Origin: an uncultured Acidobacteriia bacterium
Lineage (GTDB): Bacteria > Acidobacteriota > Terriglobia > Bryobacterales > Bryobacteraceae
Assembly: GCA_903907865.1 (NCBI GenBank)
Contig: CAIVPR010000077.1
Coordinates: 1-64,000 of the forward strand
Direction of reading: 5' to 3'
Length of the DNA: 64,000 nucleotides
The notes under the pieces are model-generated. The model did no database searches. It saw only the letters and a program-made list of their open reading frames with translations, and was not told the DNA's origin. The position numbers and the translations under genes are program-made. The stretch's first letter is position 1; each line of letters starts with the position of its first letter. This document shows positions 1 to 64,000 of this stretch, in pieces.

Positions 1-141
1 CCGCCTTCTCACAGCCACCCAAACCTGCCGCGTCCAGGGCCGCAATCCTCTCGACTACCTCAAACAGGCTGTCCGCTCACACCGCGCAGGCCTTCCCGCA
101 CCTTCGCTCCTACCCGCCAAACCACGGGGCTGAACTGTTAC
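1..141 (+). mobile_element. Right end of an IS66-family insertion sequence (partial)
   Basis: The first 141 bases look like the 3' end of an IS66-type element whose remainder lies outside the window. A transposase C-terminus ends at 131-133. It is followed at once by ACTGTTAC (134-141), which resembles the GTAAnnG-type terminal repeat that sits directly after the last transposase gene in IS66 elements. Bases from about 142 onward belong to the neighbouring minus-strand gene. The exact boundary is inferred, because the left end of the element is not visible. Confidence 0.6.
2..133 (+). CDS. IS66-type transposase, C-terminal fragment
   Basis: This frame is open from the left edge and ends with TGA at 131-133, giving about 43 residues. 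It reads RLLTATQTCRVQGRNPLDYL, followed by a proline-rich tail with PSLLP. That matches the C-terminal tail typical of IS66 transposases, where TCRxQGRNxLDFL precedes PSLLP. Only the tail is present, so the catalytic DDE residues cannot be checked. It overlaps the end of the opposite-strand gene, which appears to read through into the element. The family call rests on remembered motifs, not on an alignment. Confidence 0.6.
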   Translation, partial: RLLTATQTCRVQGRNPLDYLKQAVRSHRAGLPAPSLLPAKPRG

Positions 142-708
142 ACCGGATGAGACAACAACGTCGGCGATAGACCCGTTCTTCGCCAAATCGATCCCGAACG
201 CCAGTCGCACCACGGCCTTGACCTCGCCAATACCCGCCACCACGACGCGAGGCTCCGACGTGTACCCGGAACCCGGACTGGTCACGGTGATCCCCACAAC
301 CCGGCCATCGCGGACCGTCGCGTAAGCCGTAGCCGGAAGCGCCCGCCACAAACCCTCGCCCCGGCCCCTGTTGTAACGGTAATAGTCCGACACGGTATCC
401 AGCCGCTCGTTGGTGACTCCGAAAGGCCCCAGCTTCGCCAGCAGTGCCGCCTTGTTCCGCCGGACCTGTTCGGGCTCGGGCTCCCGACCGCCCGCAGCCG
501 GTGTCACATGGCTGAACGCCTCCCGGAAGACCTCGGTCGTCACCCCTAGCGCGGCGGCGATCAGGACATCCGGACGCCCGTGGTCGCGTGGATCCGTATC
601 ATGGCCTCCCGAAAAGACAACCTCGACGCGGTCCGGGGCTTGGGACCACACCGAAGACACGGACACAACGAGGACGAACGTTGCCAGGGCGACGAGCTTC
701 ATGAACAT
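55..708 (-). CDS. Small exported protein of unknown function, 3' end replaced by an IS element
   Basis: The 217-residue product starts MFMKLVALATFVLVVSVSSV and ends its signal peptide near WSQA, so it is predicted to be exported. I do not recognise the family. The middle contains a VTSPGSGYTSEPRVVVAGIG stretch, the kind of short Gly/Ser segment found in many secreted bacterial proteins. Native sequence seems to stop around VVSSG, near base 142. The last 29 or so codons (55-141) are antisense to the IS66 transposase tail, so the original C-terminus has been lost. Starts at 708 and 702 are both possible; no strong ribosome-binding site is visible. Function unknown; the truncation is the main point. 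Confidence 0.6.
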   Translation of the reverse strand: MFMKLVALATFVLVVSVSSVWSQAPDRVEVVFSGGHDTDPRDHGRPDVLIAAALGVTTEVFREAFSHVTPAAGGREPEPEQVRRNKAALLAKLGPFGVTNERLDTVSDYYRYNRGRGEGLWRALPATAYATVRDGRVVGITVTSPGSGYTSEPRVVVAGIGEVKAVVRLAFGIDLAKNGSIADVVVSSGVTVQPRGLAGRSEGAGRPARCERTACLR

Positions 709-775
709 AGGGACGAGTTCCCGCGCACAGAGGATTACTTGGCGCGACCACTTTCCATCCGCTAAGATAGTGAAC

Positions 776-865
776 GGAGGAATGGCCGAGCGGTTTATGG
801 CGGCGGTCTTGAAAACCGTTGACGGGGAAACTCGTCCGGGGGTTCGAATCCCTCTTCCTCCGCCA
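776..865 (+). tRNA. tRNA-Ser (anticodon UGA)
   Basis: The 90-base gene has a 7-bp acceptor stem, GGAGGAA (776-782) with TTCCTCC (855-861), a G discriminator and an encoded CCA (863-865). The anticodon stem GCGGT/ACCGT encloses the loop CTTGAAA, giving UGA, which reads UCA and related serine codons. A long variable arm (ACGGGGAAACTCGT region) and the T-loop GTTCGAATC agree with a class II serine tRNA. Confidence 0.97.
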
Positions 866-942
866 GCCCCCCTGTAGTTCCCTGGCCGAAAAATACCTTT
901 CCGCGCCGTACCGCCCCCGCATCCCCCATAATCAAGGGGTAT

Positions 943-3900
943 ATGCAATTGCGTCGACTCCTCCCCGCCGTACTGCTCGCGCTCACCGCCAGCGCCCAAT
1001 CCCTCCCAACGAACCTCCTCGCTCCCCTGCATTGGCGTAACATCGGCCCATTCCGCGGAGGACGCACCCGCGCGGCGGTCGGAGTCCCCTCGCAGCCGAA
1101 CGTCTTCTACGTCGGACAAGTCAACGGCGGTGTCTGGAAGTCCGACGACTACGGTCGCACCTGGCTCCCAATTTTCGACTCCCAGCCCACCCAGTCCATC
1201 GGAGCCATCGCCGTCGCGCCCTCCGACCCCAATATCGTCTACGTCGGCAGCGGTGAAGGACTCCAACGCCCCGACCTGTCCGTCGGCGACGGCATCTACC
1301 GCTCCTCGGACGCCGGCCGCACTTGGACACACCTCGGCCTTCGCGACGGCCAACAAATCCCTGCCCTCGCCGTCGACCCCCGCAATCCCGACCACCTCTA
1401 CGCCGCCGTCCTCGGCCACCCCTATGGAGCCAACGCCGAGCGCGGCTTGTTCGTCTCCTCCGACGGTGGCGCGAGCTGGCAGAAATCCCTCTACATCGAC
1501 GAAAACACCGGGGCGTCGGCGGTCGAGATGGATCCGAAGAACCCGGACACCCTATACGCCTCCATGTGGGAAGCGCGCCAAGGTCCATGGGAGTTTGGCA
1601 ACACCTACGCGGGCACCCATGGCGGACTCTTCAAATCCACCGACGGCGGCAGGAACTGGCGCAAGCTGACCACTGGCCTCCCCGCCGTCGAGCAGGTCTA
1701 TGTCGCTATAGCACCGTCCGATCCCCGCCGCATCTATGCGACCGCCGCCAGCGGCCGCAGCGTTCGGATCTACCGATCCAACGACGCCGGTGAAACTTGG
1801 GCCGCGGCGACCGAAGACGCCCGTCCCGCCGGTCGCATCGGTGGTGGCGATCTTCCCGTGCCCAAGGTCGATCCCAAGAACGCCGACGTCGTCTACAGCA
1901 CCAGCACCGTCACCTGGCGTTCGACTGACGGGGCCAAGACATGGACCGGCATCAAGGGTGCCCCCGGTGGCGATGACTACCAGAACATCTGGATCAATCC
2001 CGACAACCCCGACGTCATCCTCCTCGTCAGCGACCAAGGTGCCGCCGTCTCCGTCAATCGCGGTCGCACGTGGAGTTCCTGGTACAACCAGCCGACCGCG
2101 CAGCTCTACCACGCCATCGCCACCAACGACTTCCCCTACCAGGTCTGCGGCGGCCAGCAGGAGAGCGGCTCCGTCTGCGTTGCCGGCCGCGGCAACGATG
2201 GCGCCATCGGCTTCCGCGAATGGCATCCAGTCGGCGTGATCGAGTACGGCTATGCCGCGCCGGACCCGCTGAATACCAACATCATCTACGGTGCGGGTCG
2301 TGGCCAGGTCTCGAAGTACTTCCGCAAGACCGGCGAAGTCCAATCCGTCACTCCAACGCCCGGACGTGACCCCAAGTTCCGCTCGGACCGCACCCAGCCC
2401 ATCATTTTTTCGCCCGTCGACCCCCACATCCTCTACTACGCCGCCAACGTTGTCTTTCAGAGCAATGACGGCGCGCAGACTTGGAAGCAGATCAGCCCGG
2501 ACCTCGCGCGCCAGGAGCCCGGCGTCCCCGCGAGCCTCGGCCAGATGGCGGCGTCCGACCGCAACGCCGGCAAATCGCGCGGCGTGGTCTATTCGCTGGC
2601 CCCCTCGTTCCGCAATACCCAGACCCTATGGGCGGGTACCGATGAAGGCCTCATCCACCTCACGCGCGACGGCGGCCTCCACTGGAAGGACGTGACGCCC
2701 AAGGAACTTTCGCCGTGGAGCAAGGTCACCCAGGTGGTCGCCTCGCACTTCGACGACGACACAGCTTACGCCTCGGTCAGCCGATTCCGCGTCGACGACC
2801 AGAAGCCGTACATCTTCCGGACTCGCGACGGCGGCAAGACCTGGACCCCGATCACCGCCGGTATTGATGAGGACGCCGCAGTCGACACCATCCGCGAGGA
2901 TTCCGTCCGCAAGGGCCTGCTTTTCGCCGGAACCGAAAAGAGCGTCTGGGTCTCGTTCGACGCGGGGGACCACTGGCAATCTCTCCAGTTGAACCTGCCG
3001 CACACCTCGATGCGCGACCTTTGGATCAAGGACAACGACCTGATCGTGGCCACCCACGGCCGGTCGTTCTGGATTCTCGACGACATCAGCCCGCTGCGCC
3101 AGCTCACCCCCGCCATGCTGGAGGCCAAGGCCACGCTGCTCAAGCCCGGCAAGGCGGTGCGCGTCCGCTGGAACACGAACACCGACACTCCCCTGCCCCC
3201 GGACGAGCCTGTCGGCGAAAACCCACCGGACGGCGCGGCGATTGACTACTACCTGAAGGACACCGCCAAAGGCACGGTGACGCTCGAAATCCTCGACGCG
3301 GCGGGCAAGACCGTGCGGAAGTTCGCATCATCCGACAAAGTGCTGCCGACCGAGGCGACCATCGCGGAACTCAGCATTCCACCGTATTGGCCGAAGCGCG
3401 GGCGGACGCTGCAGTCGACCGCCGGGCTGCACCGCTGGGTCTGGGACCTGCATTACCGCGCCCCGGAATCCTCGCGCCACGAATACCCGATCGCGGCGGT
3501 TCCCTACAACACCCCGCGCCTACCGATGGGTCCCCGCGCATTGCCCGGCGTCTACACAGTGAAGCTGACTGTGGACGGCGAGGTGAAGACTACCACACTG
3601 ACGGTTTCGATGGATCCGCGCGTGACCTCCGGCCCCGCGTCGCTCAAGCGACTTTTTGACGCCCAAGTCCGGCTGACCGCTGTCATGAACAGTACGACCG
3701 ATGCCGCCAACGAGGCCCGTTCGCTGGAAGAGCAACTCGGCAAGGTCACTGGCGTCGACAAGGTACTGTTCGAGGCGAAAGTCAAAGCCCAACTCTCGGC
3801 GATAACCGCCGCGAACGCTCTCGCGTCTGCGCTGTACAAGGAGTTGGACAGCACCGACGCCGCCCCGACCGCAGCCCAAGCCGGCCTTGTCGCGACCTTT

Positions 3901-4062
3901 GGACGCAATGCGGACAAGGCCGTTGACCGCTGGGAAACCATCGCGGAAACGGACCTCGCGGCCTTCAACGCCAAGCTGAAGGCTGCGGGGCAACCGGAAC
4001 TGAAGATCGCTTCGAAAGAATTGGACGAGGAGGAGGACGGGGACGACGACGATATCGGGTAG
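943..4062 (+). CDS. Secreted BNR/Asp-box (VPS10/sortilin-like beta-propeller) protein
   Basis: This 1039-residue protein has a signal peptide (MQLRRLLPAVLLALTASAQS) and at least eleven Asp-box motifs of the form S-x-D-x-G-x-T-W, among them SDDYGRTW, SSDAGRTW, STDGGRNW, TRDGGKTW and SFDAGDHW. These mark sialidase/sortilin-type beta-propellers, probably two propellers up to about residue 700. The C-terminal third looks like Ig-like and helical segments and ends in a very acidic tail (EEEDGDDDD). Acidobacteria carry many such 'glycosyl hydrolase BNR repeat' proteins. Asp boxes are structural, so no enzymatic activity should be assumed. AAGGGG at 934-938 is a good ribosome-binding site for the ATG at 943. 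Confidence 0.9.
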   Translation: MQLRRLLPAVLLALTASAQSLPTNLLAPLHWRNIGPFRGGRTRAAVGVPSQPNVFYVGQVNGGVWKSDDYGRTWLPIFDSQPTQSIGAIAVAPSDPNIVYVGSGEGLQRPDLSVGDGIYRSSDAGRTWTHLGLRDGQQIPALAVDPRNPDHLYAAVLGHPYGANAERGLFVSSDGGASWQKSLYIDENTGASAVEMDPKNPDTLYASMWEARQGPWEFGNTYAGTHGGLFKSTDGGRNWRKLTTGLPAVEQVYVAIAPSDPRRIYATAASGRSVRIYRSNDAGETWAAATEDARPAGRIGGGDLPVPKVDPKNADVVYSTSTVTWRSTDGAKTWTGIKGAPGGDDYQNIWINPDNPDVILLVSDQGAAVSVNRGRTWSSWYNQPTAQLYHAIATNDFPYQVCGGQQESGSVCVAGRGNDGAIGFREWHPVGVIEYGYAAPDPLNTNIIYGAGRGQVSKYFRKTGEVQSVTPTPGRDPKFRSDRTQPIIFSPVDPHILYYAANVVFQSNDGAQTWKQISPDLARQEPGVPASLGQMAASDRNAGKSRGVVYSLAPSFRNTQTLWAGTDEGLIHLTRDGGLHWKDVTPKELSPWSKVTQVVASHFDDDTAYASVSRFRVDDQKPYIFRTRDGGKTWTPITAGIDEDAAVDTIREDSVRKGLLFAGTEKSVWVSFDAGDHWQSLQLNLPHTSMRDLWIKDNDLIVATHGRSFWILDDISPLRQLTPAMLEAKATLLKPGKAVRVRWNTNTDTPLPPDEPVGENPPDGAAIDYYLKDTAKGTVTLEILDAAGKTVRKFASSDKVLPTEATIAELSIPPYWPKRGRTLQSTAGLHRWVWDLHYRAPESSRHEYPIAAVPYNTPRLPMGPRALPGVYTVKLTVDGEVKTTTLTVSMDPRVTSGPASLKRLFDAQVRLTAVMNSTTDAANEARSLEEQLGKVTGVDKVLFEAKVKAQLSAITAANALASALYKELDSTDAAPTAAQAGLVATFGRNADKAVDRWETIAETDLAAFNAKLKAAGQPELKIASKELDEEEDGDDDDIG

Positions 4063-4149
4063 CCGAGAACGGCGACCCGGCCAGCCAATGGGTGCGCTCG
4101 TTCAGGCACTAAGGTCGCCGACTGGGAACGAGGTCTTGTGAAGGGGGAC

Positions 4150-4544
4150 TCACAACGATCCGATCCTGACCTGCATCTCAGCCAAGAGCTTAACTGCGGT
4201 TTCGAGGGCCTCGGCAGCCTCGGATTCGTCGGGCTCATACGGCGCATTAGGATAGCGGAATAGTGACGCGTATCGGTGAGTCCCTGAACTTCTCGGAACA
4301 ATTGCTCCAGTGACGGCTCAACCGACGCGCACTTAGCCCCCAAGTCCGATAGATCGTGGGTTTTCCTGAACGCCACTTGATGCAGAGTCAGAAACGCCTT
4401 GGCCGCCTTCTCCGCCACCTGCTGGCTGTGAAAGACAGAACGAGACGGCTCAATCTGGATTAGAGCTGCCGCCGCATTCTGGTCCTTGACTGCTTCCCGA
4501 AGCCACTTGACCGCTTCCTCAAGCGGTAATTCATCCGGCCTCAT
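4150..4544 (-). pseudogene. HEPN-domain protein (HepT-like), frameshifted
   Basis: Reading starts at ATG 4544 (MRPDELPLEEAVKWLREAVK) and gives a HEPN helix bundle with the conserved KTHDLSDL segment. The expected ending, LTDxxxxxRYPNAPYEPDE followed by a helix ending VRIGSL, is present but one frame away: the shift lies near 4257-4262. A single missing base would restore the family spacing between LTD and RYP and a stop at 4150. In the unshifted frame translation runs hundreds of codons into antisense sequence. The gene overlaps the upstream nucleotidyltransferase by 14 bases, the usual MNT-HEPN toxin-antitoxin arrangement. Either a pseudogene or a sequencing error. Confidence 0.75.
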
Positions 4545-4863
4545 AGACCAATCTGCCTTCCCGCGCCACCGTAGCTGGCAGTGATGCAACCACGTGGGCA
4601 GCCCTGAGGTCAAAATCCCCGACGGACAACCGGACCACGTCCACGGACGCGTCCAGTCCCCAGAAACGTCCATGGATGGTGCGATCCCGAAACAGACTCG
4701 CGGGCGCATCGTCCGGAAGCACCACGCAGAAGTCGAAGTCGCTGTCCGGCCCTGAATCACCTCGGGCCTCGGAGCCGAACAAGTAGACCCTTCGCGGATG
4801 GTAGAAATCGACCAGACGGCGGGTGATCTCTCCGATCAACTGCTGCTTGTCGCGTAAGGCCAT
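4531..4863 (-). CDS. MNT-type minimal nucleotidyltransferase (antitoxin-like)
   Basis: The protein of about 110 residues contains the polymerase-beta-type nucleotidyltransferase motif GSEARGDSGPDSDFDF, with both catalytic aspartates of the GSxxRGxxxxxSDxDL signature. MNT proteins of this size pair with HEPN proteins, and in the MntA-HepT system MntA AMPylates and silences the HEPN ribonuclease. Here the HEPN gene lies directly downstream with a 14-base overlap, but is frameshifted. The ATG at 4863 is chosen because GGAGG (antisense of 4869-4873) lies five bases before it; an ATG at 4881 would add six residues. With its partner broken, the gene may be an orphan antitoxin. Confidence 0.85.
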   Translation of the reverse strand: MALRDKQQLIGEITRRLVDFYHPRRVYLFGSEARGDSGPDSDFDFCVVLPDDAPASLFRDRTIHGRFWGLDASVDVVRLSVGDFDLRAAHVVASLPATVAREGRLVYEAG

Positions 4864-4912
4864 CGATTCCTCCACCTCCATTGTCTCAAACCGGACAGGG
4901 GACCCCGCAACC

Positions 4913-5704
4913 TCAGTTCCGCCAACTCCCCATATGCGTCAGAACCCCTTGGTAGCTCTCGGTTCCGACACTGACGGCACCCCACATGGGGTGGTCCACG
5001 GCCACGATCACGTAAATCATCACGCCGATCATCGCCGCGAGGAAGCCCACCATGAGAGCGTGCATCGTGGTGTGTTCCGTGGTGATCAGGTAGCTGATCC
5101 CGATGTTCAGAATTGCCCCGAGAATCACCACCGCCCACATGGGTGGCGGAAGCTGGGAGTGGACCGCAGCTTGGCGGGCCCGGCGCAGTGACAGCAACTC
5201 GTTCAACTGCCCCAACGCCTCGCCGTGCACCACCCGCTGCCCCTCGGTCTTCGGCTCAACGCGCAACCAGTAGGTCATCATTTCCGAGAGGACGGGTGGA
5301 TCGTCGGCATCCAGTCCCCTCCGCTGCATCGGCCATTCCACATTGATAATGCGTTCCAAGTACTGTTTCAGCATCGGGCGCAGGTGGTCCCGGTCCTCGT
5401 TTGCATATCCAGACAGATCCAGGTTGAGTTTGCCGATTTGGAAGGCCTCTTTGGAAGCGATGTCCTCTGCGGCTTTCAGTGAATCCCACGTTGCGACCGC
5501 GAACAATCCAAGCACCAGCGCGTAGATGACCCCGGTGGCGCCGGCGAACGAAAACACGACATCATTTCCGGGATGCCTGTGCCGGCTGACCCAGGGCCGC
5601 ACCAAATACAGACCCGCCACGGAAAGCGCGGTCAGGCTGCCGACAATGAGGAAGCCGAGCAGCCAAGTCGGAATCAGGTAGAGCCAGATTAAATATGCAT
5701 TCAT
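4913..5704 (-). CDS. DUF4239 (bestrophin-like) membrane protein
   Basis: This 263-residue protein has two N-terminal membrane segments (near residues 8-30 and 50-70), a cytoplasmic region containing SKEAFQIGKL, and two closely spaced C-terminal segments (WAVVILGAILNIGISYL and MVGFLAAMIGVMIYVIVAV). This layout fits the DUF4239 family, which is often annotated bestrophin-like. The family has no established reaction. The gene stands alone, convergent with nothing and divergent from the TonB-dependent receptor gene; the 88-base gap upstream holds both promoters. Family assignment is by layout and motif memory. Confidence 0.75.
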   Translation of the reverse strand: MNAYLIWLYLIPTWLLGFLIVGSLTALSVAGLYLVRPWVSRHRHPGNDVVFSFAGATGVIYALVLGLFAVATWDSLKAAEDIASKEAFQIGKLNLDLSGYANEDRDHLRPMLKQYLERIINVEWPMQRRGLDADDPPVLSEMMTYWLRVEPKTEGQRVVHGEALGQLNELLSLRRARQAAVHSQLPPPMWAVVILGAILNIGISYLITTEHTTMHALMVGFLAAMIGVMIYVIVAVDHPMWGAVSVGTESYQGVLTHMGSWRN

Positions 5705-5792
5705 GAGGTCCCATTGAGTATATCCCTGTGGATCTGAAACCAGACTGTTACACGCAAGTCATTCCATTGCAGCCTTTTTCCGCTAGCTTGGG

Positions 5793-8700
5793 ATGGGTAA
5801 ACACGCTTTGAAAACACTCCAATTGGCGGCCTTGGCCGTACTACTTTCCATCACTGCCCCGGTCATGCGGGCACAATCAACCTTCGGCACCATCCTTGGC
5901 ACGGTCCGTGACAGCAGCGGTCGGTCGGTCCCCGCCGCGACCGTGAAGCTCGAGTCCATCGACCAGAACGCGTCGCACGACGCGAAGACATCGCCGAGCG
6001 GCGAATACGAGGCGCTCAACCTCTTGCCCGGCACCTACCGGGTGACGATCTCCGCAGCCGGCTTCCAGGCCTTCGTGGCCAACGGACTCTCGCTGCAGGC
6101 GCGCCAGTCGGTCCGTCTCGACGCCACGTTGCAGGTTGGCAGCGTAGAACAACGCATCGACGTCACCGAAACGGTCGGCGTGATCGCGACCGACACCGCA
6201 GCCATCGCGTCCACCATGGGCAACGAACGCGTGGTGAACCTTCCGGTGAACTACCGCGGATCGGCCAACAGCAGCGCCTTCCAGCTCATTGCGACCCTTC
6301 CGGGGGTGCAGAGCGACAACAGCAATCCCGCCAGCGCCAGCTTCTCGATCAACGGCGCGCTCCCAGGCCAGGCAAACTACTCCGTGGACGGCATCACGGT
6401 GCAGACGCCCCGTGGCGGCGGCGCGCTGGCCAACCTCTTCCCCTCCGCCGAGGCCATCGGCGAAATCAAGGTCCAGGGCGTCGGCAATAGCGCCGAATTC
6501 GCCGGGGTCGGCGACGTGACGGCCGTGTCCCGCAGCGGCACCAACCTGTTCCACGGCACCGGCTTCTGGTACTACCAGAATTCCGACTTCGACTCCACCC
6601 CCTACGGTTCCGTCTCCAAGCCCCTCAAGGAAGTCAACCTCGCGGGCTTCTCGTTCGGCGGCCCCGTCCGCATTCCCAAGGTCTACAACGGCAAGAACCG
6701 GTCCTTCTTCTTCGTCGATTATGAAAACCGCCAGTTCCCGCGCCAGACCGTGATGCAGAACTCCGTTCCGACCTCATCCATGCGCTCCGGCGACTTCAGC
6801 AAGGAATCCGGCGTGATCACCGACCCGACCGGCACCGCGCCGTTCGCGGGCAAGGTCATCCCCCAGTCGCGGCTGAGCCCGATCGCGTCGAAGATGCTCT
6901 CGCAGTTCTACCCGCTGCCGAATTTCGGCACCACCGACGTCTTCCACTCCACCAACTACGTCACCAACAAGGCTTCCGACACCCCCGGCAACCAGTTCGA
7001 CATGCGGATCGACCAGACGCTCAACTCCAAACAGACCGTTTTCGTCCGCTACTCGCGCAAGGATTCGACCACCATCAGCCCGTCCGCATTGCTGGTTGAC
7101 CAAGTCAATTCCCACGTTCAGGACCGCTCCCTGAGCATCTCCCACAACTACATGCTCCGGGCCAACATGATCAACGAGTTCCGTGCCGGTTACTCGGGGG
7201 AGACCAACGACCGCAACTTTGCGAGCTTCGACGGCATCGGCTTCACCAAGAGCCTCGGCTTCAACGGCCTGCCCCCGCTTCCGTTCAACGGCCTGCCGGA
7301 CATCTCGATCAGCAACGTGACGGGGATCGGCGTCGACCGCACGCAGTCCGGCGACACCTACAGCAACTGGGTCTTCAACGACAATCTGAGCTACGTTTTC
7401 GGACGGCACACGCTGAAAGGCGGCGTCGACATCCGCCGCAGCCGCTCCAAGACGGCGCTTGGTTTCACGGGGGCCGACAACTTCGGGACCTACAGCTTCA
7501 CCGGCGCATTCAGCGGTAACGCGGTAGCCGACTTTCTGCTGGGCACCCCGCTGACCAGTTCCATCGACAACGTGCTCCAGGATAACGACGGGCGATCCAT
7601 CGAATACCACGCCTACCTTCAGGACAGCTTCCGCGTCAACAGCCGTCTGACAGTGGAACTGGGCGTCCGCTGGGACCACATCCCGCCCTTCCAGGACCAG
7701 GCCGGATACATTGGCAACTTCGACCGCACGGTCGCGAAAACCGGCCGCGTGGTCTATCCTTCCAGCCAGGTCGCCGCGTCAGTCCTCGCCCCGGGCCTGT
7801 TGCTGGGAGTGAACGCCTGCCCCGGCACGCCGCAGTTGCCCGCCAACACGTTGCCAGGCATTCAAGGAGTCGCGTGCACCCCGTTCGTCACTGCCGAGAA
7901 GGCCGGTCTGCCCGAAGGACTGCGCCGCGACTACAAGTTCAACTTCTATCCGCGCCTCGGCATTTCGTACCGCTTGAACGACAAGACCACCCTCCGTAGC
8001 AGCTTCGGCATGTACCAAATGCCGATCCGTGGAGCGGTTTTCTACTCCTTGACCGGTACGGCCCAGACCGACGTCCGCACCTTCACCAACCAGGGCTCCA
8101 ACGGCCAGCCGCTCTTCGCCTGGCCCAACATCACGACGGGCGGCACGGGCGTCAGCGCGGGCGGCTACGGCACGAATTACTTCGGCACCGCCAACGGGAT
8201 CGAGTTCAAGAACCCCTACGCGATGCAGTGGTCGATGACGGCGGACCGCAACATTGGCTTCAACACCGGTGTGCGCGTCAGCTACATCGGACTGAAATCG
8301 ACGCAGCTTCCCTGGGCGCCGAACCTCAACCAGTCCACCTACTCGACCCAGTTCTACGTGAACCAACCGCTCCAGAGCCGTCCGTTCCCTTACTGGGGAC
8401 GGATCGAAAGCCGCGACACCGGGGGCAACGCGATCTACCAGGCGGGCCAGATCGAGGTCAACCGGCGCTTCCAGCACGGTCTGAGCTTCACCGCCGCATA
8501 CACGCTGGCGAAGAACGTCAACGACACCGGCGGTCCCAACCCTTCCGGTTTCGGCGATGAAACTGGCAACGGGCGCGTAATGGACTCCCTGAACCGTTCC
8601 GGCAACCGCGGCAACGACTACGCCACGCGACGCCACCGCTTCATCAGTTCGTATTTCTACGAGTTGCCGTTCGGCCATGGACGGGCGTACCTCGGCAACG

Positions 8701-9257
8701 CCAACCGCGTTCTGGACGCCATCGTTGGCGGCTGGCAATGGAGCGGCATTTTCACCGCCCAATCCGGCCCCTACATGACTCCGGTGGAAGGTTCAGGCTA
8801 CGATCCCTCCGGCACTGGCTCGGGCACCTACCGGACGCAGCGCCCGGACGTGGTGGGGAATCCAATTCCAACCACTCAGAACCGGGACAGCTGGATCAAC
8901 CGTAGTGCTTTCGTGTGCGTCGGGCAGACGGTGGGCGCGGCCCAGTTTACGTGCGGCATCGGCGTGAACCCGGCCAAGGATCTCGCCCCGATCGCCCGGT
9001 TCGGCAACGCGGGGGTTGGGATCGTGGAAGGCCCCGGCACTGTGAACCTCTCCACGGGGATGGCCAAGTACTTCAGGATTGGGGAACGCGCGAAGGCCGG
9101 TTTCGAGGCCACGTTCACGAATGTGCTCAACCACACCAATCTGGCCGACCCGAATCTCAGCATCACGTCGGGCAGCTTCGGCAAGATCACGTCCGCCCGG
9201 GCAGCCGACTTCGGCGGCAGCCGTACGGGCCAAGTGGCTGTGCGAGTGCAGTTCTAG
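5793..9257 (+). CDS. TonB-dependent receptor, Solibacter-type with carboxypeptidase regulatory-like domain
   Basis: This outer-membrane protein of 1154 residues starts with a signal peptide (about residues 1-28, ending VMRAQS). Next come an Ig-like carboxypeptidase regulatory domain (about 32-115, FGTILGTVRDSSGRSVPAAT), a plug domain (about 125-240, with INGALPGQANYSVDGI), and a long beta-barrel ending in a terminal phenylalanine (VAVRVQF), the signal recognised by the Bam machinery. Proteins of this type are greatly expanded in Acidobacteria and are thought to import or bind large substrates. The substrate cannot be told from sequence, and no SusD-like partner or energising operon lies nearby. 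A strong hairpin terminator follows 21 bases after the stop. Confidence 0.92.
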   Translation: MGKHALKTLQLAALAVLLSITAPVMRAQSTFGTILGTVRDSSGRSVPAATVKLESIDQNASHDAKTSPSGEYEALNLLPGTYRVTISAAGFQAFVANGLSLQARQSVRLDATLQVGSVEQRIDVTETVGVIATDTAAIASTMGNERVVNLPVNYRGSANSSAFQLIATLPGVQSDNSNPASASFSINGALPGQANYSVDGITVQTPRGGGALANLFPSAEAIGEIKVQGVGNSAEFAGVGDVTAVSRSGTNLFHGTGFWYYQNSDFDSTPYGSVSKPLKEVNLAGFSFGGPVRIPKVYNGKNRSFFFVDYENRQFPRQTVMQNSVPTSSMRSGDFSKESGVITDPTGTAPFAGKVIPQSRLSPIASKMLSQFYPLPNFGTTDVFHSTNYVTNKASDTPGNQFDMRIDQTLNSKQTVFVRYSRKDSTTISPSALLVDQVNSHVQDRSLSISHNYMLRANMINEFRAGYSGETNDRNFASFDGIGFTKSLGFNGLPPLPFNGLPDISISNVTGIGVDRTQSGDTYSNWVFNDNLSYVFGRHTLKGGVDIRRSRSKTALGFTGADNFGTYSFTGAFSGNAVADFLLGTPLTSSIDNVLQDNDGRSIEYHAYLQDSFRVNSRLTVELGVRWDHIPPFQDQAGYIGNFDRTVAKTGRVVYPSSQVAASVLAPGLLLGVNACPGTPQLPANTLPGIQGVACTPFVTAEKAGLPEGLRRDYKFNFYPRLGISYRLNDKTTLRSSFGMYQMPIRGAVFYSLTGTAQTDVRTFTNQGSNGQPLFAWPNITTGGTGVSAGGYGTNYFGTANGIEFKNPYAMQWSMTADRNIGFNTGVRVSYIGLKSTQLPWAPNLNQSTYSTQFYVNQPLQSRPFPYWGRIESRDTGGNAIYQAGQIEVNRRFQHGLSFTAAYTLAKNVNDTGGPNPSGFGDETGNGRVMDSLNRSGNRGNDYATRRHRFISSYFYELPFGHGRAYLGNANRVLDAIVGGWQWSGIFTAQSGPYMTPVEGSGYDPSGTGSGTYRTQRPDVVGNPIPTTQNRDSWINRSAFVCVGQTVGAAQFTCGIGVNPAKDLAPIARFGNAGVGIVEGPGTVNLSTGMAKYFRIGERAKAGFEATFTNVLNHTNLADPNLSITSGSFGKITSARAADFGGSRTGQVAVRVQF

Positions 9258-9278
9258 CTCCAACCACTGTGGGGGTAC

Positions 9279-9312
9279 GAGAGGGCCACCCGGCAAGCCG
9301 GGTGGCCCTCTC
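9279..9312. terminator. Strong hairpin terminator
   Basis: A perfect inverted repeat, GAGAGGGCCACCCGGC / GCCGGGTGGCCCTCTC, with only AA between the arms, begins 21 bases after the receptor stop. The TCTACTTTT that follows supports termination on the plus strand. It also lies downstream of the minus-strand ABC locus and may serve both directions. Confidence 0.85.
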
Positions 9313-9495
9313 TACTTTTCCCGTCGTCCAATGCCTCGGCTTCGGGCACAGGTCCGCCGATGGGGGAATCGCGGCCCAAGAACTGGCGCATTGTTGCGAG
9401 ATGATCGGGGTCTTCTCCTGCGCCTCGCGGCGACCTCCTGGGTGGGTCGTGCGCGCAGCGGTCGCGAACCTGCAGGAGTAGCACCGGGGGAATCG

Positions 9496-10174
9496 TTATT
9501 TCGGATCCGCGATCCAGCCATCCTCCAAATGGATTGTGCGCTTGCCGAACTCCGCATTTCGTGCCGAATGCGTGACTTAGATGATGGTGGTGCCTTGTTC
9601 GTTCAAGCGTTGAAACAGCCGCATGATCTCGTCGGCTTGGGCGGAGTGGAGGTTTCCCGTGGGCTCGTCAGCCAGGATCAGTTGCGGGCTCGCGATCACC
9701 GCGCGCGATGCCGACCAGTTGCTGCTGGCCGCCGGAAAGCTGGTTGGGGTAAAGATCCTTCTTCCCGCCGATCTGAAATCGGTCAAGGGCGTCGGCGACC
9801 AGCGCCTGTCGCTCGTTGCGAGGGATGTTCCGGTAGAACAGGGGCACATCGAGGTTTTCGGCCACCGTCAGGTCGTCCAACAGGTGGTAACTCTGGAAAA
9901 CAAAACCGATGTAGCGTTTGTTGAGCTCGATGCGCTGGCGCTGGTTGAGCTTGTGGACGGCGGTTACGAGGAGGTCGTATTCACCGGTCCAAGCGCCATC
10001 CAGCATCCCTATAACGTTCATCAAGGTCGACTTTCCCGATCCCGACGGCCCCATAACGGTCACGAAATCGCCAGGGTGAATATCGAGATCGATGCGCCGG
10101 AGGACATATGTCCTGGTGGGACCGGTCTGATAAAAGCGGTCGATATTGCGGAGGCGGATCAGGGGCGTCGACAT
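9496..10174 (-). pseudogene. MacB/LolD-type ABC transporter ATPase, broken by a frameshift and a stop
   Basis: The N-terminal half is a normal MacB-type ATPase: Walker A GPSGSGKST, the Q-loop region FVFQSYHLLDDLTV and the signature LSGGQQQ. Just after GIAR the frame shifts by two bases in a short GC repeat (9701-9707), after which LILADEPTGNL (Walker B) continues in another frame. Further on, a TAA at 9577-9579 replaces the expected glutamine in GTTII-Q-VTHS; the rest of the C-terminus (VTHSARNAEFGKRTIHLEDG) continues in frame to a second stop at 9496. Two independent lesions make real decay more likely than one sequencing error. It follows an intact ATPase and an adaptor gene, and no permease gene is present. 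Confidence 0.85.
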
Positions 10175-10288
10175 TGTATCGGGTTGACGTTGCTTGCGAA
10201 ACAGGCCGTTGCGGCTGTGTGATCCGGCTCAGGCTCACTATCGGCAGGTTTGACGCCATCAACTGAAGGCGGTCCACCGATACGGTAT

Positions 10289-11005
10289 CTAAGCCGCCTG
10301 CGCGCTAACGCCCTCTTCGACAATCCGGCCGTCGAACAGGTGAATCGTCCTGTCCGCGAAGTTCGCGTAACGTTGGTCGTGCGTCACCATCACGATGGTC
10401 GCGCCATTCCTGTGCAAATCCTTCAGCAGGTCCATGACGGCCTCGCCGTTCTTCGAGTCGAGGTTTCCGGTCGGCTCGTCGGCCAGCAAGACGGAAGGCT
10501 TGCCCGCGATGGCCCGCGCCACCGCCACGCGCTGCTGCTGGCCACCGGACAGTTGCGGCGGATAGTGCTTCATCCGGTGCGCCATCCCCACTTTTTCCAG
10601 CGCCTCCTGCACCATCTGCTTGCGGTCGCTCGAGCGGATCCCGCCGCGATAAGTCAACGGCAGTTCCACATTCTCATACACGGTCAAGTCGCCGATCAGG
10701 TTGAACGCTTGGAAGATAAACCCGATCTCCTGGTTTCGGATCCGCGCCCTCTCGGCAAAGGACAGGTTGGCCACCGGCTTGGTGTTGAGCGTGTAGACCC
10801 CGGAGGACGGAGTGTCCAGCAACCCCAGGATCGACATCAGCGTGGACTTTCCACAGCCCGACGGCCCGGCGATCGAAAGATACTCGCCCTTGGCGATCTC
10901 CAGATGGATTCCCGCCAAAGCGTGGGTTTCCACCTCGTCGGTGAGGAACACCTTCGTCACGCCCTCCAAATGGATGAGCGGGGCCGCGCCCTTGCCTGTT
11001 GCCAT
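10289..11005 (-). CDS. ABC transporter ATPase, MacB/FtsE-like (intact)
   Basis: This 238-residue ATPase shows Walker A (GPSGCGKST, about residue 45), Q-loop, signature LSGGQQQRVAVARAI, Walker B (LLADEPTGNLDS) and the H-loop VTHD. The subfamily powers MacAB-, LolCDE- or FtsEX-type systems that extrude peptides, lipoproteins or drugs. The adaptor gene ends 17 bases upstream, so the two are co-transcribed. The expected MacB/FtsX permease is missing from the window; the next gene is a broken second ATPase. The surviving pair may work with a permease encoded elsewhere, or may be a remnant. Confidence 0.93.
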   Translation of the reverse strand: MATGKGAAPLIHLEGVTKVFLTDEVETHALAGIHLEIAKGEYLSIAGPSGCGKSTLMSILGLLDTPSSGVYTLNTKPVANLSFAERARIRNQEIGFIFQAFNLIGDLTVYENVELPLTYRGGIRSSDRKQMVQEALEKVGMAHRMKHYPPQLSGGQQQRVAVARAIAGKPSVLLADEPTGNLDSKNGEAVMDLLKDLHRNGATIVMVTHDQRYANFADRTIHLFDGRIVEEGVSAQAA

Positions 11006-11022
11006 TTCGTCCTTATTCCTTC

Positions 11023-12303
11023 CTATTTCACCGCTACTTTATTGTAAGCGTCCTGCTGGCTCATGTCGGAAAGGATGACGCGGTCGCCCACGTTCAGCCC
11101 CTCCAGAATCTCGATTGTGCCAACCGAGGCGCGCCCCAACTTAACAGTTACGCGCGAGGCGGTCTTGCCGTCGGCATCAAATCGAAACATCGTGACGGTG
11201 CTGTGCGGCTGGCCGACGGTCGGCCTCCCTACGAACAGGACATCGTTCAACCGTTCGATGTCGATGGTGCCGTCCACGCTCAAATCCGGTCTGGCCCCGG
11301 CGGGCAACGCTCCGGTCAACGCGACGTCCACCAGCACCGTCCCTGCCACCGCGGCAGGATCGATCCGGGTCACCTTTCCGGCGATGGTGCCGTTCCGCGT
11401 GTCGATGGAAGCGGGCTGGCCCACCGCGATATCCTTCGCCTCGGTCTCCGTGATCTTGACCTGGGCCTTCAGCTTGTCCTGCTGGGCGATCTTCGCCAAG
11501 ATGGCCCCGGCCACCACATTCTGACCGGCCTCCAAAGGGGGCGCGTTGCCCGCTGCCGCGGTCGAATTCCCCAACTGCTGCAGGACGCCTGCCACCCCGG
11601 CCCGCACCAGCAACTGGTCGACCTGGTGCTTCTTCAATTCCACCGCGGCCTTTAGGGACTCGATCTTCACCTTCTGCGCCGCCGTCTGGGCCTCCACCGA
11701 CTGGTGGATGATCGATAGCCGCTTCTCCTCCAGCTGGTTCCGGAACTCCAACTGCTTGGCCTTGTTCTCCGAAAGCTTGACGTCAAGTTCTGGAATGAGG
11801 CCCAGCTTTGCCAGTTGCTTGTCGCGGTCGGCGGCGAGCTTGGCATCGTTGAAGTCGGAATTGACCTGGGCTGCGACGGCCTGTTTGTCGAAGGTGGTGC
11901 TTTGCAGGGTCACCGAGAGGTCGGCGAGATTGGCCTCGGCCTGCTTGAGGTCGAACTCGGCAGCTACCAACCCCTCGCTGAGGGTGGGGTTCGAAAGCTG
12001 CATGATGGGCGTGTCTGGTTTGACGATGGTGCCGGGCTGAATGTAGATCTTTTCGACGCGGCCCTCGGTCAGGGCGGAGATCCACACCACTTCTTCGGGG
12101 ACCAGTGAGCCGAGGCCGTGGACCTGCCGAAGCATGGGTCCGCGCTTGACGGTATCGGGCCAAACAGCTTCGACGGTGGGCAACGCGGGTTGCAATTGGC
12201 GGACCCACGCGTAGAGCCCCCCGCAGACCCCGAGGAGGACCACCGCGGCCACTACCGCGCGAATCGTTTTGCGTTTCTTGACGCCTGTGCGTTGGACATC
12301 CAT
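11023..12303 (-). CDS. Periplasmic adaptor subunit (HlyD/MacA-like membrane fusion protein)
   Basis: The 426-residue protein has one N-terminal membrane anchor (VVAAVVLLGVCGGLYAWV), a biotinyl-lipoyl-like half motif (GRVEKIYIQPGTIVKPDTPI), a long alpha-helical hairpin (about 110-240), then the second lipoyl half and beta-barrel domain. Such adaptors bridge an inner-membrane ABC permease and an outer-membrane channel. It leads a short minus-strand operon with two ATPase genes. ATG at 12303 is preferred because the sequence from MDVQRTGVKKRK resembles the usual short cytoplasmic start; ATG 12336 would add eleven residues. The gene diverges from the AraC operon. Confidence 0.88.
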   Translation of the reverse strand: MDVQRTGVKKRKTIRAVVAAVVLLGVCGGLYAWVRQLQPALPTVEAVWPDTVKRGPMLRQVHGLGSLVPEEVVWISALTEGRVEKIYIQPGTIVKPDTPIMQLSNPTLSEGLVAAEFDLKQAEANLADLSVTLQSTTFDKQAVAAQVNSDFNDAKLAADRDKQLAKLGLIPELDVKLSENKAKQLEFRNQLEEKRLSIIHQSVEAQTAAQKVKIESLKAAVELKKHQVDQLLVRAGVAGVLQQLGNSTAAAGNAPPLEAGQNVVAGAILAKIAQQDKLKAQVKITETEAKDIAVGQPASIDTRNGTIAGKVTRIDPAAVAGTVLVDVALTGALPAGARPDLSVDGTIDIERLNDVLFVGRPTVGQPHSTVTMFRFDADGKTASRVTVKLGRASVGTIEILEGLNVGDRVILSDMSQQDAYNKVAVK

Positions 12304-12467
12304 GACTGTGATTCTACGGCGGCAGCGGGCCAGCAACCAGGTGTAGCGCTACAAGCCCAACAAACAACTGGACTTCCAGACGCAAAGTCCACCGGCGGAT
12401 ACTGGACAGACGGCGGGAGGGCAGTTCGGTTAGCAACAAGGCCGACTCTGTCGGTAGGATGTTTTTG

Positions 12468-13379
12468 ATGGCCCGGCCCGCACAAATCCCGTATCTGTTC
12501 CCGGCAGGGGCACGGCTCGGTATCGACAATGTCATGCTCCATGCGCGGGCGCGGCGGCATGATGTTTCGGCCTACGCCGGACCGCTGTCGATCAAGACGG
12601 TCTTGGCTGGCGAGGTGGCTTGGATTGTCGCCGGACGCGAGCTCGTCGTAGACCAGTCCAGCGTCCTCATCATCAACGCGGGCGAGCCGTATTCCATGCA
12701 CATCGACGCCCCGAAGCCGGTCGAAACCTGTTGCGCCTTTTTCGCGCCAGGTTTTGTCGAAAGGACTGCCCTCGACATGACATCGCCCTTGGACCGGGCG
12801 CTGGAGACCCCGGACCGCGCTGCGCCCGCCCTGCCGTATCTCACCGCACTGCACGGCGACCGCGAGCGGTCGCTGGCACGGCTGGTGCAAGCGTTACGTC
12901 CGTCCGGGCTTGAGGAGGATTTCCTCGTTCTCGCGGCGGATCTTTTGCACTACTACGACCAAATCCGACAGGAAGCTGCCCGCCTCCCGTCGGTGCGGGA
13001 ATCAACGCGGCGGGAGTTGTTCCGACGCGTGCTGATCGGTCGGGATTACCTGCATGCCCATGCCTGCGGCGCGGTTTCGCTGGCCGAGGCGGCGAATGCG
13101 GCCTGCCTCTCGCCGTTCCACTTCCATCGCGGCTTCACCAAGGCATTCCAGCAGACGCCGCATGGCTATCTGACCGGACTACGGCTGGAACGGGCCCGCA
13201 GGATGCTGGAATCCGGCACCACGGCGCTCCATGCGTGCCTAGAAACCGGATTTTCCAGTCCGGCGGCGTTTTCCAGGCTATTCCGGACACACTTCGGCGT
13301 GCTCCCGTCGGAGGCAAGGCGCGGTTTCGCAAGATCGGGCAAGAACGGGGTCGCGGATTCCGTCAAACTGGAGCCATGA
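12468..13379 (+). CDS. AraC-family transcriptional regulator
   Basis: About 303 residues. The N-terminal part is a cupin-like sensing domain (IINAGEPYSMHIDAPKPVET); the C-terminal hundred residues form the double helix-turn-helix (AACLSPFHFHRGFTKAFQQT and CLETGFSSPAAFSRLFRTHF). The last codons overlap the next gene by ATGA, so it is co-transcribed with, and may control, the glyoxalase-like and SagB-like genes. ATG 12468 is chosen because TAGGA lies ten bases upstream; ATG 12459 is nearly as good. The inducer is unknown. Confidence 0.93.
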   Translation: MARPAQIPYLFPAGARLGIDNVMLHARARRHDVSAYAGPLSIKTVLAGEVAWIVAGRELVVDQSSVLIINAGEPYSMHIDAPKPVETCCAFFAPGFVERTALDMTSPLDRALETPDRAAPALPYLTALHGDRERSLARLVQALRPSGLEEDFLVLAADLLHYYDQIRQEAARLPSVRESTRRELFRRVLIGRDYLHAHACGAVSLAEAANAACLSPFHFHRGFTKAFQQTPHGYLTGLRLERARRMLESGTTALHACLETGFSSPAAFSRLFRTHFGVLPSEARRGFARSGKNGVADSVKLEP

Positions 13380-13717
13380 GCAACCTCCCCTCGAAAGTCT
13401 CGATGGTGTCCTTGGGCGTCAAGGACATGGCCCGGTCGGTCCAGTTCTACGCGGAAACACTCGGACTGACGATCGCCGGACAGCCCGGCGTGGTGACCTT
13501 TGTACAGGCTGGCGATGTCATGATCGTTTTGAATGGCCCGGCGCGGAGTGGTGTTGAGGTGATTTTCCCTTCCGAAAGTGTCGGAGCCACGCACGCGGAG
13601 TTGGAATCGCGGGGATGCCCGTTCGTGGCCGCTCCACACGAGGTGACGCCGGGGTTGTGGGCAGCGACTTTTGCCGATCCCGACGGCCACAACCTGACGG
13701 TTCTCGGCCCCCAGTGA
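13376..13717 (+). CDS. VOC (glyoxalase/bleomycin-resistance fold) protein
   Basis: This 113-residue protein shows the paired beta-alpha-beta-beta-beta modules of the vicinal oxygen chelate family, with VSLGVKDMARSVQFYAETLG at the start and the typical closing ADPDGHNLTVLGP. Such proteins bind a metal or a small ligand and catalyse glyoxalase, dioxygenase or sequestration reactions; the substrate cannot be predicted. Its start overlaps the stop of the AraC gene by four bases. VOC proteins encoded directly after an AraC regulator are often its target gene. Confidence 0.88.
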   Translation: MSNLPSKVSMVSLGVKDMARSVQFYAETLGLTIAGQPGVVTFVQAGDVMIVLNGPARSGVEVIFPSESVGATHAELESRGCPFVAAPHEVTPGLWAATFADPDGHNLTVLGPQ

Positions 13718-13739
13718 GCCCGCCGCGCCACACTGGAGT

Positions 13740-15035
13740 TTGAGCTGGCGCGAATACCACGAGGCGACGAAGCACACTCCGGAGCGACTGCGGCGATCTC
13801 GACACTATCTTGACTGGAACAACCAGCCCAACCCTTTCCGACACTATGAGGGCGTACCGGTGCTGGATTTGCCCGCCGATTGCTCCACCTTCCTCTCGTG
13901 GCTGCTGTTCCACTCGGCGGCGATCAGCGCCACGAAGGTGTCGCCCTCGGGTGACCGGTACGCGCTGCGGGTGAACCCGTCGTCAGGGAACTTGCATCCG
14001 ACAGAGTTCCATTTCGTCACACGCGGCGTGAAGGACTGGCAGGACGGGCTGTACCACTATCGGGCGTCGTCGCACATGGCGGAACAGCGGGCGTTGGGCC
14101 GTCTCGAACTGCCTTGGCCGTTGGATGAGGCGCCGCTCGTCTTCGTCCTGACCAGCATTGCTTGGCGCGAGGCGTGGAAATACCGCGACCGCGCCTATCG
14201 CTATTGCCTGCTGGACATCGGGCATGCGTGGCAGGCGCTGGAGTTGGCTGCGCAGGCTGCGGGTTGCGAGGTCGTTGCGTACGGGGGCTTCGACGACGAC
14301 GCGCTATCGGATGCTCTGGGATTGCCCGACGACGAATGGCCGATGCTGGTGGTCGCGATCAGGGGCGTTCCGTTGGGCGCGGCGGACCCTGTGGAGCCGG
14401 AATGGTTCGGCGGCGACGCGAATGTCCTTTCGGAGACGGTGGTTCCGTATCCCAGGATCGATGGCGTCCATGCAGCCACGAAGTCGGGCAGAAGCGCAGG
14501 GCAACTGCAGAGCCCGAACGGGCGCTCTGGATTCTCGGAGTCCGTTGTGCGGCGGCGGCGATCAGCCCTCGACTTCATTGGCGGCAAGCGGTCCATGTCG
14601 CGCAAACAATTCGACACCTTAGTGGACGTCAAGACCCGGCTGATCCAACTCTACGCCTATGTCCATTTGGTGGACAACGTCGAGCCGGGATTGTATCGAA
14701 TCACCGAGGGCAATCTGGAACTGCTGAAAGCGGGCGACCAGCGGTTGATGGCGGCGGCACTCAGTCTTGGACAGGATCTTGCCGGAAACGCTTGCGTGGC
14801 GTTTTCGATGGCCGCCGATCTGGAACAGGGCTACCGGGAAGCGTTCTTCGAAGCCGGTGCCATTGGCCAGCACTTCTACGTCGCCGCCACCTCGATGGGT
14901 CTGGCAGGAACGGGCATCGGGGCCTTCTACGACGACCGCGTCCACGAATACCTGGGCTTGGAACCCGATCAGGGACAGGTGGTCTACCATTTCGCCGTTG
15001 GCTACCCGGTGCCGGACGACCGTTTGGAGGAATAG
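13740..15035 (+). CDS. SagB/ThcOx-family dehydrogenase with two nitroreductase domains
   Basis: The 431-residue protein carries two nitroreductase-like FMN domains. The first includes RVNPSSGNLHPTEFHFV and CLLDIGHAWQALELAAQAAG; the second begins near RRRSALDFIGGKRSMSRKQF and ends at LGLEPDQGQVVYHFAVG. SagB-type enzymes oxidise azolines to azoles in some peptide pathways, but stand-alone two-domain versions are common in soil bacteria and their role is unknown. No YcaO or precursor-peptide gene is nearby, so azole formation is not supported here. The start is a TTG at 13740; the GGAG at 13735 is too close to serve it well, so the true start is uncertain. Confidence 0.85.
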   Translation: MSWREYHEATKHTPERLRRSRHYLDWNNQPNPFRHYEGVPVLDLPADCSTFLSWLLFHSAAISATKVSPSGDRYALRVNPSSGNLHPTEFHFVTRGVKDWQDGLYHYRASSHMAEQRALGRLELPWPLDEAPLVFVLTSIAWREAWKYRDRAYRYCLLDIGHAWQALELAAQAAGCEVVAYGGFDDDALSDALGLPDDEWPMLVVAIRGVPLGAADPVEPEWFGGDANVLSETVVPYPRIDGVHAATKSGRSAGQLQSPNGRSGFSESVVRRRRSALDFIGGKRSMSRKQFDTLVDVKTRLIQLYAYVHLVDNVEPGLYRITEGNLELLKAGDQRLMAAALSLGQDLAGNACVAFSMAADLEQGYREAFFEAGAIGQHFYVAATSMGLAGTGIGAFYDDRVHEYLGLEPDQGQVVYHFAVGYPVPDDRLEE

Positions 15036-15329
15036 ATGCTGGGAATCCTCGTCCATGGCGACAACCACTTCATTGTCCGGGGGCCCATGCCCGATTACGA
15101 TCAAGCGCTGGCACTCGTGCGGCACTGGTCGATCATCCAGATCGGCGCAACAACTCCCCCGGAACTGTCAGGGTGGACCATCTCGACCAAAGAGTTCCGC
15201 GAGGATCTGAAATGGGCGGTTGTAGTGCTCGGCCACTCCGAGGTTTCGCCCGCAGTCGCCACGCTACTGGGTGAACTGGAAGCGCGCGGAGTCCACTCCA
15301 AATTCATTTCCGCCCATGCTTCGTGTTGA
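15036..15329 (+). CDS. Conserved hypothetical protein, translationally coupled to SagB-like gene
   Basis: The 97-residue product begins directly after the stop of the SagB-like gene (no intervening base), which points to co-translation. It starts MLGILVHGDNHFIVRGPMPD and contains a WAVVVLGHSEVSPAVATLL segment. There is no signal peptide, membrane segment or recognised motif. Its position suggests a role with the SagB-like enzyme, but no function can be assigned. Confidence 0.7.
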   Translation: MLGILVHGDNHFIVRGPMPDYDQALALVRHWSIIQIGATTPPELSGWTISTKEFREDLKWAVVVLGHSEVSPAVATLLGELEARGVHSKFISAHASC

Positions 15330-15349
15330 TCAGCTATCCTGTATCCAAT

Positions 15350-17005
15350 ATGAAACGCCTCCTCTTCGCGCTTCCAATGGCCGCCGTCCTGCTTGCACAG
15401 GAAAAGGTTGACGAGACTACCGACGCCCGCATGCGCAGCGAGGAACTGGAGCACTCGCAGATCATGCGGACGCTCCACATGCTAACCGACCGCTTCGGCC
15501 CGCGCGTTACCGGCACCCCCAACCACGAGGCTGCCGCCAAATGGGCCGTCTCGCAGATGACCCAGTGGGGCATGAAGAACGCGCATCTCGAAAAGTGGGA
15601 ATTCGGGCATCCGGGTTGGCTGAACGAGTCCGCCGAGGGACATCTGGTGGCACCCGTCAAGCAGAACCTGAAGTTCGAGGTGCTGGCTTGGACGCCGCCC
15701 ACCAAAGGCAAGGTCACCGGTTCGACGATGGAAGTGATTCCGCCTGTTGGTCCCGAAGCACCAGTACCGGAAGGTGGACGGGGAGGTCGTGGCGGCGGGC
15801 GCGGTGGTCCTCCCGCCCGTCTGGGCCCGCTGAAGGCGGATTTGGACAAGTGGCTGGCCGAAACCCAGGGGAAGGTCAAGGGTAAGATCGTCATGGTCGG
15901 CAGGGCCACGGTGGTGCCGGTGAACTTCGATCCCCCCGCCAAGCGCACATCCGACGAGCAGGTGAAAGCCCAGTACGATCCGGCCAATCCCAACGGCGGT
16001 CGGGGCGGCCGGGGTGGCGGACGTGGTCCGGCGGCTGAGGACCCGACCCGTTACACGGCGCAGGAAGTGGCCGAGAAGATCGACGCCATGCTGGTGGCTG
16101 GCGGGGCGCTCATGCGGATCAACGACGCGGCTCGGGGGGAAGGCATCATCGTCGCCCAGCAGCACCGGGGCTACGACCCCGCGACGGCGGTACCCACCGT
16201 GGTCCTGCGCAACGACGACTACGGCCGCGTGGAGCGCCTAATGGCGGACGGCGATGACGTGAAGCTCGCGTTCGACATCGTCAACCACATCTATCCGGAG
16301 GGCAAGACCAGCTACAACGTGATTGCCGAGATTCCTGGCACGGACAAGTCGGACGAAGTGGTGATGCTGGGCGGCCACTTGGATTCGTGGCATGGCGGAA
16401 CCGGGGCAACAGACAACGCCATCGGCTGCTCGATCATGATGGAGGCCGCGCGGTTGATCCAGTGGTCGGGCGTGAAGCCGCGGCGTACCGTGCGGGTGGC
16501 GCTATGGTCGGGAGAGGAAGAAGGACTGCTGGGGTCGCTCGCCTATGTGAAGGAGCACTTCGGGACGGCGGAGGACCCGAAACCCGAGTGGTTCAAATTC
16601 AACGGCTATTTCAATGTCGACACGGGCACGGGTCGGATCCGCGGCGGCAGCATTTTCGGCCCCCCCGAGGCGGCGGCGGTGTTGCGTCCGGTGCTGGCGC
16701 AGTTCGGCGAGTGGGGCGTCGCAGGCATCAACGCGTCGACGAGTCGTAACGTCGCGGGAACCGACAGCACGTCGTTCAACAACGCAGGGCTGCCGGGAAT
16801 CGGCATGCAGCAGGACCCGATCGAGTACAACAGCATGACGCACCACACGAATCTCGACACCTACGAGCGGATCATCCCCGAGGATGTGCAGAAAGACGCG
16901 GCGATCATCGCGGCGGGCGTGTTGCATTTGGCGAATCGGGACGAGATGGTTCCGAGGTTTGCAAAGGACAAGATGCCGGCTCCGGTGGCGATTCCGAAAT
17001 TCTAG
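15350..17005 (+). CDS. Secreted M28-family zinc aminopeptidase
   Basis: The 551-residue protein has a short signal peptide (MKRLLFALPMAAVLLAQ), a PA-like inserted domain and an M28 catalytic domain. The metal-binding motifs are visible: GGHLDSWHGGTGATDNA (zinc ligands), SGEEEGLLGS (catalytic Glu and ligand) and FNVDTGTG. Two glycine/arginine-rich stretches (RGGRGGGRGG near residue 140 and GGRGGRGGGRG near 220) interrupt the inserted region and are probably flexible loops, common in acidobacterial members. The enzyme would cleave N-terminal residues from peptides in the periplasm or outside the cell. Start 15350 is chosen for the signal peptide. Confidence 0.9.
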   Translation: MKRLLFALPMAAVLLAQEKVDETTDARMRSEELEHSQIMRTLHMLTDRFGPRVTGTPNHEAAAKWAVSQMTQWGMKNAHLEKWEFGHPGWLNESAEGHLVAPVKQNLKFEVLAWTPPTKGKVTGSTMEVIPPVGPEAPVPEGGRGGRGGGRGGPPARLGPLKADLDKWLAETQGKVKGKIVMVGRATVVPVNFDPPAKRTSDEQVKAQYDPANPNGGRGGRGGGRGPAAEDPTRYTAQEVAEKIDAMLVAGGALMRINDAARGEGIIVAQQHRGYDPATAVPTVVLRNDDYGRVERLMADGDDVKLAFDIVNHIYPEGKTSYNVIAEIPGTDKSDEVVMLGGHLDSWHGGTGATDNAIGCSIMMEAARLIQWSGVKPRRTVRVALWSGEEEGLLGSLAYVKEHFGTAEDPKPEWFKFNGYFNVDTGTGRIRGGSIFGPPEAAAVLRPVLAQFGEWGVAGINASTSRNVAGTDSTSFNNAGLPGIGMQQDPIEYNSMTHHTNLDTYERIIPEDVQKDAAIIAAGVLHLANRDEMVPRFAKDKMPAPVAIPKF

Positions 17006-17020
17006 CAGTAAACTGAAGGC

Positions 17021-17599
17021 ATGGCGTCGGTCCCGAATCCACTGTTCACCGTCCAGCAATATCTGGACATGGAGCGTGCTGCAGAGTATCGCAGCGAATA
17101 CCTGTGCGGGGAGATTTTCGCCATGTCGGGCGGAAGCGTGAACCACGCGGTGATCGCCATGGCGCTGGGCATCGAGCTGGGACTGCAACTGCGGGGCCAA
17201 CCTTGTACCGTTGCCGGAAGCGACCTGCGGTTGTATTGCGAGTCCTCCCAGATGTTGACCTACCCGGATGTGGTGGTCTTTTGTGGGCCGCGCAAGTTCC
17301 GTGATGGCAAGAAGGACACCCTGACCGATGCGACAGTCGTCGCCGAGGTCCTATCGCCCTCGACCGCGAGCTACGACCGCAGCCACAAGTTCCACTACTA
17401 CCGGGGACTGCCCTCGCTCAGGGAGTATCTGTTGATATCGCAGAGCGAAATCCGAGCCGAGCTTTGCGTCCGCCAAGAGGACGGATCTTGGCTGCTCCGG
17501 GACTTCAACGGCCCCGAGTGCGAGATTCCGCTCGAATCCATTGGCTGCCGGGTCGCGTTGGGGGCCCTGTACGAACGGGTGGAATTCGAAACGGCCTAG
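17021..17599 (+). CDS. Uma2-family (DUF820) endonuclease-fold protein
   Basis: This 192-residue protein shows the Uma2/DUF820 pattern: FTVQQYLDMERAAEYRSEYL at the start, then GGSVNHAVIAMALGIELG, YPDVVVFCG and VVAEVLSPSTASYDRSHKF. The Asp, Glu and Lys of a PD-(D/E)XK-type site are present (PDVVV, AEVLS, KFHYY). The family is abundant in cyanobacteria and Acidobacteria, often in many copies, and no substrate has been established. It overlaps the converging PEP-CTERM gene by four bases at the stop codons. Confidence 0.88.
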   Translation: MASVPNPLFTVQQYLDMERAAEYRSEYLCGEIFAMSGGSVNHAVIAMALGIELGLQLRGQPCTVAGSDLRLYCESSQMLTYPDVVVFCGPRKFRDGKKDTLTDATVVAEVLSPSTASYDRSHKFHYYRGLPSLREYLLISQSEIRAELCVRQEDGSWLLRDFNGPECEIPLESIGCRVALGALYERVEFETA

Positions 17600-18561
17600 C
17601 CCTCGCGCAATCGCAACAGGCGGCTACAGGCAATCAAGGCGGCACCGCAAAGAAACCATGTACCGGGCTCCGGGGCGCTGGAGGCCGGATTCCAGCCAAG
17701 CGTTTGCAGAACCGTGATTTCCGGGCCAACCCCGATGGGCACCGCTTGGTTGGGGCAACCGATGGCGTCTTGGATGTAGACTGTTGTCGCGGGACAGCCC
17801 GAATTGCCATATACCCAGTCATTGCGATCTGCGGTGGAGTTCCCTCCAGCGTTGTTGTCTTGGTTGAACTGGGCCACGTTGGTGGCACCGCCGTTGTACG
17901 AGAAGTACACGTTCGCGCTTGGGTTGGTGTTGACAGCGCGGGTGCCGTTGGCGCTGTACCGGTAGTAGTCCTCGGCCGCGAAGTTGGTGCTGCTGGCAAC
18001 GGAGGCGTTGTTGGCGAGGCCGGTGAGCGCGGAACCGATTCCCAACGCCTCGTCGAGTTCGTGCGAGGCAACGTCCATGAAGTCGTACCGGCCCGACTGC
18101 GCCACTCCGCCGTATTCGAAAATGTTACTGGCGCTGGAAAAGGTGAGCGTGCTGTCAACGGATGTCGCCGCAGAGAACCCCAGTGCGCGGGCTTCCGGGA
18201 AGGTCAGGGTTACCTTGCCCGAGCCGAGCGGATTTGTTGCAGGCAGGGTTGCCGCCGCCGCCACGAGGTAGAGGTTTTCGGGATGGGCATTCGCTTCGCT
18301 GATGACGCTGCTGCGCCACCCGGCGTACGAAATCGTGCCAACTGCAGTGGAGCTCTGAGCTAGGCCAGTCGTGCCGAATGTTACATCGATGTTCACGGTC
18401 ACATTGTTGGTGAACAGACCCTCGTAGGTGGAGATGACACTGTTAAAGGCAGCTTGGGCCGCTGCGGGAACAGTGGTGTCGTAGCTGGCGTTGATGATGA
18501 AGGAGGCTTGGGCCGGGACCGCGATGGAGGCCGCCATCAAGACTAGAATTGAGGTTCTCAC
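17596..18561 (-). CDS. PEP-CTERM sorted exported protein, metalloprotease-like
   Basis: The 321-residue protein has a signal peptide (about residues 1-19, ending PAQAS) and a PEP-CTERM tail: PEPGTW, a hydrophobic segment (FLCGAALIACSRLL) and RLREG. It would be processed by an exosortase encoded elsewhere. The middle resembles the NF038122-type metalloprotease family, but the zinc-binding motif reads SHELDEALGIGS. The second His of HExxH is Glu, so activity is uncertain. The sequence is rich in Asn, Ser and Ala, as expected for a surface or matrix protein. Confidence 0.85.
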   Translation of the reverse strand: MRTSILVLMAASIAVPAQASFIINASYDTTVPAAAQAAFNSVISTYEGLFTNNVTVNIDVTFGTTGLAQSSTAVGTISYAGWRSSVISEANAHPENLYLVAAAATLPATNPLGSGKVTLTFPEARALGFSAATSVDSTLTFSSASNIFEYGGVAQSGRYDFMDVASHELDEALGIGSALTGLANNASVASSTNFAAEDYYRYSANGTRAVNTNPSANVYFSYNGGATNVAQFNQDNNAGGNSTADRNDWVYGNSGCPATTVYIQDAIGCPNQAVPIGVGPEITVLQTLGWNPASSAPEPGTWFLCGAALIACSRLLRLREG

Positions 18562-18604
18562 GTGTTCTCCGAATGAATCTGGTGGCCTGGGGACGCCAAT
18601 TGTT

Positions 18605-19282
18605 TCAGCTTAGCAGTTCACGGACCCCTCCGGCGAGGATCGTTTCGATTCCCGTTGGAGTCCGTACTAGAAGGAATCCGTCCGCGTCCAGGCCATCGGT
18701 AATACCCCTAATGCGCCCGTCCACCTCCACGGCCTTGCCCAGCACATAACTGGAACGCTCCTCAAACAACCGCAGGATGGCCGGTTTTGTCTTATTCACA
18801 TACCGAAGGGACTCGGCGACAACCCGGTCGAGAACGGATTCAAGCGGAATTTCGCGACCGGTTTCGATACGGATGGAGGTCGCGATGGCCTGCAAGTCCT
18901 CAGGGAACGCGGTCTGGTTCAGGTTGAGGCCAATTCCGGCAATGAGCGCTCCGCCGGAGTTCTGGACGAGGATGCCCGCCAGCTTGCGATGGTTCAACAT
19001 GACGTCGTTAGGCCAGCGTATGTCGGCGGAGACGAGGTCCGAAACGGCCTCCTGCACTGCCAAGCCGAGGGCGAGCGTGACTTCGGGGCCTCGTGCGGGG
19101 ATACGCAGGACCATCGACATGTAGAGGCCGCCGTCGGGGGCGGAATGCCAAGTGTGGCCGTGGCGGCCGATCCCCTGGGTTTGTCTTGCCGCGACCACTA
19201 CGCTGCCGTGCGGAGCACCCCGCGCGGCGAGCTCCGCCGCGTCCTTCATCGTAGACGTGGTGGTTTCGAGTCGGACAATCAC
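18605..19282 (-). CDS. birA: Biotin-[acetyl-CoA-carboxylase] ligase
   Basis: The 225-residue enzyme activates biotin as biotinyl-AMP and attaches it to the carboxyl carrier protein of acetyl-CoA carboxylase. Visible motifs are TTSTMKDAAELA, QGIGRHGHTW (the adenylate-binding loop, usually GRGRxGRxW), IRWPNDVMLNHRKLAGIL and GIGLNLNQ. It lacks the N-terminal DNA-binding domain of E. coli BirA, so it is a monofunctional, non-regulatory form. The start is a GTG at 19282 that overlaps the nadC stop (GTGA), a pairing of nadC and birA seen in many bacteria. Confidence 0.92.
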   Translation of the reverse strand: MIVRLETTTSTMKDAAELAARGAPHGSVVVAARQTQGIGRHGHTWHSAPDGGLYMSMVLRIPARGPEVTLALGLAVQEAVSDLVSADIRWPNDVMLNHRKLAGILVQNSGGALIAGIGLNLNQTAFPEDLQAIATSIRIETGREIPLESVLDRVVAESLRYVNKTKPAILRLFEERSSYVLGKAVEVDGRIRGITDGLDADGFLLVRTPTGIETILAGGVRELLS

Positions 19283-20121
19283 AGCTTCATTTGCCCGAAA
19301 GCTTCCAGCCGGAAACTGATGTCCACAGCCGGAGCCGAGTGGGTGATCGCTCCGACCGAGACGAAGTCGGCACCGGCCTCGGCATAATCGCGGGCGCTGT
19401 CCAAGGTGATCCCGCCGGAAAGCTCCACCTTGGCGCGTCCGTTGACGATGTGGATCCACTCGCCCGCCTGCTGGGGAGACAGGTTATCGAGCAAGAGATG
19501 CGTCGCACCGTAGGCCAGAGCCTCGTGCAGCTCGTCCAACTCGCGGACCTCGATTTCCACCGGCAGGCCGCAGCCGCGCGCCGCCTCGAGGGCCTGGCGC
19601 ACCCCGCCCGCCGCCGCAATGTGGTTGTTCTTGATCAGGACGGCGTCGTAGAGTCCGATCCGGTGGTTAACGACGCCACCCGCGCGCGCCGCGTCCTTTT
19701 CCAGGCGCCGCATGCCTGGAGTTGTCTTGCGGGTGTCGAGCACCTTGCATTTCGTGCCTTCCACCAGTTCGGCGTATTGGCGGGCGACCGTGGCGACGCC
19801 GGACAGGCGCTGGAGAAAATTCAAAGCCACGCGTTCACATTCGAGCAAGGTGCGGGCCCAGCCGACGACTTCGGCAAAACGCTCGCCCTCCTCGATGTAG
19901 TCGCCATCCTCTCGCAGCAGTTCGAGGTGGTCGACACCGCCGCGCGCATCGTAGACGGCACGGAGGACGTCCGTTCCGGCGAGGACGAGGGGCTGGCGGG
20001 CGAGGAAGTACCCACGGGCACGCGTGTCCTCGGAGACGCAGGCGGCGGTGGTGACGTCGCCTGTGCCGATGTCCTCGGCGAGGGCGAGTTGGATCAGTTG
20101 TTGGGAGTCGGGATGGAGCAT
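19279..20121 (-). CDS. nadC: Nicotinate-nucleotide pyrophosphorylase (carboxylating)
   Basis: The 280-residue enzyme converts quinolinate and PRPP to nicotinate mononucleotide in NAD synthesis. Signature segments are LAEDIGTGDVTT, LNFLQRLSGVAT, DTRKTTPGMRRLEK, HRIGLYDAVLIKNNH and VELSGGI, which include the PRPP- and quinolinate-binding residues. Length and motif order fit the family. The start at 20121 gives the canonical N-terminus MLHPDSQQLIQLALAEDIG. The gene overlaps birA by four bases downstream. Confidence 0.95.
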   Translation of the reverse strand: MLHPDSQQLIQLALAEDIGTGDVTTAACVSEDTRARGYFLARQPLVLAGTDVLRAVYDARGGVDHLELLREDGDYIEEGERFAEVVGWARTLLECERVALNFLQRLSGVATVARQYAELVEGTKCKVLDTRKTTPGMRRLEKDAARAGGVVNHRIGLYDAVLIKNNHIAAAGGVRQALEAARGCGLPVEIEVRELDELHEALAYGATHLLLDNLSPQQAGEWIHIVNGRAKVELSGGITLDSARDYAEAGADFVSVGAITHSAPAVDISFRLEAFGQMKL

Positions 20122-20146
20122 GGCGGTCGAGACTGATTTGTCGATC

Positions 20147-20641
20147 CTACACCCTCTCACGGAACAGTAGGGAGTACAGGTAGGGCTGGGCGATGGACTC
20201 TTCGCGGACTTCCATCCATGCGGCGAATGCTTGGCGTGCTTGTTCGACGGCGTTCGACGCTTCCGCAGGTTCGAATTCCTCTCCCACATCGTAGTCCGCC
20301 TTGTGGCGTGCATCCTGCAATTCAACAAAGGCCCGCGCAACTCTCGACAACGAGGCGCGGTGCGGATGATCGGATTCGGGCACGGCGGTCCGCTGGGGAG
20401 AGCCCAACTCCCTCAAGAGCGTGCTTGAGGCCTCCTTCATTCGACGATGGTCAAACGCACGCGCCAATCGGTCATGCAGATCCGGCTGGCGCCAATTCAA
20501 GACGGCATCACGAATCAAGAGGTGAAACAATCCGTAGTACGCGGACGAGACTGCCCGTCGGATATTGGCCTGGGTCGGCGGAGTATCGCGCAGGAGATGC
20601 TCCGCCTGCTCAATCAGTTGCTCGGGCAGATCTGGAATCAC
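20147..20641 (-). CDS. HEPN-superfamily protein
   Basis: The 164-residue helical protein has two HEPN hallmarks: the helix RRAVSSAYYGLFHLLIRDAV and the later ARHKADYDVG, matching the R-x-x-ADYD pattern of one HEPN branch. HEPN proteins are often ribonuclease toxins or partners in defence and toxin-antitoxin systems. The gene lies 12 bases after a 92-residue gene and ends 26 bases before nadC. No nucleotidyltransferase is present, so a classical MNT-HEPN pair is not supported. RNase activity is unproven, because the usual Rx4-6H motif is not clear. Confidence 0.65.
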   Translation of the reverse strand: MIPDLPEQLIEQAEHLLRDTPPTQANIRRAVSSAYYGLFHLLIRDAVLNWRQPDLHDRLARAFDHRRMKEASSTLLRELGSPQRTAVPESDHPHRASLSRVARAFVELQDARHKADYDVGEEFEPAEASNAVEQARQAFAAWMEVREESIAQPYLYSLLFRERV

Positions 20642-20653
20642 AGGACATCCTAG

Positions 20654-20932
20654 CTAGGTTGCGAATCTCACGTATGTGTGCAAGCCAATATCATCTGTGT
20701 AGGCGAGACCCTGCGGGTTTTCCCGGATCTGTTGGCCCAGCTTTACGACCTCGGGTATCGGAACGTCCTTGCCGGGCAGCACCACATTGACGTAAACACA
20801 CGGATCGTCGCTCCAGTCGCGGCCAATCCGGTAGTCAATCCGCTTCACGAGCGGATTGTCCGCATACGCCGCGCGCAGACGGTTGATCCGATCCTCGACT
20901 TCCTGCTTGACCGCCAACTCATTGAAGAACAT
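20654..20932 (-). CDS. Small conserved protein, partner of the HEPN gene
   Basis: The 92-residue product has an N-terminal helix (NELAVKQEVEDRINRLRAAY) followed by a beta-rich part (VKRIDYRIGRDWSDDPCVYV and GLAYTDDIGLHTYVRFAT). I do not recognise the family. The gene is 12 bases upstream of the HEPN gene and 24 bases downstream of the kinase that ends the biosynthetic operon, so all may be one transcript. A regulatory or antitoxin-like role is possible but only inferred from position. Confidence 0.6.
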   Translation of the reverse strand: MFFNELAVKQEVEDRINRLRAAYADNPLVKRIDYRIGRDWSDDPCVYVNVVLPGKDVPIPEVVKLGQQIRENPQGLAYTDDIGLHTYVRFAT

Positions 20933-20956
20933 CTGTACAGGTGCCTCATTTCCAGC

Positions 20957-21910
20957 TTAACGCGGAACCGTCGTCGTTGAAATCGCGGGCAAGACATCGA
21001 CGCCAGCCGCTGCCGTTGCCATGGGTGAGGTTAGAGAATGGACGACGAAGACATTCTCGCGAAGTTTGGACATCTGGGCCCGGGCATCTTCAATCCGATC
21101 CCCGCAACCGGCCTCGTCGGGAAACAGCAACCCGAGGACGGATCCACTGTGTGCCACGGCCACACCCAAGGCCCGGGTCCGCTGGCCGATCTCAACAAGC
21201 GAATCCAGATCGCGCTTGGGATTCCGTTTCTGGTTCAAGATCGCACTGCGGGTGCTGATCCGCCCCACTTCCTCCAGATCATTCTGAAGAATGGCGGTTT
21301 CGATCGCCGGCAACAGCTCCGCATACTCGGCGCACTCGGCATCACAAAACCCCCGGTTGCGGCGGTTGTATTCGATGGTGTCGACCTTGCCTCCTTCATC
21401 AATGGCGACCACGGCCAGCCGGTCGGGCGACCCCAGACGCCGCCGCAATTCGACGCGGCGGTGGAAGAAGCTGACGAACTCGGAATACATGACGCCATCG
21501 GTCGGCTCGATGCTGCGAAGCAGGGCGTGCATAAGTTCGGACGGGACAACGCAGCCGGTAGCGGCTTCGAAGGCACGGGCGGCGGCGACGAGATCGGCGG
21601 AAGAACTCGACATTCCTTTACCTTCCGGCAATTCGCTTTCAATGTGGAGGTGGCCGCCGCACGACACACCGAAATGATCGGCGAGCAGTCGCACAAGGGC
21701 GAGCGATTTCAGCTTGTGCACGGGCGTCACGGTGAAGCGCTCGACCGAGGGGTCGGGAATGAGCGTCACCCGCGAAAAGTTCTGGATGGGCAGCGTGACG
21801 AGGAAATGCGCATCCTCGTTGGCCAAGGCACCTTGCAGCAACTCTCCGAAGCTGCCATGCGCCACGCCAATACCCACTTGCGGTTTTCCGACTACGTGGC
21901 GGTTCTTCAA
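20957..21910 (-). CDS. GHMP kinase related to L-threonine kinase (PduX-like)
   Basis: About 317 residues. GHMP kinase motifs are present: an N-terminal GVAHGSFGELLQG, as in PduX-type kinases (G-x-x-GELxQG), the ATP-binding LPEGKGMSSSSADLVAAARA, and a C-terminal VAHSGSVLGLLF. PduX phosphorylates L-threonine in cobalamin synthesis, but no cobamide gene lies here. Its neighbour is a cysteine-synthase-like PLP enzyme, so it probably phosphorylates a hydroxy-amino acid to make a phosphate leaving group. A TTG at 21910 overlaps the PLP stop codon as TTGA, matching the ATGA overlaps elsewhere in the operon. ATG 21973 or 21982 would extend the N-terminus. Confidence 0.82.
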   Translation of the reverse strand: MKNRHVVGKPQVGIGVAHGSFGELLQGALANEDAHFLVTLPIQNFSRVTLIPDPSVERFTVTPVHKLKSLALVRLLADHFGVSCGGHLHIESELPEGKGMSSSSADLVAAARAFEAATGCVVPSELMHALLRSIEPTDGVMYSEFVSFFHRRVELRRRLGSPDRLAVVAIDEGGKVDTIEYNRRNRGFCDAECAEYAELLPAIETAILQNDLEEVGRISTRSAILNQKRNPKRDLDSLVEIGQRTRALGVAVAHSGSVLGLLFPDEAGCGDRIEDARAQMSKLRENVFVVHSLTSPMATAAAGVDVLPAISTTTVPR

Positions 21911-23025
21911 GGGCCTGTACTCCGTGACACCGGACCGTGGCCGAGAACTTCCGGGTATGTGCGGCGGGCCCATGGGAACCATGCCCAGTCGGCCCCGACT
22001 TCAGTTGGGCTGTTGACCAAGACCGGCTCCGTCCAAGTACGGCTGAGTTCGTCCGCACGTGGAGTGAGCCACTCCGAGTTGTATACAGCTTTCATGTAAC
22101 GTAAGCCGTTGTCGGGCAGGATGGTGAGGACGCGCTTGCCGGGATTGGTCTTGGCGATCCATTCGGCGATGCTGTAGGCGGCACCCGAAGTGGGTCCCAG
22201 AAGCAGGCCGGATTCGCGGTGAATCTGGTGAATTGTGCGGATCATTTGCGCGACCGGGACCCAATGCACTTCGTCGCAGAGGGCGTGGTCCACGTTGGGG
22301 ATAACGATGTCGGAGCCCATGCCGAGCAGCGGCTCGTAACACTCCCGGCACAGGGGCGTGGCGTCGCCGGAGGTTGGACCGAAGAGCACGGACAGGTTGT
22401 GGTCGACTGCAATGACCTTGAGATGCGGATTCGTCTTGCGCAAGACGCGGGCGAAACCAGAGATGGATCCGCCGCTGCCGACGGAGGCAACCAGAAAATC
22501 AACGCTGCCGAGCGCTTGGGCCACGCCAGCCGCAACTTCCGCGTAGGCGGCCGGATGCTCCGGGTTGTCGTATTGGCGGGGCCAGAAGGTGCCGGGGGTG
22601 GTCGCCATGACCTCGCTCAAGCGGTCGAGGCGCTTCTGCTGGATGCCGCCCATATAGCCTTTGCCACTGAAAATCTTCTCAATGCCCGCTCCTAGGTGGC
22701 GAAGGCGCCATTCCAGCGATTCCTCCAGTTGGCCGGTAACGAGGGAAAGACGCAGTCCGAGATTCGCGCACACAATCGCGAGGCCCAAGGCGAAGGTGCC
22801 TGAGCTGCTTTCTACAACCAGGCCCCCTGGCGCGAGCGCCCCCGACTCCAGCGCGCGCTGGAGGATGTGGCGCGCCGGCACGATCTTCATCAGATCGAAC
22901 TGGAGTGCATAGATGTCGGGGCGCATCTGCAAAAGTGCCGGCGCACATAGCTTGTCGAGTGCCGAGGACACGTCCATTCTTTCCGTCCCGGGGGTACTGT
23001 TTGCGATTTCGATGGGTGGTGTCAT
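21907..23025 (-). CDS. Fold-type II PLP enzyme, cysteine-synthase family
   Basis: The 372-residue protein has the cysteine synthase/SbnA layout: the probable PLP lysine in QFDLMKIVPARHIL, the substrate loop ESSSGTFALGLAI (normally SSGNTG), the phosphate-binding GSGGSISGF and a late GPTSGAAYSIAEW. The changed loop argues against O-acetylserine sulfhydrylase and for another beta-replacement or elimination. SbnA-type enzymes use O-phosphoserine, which fits the GHMP kinase encoded next to it. The gene overlaps the halogenase-like gene upstream by ATGA. The product of the reaction is unknown. Confidence 0.85.
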   Translation of the reverse strand: MTPPIEIANSTPGTERMDVSSALDKLCAPALLQMRPDIYALQFDLMKIVPARHILQRALESGALAPGGLVVESSSGTFALGLAIVCANLGLRLSLVTGQLEESLEWRLRHLGAGIEKIFSGKGYMGGIQQKRLDRLSEVMATTPGTFWPRQYDNPEHPAAYAEVAAGVAQALGSVDFLVASVGSGGSISGFARVLRKTNPHLKVIAVDHNLSVLFGPTSGDATPLCRECYEPLLGMGSDIVIPNVDHALCDEVHWVPVAQMIRTIHQIHRESGLLLGPTSGAAYSIAEWIAKTNPGKRVLTILPDNGLRYMKAVYNSEWLTPRADELSRTWTEPVLVNSPTEVGADWAWFPWARRTYPEVLGHGPVSRSTGP

Positions 23026-24641
23026 GCTCTCCCGCCTACGGCAAATGCAAGCTGGCGGCTTTCCGGTGCAACATATGTCTCGATCATCGGGATCAAGCGC
23101 TCGGTGCCGGAGTCAACGGAATCGCTCTCGACCCCGAGAAACCGACATAGCGCCGGCGCGAATTCATGGGCCATGAAGTCGATATTGGCGGCCGTGGCCT
23201 CAACCGTTCGCGGCGTCGTTACGGTGGCCCGGAGAGCCGTGACGCTCGAAACGCCGCCGAACCCGAAGAATCCACTTTTGCAAGTCCGTTCCCGATCCAA
23301 CTTGTCGGCCACGCGGAAGGCGCTCTGCGCGCGTTGGTTGGCCAAGCCCAGCCGGTCCACGAGATCGTGCAACTTCGGGAGGTTGGCCTCGTCGTCCAGG
23401 AAATTCTGAATGGACAACTGCGAGAAGAAGGCCCAGTAACAGGCGATGTCCCACATCAGCTTGACCATGGCGACACGGTCATCGCCGAAGACCCCGTACG
23501 TTCCGTGAAACAGGCCGAGCATCACGTCCACGACCTTCAAGTACAGGGAATTGTAGGAGTCAACGATTGCCGGCGTGAGAGTTCCGGCCCTATCCAACTC
23601 GATCATGCGAATCGTGGCGCGGTTGCCGTGGGCAATCAGGTCGGTACCCATGCTGTACAAGGGATCGGTGAAGGCCGCCGATTCGCCAATGCAGGTCCAG
23701 CGATCCGCGGAGTAAGCCCGGTGGGTTGTGTGGGCGTAGTTCTTCAACGCTAAAAAGTCGAGCGGTGCATCCTGCCGAATGGCATTGTGGAGGCTCGGTT
23801 CTTGCTCCCGGAGCCAGGCCATCGACTTTTCGTAGGTATTCCGAGCACTGATCGGATGGATGGCCTCGTCGGCCGCAATTCCAATGCTGGTCATCCCGGA
23901 GCACAGCGGGATCACCCATACGAAGTAACCGGGTCCCATGAGGTGGTTGGTGGAGTTCCGCCGTTTGGCGAAAACGCGGTCATGCCATTCGCCGTTTTCC
24001 CGCGGTGCCATTTCGGAAACATCGAAGTTCCGCTGGATGCGCCACCACGTCGAGCTGGCGTTGTGCGGGGCGGGCTTGCAGAGGCCGAGCTTGGATTGAA
24101 GAAAGCGGCGGCGTCCGGTGGCATCCACCACCCACCGGCAGGTTGCAGTTTCTTCGTGCTTGTCGTCAAGGAAGGCGAACGATACAGTGTGATCCTGCTC
24201 GCCAAACTGGACATCGCGGACGCTGACGCCTTCTTGAACATGCACACCGCGCTCGCGACAGAAGCGGCGTAGATCGTTTTCGAGTATGCCTCGATCCAGC
24301 TGAAACGAGCTGTTACGAGCGAACACCACATCGCCAACCTCGAATCGCTTGTCAAAGCCTTGCTGACGGTAGCCCGCGCCGAAAAACCTTAGTCCGAGTT
24401 TCCGCACGTGCGTGGACTCGATATAGGCCTTGAGTCCGGCGAGTTCACGAAATAGCCAAGTACCACCCTCGGTCAACGATTCGCCGACCTTGTGTGTTCC
24501 GTCGGGCAGCGGCCCGGCTTGTTTCTCAAGCACGCAGACGGAGACGTCGGGCAGCTTGCTCTTGAGTTGCATTGCGAACGTCAAGCCCGCAAGTCCGCCG
24601 CCGCAGACCACAACGTCGTAGTGGTTGGTGTGTAGTGGCAT
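23022..24641 (-). CDS. Flavin-dependent halogenase-like monooxygenase
   Basis: The 539-residue FAD protein has the dinucleotide motif VVVCGGGLAGLTFAMQL, then THKVGESL, which includes the lysine (KxGES/T) used in flavin halogenases, and SAAFTDPLYSMGTDL near residue 310. The diagnostic W-x-W-x-I-P appears as GYFVWVIPL, so the first Trp is Phe. It may halogenate a carrier-bound substrate, or may instead act as a hydroxylase. The nearby ligase and carrier protein fit the pyrrolyl-carrier type of halogenase context. No partner flavin reductase was seen in the window. Confidence 0.8.
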   Translation of the reverse strand: MPLHTNHYDVVVCGGGLAGLTFAMQLKSKLPDVSVCVLEKQAGPLPDGTHKVGESLTEGGTWLFRELAGLKAYIESTHVRKLGLRFFGAGYRQQGFDKRFEVGDVVFARNSSFQLDRGILENDLRRFCRERGVHVQEGVSVRDVQFGEQDHTVSFAFLDDKHEETATCRWVVDATGRRRFLQSKLGLCKPAPHNASSTWWRIQRNFDVSEMAPRENGEWHDRVFAKRRNSTNHLMGPGYFVWVIPLCSGMTSIGIAADEAIHPISARNTYEKSMAWLREQEPSLHNAIRQDAPLDFLALKNYAHTTHRAYSADRWTCIGESAAFTDPLYSMGTDLIAHGNRATIRMIELDRAGTLTPAIVDSYNSLYLKVVDVMLGLFHGTYGVFGDDRVAMVKLMWDIACYWAFFSQLSIQNFLDDEANLPKLHDLVDRLGLANQRAQSAFRVADKLDRERTCKSGFFGFGGVSSVTALRATVTTPRTVEATAANIDFMAHEFAPALCRFLGVESDSVDSGTERLIPMIETYVAPESRQLAFAVGGRA

Positions 24642-24652
24642 GCTTTCGAACC

Positions 24653-24904
24653 TTACTGGCCCCCGGTCTGGCTGCGCACGAATGCGGCTAGCGCGTTGAT
24701 GCTACGGAAGTTTCTCGGAACGATGTCGTTCGACCCGAACTGGATGCTGTACTGCCGCTCCAGAAGAACAATCAGACCCACCATCAGGCGCGAGTCGATG
24801 GTGCCTGAGTCTATCAGATCGTAGTCATTGGTCAAGTCCTTCGGTGCTCCGTCCGGGAACCGTTCGGCTGCGAGGTAGTTGAGGATTTCGTCTTCAATGC
24901 TCAT
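24653..24904 (-). CDS. Acyl/peptidyl carrier protein
   Basis: The protein of about 83 residues begins MSIEDEILNYLAAERFPDG. The phosphopantetheine site is DSGTIDSRLMVGLIVLLE, with the Asp-Ser pair expected for attachment, although L normally follows DS. The gene follows the adenylating ligase directly (ligase stop at 24916), an arrangement typical of stand-alone ligase/carrier pairs that load an amino or carboxylic acid. A TTG at 24919 overlapping the ligase stop would add five residues. ATG 24904 is chosen. Confidence 0.85.
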   Translation of the reverse strand: MSIEDEILNYLAAERFPDGAPKDLTNDYDLIDSGTIDSRLMVGLIVLLERQYSIQFGSNDIVPRNFRSINALAAFVRSQTGGQ

Positions 24905-24915
24905 ACTGGTTGTAA

Positions 24916-26382
24916 TCAATTCTCAATTAGTTGGGCGGCGTTGCGAAGCTTCTTGCCGCTAGCCGTGTACTTGAGTCGTTCCACCACTTGGAACCGCCTC
25001 GGAATCTTATGCTCCGCCAGGAAGCGTTTGCAATGGGCGCGGAGTTCGTCTTCGCTCGGCGCGGTCCCAGCGTCACGCAGTTCGAGATGCGCGACACAAG
25101 CCTCTCCCCACAGCCGTTCCTGCATGCCGAAGACACAAGCGGCGCGAATCGCGGGATGGCTTTCGAGCACTGATTCCACTTCGTCGGGGAAGAACTTCAT
25201 CCCCGCTACGCTGATCATTTCCTTGACACGACCGACGATGTAAAGATAGCCGTCGTCATCCAGCTTGCCGAGGTCTCCCGTGCGGAACCAGCCGCCGGTT
25301 TCCTGTAGCATCGTGTTACGAGACTTCCACGGGAAGTAATATGCGTCCAGCATGCCCTTGCCCCGCAACGTGATCTCCCCGTGCGGTTCACCCGGCTCGC
25401 GCAGCAGGCGCAATTCGTAATCCGGCAGAATGCGACCGACCGAGCCTTGCTTGTCCGCGCGATTGCTCGCGTTGATGGCTGGCAGGCCGAGTTCGATGAT
25501 CCCGTATGCCTCGTTGAGGACTTGGCCGAAACGTTGGTGGAACGCCGCCGCGATGTCGGATTTCAGCGAGCTGGTGGTGACGATTGTCAGGCGCAGGCTA
25601 TCGGCCAGGGCGGCTCCACTATCGTCCTGAACCATCAGCTTGTAGTGCGTGGGTGATGCGTAAATAATAGTGGCAGAGTGACGTGCGGCGGTCTCGATCA
25701 ACGTGATGCCAAAGCTGTTTCTGGGGAGCACGATGGCCGCACCGAACGTCATGTACGCGACGATGGAAACGGTGAAGTGATAGTCCATCGACAGTACCCA
25801 CATGATTCTATCCGCGGGGCCGATATTCAGGACTTGATTGGCGGCGTGGATGCGCTCGTAAATCGACTCGTGGGAGAGAACGACGCCTTTGGCGCTACCG
25901 GTAGTTCCAGAGGTGAAGCGAATGAAACCGGCGTTGACATCCGCCAATTGCGGTGGAGCTTCGCAGGACGGAAGTCCCTTGGCGTAGACGGCGTGCCCGG
26001 CAACCGCTATGCCTCCGGGGTGAATCAGTCCGTCCAAGTGAGAGATAATCCGCGAGTCGGCGATCACGCCATCAATATGGATGAACTGAAAAATCTGGCG
26101 CTTTTCATGCGCAGTCAGGTCAATCGGCAGAGGCGTAACGCAGGCACCGCAAGTCCAAGCGGCGTAGACCAGCGCGATGTAGTCGCGACCGCTGGGATAC
26201 AGCAGGCCAATGTTATCACCCTGTCGCACTCCGGCGTGAATCAGTTTTTCGGCAAGTACTCTGACGGTGGCTGCGAATTCACTGTACGTCGCAGCCACGT
26301 TCGGCTCCGGTCCGAAAATCAATGGAGCGTCGGGGTGCTGTAAAGCCCTCTCGAAGAATTTGTCCGCCAGATTCAGCTTCAT
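24916..26382 (-). CDS. AMP-dependent ligase (adenylate-forming enzyme)
   Basis: This 488-residue enzyme has the core adenylation motifs: FIRFTSGTTGSAKGVVLSHE (A3), NEAYGIIELGLP (A5), GGWFRTGDLGKLDDDGYLYIVGRV (A7-A8) and the C-terminal catalytic lysine in YTASGKKLRN (A10). The enzyme would activate a carboxylic or amino acid as an adenylate and load the downstream carrier protein. The substrate-binding residues do not allow a secure prediction. It overlaps the FAD oxidoreductase gene by ATGA upstream (26379-26382). The start MKLNLADKFFERAL is typical for short stand-alone ligases. Confidence 0.9.
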   Translation of the reverse strand: MKLNLADKFFERALQHPDAPLIFGPEPNVAATYSEFAATVRVLAEKLIHAGVRQGDNIGLLYPSGRDYIALVYAAWTCGACVTPLPIDLTAHEKRQIFQFIHIDGVIADSRIISHLDGLIHPGGIAVAGHAVYAKGLPSCEAPPQLADVNAGFIRFTSGTTGSAKGVVLSHESIYERIHAANQVLNIGPADRIMWVLSMDYHFTVSIVAYMTFGAAIVLPRNSFGITLIETAARHSATIIYASPTHYKLMVQDDSGAALADSLRLTIVTTSSLKSDIAAAFHQRFGQVLNEAYGIIELGLPAINASNRADKQGSVGRILPDYELRLLREPGEPHGEITLRGKGMLDAYYFPWKSRNTMLQETGGWFRTGDLGKLDDDGYLYIVGRVKEMISVAGMKFFPDEVESVLESHPAIRAACVFGMQERLWGEACVAHLELRDAGTAPSEDELRAHCKRFLAEHKIPRRFQVVERLKYTASGKKLRNAAQLIEN

Positions 26383-27521
26383 TGTGTAATGTGCCGTCCC
26401 ACGGCCTCCCCCATCGCCCAACACGTACCGGCAACGCGGGCGGAGGCTTGTGCGCGTGGCTCGGCGGACAGGCATTTCCCCACGGCCCAAAAATTGCCGA
26501 TGCCGGCGACCTTCAAACTCGAAAGTGGAATATCGTAGTTGCATCCAGGCGGAAGATACTCCAAGCGGATGCCAGCCTGTGGATGCCACTGTTCGATGGG
26601 CCAAGCTCCCTTGCAGGCCGCGTCCGGGAAGCGCTTGCCCTGTTTGATGTCTTGTTCAGTGAGGCAGTATTCGCCGTCAATACGCCCGCTGTCGCGCCAC
26701 CCCGGCTCGCCGTAGCGGTGGACAAACGCCGAGCCGAAGCCGGGCAGCGCACGCAGATGAACCAGCAGCTGCTCAGCCACGGATCGCATGGCCGCGGCGT
26801 CGAAAGTCAGCGGATCGATGCTGAACTTGGCGTAAGCTTCGTCCGGGTAGACGCCGGAATCCAGCCAAACGCTAGCGCATTCGGCTGGCAGATCGCCAAG
26901 GTCCACTGCCTTCCGTAGCTGGCTCAAGATCGCGACGCCCTTGGGAAACTCCATGGCGGCGGGCTCCATCCCTCGCACTTGGACGATGTAGCCGCCCGAC
27001 GCGGCACCCTCGGCGACGAAGTTGCCAGCCTGCCGTGCGATGCTGGCGTCCCCGGTCGAGTCAACCACGGCACCGGGAGACAGGGCTCGGGTTTCCCCGC
27101 CGAACAGTTCCGAGAGCTGTTCGATCCGTCCGGAACCGACTTGCAGCTGAACAACGGTCGCGCTCCGGTGCACGTCTATACCCGGAGCCTCTTCGATCCA
27201 TTCGCTGATCACGCGGGAATAGACTGCGGGATCGGCATTCAGTACCCAGGTCTTACCGATACGACGCTTGCGGGTGTGCGGACAGGCCTTATGCAAGCGA
27301 CCCGCGAGCTCCATTGGCAGGCCCTCGTTCAGGAATTCCCCTTGATCGTCGAACAGTCCGGCGATGGTGTGAATGAGCGCACGCGCAACCGTGCCGCCGA
27401 GCGTCGCGGTCTTTTCCAAAAGCAAGACCGTTGCGCCCCCGGCGGCCGCGGACAAGGCGCAGCCCAAGCCGGCCGCGCCAGCTCCCACGATTACGATGTC
27501 GTATGTTTTGGCTGCGGACAT
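26379..27521 (-). CDS. FAD-dependent oxidoreductase
   Basis: The 380-residue flavoprotein has the N-terminal motif YDIVIVGAGAAGLGCALSAA, then KTATLGGTVARALIHTIAGL and the distal PGAVVDSTGDASIARQAG, typical of the FAD-oxidoreductase (PF12831-like) group. It could oxidise or reduce a substrate attached to the neighbouring carrier protein, or act on the free amino acid. Its ATG lies 5 bases past the stop of the GNAT gene, and it overlaps the ligase gene by four bases. No substrate can be named from the sequence. Confidence 0.85.
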   Translation of the reverse strand: MSAAKTYDIVIVGAGAAGLGCALSAAAGGATVLLLEKTATLGGTVARALIHTIAGLFDDQGEFLNEGLPMELAGRLHKACPHTRKRRIGKTWVLNADPAVYSRVISEWIEEAPGIDVHRSATVVQLQVGSGRIEQLSELFGGETRALSPGAVVDSTGDASIARQAGNFVAEGAASGGYIVQVRGMEPAAMEFPKGVAILSQLRKAVDLGDLPAECASVWLDSGVYPDEAYAKFSIDPLTFDAAAMRSVAEQLLVHLRALPGFGSAFVHRYGEPGWRDSGRIDGEYCLTEQDIKQGKRFPDAACKGAWPIEQWHPQAGIRLEYLPPGCNYDIPLSSLKVAGIGNFWAVGKCLSAEPRAQASARVAGTCWAMGEAVGRHITQ

Positions 27522-27526
27522 ATGCG

Positions 27527-28360
27527 CTACGGGGGATCCAACTGGTAAATATCGTAGGAGTAAATCATCTTGAATCCGAACCGCTCGGCCCAGAAAGCTG
27601 ACTGTTCGTTGGAATGCCCGGTGGCGAGTTGGATGCCCAAGTCGCGCAGCACCTTCAACGCGGCGGAAATAAGAGTCTGAAAAACACCGTAGGCCCGAAA
27701 CTCGGGCACCACGTACGCGCCCGTCATATGGCCGGAATCCAGTTTGACTACCAAGGCCTGGCAACCCGCCACCGCGCCCTTGTAGCGTGCCAGAAACAAC
27801 CGCAGGCACGGGTCCGGTCCGGTGCCCAATTCGCGGTAGCGCCCACGACGGTGCTCCCGCTCCTCGGGAGGCAGCCCAAAACCCGCGGCCATGGTTTCGA
27901 TGAAGAGATCATAGTCGGCATCCAACTCCGGGTCAACCTGCTGGACCTCAAGCCCCTCCACCATGTCGAGACGGGACCCGGTACTGCCCAGAAGAGCATG
28001 GATGGGGCTTTTCGATGCGCCGCGTGAGGCCAAGCGCTTGCCCAAGTCCCAAGGGCGGGACCAAGGGTAGACACACCAACTGATCGGGAGTCCCGCACCG
28101 TGATACTCGGACACCAATGCGTCGATCTGTTCATCGGCCCCGCTCTCATCCAGATTCGAGAAAAGCACCTCGTTGGCACCGGGCCACTGGGACGAGGGCG
28201 TCAGTGTGCGGTACCAGCCGTCACGGTCAATGACTACCGTGTCGGCGGCCAAACGTTGCGGACCGAGGGGTGCGTTGAGCGCGATCTGCAGTTCGCGGGG
28301 AACTCCCATCCGCGCCGCGAACACGGTGGAGGCGCGGTCGATTGCATGGGATATCGACAT
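27527..28360 (-). CDS. GNAT-family acyltransferase
   Basis: The 277-residue protein has a C-terminal GNAT fold, with AVAGCQALVVKLDSGHMTGA followed by the acetyl-CoA-binding helix YVVPEFRAYGVFQTLIS and the closing FWAERFGFKMIYSYDIYQL. The N-terminal half (about residues 1-140) is less characteristic and may bind the acceptor. In this operon it could acylate an amine of the product, for self-protection or tailoring. It stands 5 bases before the FAD oxidoreductase gene. An 88-base gap with several small hairpins separates it from the diiron oxygenase-like gene. Confidence 0.82.
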   Translation of the reverse strand: MSISHAIDRASTVFAARMGVPRELQIALNAPLGPQRLAADTVVIDRDGWYRTLTPSSQWPGANEVLFSNLDESGADEQIDALVSEYHGAGLPISWCVYPWSRPWDLGKRLASRGASKSPIHALLGSTGSRLDMVEGLEVQQVDPELDADYDLFIETMAAGFGLPPEEREHRRGRYRELGTGPDPCLRLFLARYKGAVAGCQALVVKLDSGHMTGAYVVPEFRAYGVFQTLISAALKVLRDLGIQLATGHSNEQSAFWAERFGFKMIYSYDIYQLDPP

Positions 28361-28368
28361 GGCTGAGA

Positions 28369-28436
28369 AGGGCCGACCCTGACCGCCCTACGGTCGGGGC
28401 TCGAACATCGAGCTTTGACGCCGGAAGGCGGTCCAA
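28369..28436 (-). promoter_or_regulatory. Intergenic stretch with small hairpins inside the operon
   Basis: The gap between the diiron oxygenase-like gene and the GNAT gene holds short inverted repeats: CCGACC/GGTCGG, CTCGAACATCGAG and CGCCGGAAGGCG. They could form RNA hairpins that protect an mRNA end or modulate downstream expression. This is a weak call, since small repeats like these also occur by chance in GC-rich DNA. Confidence 0.3.
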
Positions 28437-28448
28437 GTCTGGGCAGCG

Positions 28449-29186
28449 CTAGGCGGAGGCTGCGACGGCCGCTTTCTCCTTATTCTTCATCTCGGCGAAC
28501 AGGTTGTCCCACCATTCCCTCATCAGGTCGATGGCGATGCGGCCGCCTTCGAGGGCCTGCTTCGGAACGATGGTCGGGCGGACGCCTTCGCGCTCGGCGA
28601 TGGCCTGATCGCCGTAAATACCGCGCAGGAAGATGCCGAGTTCGTCCTTGTGGGACTGCTCGACGCCATCGAGGTGCAGATCGTGGAATGCGACCAAGGG
28701 TTTGCCAAGATCGCCGGAGCCGCGGCGGGCGATCACCTCCACGGATACGTCGCGGAACACCTGGTGCTCGAAAATTGCCGCGGTTTCAGTGGCAAACATC
28801 GCACCCAGAACGAACGAGGGCTCGCCCTTGCAGACGCCGCCGAGCGTATCGAGGAAGTGCGAGGTAGGCTGAAACTCCGCCCGCGCCTCGACATCGCAGC
28901 CGACCTTATTGAGCGCCGCCTTGTACAGCGCGGCATGGCCGCTCTCTTCCTTAAAGTTGCGGACCAGTTCCTTCTTCACGCCTTCGACATCGAAGCCGCC
29001 GGTGGTTTCCGCCGCGTCCCACAGGAATTTCGTGTTGCGGAAGGAGAACTGGAAGTGTTCCATCATGAGCCACTCGAGAGTTCCTGTGCTGTACTGGCTC
29101 AGGTCCCGGAGCGGCTTGCGCGCGTTGTCCGTGAAGACTTCGTTCCACTGATCAATCGTCTTTTCGACATCCAAAACGGTACTCAT
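28449..29186 (-). CDS. Haem-oxygenase-like diiron (HDO/CADD-type) protein
   Basis: This 245-residue helical protein resembles the iron-containing redox enzymes that include CADD, UndA and BesC. Candidate metal ligands lie in EESGHAAL (E-x-x-H, as in UndA), ATETAAIFEH and FHDLHLDGVEQSHKDELG. Such enzymes use oxygen to fragment, desaturate or N-oxygenate small substrates. It lies in the same operon as a carrier protein, ligase and flavoprotein, so a role in natural-product tailoring is likely. AAAGGA just upstream of ATG 29186 is a good ribosome-binding site. The exact ligand set is inferred, not aligned. Confidence 0.75.
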   Translation of the reverse strand: MSTVLDVEKTIDQWNEVFTDNARKPLRDLSQYSTGTLEWLMMEHFQFSFRNTKFLWDAAETTGGFDVEGVKKELVRNFKEESGHAALYKAALNKVGCDVEARAEFQPTSHFLDTLGGVCKGEPSFVLGAMFATETAAIFEHQVFRDVSVEVIARRGSGDLGKPLVAFHDLHLDGVEQSHKDELGIFLRGIYGDQAIAEREGVRPTIVPKQALEGGRIAIDLMREWWDNLFAEMKNKEKAAVAASA

Positions 29187-29247
29187 TGAGTGCTGTCCTT
29201 TGTATTATGTTGTGATTCGGAAAAAGCTCTACGGGCGAGTGGCCCTT

Positions 29248-31551
29248 TCAAGCCGGTGCTGTTGACCCTTGCGGCGGCGCGAGCAGGGCCCGCGCAACCG
29301 ACTGACTTTGCTTCTGGTGCTCACGTCTATCGAATACCGGCTTCATGGCGATGGCCAAGCCGCCGAAGAGCGACACGGAGTACAGGACCTCGGTGGCGGC
29401 AAAGGTGGAACCCAGGAACAGAATTCCAGCCACTGCCGCGATGCTGATCGACGAGGTGAACCTGATGTTGTCCTTCAGATTGCGTTCAAACTCTGAGCCG
29501 AGCTGAAACAGGTTCAGCAGTTGGTTTAGGCTGCCCTCCATCAGGACGATCTGAGCGGTGTCGGTAGCGACGCTGGTGGCACCGCGGAGGGAAATCGACA
29601 CTTGGGCTTGGCGCATCGCGATCGCGTCGTTGATGCCGTCGCCGATGAAGCACACCCGACGGCCTTCGGCCTGCAGCTTCGCAACAATCCCGCCCTTGGC
29701 CTCGGGCAGCGTGCCCGCGAAGTAGCCGGTCATCCCCAAGTCGTGGGCCAGCCTTGCCGTGGGGGCCTCGTGATCGCCGGAAACGATATACATCTCGATG
29801 CCCCGGGTGCGCAAACCGCGCACAATCCCGAGCGCTTCGGGCCGGATCGAAGGTTTCAGTTCGATGCAGCCTGCAATTTCGTCATCGACCGCCACCAGCA
29901 CCAGCGAATGGCCATGCGCCTTGCATTGTTCCACGATTGGCTGGACGCCGGCAACTGCCGCGAGGCCCTCCATGTCCATGAACCTCGCGCTGCCGACGCG
30001 GATCACCGGACCGGTTCCATCAGGCGACGCCCCGCCCACTTTCAAACGCACTTTGATCCCGTAGCCGACTTCGTAATGGGCATCGTCGATCACGGGAAGG
30101 CGCAGGGAATTGCTCTCGGCGTGATCTAGAATCGCCTTCGCAATCGGGTGGGTTTGGCGCGCTTCGGCGGCTGCCGCGAAGGTCAGCACCTGATCGGTGC
30201 TCAAGCCATTCAGGGAGTAAATCTGGACAACTTCGGGCTGTTCAAGCGTCAGGGTGCCGGTCTTGTCGAACAGAATCACGTCCACCTTGCCGAGTCGCTC
30301 CAGAGCCGCCGCGTCTTTCACCAACACGCCACTCCGGGCCGCGAGGTTGATGAAGTTGAGCATGGCGAGGGAGCCCGACATATACGAGGCCGTTGTCGTG
30401 TTGGCACCCATCAGGCTGATGGCACCCGCGGCTCCCCGGAAGGGAAAAGTCAGCACGCTGGCCGCCAAGGTTGGCAGCGCAAGTTTGTCGGCTGTTTCCA
30501 CGGCGCTGATGCTGGCAGGTTTGGCATCACGCATGGTCCTGTTGAGGACTTCGGCGATCTTTCCGGCTGTAGTTTCGGCGCTGGTCTTTTCAACCACCAC
30601 GTAGACCCGCCCGGAAACAAGCATCGTGGCTGCCAGGACGCGGTCGCCCTCGTGGCATTCAACCGGCTGCGATTCGCCGGTCAGAACCTGCTGGTCGATC
30701 GTCGCCGCACCTTCCACAACGGTACCGTCCACCGGGATGACCTGCCCGGCGCTTACGACGATGGTGTCGCCCACGACCAAGCGCTCAAACGGAATCTCGA
30801 TCTCAACTTCATCCCGGCGAATCCACACGCTGTCCGGCTGGAGTTGGAAGATGCTGATCAGGTTGTTGCGCGACTGGTCTTCGCCGATCGCCTTCGCCTT
30901 CAGCATCATGCCATAAAGGACGGCGCCCAAGGCACCGACAGCGGCGTAGCCTCCCAGCCAAAGATAGAGGCTGTAGACGCACATCAAATGGATGGCGCCG
31001 ATCCTCTTCGTCTCTTTCCACTTGCGATAGGCGTATGGGTACTTCGCACTCGACGCAGCCAAGCCGATGACGATCGCGGCGGGCATCAGCGGACTGAAGA
31101 CCCAGGTTCCAAGCAGAGACAGGGTAAGCGCCGTCAATCCCAGGCCCAGGCGGCGGTTCGCGTAGCGTTCCGCATCCGACACTGCAAACTCCTTGTTGGT
31201 CAGGAGCTTTTGGAGTCCAGCGTGATGGGTGCGACCGAGCAGGGGATCGACGTAGGTGTGAAAGGCGCGTTGATAGTGCCCATCAATGAGTCCCAGATGA
31301 GACTCGCACTGTCGCTTCACTTCGCGGAGGTTGTTGGTGGAGAAGAGGGCTGGGTGACGGCGGAGGAAACGCGTAGATCGGTCGAGCGCCGAATCCAGCA
31401 CTCGATCCACAGCTGACTCGAGTGAGCGCAGCAGCTTGATCTCGACTGGTTTCGATGCCAATTTACCGTTCCTTTTCGACGCGGCGGCCACCACTGGTAC
31501 AGTCCCTTCCCTTCCATGTTCGCGAGATCTCCCGCGAAAACCAAAAACCAT
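29248..31551 (-). CDS. P-type ATPase of P1B architecture without CPx motif (first copy)
   Basis: The 767-residue protein contains all P-type ATPase catalytic motifs: LTGESQPV (actuator), FDKTGTLT (phosphorylation site), THPIAKAI (P1B-type HP motif), SGDHEAPT and GDGINDAIA. No N-terminal heavy-metal domain is present; the first 130 or so residues are helical and charged. Where P1B pumps carry CPC or SPC in membrane helix 6, this protein has TTTASYMSGS. The transported ion or molecule is therefore unclear. It follows the amidinotransferase gene in the biosynthetic operon and precedes the diiron gene. ATG 31551 is chosen; ATG 31650 would extend it with atypical sequence. Confidence 0.85.
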   Translation of the reverse strand: MVFGFRGRSREHGREGTVPVVAAASKRNGKLASKPVEIKLLRSLESAVDRVLDSALDRSTRFLRRHPALFSTNNLREVKRQCESHLGLIDGHYQRAFHTYVDPLLGRTHHAGLQKLLTNKEFAVSDAERYANRRLGLGLTALTLSLLGTWVFSPLMPAAIVIGLAASSAKYPYAYRKWKETKRIGAIHLMCVYSLYLWLGGYAAVGALGAVLYGMMLKAKAIGEDQSRNNLISIFQLQPDSVWIRRDEVEIEIPFERLVVGDTIVVSAGQVIPVDGTVVEGAATIDQQVLTGESQPVECHEGDRVLAATMLVSGRVYVVVEKTSAETTAGKIAEVLNRTMRDAKPASISAVETADKLALPTLAASVLTFPFRGAAGAISLMGANTTTASYMSGSLAMLNFINLAARSGVLVKDAAALERLGKVDVILFDKTGTLTLEQPEVVQIYSLNGLSTDQVLTFAAAAEARQTHPIAKAILDHAESNSLRLPVIDDAHYEVGYGIKVRLKVGGASPDGTGPVIRVGSARFMDMEGLAAVAGVQPIVEQCKAHGHSLVLVAVDDEIAGCIELKPSIRPEALGIVRGLRTRGIEMYIVSGDHEAPTARLAHDLGMTGYFAGTLPEAKGGIVAKLQAEGRRVCFIGDGINDAIAMRQAQVSISLRGATSVATDTAQIVLMEGSLNQLLNLFQLGSEFERNLKDNIRFTSSISIAAVAGILFLGSTFAATEVLYSVSLFGGLAIAMKPVFDRREHQKQSQSVARALLAPPQGSTAPA

Positions 31552-31702
31552 GGTAACACGGCCGCCTTGTCGGTCTGCTGCCAACCGCCTGGGCTCGGCC
31601 CGGCCTTCCCAGGCCAGCGGATATCCGTCCAAGGCCCTTGCCATTTCCACAATAATACAGCAGAAAGTCGTGCCGGAACCCGGCGAGGGGGCTGCGGCGG
31701 AG

Positions 31703-31742
31703 GGCTAGCGATGGCACGGTAAAGGGGAGCGCAACGCTAGCC
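31703..31742. repeat. Short inverted repeat in operon gap
   Basis: GGCTAGCG (31703-31710) and CGCTAGCC (31735-31742) form an 8-bp inverted repeat with a 24-base loop, between the stop of the amidinotransferase gene and the start of the first P-type ATPase gene. It may form an mRNA hairpin that sets relative expression. No poly-T tract follows it on the minus strand. Confidence 0.35.
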
Positions 31743-31750
31743 AGATCGAC

Positions 31751-32857
31751 TTAGAAATAGGACTTCAACTCGCCCCGCCGCCTGACATCCAGCGTCGAAC
31801 AGTGGAACGAACCGAGGAACGGATAGTAGGATTCGAACACGCAAGGAATCGGCTTGAAACCCCAGTCCTTGAGCGCGCGGATCAACGGTTCCTGCCGGGC
31901 TTCCACGACGATGCGCTCCTCGTCCAGCATCAGGACATTGATGCTGGCCCATTCGCTCATCAGCTTCAGCGGGTCGTGGATCACGGGAACTGGATCGGGC
32001 GGGATCAGCAGATCCCAGCCCCGCAAGACGTCGGGCAGCCGGTTCACGTCCACGAAGACCGGGTTGACCAGAATTTTCCCTGGCGCCAGAGGCATGAAGG
32101 TCGTGTCGATGTGGATCGCCTCGGGACTCTGATTCTCGATCAAGTGGAGGCGGTAACCCGAGCCCAGATGGCGCTGGAGCCAGTCGACACCCATCTGGTT
32201 GGTTACATTGCTCTTCTGGCCGAAAATATCCCGGCCGCAGCGCACGAAGTCCGCAGCGTCAAAGACCGGCTCGAATTCGTTGATCACGAAGCGCATGGGC
32301 TCGCCGGGGCCCGGAACAGAGTAGTTGAAGTCGTACAGGTCGTCGAGAAGTTGAGGCTTGGGTGCCGCGCTCCATTTCGCTCCGCCCTTGAAATACTCTT
32401 TGAAGAGCGACCGGTAGGCCCAGGCTTCAAAATAGCGCGAGCGGTCCGCCATCGGCGTTTCGATGATTTCATTGCCGATGATCAGGAACGGATCGCGCGG
32501 GTTTGCCGAGCAGAAGCCGCCGGACACACGCCAATCGGGCGTGCCGAAGGGCTTGGAGAAATCCGCACTTGGAAGACGCCGAACCGTGACGCCTTCGGAC
32601 TCCAAAATATGAATGAACCCGGCCAAGTCCCGCCGCGCGGCCGCCACAAACTCAGGCGGATAGGGCGAACCGGCTCCGCCGACAAGCTGTTCGGCCTCCA
32701 GCCAGTCGCCCGGCGGAGCCGTGGCCACATTCACGGCGTTCCATTCGGGGAACATCGCGCCGTCCAGATTGCCGATGATCACTTCTTCCAAAGGATCCCA
32801 TTCGTTATGGGAGTTGACCGGGCAAGTAGCGATTTGTCTTGACTGTGAGTTATCCAT
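31751..32857 (-). CDS. Glycine/amino acid amidinotransferase (AGAT-like)
   Basis: The protein of about 368 residues matches arginine:glycine amidinotransferases. These move the amidino group of arginine to an amine, giving guanidinoacetate in creatine synthesis and the cylindrospermopsin and saxitoxin pathways. The catalytic triad is visible: Asp in FEPVFDAADF, His in EAIHIDTTFMPL and Cys in GSFHCSTLDVRRRG. The N-terminus CPVNSHNEWDPLEEVIIG is also characteristic. It lies between two P-type ATPase genes at the head of the operon, so a guanidino group is predicted in the product. ATG 32857 (MDNSQSRQ) is preferred over ATG 32905. Confidence 0.92.
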   Translation of the reverse strand: MDNSQSRQIATCPVNSHNEWDPLEEVIIGNLDGAMFPEWNAVNVATAPPGDWLEAEQLVGGAGSPYPPEFVAAARRDLAGFIHILESEGVTVRRLPSADFSKPFGTPDWRVSGGFCSANPRDPFLIIGNEIIETPMADRSRYFEAWAYRSLFKEYFKGGAKWSAAPKPQLLDDLYDFNYSVPGPGEPMRFVINEFEPVFDAADFVRCGRDIFGQKSNVTNQMGVDWLQRHLGSGYRLHLIENQSPEAIHIDTTFMPLAPGKILVNPVFVDVNRLPDVLRGWDLLIPPDPVPVIHDPLKLMSEWASINVLMLDEERIVVEARQEPLIRALKDWGFKPIPCVFESYYPFLGSFHCSTLDVRRRGELKSYF

Positions 32858-32905
32858 CTGTTGTCGATTCCATGAATTCGGGGGTTCAAGTCCAACTGGC
32901 CGCAA

Positions 32906-35002
32906 TCAAAGCGGCGGGTGCATGGGGGTACTCTTCGGGGAGGCGTTGCCGGTGCGCGAGTTGTCCCTATCCGCTTCAGAACCCACGGCGGGCCACATTC
33001 CCGCGACTATGCCGGAAACCATGCTGAGGTTGTACAAGAAGATGACTTGGTAGACGCCAAGGCCCAGGAACAGAACCCCGCCCATCGAGATCAGCCCGGG
33101 CACCATGGTCGAGGCCAAGGTGACCTTTGTGGTCACGTCGAACCGGCGGGCCAATTCAAAGAGCTGCACCAGCTGCGCCAAGCTCTCATCCATCAGAATG
33201 ATCTGCGCCGTGTTGGCGGCAAGGGTCGAACCGGCGCGCAAAGAGACTGACACGTCGGCCCTTTGCAGCGCGAGGGTGTCATTGATGCCATCGCCGATAA
33301 AACAAACGTGGCGGCCCTGGGCCTGCAACTCCTCGACCAGCCGCGACTTGTCGTGGGGCAGGACTTCGGCAAAAAAGTGGTCGATACCAAGATCGGTTGC
33401 CAGCGCTTGCGTCGGCGCGATGTGGTCGCCGGACATGATGTGGACCGTCAGTCCCCGCTCGCGCAACTGGCGGACAACTTCTTTCACGCCCGGGCGCAGG
33501 GCTGGCTGCAATTCGATGGCCCCGGCCAACTCGTCGCCGTAGGCTACGAAGACCAGGGAATTGCCGGCGCGGTGGCGGGCTCCCAGCATCGCCATGAATT
33601 CATCCGGCAGCGAGACCCCCTGCATGGCCATAAAGCGTTTGCTGCCCGCTCGCACAACCACGCCGCCCACGACGGCTTCCATGCCGAAACCGGCCTCGTA
33701 ACGGGCGGTGTCGAGCGGGAGCCGCGGCAGCTTGCGTTCGGCCGCGGCGTGCAGTATGGCCCGCGCGATCGGATGACTTTGGTTTGCCTCAATGGCGGCC
33801 GCATGCATCAGAATGTCGTCAGCCGAGGTAGAGCCGCAAGCGTGAACCTCGGCCACATCCGGCTGGGGCAAGGTCAGCGTTCCAGTCTTGTCGAAGATAA
33901 CGGTATCCACCTTCTTGACCGCTTCCAGTGCACGGGCGTCTTTGATCAAGAGACCGTGCTGTGAAGCGAGTTGCAGGAAATTCAACATGCCGAGCGGGGC
34001 GGTGATCTGCAGAATCGGCGCGAAGTTGGAACTGAGGGCGGCCACGGCGCTGGCCGGGCTCAACGCTGCGAGCGCAACGGCGGACAACCCCATCGTCGGC
34101 AGGACGGATTGGTCCGCAAGCTTTTCCCACCGGGCTTGGACGGCAACCCGGTAGTCGGCGGTGTTTGCCAAGACAGCCGCAATCTGCGCCGCGACCGTGT
34201 CTGAACCGGCGCCTTCCACCCTCACGTGGATACGGCCGGTCAACACGACGGTGGCAGCCAAGACCGAATCGCCCGGCCCTCGCTCCACTGGCTGCGCCTC
34301 CCCGGTCAGAACGTGCTGGTCGATGACCGCCAACCCGTCGGTGACGGTGCCGTCAATCGGGACCATTTGCCCGGCGTGGACCACAATCGTGCTGCCGGCA
34401 ATCACCTGCTCGAACGGAATCTCGATTTCGACACCGTCCAGCAACACCCAAACAGTCCGCGGTTGTTGTCCGAAGATGTTCTTCAGACTCCGACGCGAGC
34501 GATCTTCGGTCCTGAGCATCATCTTCACGCCCGCGTAGTAAATAACGCCGCCAAGTGCGAAGGCGGTATAGTAACCCGCGGCGAGCATGCCCAGCAGGGC
34601 GGCCGATTCGAGCACGGTCCAACGCAGGTGATGTTTTCGCCTTAAGGCCGTGTAGGCGTCCCGAAAAATGGGAATGCAGGAATAGAGGCTGAGAGCTCCG
34701 CTGGCAAGGGCGAGCGGGGGCAAAAGCGGGCTCGCGACCGCGAGGCCCAACGCCCCCGAGGACATTTTCAAATGATAGGTTGCTTCCCGTTCTTCATCGG
34801 CGGCCTTCGGCGGCTGCGTCGCGGTTGCCACCGGGCCGCCGTCGAATTCCTGCAACTGCGTCTTCCGGTTGTCGCCGAACAGGAATGCCAGCTTTCCGTG
34901 CCGCCTGATGGAACGCCAAGTTGTGGTTCGACTGGCCCGGTCCACGGCAGCCATGCCGGCAACTACACCGCTGCCTAACAGGAATGGGAGGATTAAAGGC
35001 AT
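32906..35002 (-). CDS. P-type ATPase of P1B architecture without CPx motif (second copy)
   Basis: This 698-residue ATPase is the first gene of the operon. It has LTGEAQPV, FDKTGTLT, SHPIARAI, SGDHIAPT and GDGINDTLAL, so the catalytic cycle appears intact. At the helix 6 position it reads FAPILQITAPLGML instead of CPC. An N-terminal hydrophobic start (MPLILPFLLGSGVVAGMAAV) precedes a charged loop, and no HMA metal-binding domain is present. It differs from the first copy along its length, so it is not a recent tandem duplicate. Paired ATPases around an amidinotransferase suggest export or uptake linked to the product. ATG 35002 is chosen. Confidence 0.85.
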   Translation of the reverse strand: MPLILPFLLGSGVVAGMAAVDRASRTTTWRSIRRHGKLAFLFGDNRKTQLQEFDGGPVATATQPPKAADEEREATYHLKMSSGALGLAVASPLLPPLALASGALSLYSCIPIFRDAYTALRRKHHLRWTVLESAALLGMLAAGYYTAFALGGVIYYAGVKMMLRTEDRSRRSLKNIFGQQPRTVWVLLDGVEIEIPFEQVIAGSTIVVHAGQMVPIDGTVTDGLAVIDQHVLTGEAQPVERGPGDSVLAATVVLTGRIHVRVEGAGSDTVAAQIAAVLANTADYRVAVQARWEKLADQSVLPTMGLSAVALAALSPASAVAALSSNFAPILQITAPLGMLNFLQLASQHGLLIKDARALEAVKKVDTVIFDKTGTLTLPQPDVAEVHACGSTSADDILMHAAAIEANQSHPIARAILHAAAERKLPRLPLDTARYEAGFGMEAVVGGVVVRAGSKRFMAMQGVSLPDEFMAMLGARHRAGNSLVFVAYGDELAGAIELQPALRPGVKEVVRQLRERGLTVHIMSGDHIAPTQALATDLGIDHFFAEVLPHDKSRLVEELQAQGRHVCFIGDGINDTLALQRADVSVSLRAGSTLAANTAQIILMDESLAQLVQLFELARRFDVTTKVTLASTMVPGLISMGGVLFLGLGVYQVIFLYNLSMVSGIVAGMWPAVGSEADRDNSRTGNASPKSTPMHPPL

Positions 35003-35021
35003 GAAAAGGGTTCCGAGGGTC

Positions 35022-35035
35022 GGTCGAAATCGACC
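35022..35035. promoter_or_regulatory. Palindrome upstream of the biosynthetic operon
   Basis: GGTCGAAATCGACC is an imperfect palindrome about 20 bases upstream of the first operon start codon (35002). It may be an operator or an mRNA hairpin. No recognised riboswitch, including guanidine-type motifs, was seen in the 250-base gap shared with the DksA-like gene. Confidence 0.35.
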
Positions 35036-35254
35036 TTTAACAGCGTAGCATGTCCATACTGTTGCGCGTGGCCGCGGCTTCGTCAACCTGAAAACGGCAG
35101 TGGCCAAGCCACGGCGCATTCTCTCGCTCGAAGGCCCTAGAAGCTCCCGCCCAGAACGCAACCGTGAACCGCACCCGGATCCAATGGCGGTTCAATTCAC
35201 TCAAATCCAGTTGGCCCTCCGCGTGCATGCTACGGGCAAGGGATTTTCCTCAAC

Positions 35255-35638
35255 ATGACAAACAACGAATTCAACGCATTCCGCAATACCTTGGAAAGCC
35301 GGCGCGCGGACCTGACGCACGGCAACCACAACCGCGAAACACTGGCCGTCGAAAACAGCTCCGACGACCTGGACCGCAGCCAGGCGGCCAGCGAGCGGGA
35401 CTTCGCGGTGGGCGGCATCCAACGCGATGAAAGCCAACTCCGGATGGTCCTCGACGCATTGGATCGCATCAAGGACGGCAGCTACGGGATCTGCGCTTCC
35501 TGCGACGGCGAAATCCGGCTCAAGCGCCTGCTTGCCCTCCCCTGGGCCGCCTACTGCATCGGTTGCCAGGAAGAGGCCGACCAGCAGAGCAAGAAGTTTG
35601 GCTACGGCAACGATGCGCATTTCGATCTGGCAGCTTGA
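35255..35638 (+). CDS. DksA/TraR-family zinc-finger protein
   Basis: The 127-residue protein has an N-terminal coiled-coil region and the C4 zinc finger YGICASCDGEIRLKRLLALP ending in CIGC. Family members bind the RNA polymerase secondary channel and tune stringent-response transcription; short ones such as this are often called TraR-type. The coil contains DD (SSDDLDRS), in a position comparable to the DksA tip acidic residues. It overlaps the Nramp-like gene by four bases at its stop, so the two are co-transcribed. It diverges from the biosynthetic operon. Confidence 0.9.
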   Translation: MTNNEFNAFRNTLESRRADLTHGNHNRETLAVENSSDDLDRSQAASERDFAVGGIQRDESQLRMVLDALDRIKDGSYGICASCDGEIRLKRLLALPWAAYCIGCQEEADQQSKKFGYGNDAHFDLAA

Positions 35639-36918
35639 AACTCCCGCGAAGGTTCCGATTCCGCCAGCCTAGTGTTGGCAGATTCTTCAGCCAGCTAGGC
35701 CCCGGTCTAATCACCGGGGCCGCCGATGACGACCCGTCGGGCATTTCCACCTACTCTGTCACCGGGGCCGCCTTCGGCTATGCGCCCCTGTGGACCGCGC
35801 TGTTCTCGTTTCCCTTGATGGCGGCCGTGCAACTCATGTGCGCCCGACTGGGCATGGTGACGGGCGAAGGACTGGCAGGCGTGATCCGTCGCCACTATCC
35901 CCGCTGGGTGCTGTGGAGCGCGTGCAGCCTGCTGCTGGTTGCCAACACGGTCAACATCGGGGCCGATCTCGGCGGCATGGCGAAAGTCACGGAAATGATC
36001 ACCGGGGTTCGCAGCATGTACTGGACTCCGGTTTACGCCATCATGATCGGATCATTCCTGATTTGGTCCTCTTACTACAGGATTGTCCGCATCTTCAAAT
36101 GGCTGACGCTGGTCCTGTTTTCGTACGTACTCACAGCATTCCTTGCCAAGCCGGACTGGTCCGCCGTACTGCGCGCCACATTCATCCCGCACGTGGAATG
36201 GACCGGTGCATATTGGGCAACCCTCGTGGGGATTCTGGGGACCACCATCTCGCCCTACTTGTTCTTCTGGGGAGCGTCCCAGGAGGTTGAGGAAGAGCTG
36301 AAGCAAGGCGAGTTGACCTTGGAATCGCGGCGGGGCGCAACCAACGCCGAACTCCGGAAGTCAAAGGTGGACGTCTTGACAGGGATGTTTTTCTCAAATC
36401 TGATCATGTACTTCATCATCCTCACAACGGCGGCGACGCTGCACGCCCACGGCAAAACCACCATCGAAACCGCGCGCGATGCCGCGGAAGCTTTGCGGCC
36501 CCTGGCCGGCGATGGTGCCTACTGGCTGTTCAGCGTCGGGCTGATCGGCGCGGGCATGCTGGGCGTGCCTGTCCTGGCCGGATCCAGCGCGTACGCGATT
36601 GCCGAAGGCGCGGTCTGGAGGGGGTCGTTGGGTGACAAGGCCGGAATAGCGCGGGAGTTCTATGGCATCATCGCTGCCGGGCTCGGCTTGGGCCTGTTGC
36701 TGGACTTCGCGGGGTTCAACGCGGTGTCGATGCTGTTCTGGTCCGCGGTCCTGAACGGTGTGCTGGCTCCGCCGCTGGTAGTGATCGTAGTGCTTCTGAC
36801 GAGCAATGCGAAGATCATGGGCAAGCGCGCAAACTCGAGGCTGCTTGCCGGGCTGGGCTGGAGTACTGTTGTCGTGATGACCGCAGCTTCCATCGCGATG
36901 TTCGTAACTTGGAGATAG
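35635..36918 (+). CDS. Nramp-related divalent cation transporter
   Basis: The 427-residue protein has eleven or so membrane segments and the Nramp TM1 region GPGLITGAADDDPSGISTYS, in which DPSG replaces the classical DPGN. In TM6 the classical MPH metal motif is replaced (TTISPYLFFWGASQEVEEE). Such divergent Nramp-like proteins are common in soil bacteria, and their substrate is not secure; magnesium or another divalent ion is possible. The start is a TTG at 35635 overlapping the DksA stop as TTGA, giving MKLPRRFRFRQPSVGRFFSQ. A REP-like palindrome follows the gene. Confidence 0.88.
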   Translation: MKLPRRFRFRQPSVGRFFSQLGPGLITGAADDDPSGISTYSVTGAAFGYAPLWTALFSFPLMAAVQLMCARLGMVTGEGLAGVIRRHYPRWVLWSACSLLLVANTVNIGADLGGMAKVTEMITGVRSMYWTPVYAIMIGSFLIWSSYYRIVRIFKWLTLVLFSYVLTAFLAKPDWSAVLRATFIPHVEWTGAYWATLVGILGTTISPYLFFWGASQEVEEELKQGELTLESRRGATNAELRKSKVDVLTGMFFSNLIMYFIILTTAATLHAHGKTTIETARDAAEALRPLAGDGAYWLFSVGLIGAGMLGVPVLAGSSAYAIAEGAVWRGSLGDKAGIAREFYGIIAAGLGLGLLLDFAGFNAVSMLFWSAVLNGVLAPPLVVIVVLLTSNAKIMGKRANSRLLAGLGWSTVVVMTAASIAMFVTWR

Positions 36919-36968
36919 CACGAGCATGAACCCGGAAACGGCAGCCGGCCGGGCAACACTCGCGCTTT

Positions 36969-37035
36969 ACGCTCCCTCGCGGTCGCGGCTCGGCTGAAAT
37001 CAGCATGTGACCGAGCCACGACCGGAAGGGAGTGT
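36969..37035. repeat. REP-like palindromic repeat, copy 1
   Basis: ACGCTCCCTCGCGGTCGCGG, continuing to CTCGG (36969-36993), pairs imperfectly with ACCGAGCCACGACCGGAAGG, continuing to GAGTGT (37010-37035). The same arms recur at several places in the right half of the window. The copy sits after the Nramp-like gene and after the minus-strand YflT-like gene, so it may also act as a terminator. Bases following it (to about 37105) share further similarity with 56968-57084. Confidence 0.7.
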
Positions 37036-37193
37036 TTTGTTCGAGCCATGCGATCAGCGCAAGACCCTTGCACGCAAGGCCTTGTTCTCCGCCTGAAGCG
37101 CAACCAGCTGCCGCTTCCAGCATGAAAGCCAAATGCCCCGCACCGCCCGGAATCCGGGGTGTGCGGGGCATAGCCGTATGGTTACCGAACCGG

Positions 37194-37751
37194 TTACGCC
37201 TTCGGTGTCGCGGCAAAAGCGGTCTCGAGTTCGACCCGCATCGCCGCGTGCTCCCTGACTTCGCGGGCACCCTCACGCATGATGTCCCGTGCCGTATCGA
37301 TGTCCTGCTGCGTTCCGTGCGCCAGCAGCAGGAACTTGTCGGACTTGATGGCCGACTCGTACTCCACGATGCTGTCCTTGGGGATTCCGACGCTGTAAAG
37401 CCCTGCGCCGATCGCCCCAAGTCCGCCCACCACGACTGCCCCTTCCAGGGCACCCACGATCCATGCCACCAGCGGTCCGGCAACGAGCACCGGCCCCAGT
37501 CCCGGAATCGCGAAGAAGGCGCTGCCGAAGAGGAGCCCCCAGAATCCGCCCCAGAAGGCCCCGCTTGAGCCCCAGCGCATCATCCGGTCGCCGGCGTTGT
37601 AATACCCGACGACGTTCTCCTCGGTGTGGTAGTCCTTCCCAACAATCGAGAGCTTCTTCATGTCCACTCCGGCATGTTGGAGTTTCTTCAACGCCTCTTC
37701 CGCCTCGACGTGTGTTTCATAGATCGCGACTACCGAATTCATCTGGGACAT
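37194..37751 (-). CDS. YflT-type general stress protein with glycine-zipper membrane segment
   Basis: The 185-residue protein has an N-terminal YflT/GS17M-like domain (VVAIYETHVEAEEALKKLQH), a central hydrophobic Gly/Ala-rich region (AFWGGFWGLLFGSAFFAIPG and AGPLVAWIVGALEGAVVVGG), then a short alpha/beta tail. Related proteins in Bacillus respond to general stress. It lies 26 bases upstream of the OmpA-family gene, which reads in the same direction ahead of it, so they may share a transcript. Biochemical role unknown. Confidence 0.75.
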   Translation of the reverse strand: MSQMNSVVAIYETHVEAEEALKKLQHAGVDMKKLSIVGKDYHTEENVVGYYNAGDRMMRWGSSGAFWGGFWGLLFGSAFFAIPGLGPVLVAGPLVAWIVGALEGAVVVGGLGAIGAGLYSVGIPKDSIVEYESAIKSDKFLLLAHGTQQDIDTARDIMREGAREVREHAAMRVELETAFAATPKA

Positions 37752-37777
37752 TGGCTTCTCACTTTCTTCCCGTCTGG

Positions 37778-39373
37778 TTACTGCTGTGCCAAGGGCACGC
37801 CGACTTCAAAGCCGATCAGGTCGCCCGAGATGACTAACTCGACACGCCGGTTTTGTTGACGGCCTTGCGCGTTGTCATTCGAGGCCACGGGTTGGGTTTT
37901 GCCGAAACCTTTGGACGTGACCGCGCTGGAACCCATTCCCTGTTGGATCAGGAATTGGCGCACGGTGTCGCTCCGGCGTTCGGAAAGCTGCTGGTTGTAG
38001 TCGTCGGCACCCACGCTGTCGGTATGGCCTTCCACTTCCAAGCGCAGCCCTGGGTGGCCGGAAACGATTCCGCCGACCCGTGCCAGCTTCTCGCGTGCTT
38101 CCGGGCGGAGGGTGTACATGGCGGTGTCGAAAAGCACATCGGACATGTTGACAATCAAGCCCCGCGCCGTATCGCGGGTCTGCAGGATGGTGTTGAACTG
38201 GAGCAGCAGCAGGGCGCGGAGGTCAGCCTTGTCCCTTGCGGCCTTGTCCAACCCGCTTTGAGCGGTGGCCAGTTTGGAGTCCGATTCAGCCTTCAGCCTG
38301 TCGGCTTCCAGCTTCATGCGGTCCGATTCCAGCCGTGCGGTTTCGCGGTCGGCATCGTTGGCGGCCTTGAGCTTGCTGGCGTCCGCTTGCGCATTTTGGG
38401 CGGAGGTGTCATTGGCGGCCTTCAAACGTGCGGCCTCGTTCTCGGCGCGCATCTTGGCGCTGGCGGCCTCGCGGGAGACGCGGGCCGTCTCAGATTCCGC
38501 GGCGTCACGGCTGTTTTCAGCCTTCGCCTGACGATCCGCGGCGGCCTGGCGGTCGGCGACCGCAAGTTCGTCATCCTGGCGTTTGACTGCGATGGCGCGC
38601 GCATCCTCGGCAGTTTGCACGGCCTTCCTCGCGGTCATCGTAACGGGCTTGGTGCCAGCCTTGCGCGACAGGTAGCCCTCGGCCTGCTTCAACTCGACTT
38701 CGGCCTTGTTGAATGTTTCGGTGGCGAAGGTGGCTGCACCGCTGGAGCGCGCAATCGCCAAGGCGTTGCGGGCTTCGTAGACTTCGAGCGGCACCTTTCG
38801 ATCGACCTTCAGGTTGAGCACGTTGGTCAGGTGCTCGTACTGTCCCCGTTGGAGCAGTTCATATTTGGCATCCATCGATTCGATGCTGCCAACAGTCTCG
38901 GGAAGAACCACGTTCTCCATCACGACCACGTCACTGGGACGCGAGACCGCAAAGTACGGTTCGGCGGTTACCACCAGGGCGAAGGCCTGAAGTTGCGTGG
39001 TCACGTCCAGTTTGCCCTTGGTCCCGTTGCGGAGGATTTCGCCGAGATTGGCGGTTCGTCCATCCGGAGTAATGGCCCAGAGTACATAGGTAAGGTACTC
39101 CGCGCCAAACGTTGAGGCGTCTGGAAGCCCGCGAAACTCGACCTCGATGGCGATGTAGCCCTTCTTGCCTTCCACTTTTGCCTCGCCGTGGGAGTCGGGC
39201 ACCAGCGCGGTGCCGCTGAACCCGATCTTGGTGGCGCCGCTGCGGTTCTGGTAGCTAATCGATTTTGCGCTGCGGCCGGTAACCGAAACGCGATACACGG
39301 GCGGAGCCGCTGTCTGTGCCGACAGGGCTCCGCATACCGCCACAAAGGCGGCAATCAACTGGGTTTGCTTCAT
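37778..39373 (-). CDS. OmpA-family outer-membrane protein with long coiled coil
   Basis: The 531-residue protein has a signal peptide (MKQTQLIAAFVAVCGALSAQ) and a beta-rich N-terminal domain (about 25-160). A long Ala/Lys/Glu-rich coiled coil follows (about 215-375, with repeated RLKAAND and KLKAAND units). The OmpA C-terminal peptidoglycan-binding domain closes the protein (SDVLFDTAMYTLRPEAREKL and LEVEGHTDSVGADDYNQQLS). The coil would span periplasmic distance between membrane and wall. It sits between the YflT-like and SYLF genes, 22 bases from the latter. Confidence 0.9.
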   Translation of the reverse strand: MKQTQLIAAFVAVCGALSAQTAAPPVYRVSVTGRSAKSISYQNRSGATKIGFSGTALVPDSHGEAKVEGKKGYIAIEVEFRGLPDASTFGAEYLTYVLWAITPDGRTANLGEILRNGTKGKLDVTTQLQAFALVVTAEPYFAVSRPSDVVVMENVVLPETVGSIESMDAKYELLQRGQYEHLTNVLNLKVDRKVPLEVYEARNALAIARSSGAATFATETFNKAEVELKQAEGYLSRKAGTKPVTMTARKAVQTAEDARAIAVKRQDDELAVADRQAAADRQAKAENSRDAAESETARVSREAASAKMRAENEAARLKAANDTSAQNAQADASKLKAANDADRETARLESDRMKLEADRLKAESDSKLATAQSGLDKAARDKADLRALLLLQFNTILQTRDTARGLIVNMSDVLFDTAMYTLRPEAREKLARVGGIVSGHPGLRLEVEGHTDSVGADDYNQQLSERRSDTVRQFLIQQGMGSSAVTSKGFGKTQPVASNDNAQGRQQNRRVELVISGDLIGFEVGVPLAQQ

Positions 39374-39395
39374 GGCTGCTTTCTTGACGTCGGAG

Positions 39396-40079
39396 TTATT
39401 CCGACTTGTGGTCTTCGCGGAAGGAATACCGGTTCAGCATCGTGATGAGCTTGCTGGCCGATGCCGGCACCTTGCGTCCCCCGGTCAGAATGTTGCGGTT
39501 AGTGAGGCGCTTGCCATAGATGGCGGTGTTGTCGTCGAGGTCCTGGCGAAGGGTTGCACCCTGCAGGGAGATACCTGCAAACAGGCCCTGCGACCGCGAC
39601 CACGAGAGAATCTCCGCGTGCATCATGGCATCGGTCTGCGCGGTAGCTGTGCGTCCGACCGGACCAGCCGCCACGGAACCTTCACCACCGAGGGTGAACT
39701 TGTCTTCCAGCAGCTTGTTGGCACCGGTGGCGTTCATGACGAGCATGACGAGATCGGTGGACGAACCGCCGATTTGGAAGCCGACGCTGCCGCCTTCGAT
39801 GCGGACCGTGCCAGGAGCCGACCAGCCTGCATTGCCCTTGTTCCGGCAGGAGATGATGCCCTTGCCATACTTGCCGCCAACGATGAAGGCCGCGGTCTTG
39901 AGGTCCGGGACAATCACGATGCAATGAGCATGCTCGAGCAGGTCCTGCGGAATACCCTTGTCGTCCGCTGCCATGATTTCCGAGAACACGACTGCGGAAT
40001 CATCGATCCGTTTTGTCGCTTCGTGATCTTTCGCCAACATCGGGGCGATTGCAACGACTGCAATCAGGAGGAGTTTCAT
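39396..40079 (-). CDS. SYLF (YSC84-type) lipid-binding domain protein
   Basis: The 227-residue exported protein begins with a signal peptide (MKLLLIAVVAIAPMLAK) and carries the SYLF domain: IPQDLLEHAHCIVIVPDLKT, AAFIVGGKYGKGIISCR, EGGSVGFQIGGSSTDLVMLV and AEILSWSRSQGLFAGISLQG. Domain members bind phosphoinositides in eukaryotes, and the bacterial versions are envelope proteins of unclear role. It precedes the OmpA-family gene by 22 bases in the same direction. GGAGG just upstream (antisense of 40066-40074 region) supports the start at 40079. Confidence 0.9.
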   Translation of the reverse strand: MKLLLIAVVAIAPMLAKDHEATKRIDDSAVVFSEIMAADDKGIPQDLLEHAHCIVIVPDLKTAAFIVGGKYGKGIISCRNKGNAGWSAPGTVRIEGGSVGFQIGGSSTDLVMLVMNATGANKLLEDKFTLGGEGSVAAGPVGRTATAQTDAMMHAEILSWSRSQGLFAGISLQGATLRQDLDDNTAIYGKRLTNRNILTGGRKVPASASKLITMLNRYSFREDHKSE

Positions 40080-40231
40080 TTGTTTCACCTTTTCCGTCAC
40101 GTGGTGTGCGTGACACCATGACCAGAGCACGCACTTGGCCGAAGTGGCGAAACTGTTGAGCCCTTTAGGGAGTAGCTCGAACTGCTGCGGGCAGGCCATG
40201 AAACAGGTGCCGGATGCCGCGACCCCCGGCA

Positions 40232-40255
40232 GTCAAGCGACCGCCGGGCGTCAGG
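40232..40255. promoter_or_regulatory. Shared near-palindromic motif, copy 1
   Basis: GTCAAGCGACCGCCGGGCGT continues to CAGGC. The core, GACCGCCGGGCGTCA, is repeated nearly exactly at 52182 and 59991. This copy lies about 150 bases upstream of the SYLF gene start and just past the end of the alcohol dehydrogenase gene. It may be a binding site for a stress regulator; the evidence is repetition and symmetry only. Confidence 0.4.
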
Positions 40256-40259
40256 CAAC

Positions 40260-41297
40260 TCAGGCCGAAACCATTACCTTCAGCGCGTTGGTGCTGGCCG
40301 CATGCCCGAACGTGTCGTAGGCGGAGAGGATGTCGGCAAGCTCGAAGTGGTGGGTGATCAACGTGGCCGGCTGCAGTTTTCCCGAGCACACCGTCCTCAG
40401 CAGCAAAGGCAATGTGGACGTGTCCACGAGTCTGGTCGTGATCATAATGTTGCGCGACCACAGGTGCTCCAGATGGAGGTCCACCTTCACGCCGTGGACA
40501 CCGATGTTGGCGATTGTCCCTCCCACGGCGACCATGTCCTGGCAATTTTCAAACGATCCCGGAACGCCGACCGCGTCCATGACGGTGTTGACTCCGCGGC
40601 CGTCTGTAATTTTCAGCACCGTTGCCACGGCCTGGCCGTCGGTAGCGTTGATGACGCGGGTCGCACCGAAACCCAGCGCTGCGTCGAGACGGTGCTGGTC
40701 GAAGTCGATCATGATGATTTCGGCCGGGGTGAAGAAGGCCGCCGTCATGAGGGCCGCGAGCCCCACGGGGCCGGCTCCAATGATTGCGACAGTGCTGCCG
40801 AGCGACACCCTGCCGTTGAGCACACCGCATTCGAAGCCCGTTGGCAGGACGTCACTCAACATGACGAGGCCCTTGATGTCTGTGTCGGCTGGCACAGCGT
40901 AGAGGCTCATGTCGGCGTGGGGTATGCGGACGAACTCGGCCTGCGTGCCGTCGATTTCATTGCCAAGGATCCAGCCGCCGGTAGCGCAATGGGAGTACAT
41001 GGCACTGCGGCAGAATTCGCACGTTCCGCAGGCAGTGATGCAAGAGATGAGCACGGGGTCGCCGGCCTTGAAGGCCGTGACGCCGGCTCCGACCTTTTCC
41101 ACCACGCCGACGCCCTCGTGGCCCAGAATGCGCCCCGGCTGACAGGACGGCACGTCGCCTTTCAAAATGTGCAGGTCGCTGCCGCAGATTGTGGTGTGCG
41201 TGATGCGGACGATGGCGTCCGTGGGAGCCTGGAGTTCGGGAACGGGCCGGTCCTCGAGCGTTTTCTTGCCGGGACCGTGGTAGACGAGAGCTTTCAT
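40260..41297 (-). CDS. Zinc-dependent alcohol dehydrogenase (MDR family)
   Basis: The 345-residue enzyme has the catalytic zinc site (TTICGSDLHILKGDVPSCQP, then GRILGHEGVG), a cysteine cluster for the structural zinc (SCITACGTCEFCRSAMYSHC) and the NAD-binding motif VAIIGAGPVGLAALM. It would oxidise an alcohol or reduce an aldehyde with NAD(P). Sequence from GWILGNEIDGTQAEFVRIPH resembles the group that includes threonine/sorbitol-type and class-III-like enzymes, so the substrate is not certain. The start at 41297 (MKALVYHGPG) is canonical. Confidence 0.93.
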   Translation of the reverse strand: MKALVYHGPGKKTLEDRPVPELQAPTDAIVRITHTTICGSDLHILKGDVPSCQPGRILGHEGVGVVEKVGAGVTAFKAGDPVLISCITACGTCEFCRSAMYSHCATGGWILGNEIDGTQAEFVRIPHADMSLYAVPADTDIKGLVMLSDVLPTGFECGVLNGRVSLGSTVAIIGAGPVGLAALMTAAFFTPAEIIMIDFDQHRLDAALGFGATRVINATDGQAVATVLKITDGRGVNTVMDAVGVPGSFENCQDMVAVGGTIANIGVHGVKVDLHLEHLWSRNIMITTRLVDTSTLPLLLRTVCSGKLQPATLITHHFELADILSAYDTFGHAASTNALKVMVSA

Positions 41298-41391
41298 GCG
41301 GTCCCATGAGCATTCGAGGGGCCGCATTTGTGGCCAGTGGCGTGCAGTGTCCAAAGAGCGATTGGTACGCCATTCGCGGAAAGTTGAAACG

Positions 41392-41589
41392 ATGCCAACA
41401 CAAAGCCACAAAGCCGCCGCAGCCCTTCATGAAAGCGCCGCCGCACACCACAACAATGCCGCAGAGCATTGCGCCAAAGGCGACCATTCGGCGTGCCATC
41501 ATGACGCCGCGGCAGCCCTCGACCATTCCGCGAAGGCGCACGCAGCCTCCACGACCGCCCACCAGAAGACCGCCGCACACACCAAGTAG
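41392..41589 (+). CDS. Small Ala/His-rich protein
   Basis: The 65-residue product is made of Ala/His-rich helical repeats (AAAALHESAAAHHNNAAEHC, then AKGDHSACHHDAAAALDHSA). Similar short proteins of the AAEHHxxAAxHH type occur in many soil proteobacteria and Acidobacteria near stress genes; their function is unknown and metal binding is only a possibility. It is divergent from the alcohol dehydrogenase gene. The ATG at 41392 gives the repeat-only protein. A long hairpin follows 15 bases after the stop. Confidence 0.65.
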   Translation: MPTQSHKAAAALHESAAAHHNNAAEHCAKGDHSACHHDAAAALDHSAKAHAASTTAHQKTAAHTK

Positions 41590-41603
41590 TCGTTGGACGG
41601 CAG

Positions 41604-41679
41604 AAAGGACGCTCCTTGGCGGTCGCGGCTCGGCAACATGCTGATTCCAGTGGGCCTGGACAACCAAGGAGCGTCCTTT
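41604..41679. repeat. Inverted repeat / REP-like element, copy 2
   Basis: AAAGGACGCTCCTTGG (41604-41619) is exactly complementary to CCAAGGAGCGTCCTTT (41664-41679). The enclosed part contains CGGTCGCGGCTCGG, which links it to the REP family at 36969. It lies between the small Ala/His-rich gene and the converging oleate hydratase gene, so it probably also terminates transcription in both directions. Confidence 0.75.
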
Positions 41680-41695
41680 CCAGTTGAGCGGGCCG

Positions 41696-43306
41696 CTACC
41701 GGAACGCCTTGACGACCGCTTCGAACTGCGCGTGCACAGACGTCGCGTACGAGGTGACCGGGGGAATCGGGCGCTGGACCGCAAGCAGTTCGTACACGGC
41801 CATTTGGGCCGCCCTCACGGAATACTCCACGGTAAAGACAACGTCGCCCGGAATCTCGACAAACTGGCTGACGAAGGCGAGGTTGTTCGAACCCTTCGGC
41901 ACCGGCAGCGGGCGGTCACCTTTCCGGCGCGGCATGAACATGCTGGTGATGTAGGGCATAGTGCAGGGAATACAGACAGCCTCCGCCACAATCGAGGGGT
42001 CGAAGCGCAGATGGCCGCAGAGTTCGTACAGGATCTCCGCGCCGTTTGATTCGCCCATCGGCTTGGCGACGAAGTTGCCGACGCGGTCCGGGAACAACGC
42101 ATAGCCCCAGAAGATTTGGACATCCGCCGGCTGGCCGGGAAAGTGGGGTTGCGCGGGCAAAACGACGGAGAGCATCCAGTTCGAATCCTGGAAGGTCACG
42201 AGTCCGCCCGTGCCAGGCTGGTTCCCGCTGAACTCCACCATCTGGTTGAAGAAGTCCGGCGTGCGCAGCGTCACGGTGAAGGACTCCCAGGACGACTGCG
42301 CCCGTGAGCTGTTGAACACGGCCGGCCTGCCGAACTCCGGTCGTCCGGCCGCCAGTTTCTCCCACAAGGACCAGCCCAGGGATTCGGCCTTTCCCAACAC
42401 GGCAGGTGCCTCCGTGTTCGAGCCCAGACTGGAGGCATCGGTCATCGACCCGTTCTGGATGAACACCAAGTCCGGATCTGGACCATCCGCCTGAATCGTC
42501 ACGACTTCGGAGTTCCCTTCCCTCTCGCAGTGGAGCGCGGTGACGGTGAATTTTCCGTCCACGACCTTGTGTTCGAGGTCCGTGACCACGCATCCGGCCA
42601 CAAAGTGGACGTTTTGGGCCTGCAACCACGCCACCAGGGGGGCGACCAAGGAATCGTACTGGTTGTAGATCGTCCGCTTCACCCCGGCCAAGGTCTCGAT
42701 CCGCGAGAACTCCAGCAGAAAGCGCAGGAGGTAGCGCCGGAACTCGACCGCGCTATGCCAAGGCTGGAAGGCGAAGGTTGTGGACCACATGTACCAGAAC
42801 GCCGTCTCGAAGAACGCCGGGGAGAGGTGGTCGGTGATGCGTGTGGCGTCAAGTGTTTCCTCGTCGGCCTGGCTCAACTTCAGCAGTTCGATCCGGTCCT
42901 GCATGGAGAATCCCATGGAGGCGACTGGAACCCTTGAGCGCCGCCGGTCCACCAGCCGCGCCCGAGCGTCCGACACATGCCCGGTGTTGAACTCCATCGT
43001 CTCCTCGAACACGGAACGGCCCGGGTGTCGCAGGGAGGGTATCGACTTGAACAATGCCCAGGTGCATTCGTAGTTGTCGGAGGTGAGCATCCGGCCGCCT
43101 CGCATGGAGTAGCCCTTGGCCGGATCGCCCGCTGCGTCCAAGCTGCCACCCATCACCGGCGCCGCGTCGTAAATGTGGATATTGTCACCGGCAATGCCGC
43201 CGTCGCGAATCATAAATGCTGCCGCCGCCAGTGATCCGATGCCACCGCCGACCAAGTGGGCGCCGCGCCCTGGACGGTGTGTCTTGTTGCTGCGATTGGA
43301 GTCCAT
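41696..43306 (-). CDS. Oleate hydratase (MCRA family)
   Basis: The 536-residue FAD-binding protein begins HLVGGGIGSLAAAAFMIRDG and continues with DAAPVMGGSLDAAGDPAKGY, SMRGGRMLTSDNYECTWALF and FWYMWSTTFAFQPWHSAVEF, all hallmarks of the myosin-cross-reactive antigen family. These enzymes add water across the cis-9 double bond of oleate, giving 10-hydroxystearate, and are linked to fatty-acid detoxification and stress tolerance. The catalytic-region residues around NYECTW are present. The gene is divergent from a small acidic-protein gene and converges with the hairpin at 41604. Confidence 0.93.
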   Translation of the reverse strand: MDSNRSNKTHRPGRGAHLVGGGIGSLAAAAFMIRDGGIAGDNIHIYDAAPVMGGSLDAAGDPAKGYSMRGGRMLTSDNYECTWALFKSIPSLRHPGRSVFEETMEFNTGHVSDARARLVDRRRSRVPVASMGFSMQDRIELLKLSQADEETLDATRITDHLSPAFFETAFWYMWSTTFAFQPWHSAVEFRRYLLRFLLEFSRIETLAGVKRTIYNQYDSLVAPLVAWLQAQNVHFVAGCVVTDLEHKVVDGKFTVTALHCEREGNSEVVTIQADGPDPDLVFIQNGSMTDASSLGSNTEAPAVLGKAESLGWSLWEKLAAGRPEFGRPAVFNSSRAQSSWESFTVTLRTPDFFNQMVEFSGNQPGTGGLVTFQDSNWMLSVVLPAQPHFPGQPADVQIFWGYALFPDRVGNFVAKPMGESNGAEILYELCGHLRFDPSIVAEAVCIPCTMPYITSMFMPRRKGDRPLPVPKGSNNLAFVSQFVEIPGDVVFTVEYSVRAAQMAVYELLAVQRPIPPVTSYATSVHAQFEAVVKAFR

Positions 43307-43386
43307 AGTAGCGCTGTTGGGTGCACGCCGAAGGCCAATATTTGGCCCCTCCTGCCGTTCGGCCCTTGCCTTGCTGTGGAGAGGGC

Positions 43387-43689
43387 ATGGGAAGACCAAT
43401 CAATGACGAACTACGGACCTACGCGGATGACCGGCGAATCCTCGGCACCGGCAATCGTGCGGGTCTCGGCCCAGGTTCCGCCGGGCAATCCGGCGACACG
43501 CAGGGTCTTTCGAATGAAGCCTCGGCGGATTCAGAAAGTGTTGTGGAACTAGTCGAGTCCGGCCAATACATGGAGGCAGAGATCGTCGACGCCGTGGAGA
43601 ATGCCCGCGATCCCGATGTGCGCGAACTGCACACCCGGCAAGTCCTAGAGGACGACGTGCCGGAAGAATACCGCGATGGCTCCTCCTAA
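43387..43689 (+). CDS. Small acidic protein of unknown function
   Basis: The 100-residue product starts MGRPINDELRTYADDRRILG and is rich in Asp, Glu and Gly, with the helical segment SVVELVESGQYMEAEIVDAV near the middle. No signal peptide or membrane segment is visible. It diverges from the oleate hydratase gene and is followed by a REP-like palindrome. I do not recognise the family; the acidic composition is similar to small stress-induced proteins in the same island. Confidence 0.55.
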   Translation: MGRPINDELRTYADDRRILGTGNRAGLGPGSAGQSGDTQGLSNEASADSESVVELVESGQYMEAEIVDAVENARDPDVRELHTRQVLEDDVPEEYRDGSS

Positions 43690-43698
43690 GCAAAAGTT

Positions 43699-43747
43699 GC
43701 TCCCTCGCGGACTCACTCTACCGAGCCGCGACCGCTAGGGAGCGTTT
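43699..43747. repeat. REP-like palindromic repeat, copy 3
   Basis: GCTCCCTCGCGG (43699-43710) pairs imperfectly with CCGCGACCGCTAGGGAGCG, which ends at 43744. The second arm reads ACCGAGCCGCGACCGC in the same form as other copies in this window. It lies between the small acidic gene and the glycosyltransferase gene. Confidence 0.7.
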
Positions 43748-43805
43748 GTGAACACCAAAGCCCAGCCCCAAGCAGGACCACGCCCGCAACTAGAACAAGG
43801 ACCCC

Positions 43806-46091
43806 TTGACTCAAACAGGCACAATACGAAAGCTAGCTTTTCTTGGCAACCACATGCCCCGCAAATGCGGCATCGCGACCTTCATGTCCGACATCCTCGC
43901 CGCCGTAGCCGCCACGCATTCTAAAACCCAGTGCCTCGCGGTTTCGGTCAACGACATCCCCGAGGGCTACGACTATCCAGATGTAGTCCGTTGCGAGATC
44001 GAGCAACAGAATTTATCCTCTTACTTGCGCGCAGCGGACTTCCTCAATAACAACGACGTGGATGTAGTGTCGCTGCAACACGAATTCGGAATCTTCGGCG
44101 GCGTTGCCGGCGGACATGTCCTGGCCCTGCTCCGCGAGTTGAAGATGCCGGTGGTGACAACCCTGCATACAATCCTGCAGAACCCTTCGCCGGACCAGCG
44201 GCGCCTCATGGACGGCGTGGTCGACCTCTCCAGCCGCGTGATCGTAATGGCGTCCCGCGGTCAAAGGATGCTGCAGGAAATCTACAATGTGCCTGCCGAA
44301 AAGATCGACCTGATCCCGCATGGGATTCCGGACGGCGAATTTGTCGACCCCAACACCCTGAAGGCGCAGTTCGGCGTCGAAGGCAGGACCGTCCTCCTGA
44401 CATTCGGACTGCTTTCCCCGAACAAGGGCCTTGAATACGTGCTCAACGCCCTGCCTCGGATCGTGGCGGAGTTTCCCGACGTTGTCTATATCGTCCTCGG
44501 TGCCACGCATCCGAACGAGTTGCGGGAGCACGGCGAGGCCTACAGGCTCAGCCTTGAGATCCTGGCAAAGAAAAACGGCGTGGACAAGAACGTCATCTTC
44601 CACAACCATTTTGTGGACTTGGAGACCCTGACCCAGTTCATCGGGGCCGCCGACATCTACATCACGCCCTATCTCAACGAGGCGCAGATCACCTCCGGGA
44701 CCTTGGCGTACGCCTTCGGCTCCGGCAACGTGGTGGTGTCCACTCCCTATTGGCATGCTGCCGAACTGCTGGAGGACGGGCTGGGCGTTCTGGTGCCGTT
44801 CGCGGACGCCGGGGCCATGGCGCGCGAGGTGGTGGAACTGCTGCGGGACGACGCCCGCCGCCAGACAATGCGCACGACGGCGTGGAATGTCGGCCGCAGG
44901 ATGGTCTGGAGCAACGTGGCGCGGATGTACATGGAATCGTTCGAGCGTTCGCGGCTCGAACAAGTGCCGAGGATCGGGAAATCGCTCGTACCCAAGACGC
45001 TCGACCGCAAGCCACGCGAACTCCCCACCATGAATCTGGGCCACCTGGGAGTGATGCTGGATTCGACCGGGATCTTCCAGCACGCCACCTACAGCGTTCC
45101 GAACTTCTCGGAAGGCTACTGCGTGGATGACAACGCCCGAGCCTTCATCCTGTCGGCGCTACTGGGGGAACTGGGCGCGGATACCCAACGCGTCCGGGCC
45201 TTGGCGAGCACCACGGTGGCCTTCCTGCACCACGCTTGGAACCAACCAGCGGGCCGTTTTCGCAACTTCATGTCCTTCGACCGCCGCTGGTTGGACGAAC
45301 ATGGCTCGGAAGACTCCCACGGCCGCGCGCTGTGGGCGCTGGGAACGGCGGTCGGCCGGTCGCAGTTCACGGAGATCCGCGGGGTGGGGGCTCAACTGTT
45401 CGCGGCTGGTCTGCCCGCGCTCGGGACGTTCACATCGCCCCGCTCGTTGGCGTTCGGCCTGCTCGGCATCCATGAATTCCTGCGCAAACCTATCGGGAAC
45501 GCCGCCGCCGTCCAGATGCGGGCTTCGCTGATGGACCGCCTGATGGACCTGTTCGCAAGATCGGCCCAGCCCGGATGGGACTGGTTTGAGGACTCGCTTG
45601 CCTATGACAACGCCAAGCTGGCCCATGCCCTCATCCAAGCCGGCCAAGCGTCGGGCAACGCCAGCGTCGTCGGCTGCGGCTTGCAGGCGCTGCGCTGGTT
45701 GACTGACGTCCAGACGTCGGAACACGGCCACTTCAGGCCCATCGGCAGCAATGGCTTCCACGTTCGGGGCGGTCCCCGGGCCCATTTCGACCAGCAGCCG
45801 ATCGAAGCGCATGCCACGGTTTCGGCCTGCCTGGAAGCTTGGCGCGCCACCAAGGATGTCCGGTGGTATGAAAAGGCCCAGAGCGCGTTCGACTGGTTCC
45901 TGGGCTGGAACGACGTCGGCCTCGAACTCTACTGCCCCGAGACCGGAGGCTGCCGCGACGGGCTTCATGCCGACGCGGTGAACGAAAACCAGGGGGCGGA
46001 ATCCACGCTGGCCTTCCTGCTCTCGCTGGCCGAATTGCGCCAGTCGCAAAACGTGCTTACCAGCTTCAACGAACCGAACGCCGGAGACTAA
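43806..46091 (+). CDS. Bifunctional GT4-type glycosyltransferase with C-terminal helical (alpha/alpha-toroid-like) domain
   Basis: The N-terminal half (about residues 1-395) is a GT4 glycosyltransferase: FLGNHMPRKCGIATFMSDIL, LIPHGIPDGEFV, TFGLLSPNKGLEYVLNALPR and the nucleotide-sugar site ITPYLNEAQITSGTLAYAFG. The C-terminal half (about 410-750) is a separate domain rich in helices (WDWFEDSLAYDNAKLAHALI), as in glycan-processing toroids. A GH130 phosphorylase gene follows ten bases after the stop, so the pair probably makes and trims a mannose-type glycan or glycoside. The start is TTG at 43806; the family normally begins around KLAFLGNHMPRKCG. Confidence 0.85.
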   Translation: MTQTGTIRKLAFLGNHMPRKCGIATFMSDILAAVAATHSKTQCLAVSVNDIPEGYDYPDVVRCEIEQQNLSSYLRAADFLNNNDVDVVSLQHEFGIFGGVAGGHVLALLRELKMPVVTTLHTILQNPSPDQRRLMDGVVDLSSRVIVMASRGQRMLQEIYNVPAEKIDLIPHGIPDGEFVDPNTLKAQFGVEGRTVLLTFGLLSPNKGLEYVLNALPRIVAEFPDVVYIVLGATHPNELREHGEAYRLSLEILAKKNGVDKNVIFHNHFVDLETLTQFIGAADIYITPYLNEAQITSGTLAYAFGSGNVVVSTPYWHAAELLEDGLGVLVPFADAGAMAREVVELLRDDARRQTMRTTAWNVGRRMVWSNVARMYMESFERSRLEQVPRIGKSLVPKTLDRKPRELPTMNLGHLGVMLDSTGIFQHATYSVPNFSEGYCVDDNARAFILSALLGELGADTQRVRALASTTVAFLHHAWNQPAGRFRNFMSFDRRWLDEHGSEDSHGRALWALGTAVGRSQFTEIRGVGAQLFAAGLPALGTFTSPRSLAFGLLGIHEFLRKPIGNAAAVQMRASLMDRLMDLFARSAQPGWDWFEDSLAYDNAKLAHALIQAGQASGNASVVGCGLQALRWLTDVQTSEHGHFRPIGSNGFHVRGGPRAHFDQQPIEAHATVSACLEAWRATKDVRWYEKAQSAFDWFLGWNDVGLELYCPETGGCRDGLHADAVNENQGAESTLAFLLSLAELRQSQNVLTSFNEPNAGD

Positions 46092-46101
46092 TCAAAATAC
46101 T

Positions 46102-47592
46102 ATGTCCATCAAAGTTACCCGCGCGGCCACCATTCTGCACCCGGATCAGACGCGCGTCCTGCTGCGCCCCTTCATACCGGGCGGGCCGCAGCGGTTCGCA
46201 GCCATCATCGCAAGGGTGATGGCCCTTCCCGAAGAACACGTCGGCCCATTGCTCGAGGGCGTTGCCGAGGAGTTCTCGCGCCGCCACGACAATATCCACC
46301 GCCTCTTTCTCGAGCGCTTCGAGGAGGTCAAAGGCCATATGGCCGGAGCCGAGGGACTCTCGGAACAGCGCCGGATGTTGATCGGGTCGTTCTTTCTAGC
46401 GGAATATTCGCTGGAGTCCGCCGCCCTGTTCAACCCTTCCATGGTGCCGCATCCCGACCAGACCGGCCTGCCGCCAGGGACAGTACGCTTCGTGCTGAGC
46501 CTCAGGGCAACCGGGGAGGGCCATATCTCGTCGATCACCTTCCGTACCGGGATCTTGCACGAAGACAACTCGATCGAGATCCTGCCACCGAAGGGCTTCC
46601 TGATCGAGCCCAAGCAGATCCCGAATCCGGTTTACAAGAAGGAGCTCTTCGAGCGGCGTCTCGGGGAACTGGGGCTGGGGGGAGAGTTCACCCACAGGGT
46701 CATGCAGCTACTGCCCGATTCCTTCTCGCTTACCGAACTGCGTGTCGCATTGAAGGCCGAGCGGCTCAACTCGCCCGAAATGATGAAGCACGACGACCAG
46801 GCTGCCTCGCACCGTATCTGGACCCTCGCGCGGTCGAACTACGAGGTCCAGTTCCAGCCCGACCAGGAATTGTCCCAGCGGATCCTGTTCCCCTCGACTC
46901 CGGCCCAACGCAACGGGATCGAGGACGCTAGGTTTGTCTGTTTCCACGAAGATGACGGGACATCGGTCTACTACGCTACATTCACAGCCTATGACGGGGT
47001 CCGGATTGTTCCCGAACTGCTCCAGACCTCCGATTTCGTCCGTTTCCGATTCCGCACCTTGAATGGCCCCGCCGCCGAGAACAAGGGGATGGCCTTATTT
47101 CCCAGACGGATTAACGGACGCTTCGCCATGCTTTCACGGCAGGACGACGAGAGCATCTTTATCATGTACTCGGATAACATACATTTTTGGAACGAACGCC
47201 AACTCCTGCTCAAGCCCGCATTCCCCTGGGAGTTGATCAAGATAGGAAATTGCGGAGCGCCCATCGATACAGATGCCGGATGGCTGGTTGTCAGCCACGG
47301 TGTGGGTCCGATGCGCAAGTACTGCATCGGGGCCTTCCTGTTGGACCGCAACGATCCCTCGAAAGTCATCGGCCGGTTGAGGGAGCCCCTGATGAAGCCC
47401 AACGCGAGCGAGCGCGAAGGCTATGTCCCCAACGTTGTCTACAGCTGCGGAGCGATGGTCCACCAGGGTCAACTGGTGATTCCGTACGGCTTGGCCGACC
47501 ACGCGACCGGTTTCGCGACCGTCGCACTGGCGGACGTGTTGGCCGCGATGGAGCCGACAAAACCCTGCGGGACGCCCGAGAACCCCTGCTAA
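46102..47592 (+). CDS. GH130-family glycoside phosphorylase
   Basis: This 496-residue enzyme belongs to the GH130 family, which phosphorolyses beta-mannosides such as mannosyl-N-acetylglucosamine or mannosyl-glucose. Recognised segments are GIEDARFVCFHEDDGTSVYY (the conserved GxEDPR-type motif), NCGAPIDTDAGWLVVSHGVG and SCGAMVHQGQLVIPYGLADH. An N-terminal helical extension (about 1-180) precedes the five-bladed propeller. With the upstream GT4 fusion it may build or recycle a short mannoside, perhaps a compatible solute or an envelope sugar. The substrate is not certain. Confidence 0.87.
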   Translation: MSIKVTRAATILHPDQTRVLLRPFIPGGPQRFAAIIARVMALPEEHVGPLLEGVAEEFSRRHDNIHRLFLERFEEVKGHMAGAEGLSEQRRMLIGSFFLAEYSLESAALFNPSMVPHPDQTGLPPGTVRFVLSLRATGEGHISSITFRTGILHEDNSIEILPPKGFLIEPKQIPNPVYKKELFERRLGELGLGGEFTHRVMQLLPDSFSLTELRVALKAERLNSPEMMKHDDQAASHRIWTLARSNYEVQFQPDQELSQRILFPSTPAQRNGIEDARFVCFHEDDGTSVYYATFTAYDGVRIVPELLQTSDFVRFRFRTLNGPAAENKGMALFPRRINGRFAMLSRQDDESIFIMYSDNIHFWNERQLLLKPAFPWELIKIGNCGAPIDTDAGWLVVSHGVGPMRKYCIGAFLLDRNDPSKVIGRLREPLMKPNASEREGYVPNVVYSCGAMVHQGQLVIPYGLADHATGFATVALADVLAAMEPTKPCGTPENPC

Positions 47593-47601
47593 GGGCTTTC
47601 C

Positions 47602-47650
47602 GTCTTCTTTGCGTCCTTGGCGTGCCGCACGCCAAGGACGCAAAGAAGAC
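47602..47650. terminator. Perfect 24-bp inverted repeat between convergent genes
   Basis: Arm one (47602-47625, GTCTTCTTTGCGTCCTTGGC and GTGC) is exactly complementary to arm two (47627-47650), with one base between. It lies between the GH130 gene and the response-regulator gene, which converge here. A bidirectional terminator is the most likely role; the TTTGCGTCCTTGGCG core also resembles a common dispersed bacterial palindrome. Confidence 0.7.
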
Positions 47651-47686
47651 AAGTTTGGGGGGTAACCAAGGTCGCCCCTTCTCGTT

Positions 47687-48919
47687 CTAGTTCCGCCGCT
47701 CCACAATCACCAGCGTGATGTCGTCCGATTGCGGCACACCGGCGGTGAAGTTCATGACTTCGTTCAGGAGCCGGGTTTCCAGCGCTTTGCTGCCCGCCGG
47801 TGCCTCCTGCCGAATGATTCCCATCAGCCGTTCCTCGCCGAACATGTCCTTGTGCCCGTTCTCGGCGTCCGTCAAACCATCCGAATAAACCACGAGGATG
47901 TCCCCGATGCCCAGCCGCAGCGGCTTCGATTCATACGTCGCGAAGTCGAAGGCCCCCAGGAAGAAGTGCCCTGACCACAGGACGTCAATCGTGCCAGTCT
48001 CGCACCGGAAAAGGTACGCCAAGTTGTGCCCCGCGCTCACGAATTCCCCTGTGCCGTCCGCCCCGAGGAAGAACAGGAACAGGGTCACGAACTGATAGGG
48101 GAGGGACCGCTCGCAAAGCAGCTTGTTGATCCGGTTCAGCGCTTCCCCTGGCCTTGCGTCGGAACGGAATTCCATATTCAAGGCGCCCAGCACCATGGAA
48201 CTGAGCAGGGCCGCGGGGATGCCTTTCCCCGAAACGTCGGCCAACACGCCGATGCATTCGCCCGACGGCGCCTCCACAAAGTCGTAGAAATCCCCGCCGA
48301 CATAGCGGGTCGGGCTGTTGAACGCACGGATGATCAGGTTGTCGAACCGGGGCAGGCAGCGGGGCAACAGGCTCTCCTGCGTCTCCTGCGCCAACGCCAA
48401 TTCCGCTTGCGACCTCCGCAACTCCTCGAGCGTCGTAATCCGGAGGGCCTCGCGGCTGGTCTCCAACTCCAAGACCGCCGATTCCAATACCTTGCTGTAG
48501 TTGCTCGCCGCCAAGTGCAGCAGCCGTACTTCGATCAGATTCCGCACCCGGGCGCGGAACTCTTCAATGTTGAACGGCTTGCTGATGAAGTCGCGCGCGC
48601 CGGCCGCGAGCGCATGCAACTGATGGGATGGCTGGGCTGTCACCGCGAGCACCGGCAGGTAGCCGTCGCCTTCGATGGCCTTCAACTCCTCCATCACTTG
48701 GAACCCGTCCAGACCCGGCATCTGGAGATCCAGCAGGATCAATGCGTACCGGTTCTTCCGGTGCAGTTCGCAGACCTCAATGGAATTCGTGGTCGACTCC
48801 ACCGACTTGTATCCCGCGCCCCGCAGGATTGCCTCGATCAGCCGGACATTGTCCGGCTTGTCGTCGACCACCAGGATACGTGCCTTGAGGATATCGTCGC
48901 TGCTGATGACGCTTGTCAT
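47687..48919 (-). CDS. Response regulator with RsbU-like PP2C phosphatase domain
   Basis: The 410-residue protein has an N-terminal receiver domain (ILVVDDKPDNVRLIEAILRG, phospho-acceptor Asp in LILLDLQMPGLDG, Lys in DFISKPF), a coiled-coil linker (about 150-190) and a SpoIIE/PP2C phosphatase domain with YVGGDFYDFV, GVLADVSGKGIPAALL and VYSDGLTDAEN. Such proteins dephosphorylate anti-anti-sigma factors in general-stress signalling. The hybrid histidine kinase gene immediately upstream overlaps it by four bases and is its probable partner. No RsbV/RsbW-like gene was seen in the window. Confidence 0.92.
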   Translation of the reverse strand: MTSVISSDDILKARILVVDDKPDNVRLIEAILRGAGYKSVESTTNSIEVCELHRKNRYALILLDLQMPGLDGFQVMEELKAIEGDGYLPVLAVTAQPSHQLHALAAGARDFISKPFNIEEFRARVRNLIEVRLLHLAASNYSKVLESAVLELETSREALRITTLEELRRSQAELALAQETQESLLPRCLPRFDNLIIRAFNSPTRYVGGDFYDFVEAPSGECIGVLADVSGKGIPAALLSSMVLGALNMEFRSDARPGEALNRINKLLCERSLPYQFVTLFLFFLGADGTGEFVSAGHNLAYLFRCETGTIDVLWSGHFFLGAFDFATYESKPLRLGIGDILVVYSDGLTDAENGHKDMFGEERLMGIIRQEAPAGSKALETRLLNEVMNFTAGVPQSDDITLVIVERRN

Positions 48920-51021
48920 TGGATCTGTCCCGCAACTTCCAGCGCCGTGTCCAAGGTCTTCATGAACTCGACAATGTTGATGGGCTTGGTCAAATACCGG
49001 TAGAACCCGGCGGCCAGGCCTCGTTCCTTGTCGCGCGGCATGGCGTTGGCGCTCAAGGCAATCACGGGAATGCGCAGGGTGGTCGGGTCATCCCGAAGTA
49101 ACTTCAGCGCCTCGAAGCCGCTGATGCCGGGCAGATTGATGTCCATCAGAATCACATCGGGGCGCTGGCTGCGCGCCAGCTGGATTCCAGTATTCCCGTC
49201 CGCCGCGCTCAACAGCCGAAGATCGGCGCGTCGCGAAATGAGCTGCTCGATGAGGCTCAAGTTGGCGGGATTGTCCTCAACGCACAGAACCGTCCGCATC
49301 GGCATACCGGGCTGGACTTCCGATTGGGTATGCGTCTCGAATGCAGCCGGCCCCTGGTTCAGGCCGGGTGCAACCGCGTTCAGGTCGAACCAGAAAACAC
49401 TGCCCGACCCCACCACGCTCTCCACCCCGATAGCCCCGCCCATCAGTTCGACCAGGCGCTTGCTCATCACCAGCCCGATCCCGGTGCCCTCCTCCGCCGT
49501 GGCATTCCGTCCGAGCCGGTTGAACGGTTGAAACAACTGGAGAAGAAGCTCGGGAATCAAGCCGGCCCCGGTGTCCCGCACGTTGATGCGGATACGCGGA
49601 ATGCCCCCATCCATTCGGTCGACGCAGTTGATCGTCACCGTGCCGTTGGACCGGTTGTATTTGATCGCGTTCGAGAGCAGATTGATCAAGACCTGCTTCA
49701 GCCGCGTGCGGTCCGCCTCGACGTAGCACGGGGCCTCGAACTTGGGGAAAACCATCGCGATGCCGCGCTTTTGTCCCTGCGGCTCGATCATCGCCTGGCA
49801 CTCCGCCATCACTTCCTGCAGGGAGGTGGGCTCCAGCGACAGGGCCAACTTGCCCGATTCCACCTGCGCCAGATCCAGGATTTCGTTGATCAGGTCCAGC
49901 AGGTACCACCCAGCGCGCAGAATGGGGTCGATGCTGGCCATCTGCGAGGCGCTGGGAGCCGGCACTTCCGAACTCAGCAACTGGGCGAAGCCGAGGATCG
50001 CGTTCAACGGCGACCGCAGTTCGTGGCTCATGCTCGACAGGAAGTCGGACTTGGCCAGGTTGGCCTTCTCCGCGGCAGCCTTGGCACGCTCCAATTCGAC
50101 ATTGTTTTCCTGCTGCAGTTGCTCGAAGCGCTTTCGCTCGGTAACGTCGCGGGCCGCAGCGAAGACGCCCTGCAGCTTCCGGTCCCGGTCGTGGAACGTG
50201 GTCGCGTTGTACGAAACCACGGTCTCCTTGCCATCACGGGCGCGCGCCGTCAATTCGTAGTCGGTGACTTTTCCCGCTCCCAGCACGCTGCGGATGGCCT
50301 CCTCGGCGCGCTCGGGATCCGTAAAGCAATCCTTGAATGGCGCACCGATCAGTTCATCGCGCGTGCAGCCGGTCAGCGCCTCCATCTGCTTGTTGACATC
50401 GGTGATGATGCCGGCCGAGTTGGTGGCCATCAGGGCGTCAATGTTGGATTCGATCAGCGAACGCGTATAGAACTGCTGGTCGCGGAGGCGTTGGTCGAGC
50501 TGCTTCTGCTCCTCCTCCACCTGCTTGCGGGCAGTATTGTCCGTGCCGATCAGCAAATAGCCGATGATGACGCCGAAATCGTCCCGCAGCGCCGTCACCG
50601 ACACCACGGCGGCAAAGCGGCTGCCGTCCTTGCGGATGTACGTCAGTTCGTAGATGTCCTCAATGCCGCGCGAGGCCTTGAACACCAGCGCCTCGAAACC
50701 CGGCGTGATCTTCGTAGCCAGTTCGGCGCTCAAGGCCTTGGCCCGGACAATCACCTCGCGCGGATCCGAAATGTCCGCCGGAGTGATCTTGTCCACCACT
50801 TCCCCCGCCGTGTAGCCCAGCATCCGCTCCGCGCCGACGTTGAAGAGCTGGATCACGCCCTTCTCGTCGGTCGCGATGCACGAAAAATTGGCGCTGTTGA
50901 AGATGGCGTTCTGCAGCGCGCCTGTCTTCAGCAAGGCGGCCTCGCGACGGACTTCGGTGACACCGGCCGCAACGGCTGCGTCCTCGTCATTTCGCCCCAG
51001 CGCGACATCGGCTTCAGTCAT
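48916..51021 (-). CDS. Hybrid histidine kinase with PAS domains and C-terminal receiver
   Basis: The 701-residue protein has two PAS domains (about 40-150, IATDEKGVIQLFNVGAERML, and about 190-310, ATNSAGIITDVNKQMEALTG), a coiled coil and HisKA with the phospho-histidine in MSHELRSPLNAILG. The ATPase domain follows (LINLLSNAIKYNRSNGTVTI and GTGIGLVMSKRLVELMGG), then a receiver with Asp in VILMDINLPGISG. No membrane segment is present, so it senses a cytoplasmic signal. It overlaps the phosphatase gene by ATGA and the glycine-zipper gene upstream by eight bases, so all three are one operon. ATG 51021 is chosen. Confidence 0.93.
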   Translation of the reverse strand: MTEADVALGRNDEDAAVAAGVTEVRREAALLKTGALQNAIFNSANFSCIATDEKGVIQLFNVGAERMLGYTAGEVVDKITPADISDPREVIVRAKALSAELATKITPGFEALVFKASRGIEDIYELTYIRKDGSRFAAVVSVTALRDDFGVIIGYLLIGTDNTARKQVEEEQKQLDQRLRDQQFYTRSLIESNIDALMATNSAGIITDVNKQMEALTGCTRDELIGAPFKDCFTDPERAEEAIRSVLGAGKVTDYELTARARDGKETVVSYNATTFHDRDRKLQGVFAAARDVTERKRFEQLQQENNVELERAKAAAEKANLAKSDFLSSMSHELRSPLNAILGFAQLLSSEVPAPSASQMASIDPILRAGWYLLDLINEILDLAQVESGKLALSLEPTSLQEVMAECQAMIEPQGQKRGIAMVFPKFEAPCYVEADRTRLKQVLINLLSNAIKYNRSNGTVTINCVDRMDGGIPRIRINVRDTGAGLIPELLLQLFQPFNRLGRNATAEEGTGIGLVMSKRLVELMGGAIGVESVVGSGSVFWFDLNAVAPGLNQGPAAFETHTQSEVQPGMPMRTVLCVEDNPANLSLIEQLISRRADLRLLSAADGNTGIQLARSQRPDVILMDINLPGISGFEALKLLRDDPTTLRIPVIALSANAMPRDKERGLAAGFYRYLTKPINIVEFMKTLDTALEVAGQIQ

Positions 51022-51595
51022 TCGAGACGTGCTGCTCCGGAAGCCGTTTGGTCGGCCGGTCCGAGACCATGTAGTCGGCGTGGGCCTCGCCCGCCGCCGC
51101 AATGTCTTCCGCACCGGTCCTCTTGAGCAAATCTTCGGCCCGCTTGACCCACTCGTCGCTGTCGCAATGGGCCGATAGCAGGATGCCGCCACTGCGGATG
51201 CGGCCTTCGTAACGCTTGGCCTCATACTCGGGCATTCCCATCCCGACCATGCCACCAACCATAGATCCAAATGTGCCGCCGACCCCGACCCCCGCCATCA
51301 AGGCTATGATCGGACCCGCCGCAACAAACGGGCCGACGCCCGGAATCGCCAACAACCCGGCTCCAGCCAGCCACCCCAACGCGCCGCCGAGGATCCCCCC
51401 GGAGCCTGCTCCCACCACGGCGCCTTCAGGTGCCTTGGTGCTCTTGTCGAGCGCGAAGTCCTTCGAGCCCTGGTTATCCGGAAACAGCACCGAGATATCG
51501 GTACTGCGGAATCCCCCAAGTTTCAGGGCTTCCACCGCCTCCTCCACTCCGCCGCGATCCTTGTACAAACCGTAAACTGCCGTGTTCGATGACAT
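51014..51595 (-). CDS. Glycine-zipper/YflT-like membrane stress protein
   Basis: The 193-residue protein starts AVYGLYKDRGGVEEAVEALK, a YflT-like N-terminal domain. A long Gly-rich membrane region follows (GAGSGGILGGALGWLAGAGL, AIPGVGPFVAAGPIIALMAG), then a soluble tail. It is a distant relative of the gene at 37194. It precedes the hybrid kinase gene with an eight-base overlap, which suggests the kinase and this protein are produced together; the membrane protein could be a sensor or effector of the same stress response. Function is unknown. Confidence 0.75.
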   Translation of the reverse strand: MSSNTAVYGLYKDRGGVEEAVEALKLGGFRSTDISVLFPDNQGSKDFALDKSTKAPEGAVVGAGSGGILGGALGWLAGAGLLAIPGVGPFVAAGPIIALMAGVGVGGTFGSMVGGMVGMGMPEYEAKRYEGRIRSGGILLSAHCDSDEWVKRAEDLLKRTGAEDIAAAGEAHADYMVSDRPTKRLPEQHVSND

Positions 51596-51622
51596 ATTGT
51601 TCTCCTTCGGTCTTCCGGTCTG

Positions 51623-51772
51623 CTACAGGGCCCGACGTCCCTGGATGACGCGGAGCAGAACCACGACAATTGCCAACACCAATAGAAGATGTATGAAGCC
51701 ACCCATGGTGTACGAAGTGACGAGGCCCAAGGCCCAGAGGACGAATAAAACGACTGCGATTGTCCAAAGCAT
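51623..51772 (-). CDS. lmo0937-family small membrane protein, copy A
   Basis: The 49-residue protein reads MLWTIAVVLFVLWALGLVTS, then YTMGGFIHLLLVLAIVVVLL and a short basic tail. This is the lmo0937 family, with two membrane segments and no known function. AAGGAG (antisense of the CTCCTT at 51782-51787) supports the start at 51772. A closely similar copy with its upstream DNA follows at 51900, so the gene arose by local duplication. Confidence 0.85.
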   Translation of the reverse strand: MLWTIAVVLFVLWALGLVTSYTMGGFIHLLLVLAIVVVLLRVIQGRRAL

Positions 51773-52115
51773 TGTGAGGATGCTCCTTTTCAAAAGAACT
51801 GGAAGCACGCCGGTGGCCAACGGTTCGGAGCAGGCAGGCCGCGACGGGCGGCCTTTGGACCTTGTTCGATGACATGATTGTGGGGTTTCGACGCTCGGTC
51901 TACTGACCGAGGCGGGGATCGGCCATGCCCGAGCGACACGGATTGTACCGGGCCGCGCGGCCCCGGATCACCCGGATTAGGATCGCGGCAATTGCCAACA
52001 CCAATAGAAGGTCTATGAAGCCACCCATGGTGTAGGAAGTGACCATGCCCAAGGCCCAGAGGACGAATGAAGCGACTGCGACTGTCCCAAGCATTGCGAG
52101 GGTGCTCCTTTTCGG
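51660..52115. repeat. Tandem duplication of an lmo0937-type gene and its leader
   Basis: The stretch from about 51660 to 51800 is very similar to the stretch from about 51970 to 52115. Shared runs include AATTGCCAACACCAATAGAA, GAAGCCACCCATGGTGTA and TGCTCCTTTTC. Each repeat includes most of the coding region and the ribosome-binding site. Divergence in the tail (copy B encodes an added Cys/Pro-containing end) shows that it is not very recent. Confidence 0.7.
51900..52094 (-). CDS. lmo0937-family small membrane protein, copy B
   Basis: The 64-residue protein is a second copy of the family, MLGTVAVASFVLWALGMVTS with YTMGGFIDLLLVLAIAAILI. It has a longer C-terminal tail (RAARYNPCRSGMADPRLGQ) than copy A. 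Its start at 52094 has the same AAGGAG ribosome-binding site. It is divergent from the Gln-rich protein gene; the shared intergenic region contains copy 2 of the near-palindromic motif. Confidence 0.8.
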   Translation of the reverse strand: MLGTVAVASFVLWALGMVTSYTMGGFIDLLLVLAIAAILIRVIRGRAARYNPCRSGMADPRLGQ

Positions 52116-52181
52116 CAGGAATCTTTGCACGTCGGGGGCCGATTGCGCGACCCCGACGGACTGTGGTTACCAATGGTCAAG

Positions 52182-52197
52182 TGACCGCCGGTCGCCA
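52182..52197. promoter_or_regulatory. Shared near-palindromic motif, copy 2
   Basis: TGACCGCCGGTCGCCA, preceded by GGTCAAG, is nearly identical to copies at 40238 and 59991. It lies about 88 bases upstream of the lmo0937 copy B start and 79 bases upstream of the Gln-rich protein start, so it is well placed to act on either promoter. Confidence 0.4.
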
Positions 52198-52275
52198 GGC
52201 TTTCCGACGGCCCACGCCCGACTTCCCGCATGGCTACCCGCGTGCCCTGTTCGTGGCAGGACAGGAGTTCAACAC

Positions 52276-53271
52276 ATGAGACTTTCAATCGGATCGGGCG
52301 CGGCGGCGGCCACTATTCTTCTGGGAATGCTGGTGCCGCTCGGGGCACAACAGAACGAGGCACCCAAGCCACCCGGGGAACAGCAGGAGCGCCGCCAAGA
52401 ACAGCAGCAGCGTCCGCAACAGCAGGAGCGCGGACAGCCCCAGCAACAACGGCAGCCGCAGCCGGAACGAGCCCAGCCCCAACACCAACAGCAACGGCAA
52501 CCGCAGCAGGAACGCCCCCAACCCCAGCAGCAACGCCAGCCGCAGCAGGAACGGCCCCAACCCCAGCAGCCGGAGCGCGCCCAGCAACCCCAACAGCAGC
52601 GCCCGCAGCAGCCGGAACGCACCCAACCGCAACAGCAACAACGTCCGCAACAGGAGCGAGCCCAGCAGCAACAGCAACAGCGGCAGCAGCAGGATCAACA
52701 GCGGCAGCAGGATCAACAGCGGCAGCAGGATCAACAGCGCGCGCAGCAACAACAACAGCAACAACGTCAGATCCAACAACCACAGCAACTGCAACGGCAG
52801 CAACAGGCCTTCCAGCAACAACAACAGAACCAACGGCAACAAGCCCAGCAGCCCCGGCGCAGCGAAACCGACGCCCGGTCATGGCAGCAACAAAAGGGTT
52901 GGGCGCAGCAAGGCGGCGGCGGTTGGGGCCATGCGTCGTTCCAGCAAAGCCGGGCCGGAAACTGGCAAACTTCCCACAGAACGTGGGGCCAACGCGGCGG
53001 CTACGGCGGATATTACATCCCGCAGGACCGGTTCAGCCTCTCCTTTGGCATTGGCAATTCATTCCGCCTCGGCATTCTGCCCGGCATGTACATGGGTTAT
53101 CCGCGCTTCCAGTACGGCGGCTTCTCGTTCCTCATGGTCGATCCATGGCCGGATTACTGGGGTGATAACTGGTACGACTCCGACGACATGTACATCGGCT
53201 TCGACGACGGCTACTACCTGTACAACCGGCGGTACCCATCCTCCGGCGTGGCGATCACCATCTTGATGTGA
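52276..53271 (+). CDS. Exported glutamine-rich low-complexity protein
   Basis: The 331-residue protein has a signal peptide (MRLSIGSGAAAATILLGMLV, then PLGAQQ). About 180 residues follow that are almost entirely Gln, Pro, Arg and Glu in QQQRPQ- and QQERPQ-type repeats (about 25-210). The C-terminal 110 residues are different: Gly/Tyr-rich (GGYGGYYIPQDRFSLSFGIG) and Trp/Asp-rich (DPWPDYWGDNWYDSDDMY). The tail resembles exported proteins whose Q-rich region is a flexible linker. ACAGGAG at 52261-52267 supports the ATG at 52276. Function unknown; the amyloid-prone composition is notable but not evidence of aggregation. Confidence 0.8.
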   Translation: MRLSIGSGAAAATILLGMLVPLGAQQNEAPKPPGEQQERRQEQQQRPQQQERGQPQQQRQPQPERAQPQHQQQRQPQQERPQPQQQRQPQQERPQPQQPERAQQPQQQRPQQPERTQPQQQQRPQQERAQQQQQQRQQQDQQRQQDQQRQQDQQRAQQQQQQQRQIQQPQQLQRQQQAFQQQQQNQRQQAQQPRRSETDARSWQQQKGWAQQGGGGWGHASFQQSRAGNWQTSHRTWGQRGGYGGYYIPQDRFSLSFGIGNSFRLGILPGMYMGYPRFQYGGFSFLMVDPWPDYWGDNWYDSDDMYIGFDDGYYLYNRRYPSSGVAITILM

Positions 53272-53301
53272 TCCGCTTGAGCCATCTCGGCTCCCCGGAT
53301 T

Positions 53302-53436
53302 GACGCTCGCTCGCGGTCGCGGCTCTGAAGAATCAGCATGTTACCGAGCCACGACCGCAAGGGAGTGTTTGTTCGAGATCAACCCGCGGCTCGGTAGAAC
53401 CAACACTCTACCGAGCCCCGACCGCCAACCGGAGCG
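53302..53436. repeat. Two adjacent REP-like palindromic repeats, copy 4
   Basis: GACGCTCGCTCGCGGTCGCG continuing to GCTC (53302-53325) pairs imperfectly with TACCGAGCCACGACCGCAAG, continuing to GGAGTGT, near 53342-53368. A partial further arm (CTACCGAGCCCCGACCGCCA) follows at about 53408. It separates the Gln-rich gene from the converging small-protein gene and may terminate both. Confidence 0.65.
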
Positions 53437-53454
53437 ACCTACCCCCACCCTCCT

Positions 53455-53670
53455 CTACGCACCAGCTTTTTCGACGTGGTGCACCCGCTCTGCCTCGTCC
53501 TTCTGTATCCGGGCCCTCTCGTGTTCCTGCACCGAGAGCTCGTGGCTCGTCAAATGGTCGGACTGGCCCTTCTTTCCGGCCGCGTCATGCGCGTGCGCCG
53601 CCGCATTGTGTTGCTCCGCCGCTTGCTGCTGGCCTTGGCGGTCATTTCCCGTAAACCCGTGTTTGGACAT
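53455..53670 (-). CDS. Small His/Ala-rich hydrophilic protein
   Basis: The 71-residue protein (MSKHGFTGNDRQGQQQAAEQ, then HNAAAHAHDAAGKKGQSDHL) is hydrophilic, helical and rich in Ala, His, Gln and Glu. It has no signal or membrane segment. Similar proteins occur beside stress genes in soil bacteria. It is 22 bases downstream of another small protein gene of the same type. Function unknown; the gene is supported by composition and by the paired arrangement. Confidence 0.6.
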   Translation of the reverse strand: MSKHGFTGNDRQGQQQAAEQHNAAAHAHDAAGKKGQSDHLTSHELSVQEHERARIQKDEAERVHHVEKAGA

Positions 53671-53692
53671 GGTGTTCGTTATCCTTTCCTTC

Positions 53693-53902
53693 TCAACCGT
53701 TCTCTTGCAAACTTTCAATCCTGTGCGACTTGTCGAGGGCTTCTTTCGACAGCTTGTACGCGCGGTCGGAATACTCCATCGCGCGGGCCAAGTGGTAGTC
53801 CGCCGAAGGAAGGTCGCCCTTCTCGTTGTGTTCCGCCGCGGTCCGGTGCGACCGGGCCGCCATTTCGTGCTCCTCGGCGGCACGTCGGTTTGTCTCATGC
53901 AT
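53693..53902 (-). CDS. Small Ala/Glu/His-rich helical protein
   Basis: This 69-residue protein starts MHETNRRAAEEHEMAARSHR and continues TAAEHNEKGDLPSADYHLAR. The AAEHHxxAA style is shared with the gene at 41392. It probably folds as a short alpha-helical hairpin. It precedes the other small gene at 53455 on the same strand. No function is known. Confidence 0.6.
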   Translation of the reverse strand: MHETNRRAAEEHEMAARSHRTAAEHNEKGDLPSADYHLARAMEYSDRAYKLSKEALDKSHRIESLQENG

Positions 53903-54062
53903 GATGTGAGTTCCCGTGCACGGCTCTGGCCATTCCCTGGCCCCGCGACCGCCCGACGTCGTCTGACCGCATTCCGTTAGCCATTTGCGGGGTCGCGGCA
54001 ATCGCCACACCGTCCTATACCGGCCAAATCGATTCGGCCCTTCCCATGCCTCATGGAATGGC

Positions 54063-54620
54063 ATGACCAACTTCATTCATCGAACCCCGTGGCTGGCAAC
54101 AGCCGCCACCGCAGCACTTCTGGCCACCTTCACCGGTTGCTCGCCCAGCATGACCAAGTCCCCCGACATCGCCGACAACGTCCGCAAGTCGCTGGACGAT
54201 TCCGGCTTCAAAGACGTGTCCTCGTCGCAGGACCGCGAAAAGGGCGTCGTGACCTTGGGCGGCCATGTTGCCACCGAGGAGGAGAAGACGCGCGCCGAGG
54301 GTGTGGCAAAAGCGCTGGCTGGCACGCAGGTGGTAGCCAACCAGATCGCCGTACTTCCCGTTGGCGACAAGGATGCCGGCAAGGTAAACACGGAACTCGA
54401 CCGCGGCATCGAACACAATCTGGAAGCCGCCTTTGTCAAGGAAAAGCTCCAGGACGAGGTCAAATACACTGTGACCAACCACACCGTCACCTTGGCTGGC
54501 TCGGTCCGCAACCGTAGTGACCGCAACCGTGCCCAAGCCATTGCCAGCGGAGTCCCCAATGTGACGCAGGTCGTCAACGAACTGCAGATCACCAAGCGCA
54601 AGGCCACGTCGTCCGAGTAG
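54063..54620 (+). CDS. BON-domain lipoprotein
   Basis: The 185-residue protein begins MTNFIHRTPWLATAATAALL and has a lipobox TFTGC near residue 29, so it is probably a lipoprotein. Two BON domains follow: IADNVRKSLDDSGFKDVSSS with VVTLGGHVATEEEKTRAEGV, and FVKEKLQDEVKYTVTNHTVT with LAGSVRNRSDRNRAQAIASG. BON domains bind phospholipid and occur in osmotic-shock protein OsmY. A role in envelope protection is likely. Confidence 0.9.
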   Translation: MTNFIHRTPWLATAATAALLATFTGCSPSMTKSPDIADNVRKSLDDSGFKDVSSSQDREKGVVTLGGHVATEEEKTRAEGVAKALAGTQVVANQIAVLPVGDKDAGKVNTELDRGIEHNLEAAFVKEKLQDEVKYTVTNHTVTLAGSVRNRSDRNRAQAIASGVPNVTQVVNELQITKRKATSSE

Positions 54621-54625
54621 TTGCC

Positions 54626-54946
54626 ATGAGGACGATACTGGCTTCCACCGCCGCCAAACGCCTCCCGGTGGCGTGCACAACAGCCCGCGAGCCGCGGCGC
54701 GCAAGGACCAGCAAAAGCCCCCGGCTGGGGCTGGTCCTGTGCTGTTGCTGTACCGGCATCGTCCTTCTCGCGGCCGCCATCTGGCCCAACGTGCTGCCAA
54801 ATGCGATGAACCACCACTTGCCAGCCGGACTCGGCTCGTTCTGGTGGTTCATCGCAATTCCCCTTGCCAGGCAAGAGACCGGCACGGAACCCTTGAGTTC
54901 CGAAATCATCCGACAACGCCCAGGAGGGCGCAAAAGACAATGTTGA
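54626..54946 (+). CDS. Possible small membrane protein (uncertain)
   Basis: An open frame of 106 residues fills the 320-base gap before the PRC-barrel gene. It contains a hydrophobic stretch (LGLVLCCCCTGIVLLAAAIW) and a second weak one (GSFWWFIAIPLA). No family is recognised, and the N-terminal part is Arg/Ala-rich, as random GC-rich sequence would be. It overlaps the start of the next gene by seven bases. It may be a real small membrane protein or non-coding. No other feature was seen in this gap. Confidence 0.3.
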   Translation: MRTILASTAAKRLPVACTTAREPRRARTSKSPRLGLVLCCCCTGIVLLAAAIWPNVLPNAMNHHLPAGLGSFWWFIAIPLARQETGTEPLSSEIIRQRPGGRKRQC

Positions 54947-55786
54947 TGAACGCAAAGCATCTGAAGGGCCTCGCAATCCGCGCTGCGGACGGCGAACTCG
55001 GCTCGGTAGAAGAGTTCTACTTCGACGATGAAACGTGGGGCATCCGCTACCTGGTCGTGGACACGGCACCTTGGCTTGCGGGCCGCCGGGTCCTGATCGC
55101 ACCACACGCACCCTCGAAAAACACGCCCCGTGGGCTTTCATTCCCTTCCTTGCGGGCCGGCCCGATAGGGAACAATCCTCCATGTGGACTGGCAGTCGCG
55201 GCTGCTCGACGTCGGACTGTCCATGAAACAAGTTCAGGACAGCCCCGACATCGATACCCGCCTCCCCGTCTCGCGCCAGCACGAGTCCGAGTACCTGGCC
55301 TACTACGGCTATCCCTACTACTGGAACGGCCCGGATTTCTGGAGCGCGGGCTACGCCCCGATCCCGGTGGACGAGCCTCGCCTTGTCACCTTGGAGAATC
55401 AGTACGCGCAGCTGAAGAATCCCATGGACGTCCACCTGCGCAGTTCCAATGCGGTGAAGGGCTACCATCTGGAGGCGGTCGACGGCGAGATCGGACACGT
55501 CGACGGCTTCATCCTGGACGACGAATCCTGGTCCGTCCGCTACATCGAAGTTGCAACGCGCAACTGGTGGCCGGGCAAGAAGGTCCTGATCTCGCCCGCT
55601 TGGATCACGCGCGTCAGCTGGCTGGATTCCAAACTCCAAGCCTCTTTGTCGCGCGAGGCCGTACAGAACGCGCCGGAGTACTTGGAGGACGTCCCCGTCA
55701 CCCGGGAGTTTGAAAACCAGTTGTATGTCCACTACGGACAGTCCCCCTACTGGCTCGGCCTGAAGGACCGCGACCTGCCCTTGTAA
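54940..55786 (+). pseudogene. Two-domain PRC-barrel protein, broken by a small palindromic insertion
   Basis: The first PRC domain starts at ATG 54940 (MLMNAKHLKGLAIRAADGEL) with DDETWGIRYLVVDTAPWLAG and GRRVLIAPHA, ending near 55110. The rest of domain one (VDWQSRLLDVGLSMKQVQDS) resumes at 55184 in another frame, then a complete second domain runs to 55786 (YHLEAVDGEIGHVDGFILDD). In the intact second domain the same place reads VLISPAWITRVSWLDSKLQA, so only about three residues should lie between VLIAPHA and VDWQ. Instead there are 73 bases with a stop (TAG 55166-55168). An insertion of about 64 bases therefore splits the gene; it contains a palindrome at 55153-55164. Confidence 0.8.
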
Positions 55787-55793
55787 ACGCCGA

Positions 55794-55828
55794 GCGGCTC
55801 GGTAGAATGAAGCACTCTACCGAGCCGC
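55794..55828. terminator. REP-like hairpin between convergent genes, copy 5
   Basis: GCGGCTCGGTAGA (55794-55806) and TCTACCGAGCCGC (55816-55828) form a 13-bp perfect stem with a nine-base loop. It belongs to the REP-like family (ACCGAGCCGC arm) and lies between the PRC-barrel and Dps genes, which converge here. It probably also terminates transcription. Confidence 0.75.
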
Positions 55829-55849
55829 AACTGCCAGTGAACGTTTTAC

Positions 55850-56467
55850 TTACTTCTGCGGTTCTGAAAACCCCGAATGCACCAGGTGTTCGGCCAAAAA
55901 CCACGTCTGCAGTTCGTTCGTCCTCAGCACATTGCTAATCAGCAGGTCGGCGGTTCCCGGATCCCCGTCGGCAACGTGCGCCGACTGTTTCCGCGCATCC
56001 TCAACAATCACTTCGTGCGCCTTGAGCAGCCGCGACAATTGCACGGCCACGTCCTCGCGACCGATCGGCGGCAACTCAATCCGGGTCTGGGCTGCTACGT
56101 GCGCCCCCATTGCGACGCTCACGCCTCCAAGAAGCTGGATCCGCTCCGCAATCAAATCCACCAAGGCCGCCTGTTCATTGAAATGCTTGTCGAACAGCAG
56201 GTGGAACTGGTAGAACCACGGGCCGGTAACCTGCCAGTGGTGCTTCTTGTACAGGTCTCGCAGCGTGATCGTGTCCGCGAGAATCTGGTTGAGCTTCTCG
56301 ACGCTCCTCTTGGCCACGGCCATTCCAAGCGAGTTCGGCAGGCGCGCCACGGACCCGAAATGCTGGATCACTCCCGTGGGGGTGACCAGTTCCGGCTCCG
56401 CGCTGACGTCGTCCTTGTTCTTGCCGCTGGCGTGGTGCGAGCCGCGGTGTTTCGGTGCGGACTTCAT
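55850..56467 (-). CDS. Dps-family DNA-protection ferritin
   Basis: The 205-residue protein carries the Dps ferroxidase segments LYKKHHWQVTGPWFYQFHLL and FDKHFNEQAALVDLIAERIQ, with the His, Asp and Glu of the intersubunit iron site. A 40-residue charged N-terminal extension (MKSAPKHRGSHHASGKNKDD) could bind DNA. Dps dodecamers store iron and protect DNA from peroxide. It overlaps the YtxH-type gene by ATGA, so the two are co-transcribed. This fits the stress character of the region. Confidence 0.93.
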   Translation of the reverse strand: MKSAPKHRGSHHASGKNKDDVSAEPELVTPTGVIQHFGSVARLPNSLGMAVAKRSVEKLNQILADTITLRDLYKKHHWQVTGPWFYQFHLLFDKHFNEQAALVDLIAERIQLLGGVSVAMGAHVAAQTRIELPPIGREDVAVQLSRLLKAHEVIVEDARKQSAHVADGDPGTADLLISNVLRTNELQTWFLAEHLVHSGFSEPQK

Positions 56468-56823
56468 TTCGAGAGCCCCGTCCCGGCCCGCAGGCTGGCC
56501 GCCGCGCTGTTGACGGCGTCGTGGCTGATCTTGGCACCGCTGCGGACGGCCGCGACCGTCTGCTCGATGGCCTCGTTGATGTCGCGCACTCCCGTGTCAA
56601 CCGCCGAGGCGACGCTGTGCCGGGCGCTCTCCACACTGGAGACGGCCTCGTCCATGTAGCCGCTCACCGCGTTGCGAATCTCTGCCCGCATCCTGATGCC
56701 GGACTTCGGCGCCAGCAGGATGCCAGCCGCTAGGCCGGCTCCAACGCCTGCCAGCAGTGCCATCAGGATGTTCGTATTCTGTGATCCAGTCGTGCTGTTG
56801 TTGCATGTCATGCAATTGGACAT
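56464..56823 (-). CDS. YtxH-domain small membrane protein
   Basis: The 119-residue protein has one membrane segment with the YtxH signature LMALLAGVGAGLAAGILLAP followed by KSG. The C-terminal coil (about 45-115) is hydrophilic and Ala/Ser-rich. YtxH proteins are general-stress proteins of unknown function. The gene overlaps the Dps gene by four bases. ATG 56823 (MSNCMTCNNSTT) or ATG 56811 could be the start; neither has a clear ribosome-binding site. Confidence 0.8.
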   Translation of the reverse strand: MSNCMTCNNSTTGSQNTNILMALLAGVGAGLAAGILLAPKSGIRMRAEIRNAVSGYMDEAVSSVESARHSVASAVDTGVRDINEAIEQTVAAVRSGAKISHDAVNSAAASLRAGTGLSK

Positions 56824-57266
56824 GCACGCCAGGGCCCGAAATGCATTCCCGGCTCCCCAAACAACCTGCGACCCACCAATCCGGATGAAAGGCGGCTCGC
56901 ACCGCGTTATCGGGCAGCCCTTCGTGGCGGCATTTGGTCGCGCCACTCCCCAAACAACCAGCCTGTTTCCGAGCCACGACCGCAAGGGAGTGTTTGTTCC
57001 ATCCACACGCACTTGTCCACCCAACGCGCTATCAACGCAAGACCCTCGCCACTCACTCCTTGTTCTCCGCTACAGCGCAAGCAACTACCATTTCCAAGGG
57101 GGAAGGAAAACTAGGGACAAATTGCGGCCCTTGGCGTGCTGATGGAAGTTCGGCAACCGGACCGGCAGTCAGCACTTCCAATCGCCAGCGCGCGCGATTC
57201 GTCTTAACACTGCAGGCTTCGACATGTGGCGGACTAGCCCCGGTTGCCAACCTTAGGAGTTAGCCG
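56824..57266. repeat. Intergenic region with repeats, no gene seen
   Basis: No coding gene is supported in these 443 bases. One REP-like arm (CCGAGCCACGACCGCAAGGG, then AGTGTTTGTTC) starts at 56970, and the sequence from there to 57084 shares further blocks with 37010-37105 (CGCAAGACCCT, CCTTGTTCTCCGC, AGCGCAA). CCCCAAACAACC occurs twice (near 56853 and 56949). The end holds the ribosome-binding site TAGGAG of the next gene. Confidence 0.6.
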
Positions 57267-57581
57267 ATGCACGACGACACCACTTTGATCCGGTCTGCCA
57301 TCGACGGACTAAACCGGAACCCGCTGATCCCGTGTGGAATCCGCGTCTCCGTTCTCAATGCCTGGGTAACATTGCATGGGCGCACCGAGTGGCCCTATGT
57401 GCGTGCCGAAGCCCTCAGGACGATCCGGGCGATCGAGGGCGTCCTGGGCGTGTCCAATCTCATCCGGGTAGACCTGCGACCAGGCCCTGGTTGGGGCGCC
57501 AGGTTCAAGCATTTCTGGAACCGGCTGTTTCCGAGCCATCGGCGCCTGAGGGGACACCGGGGCCAGCGCCTGACGGCGTGA
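57267..57581 (+). CDS. BON-domain protein, single domain
   Basis: The 104-residue protein contains one BON domain (LIRSAIDGLNRNPLIPCGIR, then VSVLNAWVTLHGRTEWPYVR and AIEGVLGVSNLIRV) and a basic C-terminal tail (RLFPSHRRLRGHRGQRL). No signal peptide is visible. It belongs with the other BON and envelope-stress genes of this region. TAGGAG ten or so bases upstream supports the start. Confidence 0.85.
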   Translation: MHDDTTLIRSAIDGLNRNPLIPCGIRVSVLNAWVTLHGRTEWPYVRAEALRTIRAIEGVLGVSNLIRVDLRPGPGWGARFKHFWNRLFPSHRRLRGHRGQRLTA

Positions 57582-57639
57582 CTCGGCCAATTCCGGCCGC
57601 GCGCTGTTGATGCAGAGCCAGCCAGGATCCGCAACAACC

Positions 57640-59766
57640 TCAAATATCCTGCCGCGTGATCCCCAACTTGCGCATCATGGCATTCAATGTGGTCCGGTGC
57701 AGGCTCAGCCGCGTGGCCGCCATCGTCACCACGCCCTTGCTTTCCCGCAGTATCTTGATGATGTGATCCCGCTCCACCTGTTCCAGCGTTGAGCTGCCGC
57801 CGGTCGTTTTCACCGCATCTTCCTTGATCTCCGACACGGGTGCCCGCAGGGACGGCCCGCTGGAGAGAATCACGGAGCGTTCGATGAAGTTCTCGAGCTC
57901 CCGGATGTTCCCCGGCCATTGCCAAGCCATCAGCGCCTGCATGGTTTCCGCGGGAATCTTGTCGATTTGCCGCCCCATCTTCTCGCTGTATTTGGCCACA
58001 AAGTGGCGCACGAGCTTGGGAATATCCTCGGGACGGTCCCGCAGCGGGGGCGTTGTGATCGGAAAGACCCGCAAGCGGTAGTACAGGTCGCTCCGGAACA
58101 GCTTGTCCCCCATCATTTGCGTCAGGTTGCGGTTCGTCGCCGCCACCAAGCGCACGTCGATCGGTATGGTCCGCGTTCCGCCCAACCGCTCGAACGACTT
58201 CTCCTGCAAGGCCCGCAGCAGTTTCGGCTGCAAGTCGATCGGAATATCCCCCACCTCGTCCAGGAACAGCGTCCCCCGGTGGGCCATTTCGAAACGACCG
58301 ATTTTCTGTGACAGTGCCCCGGTAAACGCGCCGCGCTCGTAGCCGAACAACTCGCTTTCCAGCAGGCCCGTCGGGATCGCCGCGCAGTTCAACGTCACAA
58401 AGGCCTGTTTGTTCCGCGGGCTCAGACGGTGGATCGCCCTCGCCACCAACTCCTTGCCCGTCCCGGTCTCGCCCAGCACCAGCACGGTCGCATCCGTCGG
58501 TGCCACCACCTCGATCTGGCGCATCACGCGTTGCAGCGGCGCGCTGCCGCCGATCATCTCCTCGAAGCCGGTGCGTTTCTCGCCCTCCGGCTCCCGCACC
58601 GCTTCCAAGCGGTCCCGCTCCCTCAAGTCCTGGACAAAGGTGATCCAGCGAAACGGCGAGAGCCTCATCACGGCCGAGGCGACGAGGACGGGAACCCGCG
58701 TCCCGTCCTTCCGCATCATTTCCTTCTCGTAGGGGGTACAGGCTCCGAACCGGAGACTTTCCTCGTGCGCAAGGTCGTCCAGCGGCACATACTCCGCCGG
58801 AGTCAATTCGGACCAGCGCAGGCGACCTTCAGCAAGGTCGTCCCGCGTGTACCCGGCAAGGTCCAGAAACGCGTCGTTGGCCTCGGGAACTTGGTCAAAC
58901 TCACAGGACGCGACACACACGACAGCGGACTGGGAATGCGGCACCGGCCCGTGCGCCCGACTCTTGCGCAGCTTCTCATCCTTCGCGTGCCGGTCGCTGA
59001 AATCGCGCACGATCCTCGCGAAACCCTGCAGTTCACCGTGCTCGTCCCTCAGGGACATGGTGATCGAGTTGGCCCAGAATCGCGAATCGTCCTTCCGGAG
59101 GCGCCAATTCTCGGCTCCGAAGTGGCCTCCGGAGGCGGCGCGCTTGAGCTCTTGCTGCAACTCGGCGTTCACGGCTCCCTCGGTCTGGTCCGGATCCTCC
59201 TGATACAAGCAGGAAACGCTTTTCCCCAACACGGCGCTGGCCTTGTACCCGTAAATCCGTTCCGCCCCGGCGTACCACGCCACAATCAGCCCTTCGGCGT
59301 CCAACAGATACAGGGCATAATCCTGCGCCCAAGACGGGATCGGTTCGCGCGTGGGCAACAAGGGATTCTGCAACGCCACCACGTGGCGCACGGGGAGCAC
59401 GTTGGGCTTGACGGAAAGCTCGACTTCATGCGGCTCGCCGTTCGGATCGGAAATCTGGACCGTCAACTCGTCCGAGCCCTGGTCGAGGAGGGTGCGCCAC
59501 GACTCGGACAACTGGGTCTTGGAACCTTCGTCCACAAATTCGCCGATCTTGCCGCCGATCAGATCTTTCCTCGGCAGCCCCAGCAGGCGCGCTGCGCCTC
59601 CGCTGGCGTCGTGGGACTTGCCCTCGTTGTCAACGATCAGCACCGGTGCTCCGGGCTGGTAGACCACGGCCCGGAATAGGAGTTCCAGTTCGCCGGGTCC
59701 ATTTTCAAGGAGCCAATTGGAGACCTCCACGTGTCGCTTTTCGGTGTTGGGGTTCGTAGCTGTCAC
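57640..59766 (-). CDS. Sigma-54-dependent activator with PAS domains
   Basis: The 708-residue protein has two or three PAS-like sensing domains (about 35-125, 155-280, 300-410; segments such as YALYLLDAEGLIVAWYAGAE), a sigma-54 AAA+ domain and a C-terminal Fis-type helix-turn-helix (GVVTMAATRLSLHRTTLNAM). Motifs are clear: Walker A GETGTGKELVARAI, ELFGYERGAFTGA (the sigma-54 contact loop), DEVGD and LRVFPITTPPLRDRPEDI. It lacks a receiver domain, so it is controlled by its PAS signal. It may activate the surrounding stress genes. No convincing -24/-12 promoter was found next to its neighbours by eye. Confidence 0.93.
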   Translation of the reverse strand: MTATNPNTEKRHVEVSNWLLENGPGELELLFRAVVYQPGAPVLIVDNEGKSHDASGGAARLLGLPRKDLIGGKIGEFVDEGSKTQLSESWRTLLDQGSDELTVQISDPNGEPHEVELSVKPNVLPVRHVVALQNPLLPTREPIPSWAQDYALYLLDAEGLIVAWYAGAERIYGYKASAVLGKSVSCLYQEDPDQTEGAVNAELQQELKRAASGGHFGAENWRLRKDDSRFWANSITMSLRDEHGELQGFARIVRDFSDRHAKDEKLRKSRAHGPVPHSQSAVVCVASCEFDQVPEANDAFLDLAGYTRDDLAEGRLRWSELTPAEYVPLDDLAHEESLRFGACTPYEKEMMRKDGTRVPVLVASAVMRLSPFRWITFVQDLRERDRLEAVREPEGEKRTGFEEMIGGSAPLQRVMRQIEVVAPTDATVLVLGETGTGKELVARAIHRLSPRNKQAFVTLNCAAIPTGLLESELFGYERGAFTGALSQKIGRFEMAHRGTLFLDEVGDIPIDLQPKLLRALQEKSFERLGGTRTIPIDVRLVAATNRNLTQMMGDKLFRSDLYYRLRVFPITTPPLRDRPEDIPKLVRHFVAKYSEKMGRQIDKIPAETMQALMAWQWPGNIRELENFIERSVILSSGPSLRAPVSEIKEDAVKTTGGSSTLEQVERDHIIKILRESKGVVTMAATRLSLHRTTLNAMMRKLGITRQDI

Positions 59767-60068
59767 GCCTACCCCTCGCTTCCCGCCGTTGGAATCCTCT
59801 TGAGCGCCTGCGGTGAATCCGGCCAGTCAGGGACCGATTACCGCTCACAGCGCGATAGAGAAATAACAGCGACGCCTATCAGTACCACATTGCGAAGCTT
59901 CATGCGCATTGCATTTTGGCTAAATTTGGTCAGATGACCATATCCAGGACACGGGAGAACAGCGCCGATTGACAGGTTTCCGGGCAGTAATGACCGCCGG
60001 GCGTCACCGGCGAGCGCCAAGTGAATTGGACCGTGAAGTGCCTGTACCGCTGCAGGAGTAACAGAACA
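59767..60068. promoter_or_regulatory. Divergent promoter region with motif copy 3, no gene seen
   Basis: This 302-base region lies between the sigma-54 activator gene and the small membrane protein gene, which diverge. It holds the near-palindrome TGACCGCCGGGCGTCA (59991-60006), with CACCGGCGA following. GCAGGAGTAAC near 60052 is the ribosome-binding site for the gene at 60069. Nothing else was recognised. Confidence 0.5.
59991..60006. promoter_or_regulatory. Shared near-palindromic motif, copy 3
   Basis: TGACCGCCGGGCGTCA, about 63 bases upstream of the small membrane protein gene. Two related copies lie at 40238-40253 and 52182-52197, also upstream of envelope-stress genes. The half-sites TGACNGCC/GGNCGTCA give partial dyad symmetry, consistent with a dimeric regulator. 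Confidence 0.45.
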
Positions 60069-60260
60069 ATGCCTTTGCTGAACGTAGTTGTTTTCCTGAT
60101 CATCGTGGGCGTCGCCCTCTTCCTGGTCAACCGGTTCATCCCGATGGCTTCCAGCATCAAGTCGATCCTGAACATCGTGGTGGTCGTCGCGGTGTGCGTC
60201 TGGGTGTTGCAAGCAGTTGGCTTATGGGGCGACGTGACCAACTTCCGGCTGCACCGCTGA
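60069..60260 (+). CDS. Thivi_2564-type small membrane protein
   Basis: The 63-residue protein has two membrane segments: MPLLNVVVFLIIVGVALFLV and SIKSILNIVVVVAVCVWVLQ, separated by NRFIPMASS. This matches the Thivi_2564 family of small membrane proteins, of unknown function. GGAG about 15 bases upstream supports ATG 60069. It is the first plus-strand gene after the divergent sigma-54 activator. Confidence 0.85.
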   Translation: MPLLNVVVFLIIVGVALFLVNRFIPMASSIKSILNIVVVVAVCVWVLQAVGLWGDVTNFRLHR

Positions 60261-60475
60261 CCGCATCCCGCCAACTGGCTCCCCACGGTCGGTCGCCGCG
60301 ACCGGCTGCAGGTCACCGGCGGAACGGCTGACGCTGCAACGAATGGTGCAAACGCCATTCGGCGGTCGGGGCCCTCCGCATGCACTTGTCAATTGCGCAA
60401 CTGCCCGCAGTCCTCCTACCGGATGGAAGGCGGGCACCGCACCAGGAACACCAGACCTGGACAAAGGAAAAAGAA

Positions 60476-61201
60476 ATGAAACGATCAAATGCAGTGACAA
60501 CGGCAGCTTGTCTGGCACTGATGGGTGCGGTCCTCCCGACTGCCGCCATGGCCGACGAGTGGAATAGGAAGACCGTCATCACGTTTAGCGGCCCGGTGGA
60601 AATCCCCGGCGTCCACCTTAAGGGTTGGGGTGTCCTGCCGGCCGGCACCTACGTCTTCAAGATCCTCGATTCCCAGTCGGACCGCCACATCGTGCAGATC
60701 TTCAACAAGGAAGAGAACGTGGTCTACGCCACCATCCTCGCGATTCCGAACTACCGCCTCAAGGCCACGGACAAGACGACCATCACCTTCCGCGAGCGGC
60801 CCGCCGGACAGCCGGAAGCGCTTCGCGCCTGGTTCTATCCGGGCAGGAACTGGGGCGAGGAGTTTGTCTACCCCAAGGAAAAGGCCATGTTGATCGCCAA
60901 GGAAACCAATACGCCGGTCCTCTATACTCCGGCGGAAGTGCCGGTTGAAGTGGCCGAGCTGCCCATGGAAAAGGATGCTCCCGTGTTTCTGGAGATGAAG
61001 CGCGCCCCTGTTGCCGCCATCCAGCCAAGCGGCGACGATGCCGTGCTCGCTGAAGTTGTCACTCCGCCCCCGCCAGCCGAAATGGCCGTCGCAGCGGAAG
61101 AATTGCCCAAGACCGCGAGCTACCTGCCCTTGATCGGCCTGTTCGGTCTGGCCGCGCTCGGCGGAGCGTTGCTTGCCAACAAGGCCGCGACCCGCGCTTA
61201 G
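60476..61201 (+). CDS. Exported protein with C-terminal LPxTA-type tail
   Basis: The 241-residue protein has a signal peptide (MKRSNAVTTAACLALMGAVL, PTAAMA), a beta-rich body with WNRKTVITFSGPVEIPGVHL and WGVLPAGTYVFKILDS, and a C-terminal tail LPKTASYLPLIGLFGLAALG, then GALLANKAATRA. Tails of this type (LPxTG/LPxTA, hydrophobic, basic end) resemble sortase or exosortase-like signals; in Acidobacteria the processing enzyme is unclear. The body is seen in many acidobacterial paralogues of unknown function. AAAGGAA before ATG 60476 is a good ribosome-binding site. Confidence 0.8.
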   Translation: MKRSNAVTTAACLALMGAVLPTAAMADEWNRKTVITFSGPVEIPGVHLKGWGVLPAGTYVFKILDSQSDRHIVQIFNKEENVVYATILAIPNYRLKATDKTTITFRERPAGQPEALRAWFYPGRNWGEEFVYPKEKAMLIAKETNTPVLYTPAEVPVEVAELPMEKDAPVFLEMKRAPVAAIQPSGDDAVLAEVVTPPPPAEMAVAAEELPKTASYLPLIGLFGLAALGGALLANKAATRA

Positions 61202-61211
61202 TCGCTTATCG

Positions 61212-61279
61212 GACGCTCCCTCGCGGTCGAGGCTCGGCTTCGCGCTCATTCTGCCGAGCCCGACCGCGAGGGAGCGCTT
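61212..61279. repeat. REP-like hairpin with T-run, copy 6
   Basis: GACGCTCCCTCGCGGTCGAG continuing to GCTCGGC pairs with GCCGAGCCCGACCGCGAGGG continuing to AGCG (61253-61275). It is followed by CTTTT, so it is probably also the terminator of the LPxTA-protein gene. The arms match the other REP-like copies. Confidence 0.8.
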
Positions 61280-61389
61280 TTCACACGTTTAATTACCTAT
61301 ATAGAGTAGAGTTGCACTTCGCGCGCCGAGTGTTGCCTGCCTTGGCAGCGCGCAAATCACAGTCACGCACAAACGGAACGAGGAACCAA

Positions 61390-63120
61390 GTGTCACAGCC
61401 ACTGTCCCAGAGAGAGAATCCACCCCCGACCCGTACGGCCCCCAGTCCCTTGGACCGCTATCAGACTGCAGCCCGCGGTCTCGATGTTCTCAATTCCCCT
61501 CTGCTCAACAAGGGGACGGCGTTCACCGCGGAGGAACGGGACGCGCTCGGCCTCACCGGGCTCATCCCCTCCGACGTCTGTTCGCTCGAGACTCAGGTGA
61601 AACGGGCCTACCTCCAATACGACCGTCTTCCGGATGCGTTGGGGAAGAACATCTACCTGACCGCGCTGCACGACCGCAACGAGATCCTGTTCTTCCGGCT
61701 CTTCTCCGAACACCTCCGCGAGATGATCCCCATCGTCAACGACCTTACTGTGGGCCTCGCAATCGAGCAGTATCACCACGAATGCCGACGCCCGCGCGGC
61801 GTCTATCTCTCCATCGACCATGCATCGAGCATCGAGCAGTCCTTCGAGAATTTCGATGCCAACCGTGACATGGACTTGATCCTCGCCACCGACGCCGAAC
61901 AAATCCTCGGCATCGGCGATTGGGGCGTGGGCGGCATCGAGGTCTCCATCGGCAAGCTCGCGATCTACACCGCTGCCGGCGGCATCGACCCCACCCGCGC
62001 GGTACCGGTCATGCTGGACGTGGGAACCAACCGGGAGGAGCTGGTCGGGGACCCGATGTACGTCGGCAACCGCCATCCGCGTATTCGCGGGGACCGTTAC
62101 GCCGCCTTCATCGATGTCTACGTCAAAACTGTCAGAAGGCTCTACCCCAACGCGCTGCTCCTTTGGGAGGACCTCGCCCCCGACAACGGCCGCCGCATCC
62201 TCGCCCGCTATCGCGAGGGGATGTGCACCTTCAACGACGATATCCAAGGAACGGGTGCCATCACGCTTGCCGCCACCATTACCGCGATGCGAGTCTCCGG
62301 AACCACCATGCGCAGCCAGCGCGTTGTCATTTTCGGAGCCGGAACCGCGGGTATTGGCGTAGCGGACGAATTGCGGAACGCCATGATGCGGGAGGGGCTC
62401 ACGCGATCCGAGGCCACCAGTCGCTTCTGGTGCATCGACAGCAAGGGCCTTCTGACCTCCGATATGGCCGACCTCCACGATCACCAAGCGCCCTACGCAA
62501 GGCCGGCCAGTGAGTCGAGGGCTTGGAACCGGCCCTCCCACAAGGGTGTGGAACTGGCCGAGGTTGTACGCCGCGTCAAGCCGACCATACTTGTGGGGGC
62601 GTCGGGCGTAAGCGGTGCTTTTACCGAGGCCGTGATCCGGAACATGGCGGACTATGCGGAGCGCCCGATCATCTTTCCGCTCTCGCACCCGGCATCGCGT
62701 TCGGAGGGCAACCCGACGGAGCTGCTCGCTTGGACCGACGGTCGCGCCTTGGTCGCCACCGGGGCGGCGTTCACGCCGGTCACTTACAAAGGGATCACCT
62801 ACGTGGTTGGGCAGATCAGCAACGCCATGCTCTACCCGGGCTTGGTGTTGGGAACGATCGTCTCGCGGGCCACGCGGATCAGCGACGGAATGTTTGCCGC
62901 CGCAGCCAGCGCGGTGTCCAGCCTGGTGACCGTCCGGCAGCCGGGGGCCTCTCTGCTTCCGAATATCGACGACCTCCGGAGCGTCGCCAGGACCGTCGCC
63001 GGAGCCGTGGTGGAAGCGGCGCTGAACGAAGGTCTGGCGCGTGTCAAGATGCCGGATATCGGTCGCGCCGTAGAGGAGGCCATGTGGCAGCCCAGATACC
63101 AGCCGCTCCGCGCCGTGTAG
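61390..63120 (+). CDS. NAD-dependent malic enzyme
   Basis: This 576-residue enzyme oxidatively decarboxylates malate to pyruvate. Recognised segments are LNSPLLNKGTAFTAEERDAL, LDVGTNREELVGDPMYVGNR (malate site), ARYREGMCTFNDDIQGTGAI (metal-binding FNDDIQGT), the NAD-binding RVVIFGAGTAGIGVADEL and IIFPLSHPASRSEGNPTELL. Length and domain order match the large malic enzyme class. GTG 61390 is chosen because GAGGAA lies five bases upstream; a TTG at 61312 would extend the N-terminus by 26 residues of atypical composition. The REP-like hairpin lies upstream and an inverted repeat downstream. Confidence 0.93.
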   Translation: MSQPLSQRENPPPTRTAPSPLDRYQTAARGLDVLNSPLLNKGTAFTAEERDALGLTGLIPSDVCSLETQVKRAYLQYDRLPDALGKNIYLTALHDRNEILFFRLFSEHLREMIPIVNDLTVGLAIEQYHHECRRPRGVYLSIDHASSIEQSFENFDANRDMDLILATDAEQILGIGDWGVGGIEVSIGKLAIYTAAGGIDPTRAVPVMLDVGTNREELVGDPMYVGNRHPRIRGDRYAAFIDVYVKTVRRLYPNALLLWEDLAPDNGRRILARYREGMCTFNDDIQGTGAITLAATITAMRVSGTTMRSQRVVIFGAGTAGIGVADELRNAMMREGLTRSEATSRFWCIDSKGLLTSDMADLHDHQAPYARPASESRAWNRPSHKGVELAEVVRRVKPTILVGASGVSGAFTEAVIRNMADYAERPIIFPLSHPASRSEGNPTELLAWTDGRALVATGAAFTPVTYKGITYVVGQISNAMLYPGLVLGTIVSRATRISDGMFAAAASAVSSLVTVRQPGASLLPNIDDLRSVARTVAGAVVEAALNEGLARVKMPDIGRAVEEAMWQPRYQPLRAV

Positions 63121-63173
63121 TGCGTTTTTGCAATTGCCGTAGCCCGGGCCGAACGGGCGCCATGCCAGCCGGA

Positions 63174-63265
63174 CCGAGCCGCGCGCGTAAGCAAGCGGTC
63201 ACCGACTCCAGGCCAACGCCGTTCCACGGGGTTGTGGTGACCGCTTGCTTACGCGCGCGGCTCGG
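63174..63265. repeat. 30-bp perfect inverted repeat
   Basis: CCGAGCCGCGCGCGTAAGCA continuing to AGCGGTCACC (63174-63203) is exactly complementary to 63236-63265, with 32 bases between. Its outer part (CCGAGCCGCG) resembles the other REP-like arms, but the inner part (GCGTAAGCAAGCGGTCACC) is a different type. It lies between the malic enzyme and VWFA genes, and arm two ends one base before the VWFA ATG, so it may affect translation of that gene as well as termination. Confidence 0.8.
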
Positions 63266-63266
63266 C

Positions 63267-64000
63267 ATGAACTGCCGGGTGATGCCGCTGTGTCTCCTCT
63301 TGGTGGGGGCGGCGATCCCCCTGCAGGGGCAGGAGCCGTTCCAGATCTCGGTCGACGTCAACGTGGTGTCGCTCCAGGCTACGGTCCACGACCGCAAGGG
63401 GCGGCTGGATTCGGCCCTTCATGAAAAGGATTTCGCCGTCTATGAAGACGGTGTCCGCCAGACCATCCGGCTCTTCCGGCATGACGACGTCCCGGTTACC
63501 ATCGGTCTCGTCGTCGACCACAGCGGCAGCATGGCCAGCAAGCTTGCCGAAGTCGTTCTCGCGACCAAGACTTTCGTCCATTCCAGCAATCCGGAGGACG
63601 AAATGTTTGTCGTCAATTTCAATGAGAAGGTGCAGTTCGGGCTGGAGGAAGGCGTCGCGTTCACGAACCGATCCCGCGATTTGGAGGCGGCGCTTCTCAA
63701 TGCGCCCGTTGCCGGACAGACCGCACTTTACGACGCCGTTCTAGTGGCCCAGGAACGATTGTTGGCCGGCAGCCGTCCGCGAAAGGCTCTTGTTGTGATC
63801 AGCGACGGTGCCGACAACGCCAGCGTCCACTCCCGTGACGAGGCGCTGAAGGCTGCGGGGCTCTCCAAGGCGCTGATTTACACCATCGGTATCTTTGAAG
63901 AAGGCAGCCAGGACAAGAACCCAGACATTCTGCGCCGCCTTGCCCGCACCACGGGCGGCGACGCCTTTTTTCCCCTGCATTTGGATACTGTGGCGGCGAT
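63267..64000 (+). CDS. VWFA-related domain exported protein (partial, runs off the right edge)
   Basis: The frame is open from ATG 63267 to the end of the window, at least 244 residues. It starts with a signal peptide (MNCRVMPLCLLLVGAAIPLQ), then a short beta-rich domain (VDVNVVSLQATVHDRKGRLD) and a von Willebrand factor A domain. The metal-binding MIDAS motif is present: VVDHSGSMASK (DxSxS), a Thr in GQTALYDAV, and SDGADN. This VWFA-related architecture is typical of Acidobacteria, where such proteins are exported and of unknown role. The C-terminus lies outside the window. Confidence 0.88.
   Translation, partial: MNCRVMPLCLLLVGAAIPLQGQEPFQISVDVNVVSLQATVHDRKGRLDSALHEKDFAVYEDGVRQTIRLFRHDDVPVTIGLVVDHSGSMASKLAEVVLATKTFVHSSNPEDEMFVVNFNEKVQFGLEEGVAFTNRSRDLEAALLNAPVAGQTALYDAVLVAQERLLAGSRPRKALVVISDGADNASVHSRDEALKAAGLSKALIYTIGIFEEGSQDKNPDILRRLARTTGGDAFFPLHLDTVAA

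Follow-up and report, generated by a model that had tools for sequence, protein, structure and literature searches.

Our analysis of 64,000 nucleotides of acidobacterial DNA (the window, meaning that whole stretch) suggests, with about even confidence, that eleven minus-strand genes form a dedicated operon, built from modules that are also found apart, for a small guanidine-bearing metabolite derived from amino acids, whose synthesis would need no multimodular NRPS or PKS, two P-type ATPases handling the product. More surprising than the operon itself is a proposal about these ATPases, which is tentative and, in our estimate, rather improbable as a whole: that P-type ATPases lacking the CPx motif constitute a distinct, undescribed class of natural-product pump (for guanidinium-bearing products in several lineages), whose genes sit within the biosynthetic clusters of at least three named phyla. 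The window operon would then be a minimal example outside NRPS/PKS systems, with two such ATPases bracketing the amidinotransferase, and its product, an amino acid amidinated and processed on a carrier, would be of a new type. If so, P-type ATPases would join the transporter types known from specialised metabolism, genome miners would gain a new cluster marker, and biochemists would have a P-type pump that moves an uncommon organic cargo. Should the operon reading alone hold, an acidobacterial lineage would have a compact route to a guanidino metabolite.

As the sequence-only reading had claimed, the eleven genes run in one direction with all frames open, free of internal stops, between 20957 and 35002, and searches with Pfam, NCBIfam and phmmer agree with the gene families it had named (Table 1). 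Its claim of close packing stands from gnat downwards only, where the junctions with the chosen starts are +5 nt (gnat/faox), -4 nt (faox/lig), +11 nt (lig/acp) and +11 nt (acp/halo), and halo/plp is -4 or +44 nt depending on the start. It fails at four upper junctions, namely atp1/amt (48 nt), atp2/hdo (61 nt), hdo/gnat (88 nt) and amt/atp2 (about 100 to 256 nt, the start of atp2 lying at 31494 or 31650). The widest intergenic gaps are found in the upper half of the run, and with the distances at these four junctions the run could be transcribed in more than one piece. Promoter-like matches between 20000 and 36000 numbered two against a shuffle mean of 3.8, which is no excess. The co-directional run continues past kin and does not visibly end there: next on this strand come a 92-aa ORF, a HEPN-like ORF, nadC and birA, at gaps of 24, 12, 25 and 29 nt. 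In all eight same-genus stretches taken (20 genomes have a nadC match) nadC and birA adjoin, but the eight contain neither the HEPN/92-aa side, nor the dksA/Nramp side, nor any of the eleven genes, and so say nothing about an empty insertion site. The HEPN-like flanking gene belongs to a multi-copy family, and the Nramp gene lies upstream of the run on the opposite strand.

Table 1. Genes of the eleven-gene run, in order along the minus strand.
Gene	Coordinates	Strand	Assignment	Basis
atp1	32906..35002	-	P1B-like P-type ATPase, TAPL replacing CPx	Pfam E1-E2_ATPase/Hydrolase, motifs, model
amt	31751..32857	-	SxtG-type amidinotransferase	phmmer, tree
atp2	29248..31494	-	second P1B-like P-type ATPase, SGSL replacing CPx	family searches, motifs
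hdo	28449..29186	-	haem-oxygenase-like (CADD/DUF3865-like), conserved His/Glu set	Pfam, PDB match, alignment
gnat	27527..28360	-	GNAT acyltransferase	PF00583
faox	26379..27521	-	FAD-dependent oxidoreductase	FAD_oxidored PF12831
lig	24916..26382	-	stand-alone adenylating ligase, MenE/acyl-CoA-ligase type	PF00501/PF13193
acp	24653..24904	-	stand-alone carrier protein	PF00550, 23.0 bits (cut-off 20.8)
halo	23022..24641	-	putative carrier-protein halogenase-group flavoprotein	PF04820 (Trp_halogenase/FAD_binding_3)
plp	21907..22977	-	SbnA/cysteine-synthase-like PLP enzyme	PF00291, TIGR03945
kin	20957..21982	-	GHMP kinase, start uncertain	PF00288/PF08544

In the pathway that we propose, the kinase would phosphorylate serine or threonine, and the PLP enzyme could let an amine nucleophile displace the phosphate to give a 2,3-diamino acid; the amidinotransferase might transfer an amidino group from arginine to a free amine. 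The ligase would charge the stand-alone carrier with an acid, which the halogenase-group flavoprotein, perhaps with the FAD oxidoreductase, may then oxidise or halogenate there; the haem-oxygenase-like enzyme could oxidise an amine or guanidine nitrogen, the GNAT would form a final amide, and the two CPx-less ATPases would export or sequester a cationic product rather than a metal. The direct evidence consists of gene content, families, motifs and the recurrence of two gene pairs; each reaction, the order of reactions and the pump cargo are predictions, and so are a tethered substrate and a guanidino product. Family searches support the earlier description of a biosynthetic-looking run with an amidinotransferase, a carrier and a ligase, and matched no condensation or ketosynthase (NRPS/PKS) domain among the eleven genes.

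The carrier steps draw on three adjacent genes. The best PDB match of lig is 5buq, a 2-succinylbenzoate--CoA ligase, and acp also has sub-cut-off NCBIfam matches to ACP_for_OlsHI, AmcB and AsbD. For halo the best solved relative is PltA (5dbj, 74 bits), followed by 5buk, ChlB4 and CmlS. Its K81, presumably the catalytic lysine of flavin halogenases, is invariant in three rows and aligns to the KKFG region of PltA, and at the position of WxWxIP, which we take to be the halogenase motif, it reads FVWVIP where two homologues have WVWLIP and WVWFIP. With PltA, ChlB4 and CmlS it has in common the FAD fold, the lysine position and the neighbouring ligase and carrier genes, but it differs in the FVWVIP variant and in its distance from PltA (the same 74 bits), and the eleven genes include no acyl-CoA-dehydrogenase-type proline oxidase.

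The Pfam matches of hdo to DUF3865 and Haem_oxygenas_2 are both under the cut-off, and its match to 3b5o has an E-value of 3e-4. Ten residues (E43, E73, E80, E81, H84, E134, E140, H171, E176 and H179) are invariant in a six-row alignment. According to PMC13108848, haem-oxygenase-like diiron oxygenases use three histidine and three or four carboxylate ligands; in the six-row alignment H84, H171, H179 and at least four glutamates are invariant and are candidates for such a set, the single-sequence AlphaFold model (pLDDT 37.9) being unusable. On three similar Streptomyces plasmids, relatives at 25-27% are preceded by genes for an amidinotransferase and a cupin, the closest relative (44%) has an arginase-family gene nearby in S. 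clavuligerus, and two relatives on Nostoc plasmids have no amidinotransferase annotated nearby; across 297 genomes the searches gave the window's own copy and one weak match. SznF-type guanidine N-oxygenation, as presented in PMC10849742 and PMC13108848, joins a haem-oxygenase-like part to a cupin, and the window likewise pairs a haem-oxygenase-like protein with an amidinotransferase, but family searches matched no cupin among the eleven genes, and the likeness is one of gene content.

The pair at the lower end has a wider distribution. The PLP enzyme scores 194.9 bits against the SbnA-like model TIGR03945, under its cut-off of 349.95, and its Lys31 is invariant in a five-row alignment; the kinase is presumably PduX-like, and its start is unsettled, since the listed ORF overlaps plp by 76 nt and a later start is also possible. 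The sequence-only reading had paired the two genes, and adjacent relatives of both do recur, on plasmids of Streptomyces globosus, Sinorhizobium fredii and Tabrizicola and in two further genomes, although no wider co-conservation accompanies them. In the S. globosus and S. fredii plasmids (kinase 40-47%, PLP enzyme 36-38%, adjacent) they are part of a kinase-PLP-lyase module which we take to be of the 2,3-diamino-acid type, and kin is 44-45% identical to a kinase in an S. globosus NRPS cluster; the diamino-acid-completing lyase of this module was matched by none of the eleven genes in family searches. The closest relative of plp (54-55%) is a Tabrizicola plasmid protein, but the kinase beside it is only 23% identical to kin. 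Of 247 genomes in its phylum, its own alone contained plp at the set cut-offs, and further searched sets gave 0 of 193, 1 of 398 and 1 of 271; at a looser 1e-30 it appeared in two of 27 genomes with an amt locus.

The complete set of eleven genes was absent elsewhere in the genomes and plasmids searched. Above the score cut-offs, 207 loci outside the window's own gave no combination beyond the amt+ATPase and kin+plp pairs, except at one Hyalangium locus, where about 8 kb separates amt from a kinase-like stretch; this count follows cut-offs of our own setting, which leave out L017 (its ATPase ends at the contig edge) and the annotated pairs L068 and L070. An atp1-like ATPase shares the stretch with amt in 10 of 53 genome loci, from three named phyla, an eleventh (L059) having a partial ATPase match of 26%. 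From the many plasmid records that tblastn matched to eight of the proteins, 14 regions were inspected, and these contained single relatives or the kin-plp pair. Co-conservation, whose absence the sequence-only reading had named as counting against it, was not found within these searches. Nor did searches of openly accessible papers, passages of PMC13185094, PMC13108848, PMC10849742, PMC9723581 and PMC10051162 among them, turn up a description of the gene set. Since only two pairs recur in what was searched, the eleven genes are a mosaic, and we infer their joint action from layout, not from co-conservation.

Such a mosaic could also consist of two neighbours, an ATPase-amt-ATPase leftover of a polyketide-type cluster lying beside an unrelated ligase/carrier/kinase/PLP operon, a possibility that we rate on the unlikely side. 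The two recurrent pairs never occur with the remaining genes in the 207 loci; a same-genus genome (G006) has an ATPase, an oxidoreductase, amt, a methyltransferase, a PKS with an aminotransferase domain and a second ATPase, the other eight genes of the run not being nearby; the window's own genome holds a stretch (L111) with a methyltransferase, a short amt-like start and a decayed-looking ATPase; and the largest gaps of the run fall in its upper half. Against this, the run keeps to one strand without interruption, gnat to halo are densely packed, and the relatives of hdo beside amidinotransferases on the three Streptomyces plasmids suggest a chemical link between the two halves.

The ATPases themselves bear on both the operon and the pump proposals. 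In atp1 and atp2 the catalytic motifs DKTGT, TGE and GDGIND are kept, and the CPx motif is absent from the helix before DKTGT, the motif that P1B pumps use for metal; the sequence-only reading was silent on this loss. The AlphaFold model of atp1 (pLDDT 76.6) matches the folds of CopA and ZntA, and NCBIfam, searched with atp2 of the two, assigns that protein to the heavy metal translocating P-type ATPase model at 371.2 bits against a cut-off of 346.25. Among near relatives CPx is missing from 16 of 16 copies of the class (at least 16, as the best 10 candidates per genome were scored), one of which has a broken phosphorylation motif, whereas 22 of 24 ATPases read at 30-36% identity retain it. 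Assembly-line markers or a remnant were present in 7 of 12 CPx-less ATPase stretches (five had no marker) and in none of 39 ordinary CPx-pump stretches, a comparison that is partly circular because the marker proteins were picked post hoc from the test stretches themselves, in which G015 and G018 are orthologous, L111 was counted on a short remnant match, and some controls are short (4.2 to 12.5 kb). The 39 controls came from 40 regions, one being the existing 3.5-kb locus L101, which was not counted; motif readings gave CPC in controls L192, L197 and L204 and no CPx in L118 and L120. The class thus shares fold and catalytic motifs with CopA and ZntA, but is without CPx and its relatives often lie beside assembly-line-type genes. 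A comparable case may be the miuraenamide PKS/NRPS cluster region, where PMC10051162 lists two heavy-metal-type P-type ATPases with no assigned function (orf16 and orf23) and a 164-aa GTPase; two regions with one P-type ATPase each were deleted separately, not together, and production was unchanged or raised. The likeness to atp1 and atp2 is one of annotation in the gene table.

The same genes could instead serve metal handling, with enzymes that make a metallophore and P1B ATPases that export metal, which we consider decidedly unlikely. The heavy-metal call of atp2, the match of the atp1 model to CopA and ZntA, the siderophore pathway after which the SbnA family is named and the nearby Nramp gene would fit; the loss of CPx throughout the class where most 30-36% relatives retain it, and the failure to match any NRPS domain or siderophore synthetase family among the eleven genes, speak against it. 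That the operon serves arginine or guanidine catabolism or a stress response is very improbable: an amidinotransferase, oxidases and a ligase might conceivably work in breakdown, but a stand-alone carrier, a halogenase-group flavoprotein and a kinase/PLP replacement pair typify biosynthetic rather than degradative systems.

The amidinotransferase had been called AGAT-like, and the family is right, but the closest solved protein is SxtG (6u1r, 581 bits), ahead of HsvA (338) and AGAT (315), a likeness that had gone unmentioned. These matches are full length, starting at residue 10 or 26 and ending at 383 or 384; Pfam and NCBIfam offered no matching model at the E-values applied. The alignments to SxtG and HsvA contain the segments GSFHC and IHIDTT, presumably those of the catalytic Cys and His, and EAIH, which we take to be in the substrate pocket, is nearer to EALH of SxtG than to APMH of HsvA. 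Because of this SxtG likeness a saxitoxin-like pathway was considered, and it is scarcely credible: a gammaproteobacterial MAG (L017) does have an amt relative two genes from an AprA-type methyltransferase, carrier and aminotransferase-domain protein, presumably SxtA-type, and a Methylococcaceae MAG (L052) has a same-cluster protein in the same order, but tblastn of the L017 protein at 1e-3 found no match on the 77.7-kb contig (C77, comprising the window and L122), the cyanobacterial amts L023 and L024 fall outside the window's clade, and we know of no further enzyme family typical of the saxitoxin pathway among the eleven genes. The operon and pump readings draw on the neighbourhood of amt, which differs from those of SxtG and AGAT: of 12 ATPase-linked amts, counting that of the window, 10 group in a single supported clade of 19 rows that is distinct from the cyanobacterial sequences; in the same-genus genome G006 two ATPases and PKS genes surround amt; and the tree neighbour of amt, from an Anaerolineales MAG (L022), lies in a locus with the order ATPase-carbamoyltransferase-amt-ATPase.

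The eleven genes read from the minus strand of the window form a real and compact run (coordinates in the table), co-directional as the sequence-only reading had it, with internal stops absent from all of them and the named families borne out by Pfam, NCBIfam and PDB sequence searches. The tight packing also claimed for them holds in the lower half (gnat/faox +5, faox/lig -4, lig/acp +11 and acp/halo +11 nt) and not in the upper half, where the gaps are 48, about 100 to 256, 61 and 88 nt. A clear break downstream of kin is absent: a 92-aa ORF, a HEPN-like ORF, nadC and birA carry on the run. The contig has 77,702 bases and belongs to a genome of 7.5 Mb in 186 contigs, probably acidobacterial by its gene content. 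The run is probably biosynthetic, and the odds are about even that all eleven of its genes cooperate on a small amidinated product.

On sequence comparison, the set is unique in the material searched and reads as a mosaic in which two recurring pairs are combined with several less common enzymes. Repeated co-occurrence of the eleven families elsewhere had been proposed as a check; when 207 loci from other genomes were scanned with all eleven proteins, above set score cut-offs, the full set was not found, and the only recurring pairs were amt with a P-type ATPase and kin with plp (in a single Hyalangium locus, about 8 kb lies between an amt and a kinase-like stretch). The amidinotransferase amt, used as query against the genome contig collection, gave 53 loci, a single-protein query reaching close relatives only. 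A P-type ATPase like atp1 is also present in ten of them, with a partial 26% match in an eleventh (L059), and the protein scan of these 53 loci found no relatives of hdo, gnat, faox, acp or halo. A distant PLP relative (27%) occurs in two Desulfamplus loci; ligase-like stretches (20-27%) occur in nine loci and a kinase-like stretch in one. At an E-value of 1e-60, plp matched in its own genome only among 247 genomes of the phylum, in none of 193 around Hyalangium (an empty result that carries little weight) and in one of 398 around a Methylobacteriaceae genome; the counts were one of 271 around an Anaerolineales genome at 1e-55 and two of 27 genomes holding an amt locus at 1e-30. Among 297 genomes hdo matched in its own and, weakly, once more, and a six-row hdo profile matched in one of 283 around a Calothrix.

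The description of amt as AGAT-like was right as to family, the best match among solved proteins being SxtG (6u1r, 581 bits), followed by HsvA (338) and AGAT (315); Pfam and NCBIfam gave no match at the E-values used. Its nearest neighbour in a 58-row quick tree is a protein from an Anaerolineales MAG (79% over 322 columns; pair support 92), whose locus has the order ATPase, carbamoyltransferase, amt, ATPase. One 19-row clade (SH-aLRT 97) holds 10 of the 12 ATPase-linked amts, the window's included, the other two being those of L025 and L008. The ATPase is absent from the available stretch in nine clade rows, some of these stretches ending soon after amt at a contig end. Nine changes of the ATPase-linkage label are needed on the tree, so that linkage comes and goes. 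Apart from the window's own lineage and one unclassified bin, the hosts are labelled Pseudomonadota, Thermodesulfobacteriota and Chloroflexota, and the remaining gene content differs widely: PKS-like genes (assigned by clustering) alongside PLP genes in L013 and L041, radical SAM and sulfotransferase genes in L014, TrpF/TrpA-like genes in L015, and in L017 a protein that we take to be SxtA-type. A protein clustering with the L017 multidomain protein occurs in the same order in a Methylococcaceae MAG (L052). A further family, matched as DUF697 by Pfam in L013, is shared by the amt loci L013, L025, L041 and L059. Three of these also carry an ATPase without the CPx metal motif of P1B pumps, and a GTPase of 164 aa is listed for the miuraenamide cluster too (PMC10051162).

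In the ATPases that neighbour amt, DKTGT, TGE and GDGIND are retained wherever the sequence extends to them (DKTGT and TGE reached in 13 of 14 rows, GDGIND in 13 of 14, two rows being fragments), and the CPx position reads AP, SP, TP, GP or GS, without cysteine. The AlphaFold model of atp1 (pLDDT 76.6) is P1B-like (CopA 4bbj and 7r0g; ZntA 4umw). When up to ten candidates per genome were scored in 101 relatives, matches to atp1 split into a first group of at least 16 copies in five genomes (at least 385 bits, 36-55% identity, atp1 itself excepted) and a second comprising all the rest (at most 273 bits). CPx is absent from all 16 first-group copies read, 15 of which keep DKTGT; a copy in L118, from the same-genus genome G006, has DKFAV in its place and an altered GDGIND, and may therefore be inactive. 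Among 24 second-group loci, 22 have CPx, L091 has CSC and L084 neither. A ketosynthase, adenylation-carrier protein, thioester reductase, amt or remnant matching the G006 PKS aminotransferase lies in 7 of 12 first-group stretches and in none of the 39 stretches taken around second-group copies as controls, a lead and not a clean test, because the markers were picked after inspection and two test stretches are orthologous. The controls gave a carbamoyltransferase-like match in one and weak ligase matches in four. The arrangement in G006 resembles the upper half of the window operon: one strand encodes a carrier-sulfotransferase-thioesterase protein, an ATPase, a PKS that includes an aminotransferase domain, a methyltransferase, amt, an oxidoreductase and another ATPase, and plus-strand genes separate the first ATPase from the PKS.

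We consider it rather unlikely that the CPx-less ATPases form a genuine class of natural-product pumps. The available part of the miuraenamide report lists in the cluster region two heavy metal translocating P-type ATPases, which may or may not be of the CPx-less class, one with a Nannocystis protein as best match, and a 164-aa GTPase (PMC10051162). There, production was unaltered when orf14-16 were deleted; without orf19-23 it rose tenfold, from 0.07 to 0.70 mg/L, and the profile changed. Its authors saw no plausible function for the deleted regions (PMC10051162). In one acidobacterial genus MacB pumps are reported as the main transporter type in clusters, and the word "ATPase" is absent from the main text of that paper (PMC9723581).

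The second pair has its own relatives. For the kinase kin, identity is 44-45% with a kinase from an NRPS cluster of Streptomyces globosus and reaches 47% with rhizobial plasmid genes. For plp, whose Lys31 does not vary across five aligned rows, it is 54-55% with a protein encoded on a Tabrizicola plasmid. Kinase/PLP pairs of this kind would make 2,3-diamino acids through phosphorylated Ser or Thr, a role not found in the literature searched. In the regions from Streptomyces globosus and Sinorhizobium fredii the kinase has a PLP enzyme and a gene of a lyase family as neighbours; in Mesorhizobium L-2-11, with no lyase annotated in the region, about 3 kb separates the plp relative from the kinase, which lies on the other strand and adjoins another PLP gene. 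Unlike the Streptomyces globosus and Sinorhizobium fredii regions, the window operon has no lyase.

A carrier-tethered amino acid, proposed as substrate from the sequence, is not specially indicated, since lig is MenE-like by PDB sequence search. The flavoprotein halo matches the halogenases PltA, 5buk, ChlB4 and CmlS, all at low scores, keeping the Lys and having FVWVIP in place of WxWxIP; the match of faox to solved flavoproteins is confined to the FAD-binding start. In hdo, E43, E73, E80, E81, H84, E134, E140, H171, E176 and H179 are common to all six aligned rows and would be compatible with the sets of three His and three or four carboxylates given in the available part of a review of haem-oxygenase-like oxygenases (PMC13108848). 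Three similar Streptomyces plasmids (L124, L125, L126) conserve the order desaturase, amidinotransferase, cupin, DUF3865 protein (the hdo relative); in L125 and L126, GFA, arginine-deiminase-family, antiporter and nitroreductase genes follow. This content suggests guanidine oxidation chemistry. The closest hdo relative (44%) lies on a Streptomyces clavuligerus plasmid (L065), in a stretch annotated with HypE and HypF genes and no hydrogenase gene, and two relatives on Nostoc plasmids have no amidinotransferase annotated nearby. This gene company weakly suggests a guanidine or amine nitrogen as the target of hdo.

Coordinates of the operon and of related or neighbouring gene groups
Location	Source	Content	Reading
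window:35002 to 20957, minus strand	window	eleven-gene run, atp1 to kin	
window:20147-20641	window	HEPN-like 164-aa ORF, one of 11 own-genome matches	multi-copy, partly decaying family; stops in several relatives' copies
L017:5196-12514	gammaproteobacterial MAG	SxtG-type amidinotransferase two genes from an AprA-type methyltransferase/carrier/aminotransferase-domain protein, then P-type ATPase	
L070:15330-20334	Tabrizicola piscis, 21-kb plasmid	compact cassette: kin-plp pair, DMT transporter, alanine-racemase gene	
L111:8403-11643	own genome, contig C35	methyltransferase; short ORF with amidinotransferase-like start (CPVYSVKEWDP), then diverging; CPx-less ATPase	apparently a degraded counterpart of the PKS-amt-ATPase cluster in G006
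L109:3-2250	own genome, contig C110, contig end	carrier protein, acyl-CoA-dehydrogenase-like and hydroxyacyl-CoA-dehydrogenase-like genes (labels by eye); two more CPx-less ATPases lie about 5 kb away	resembles an alkoxymalonyl-carrier cassette
L065:8824-16061	S. clavuligerus plasmid	hdo relative with ATP-grasp, arginase-family, isochorismatase-like, HypE and HypF genes	possibly another uncharacterised cluster
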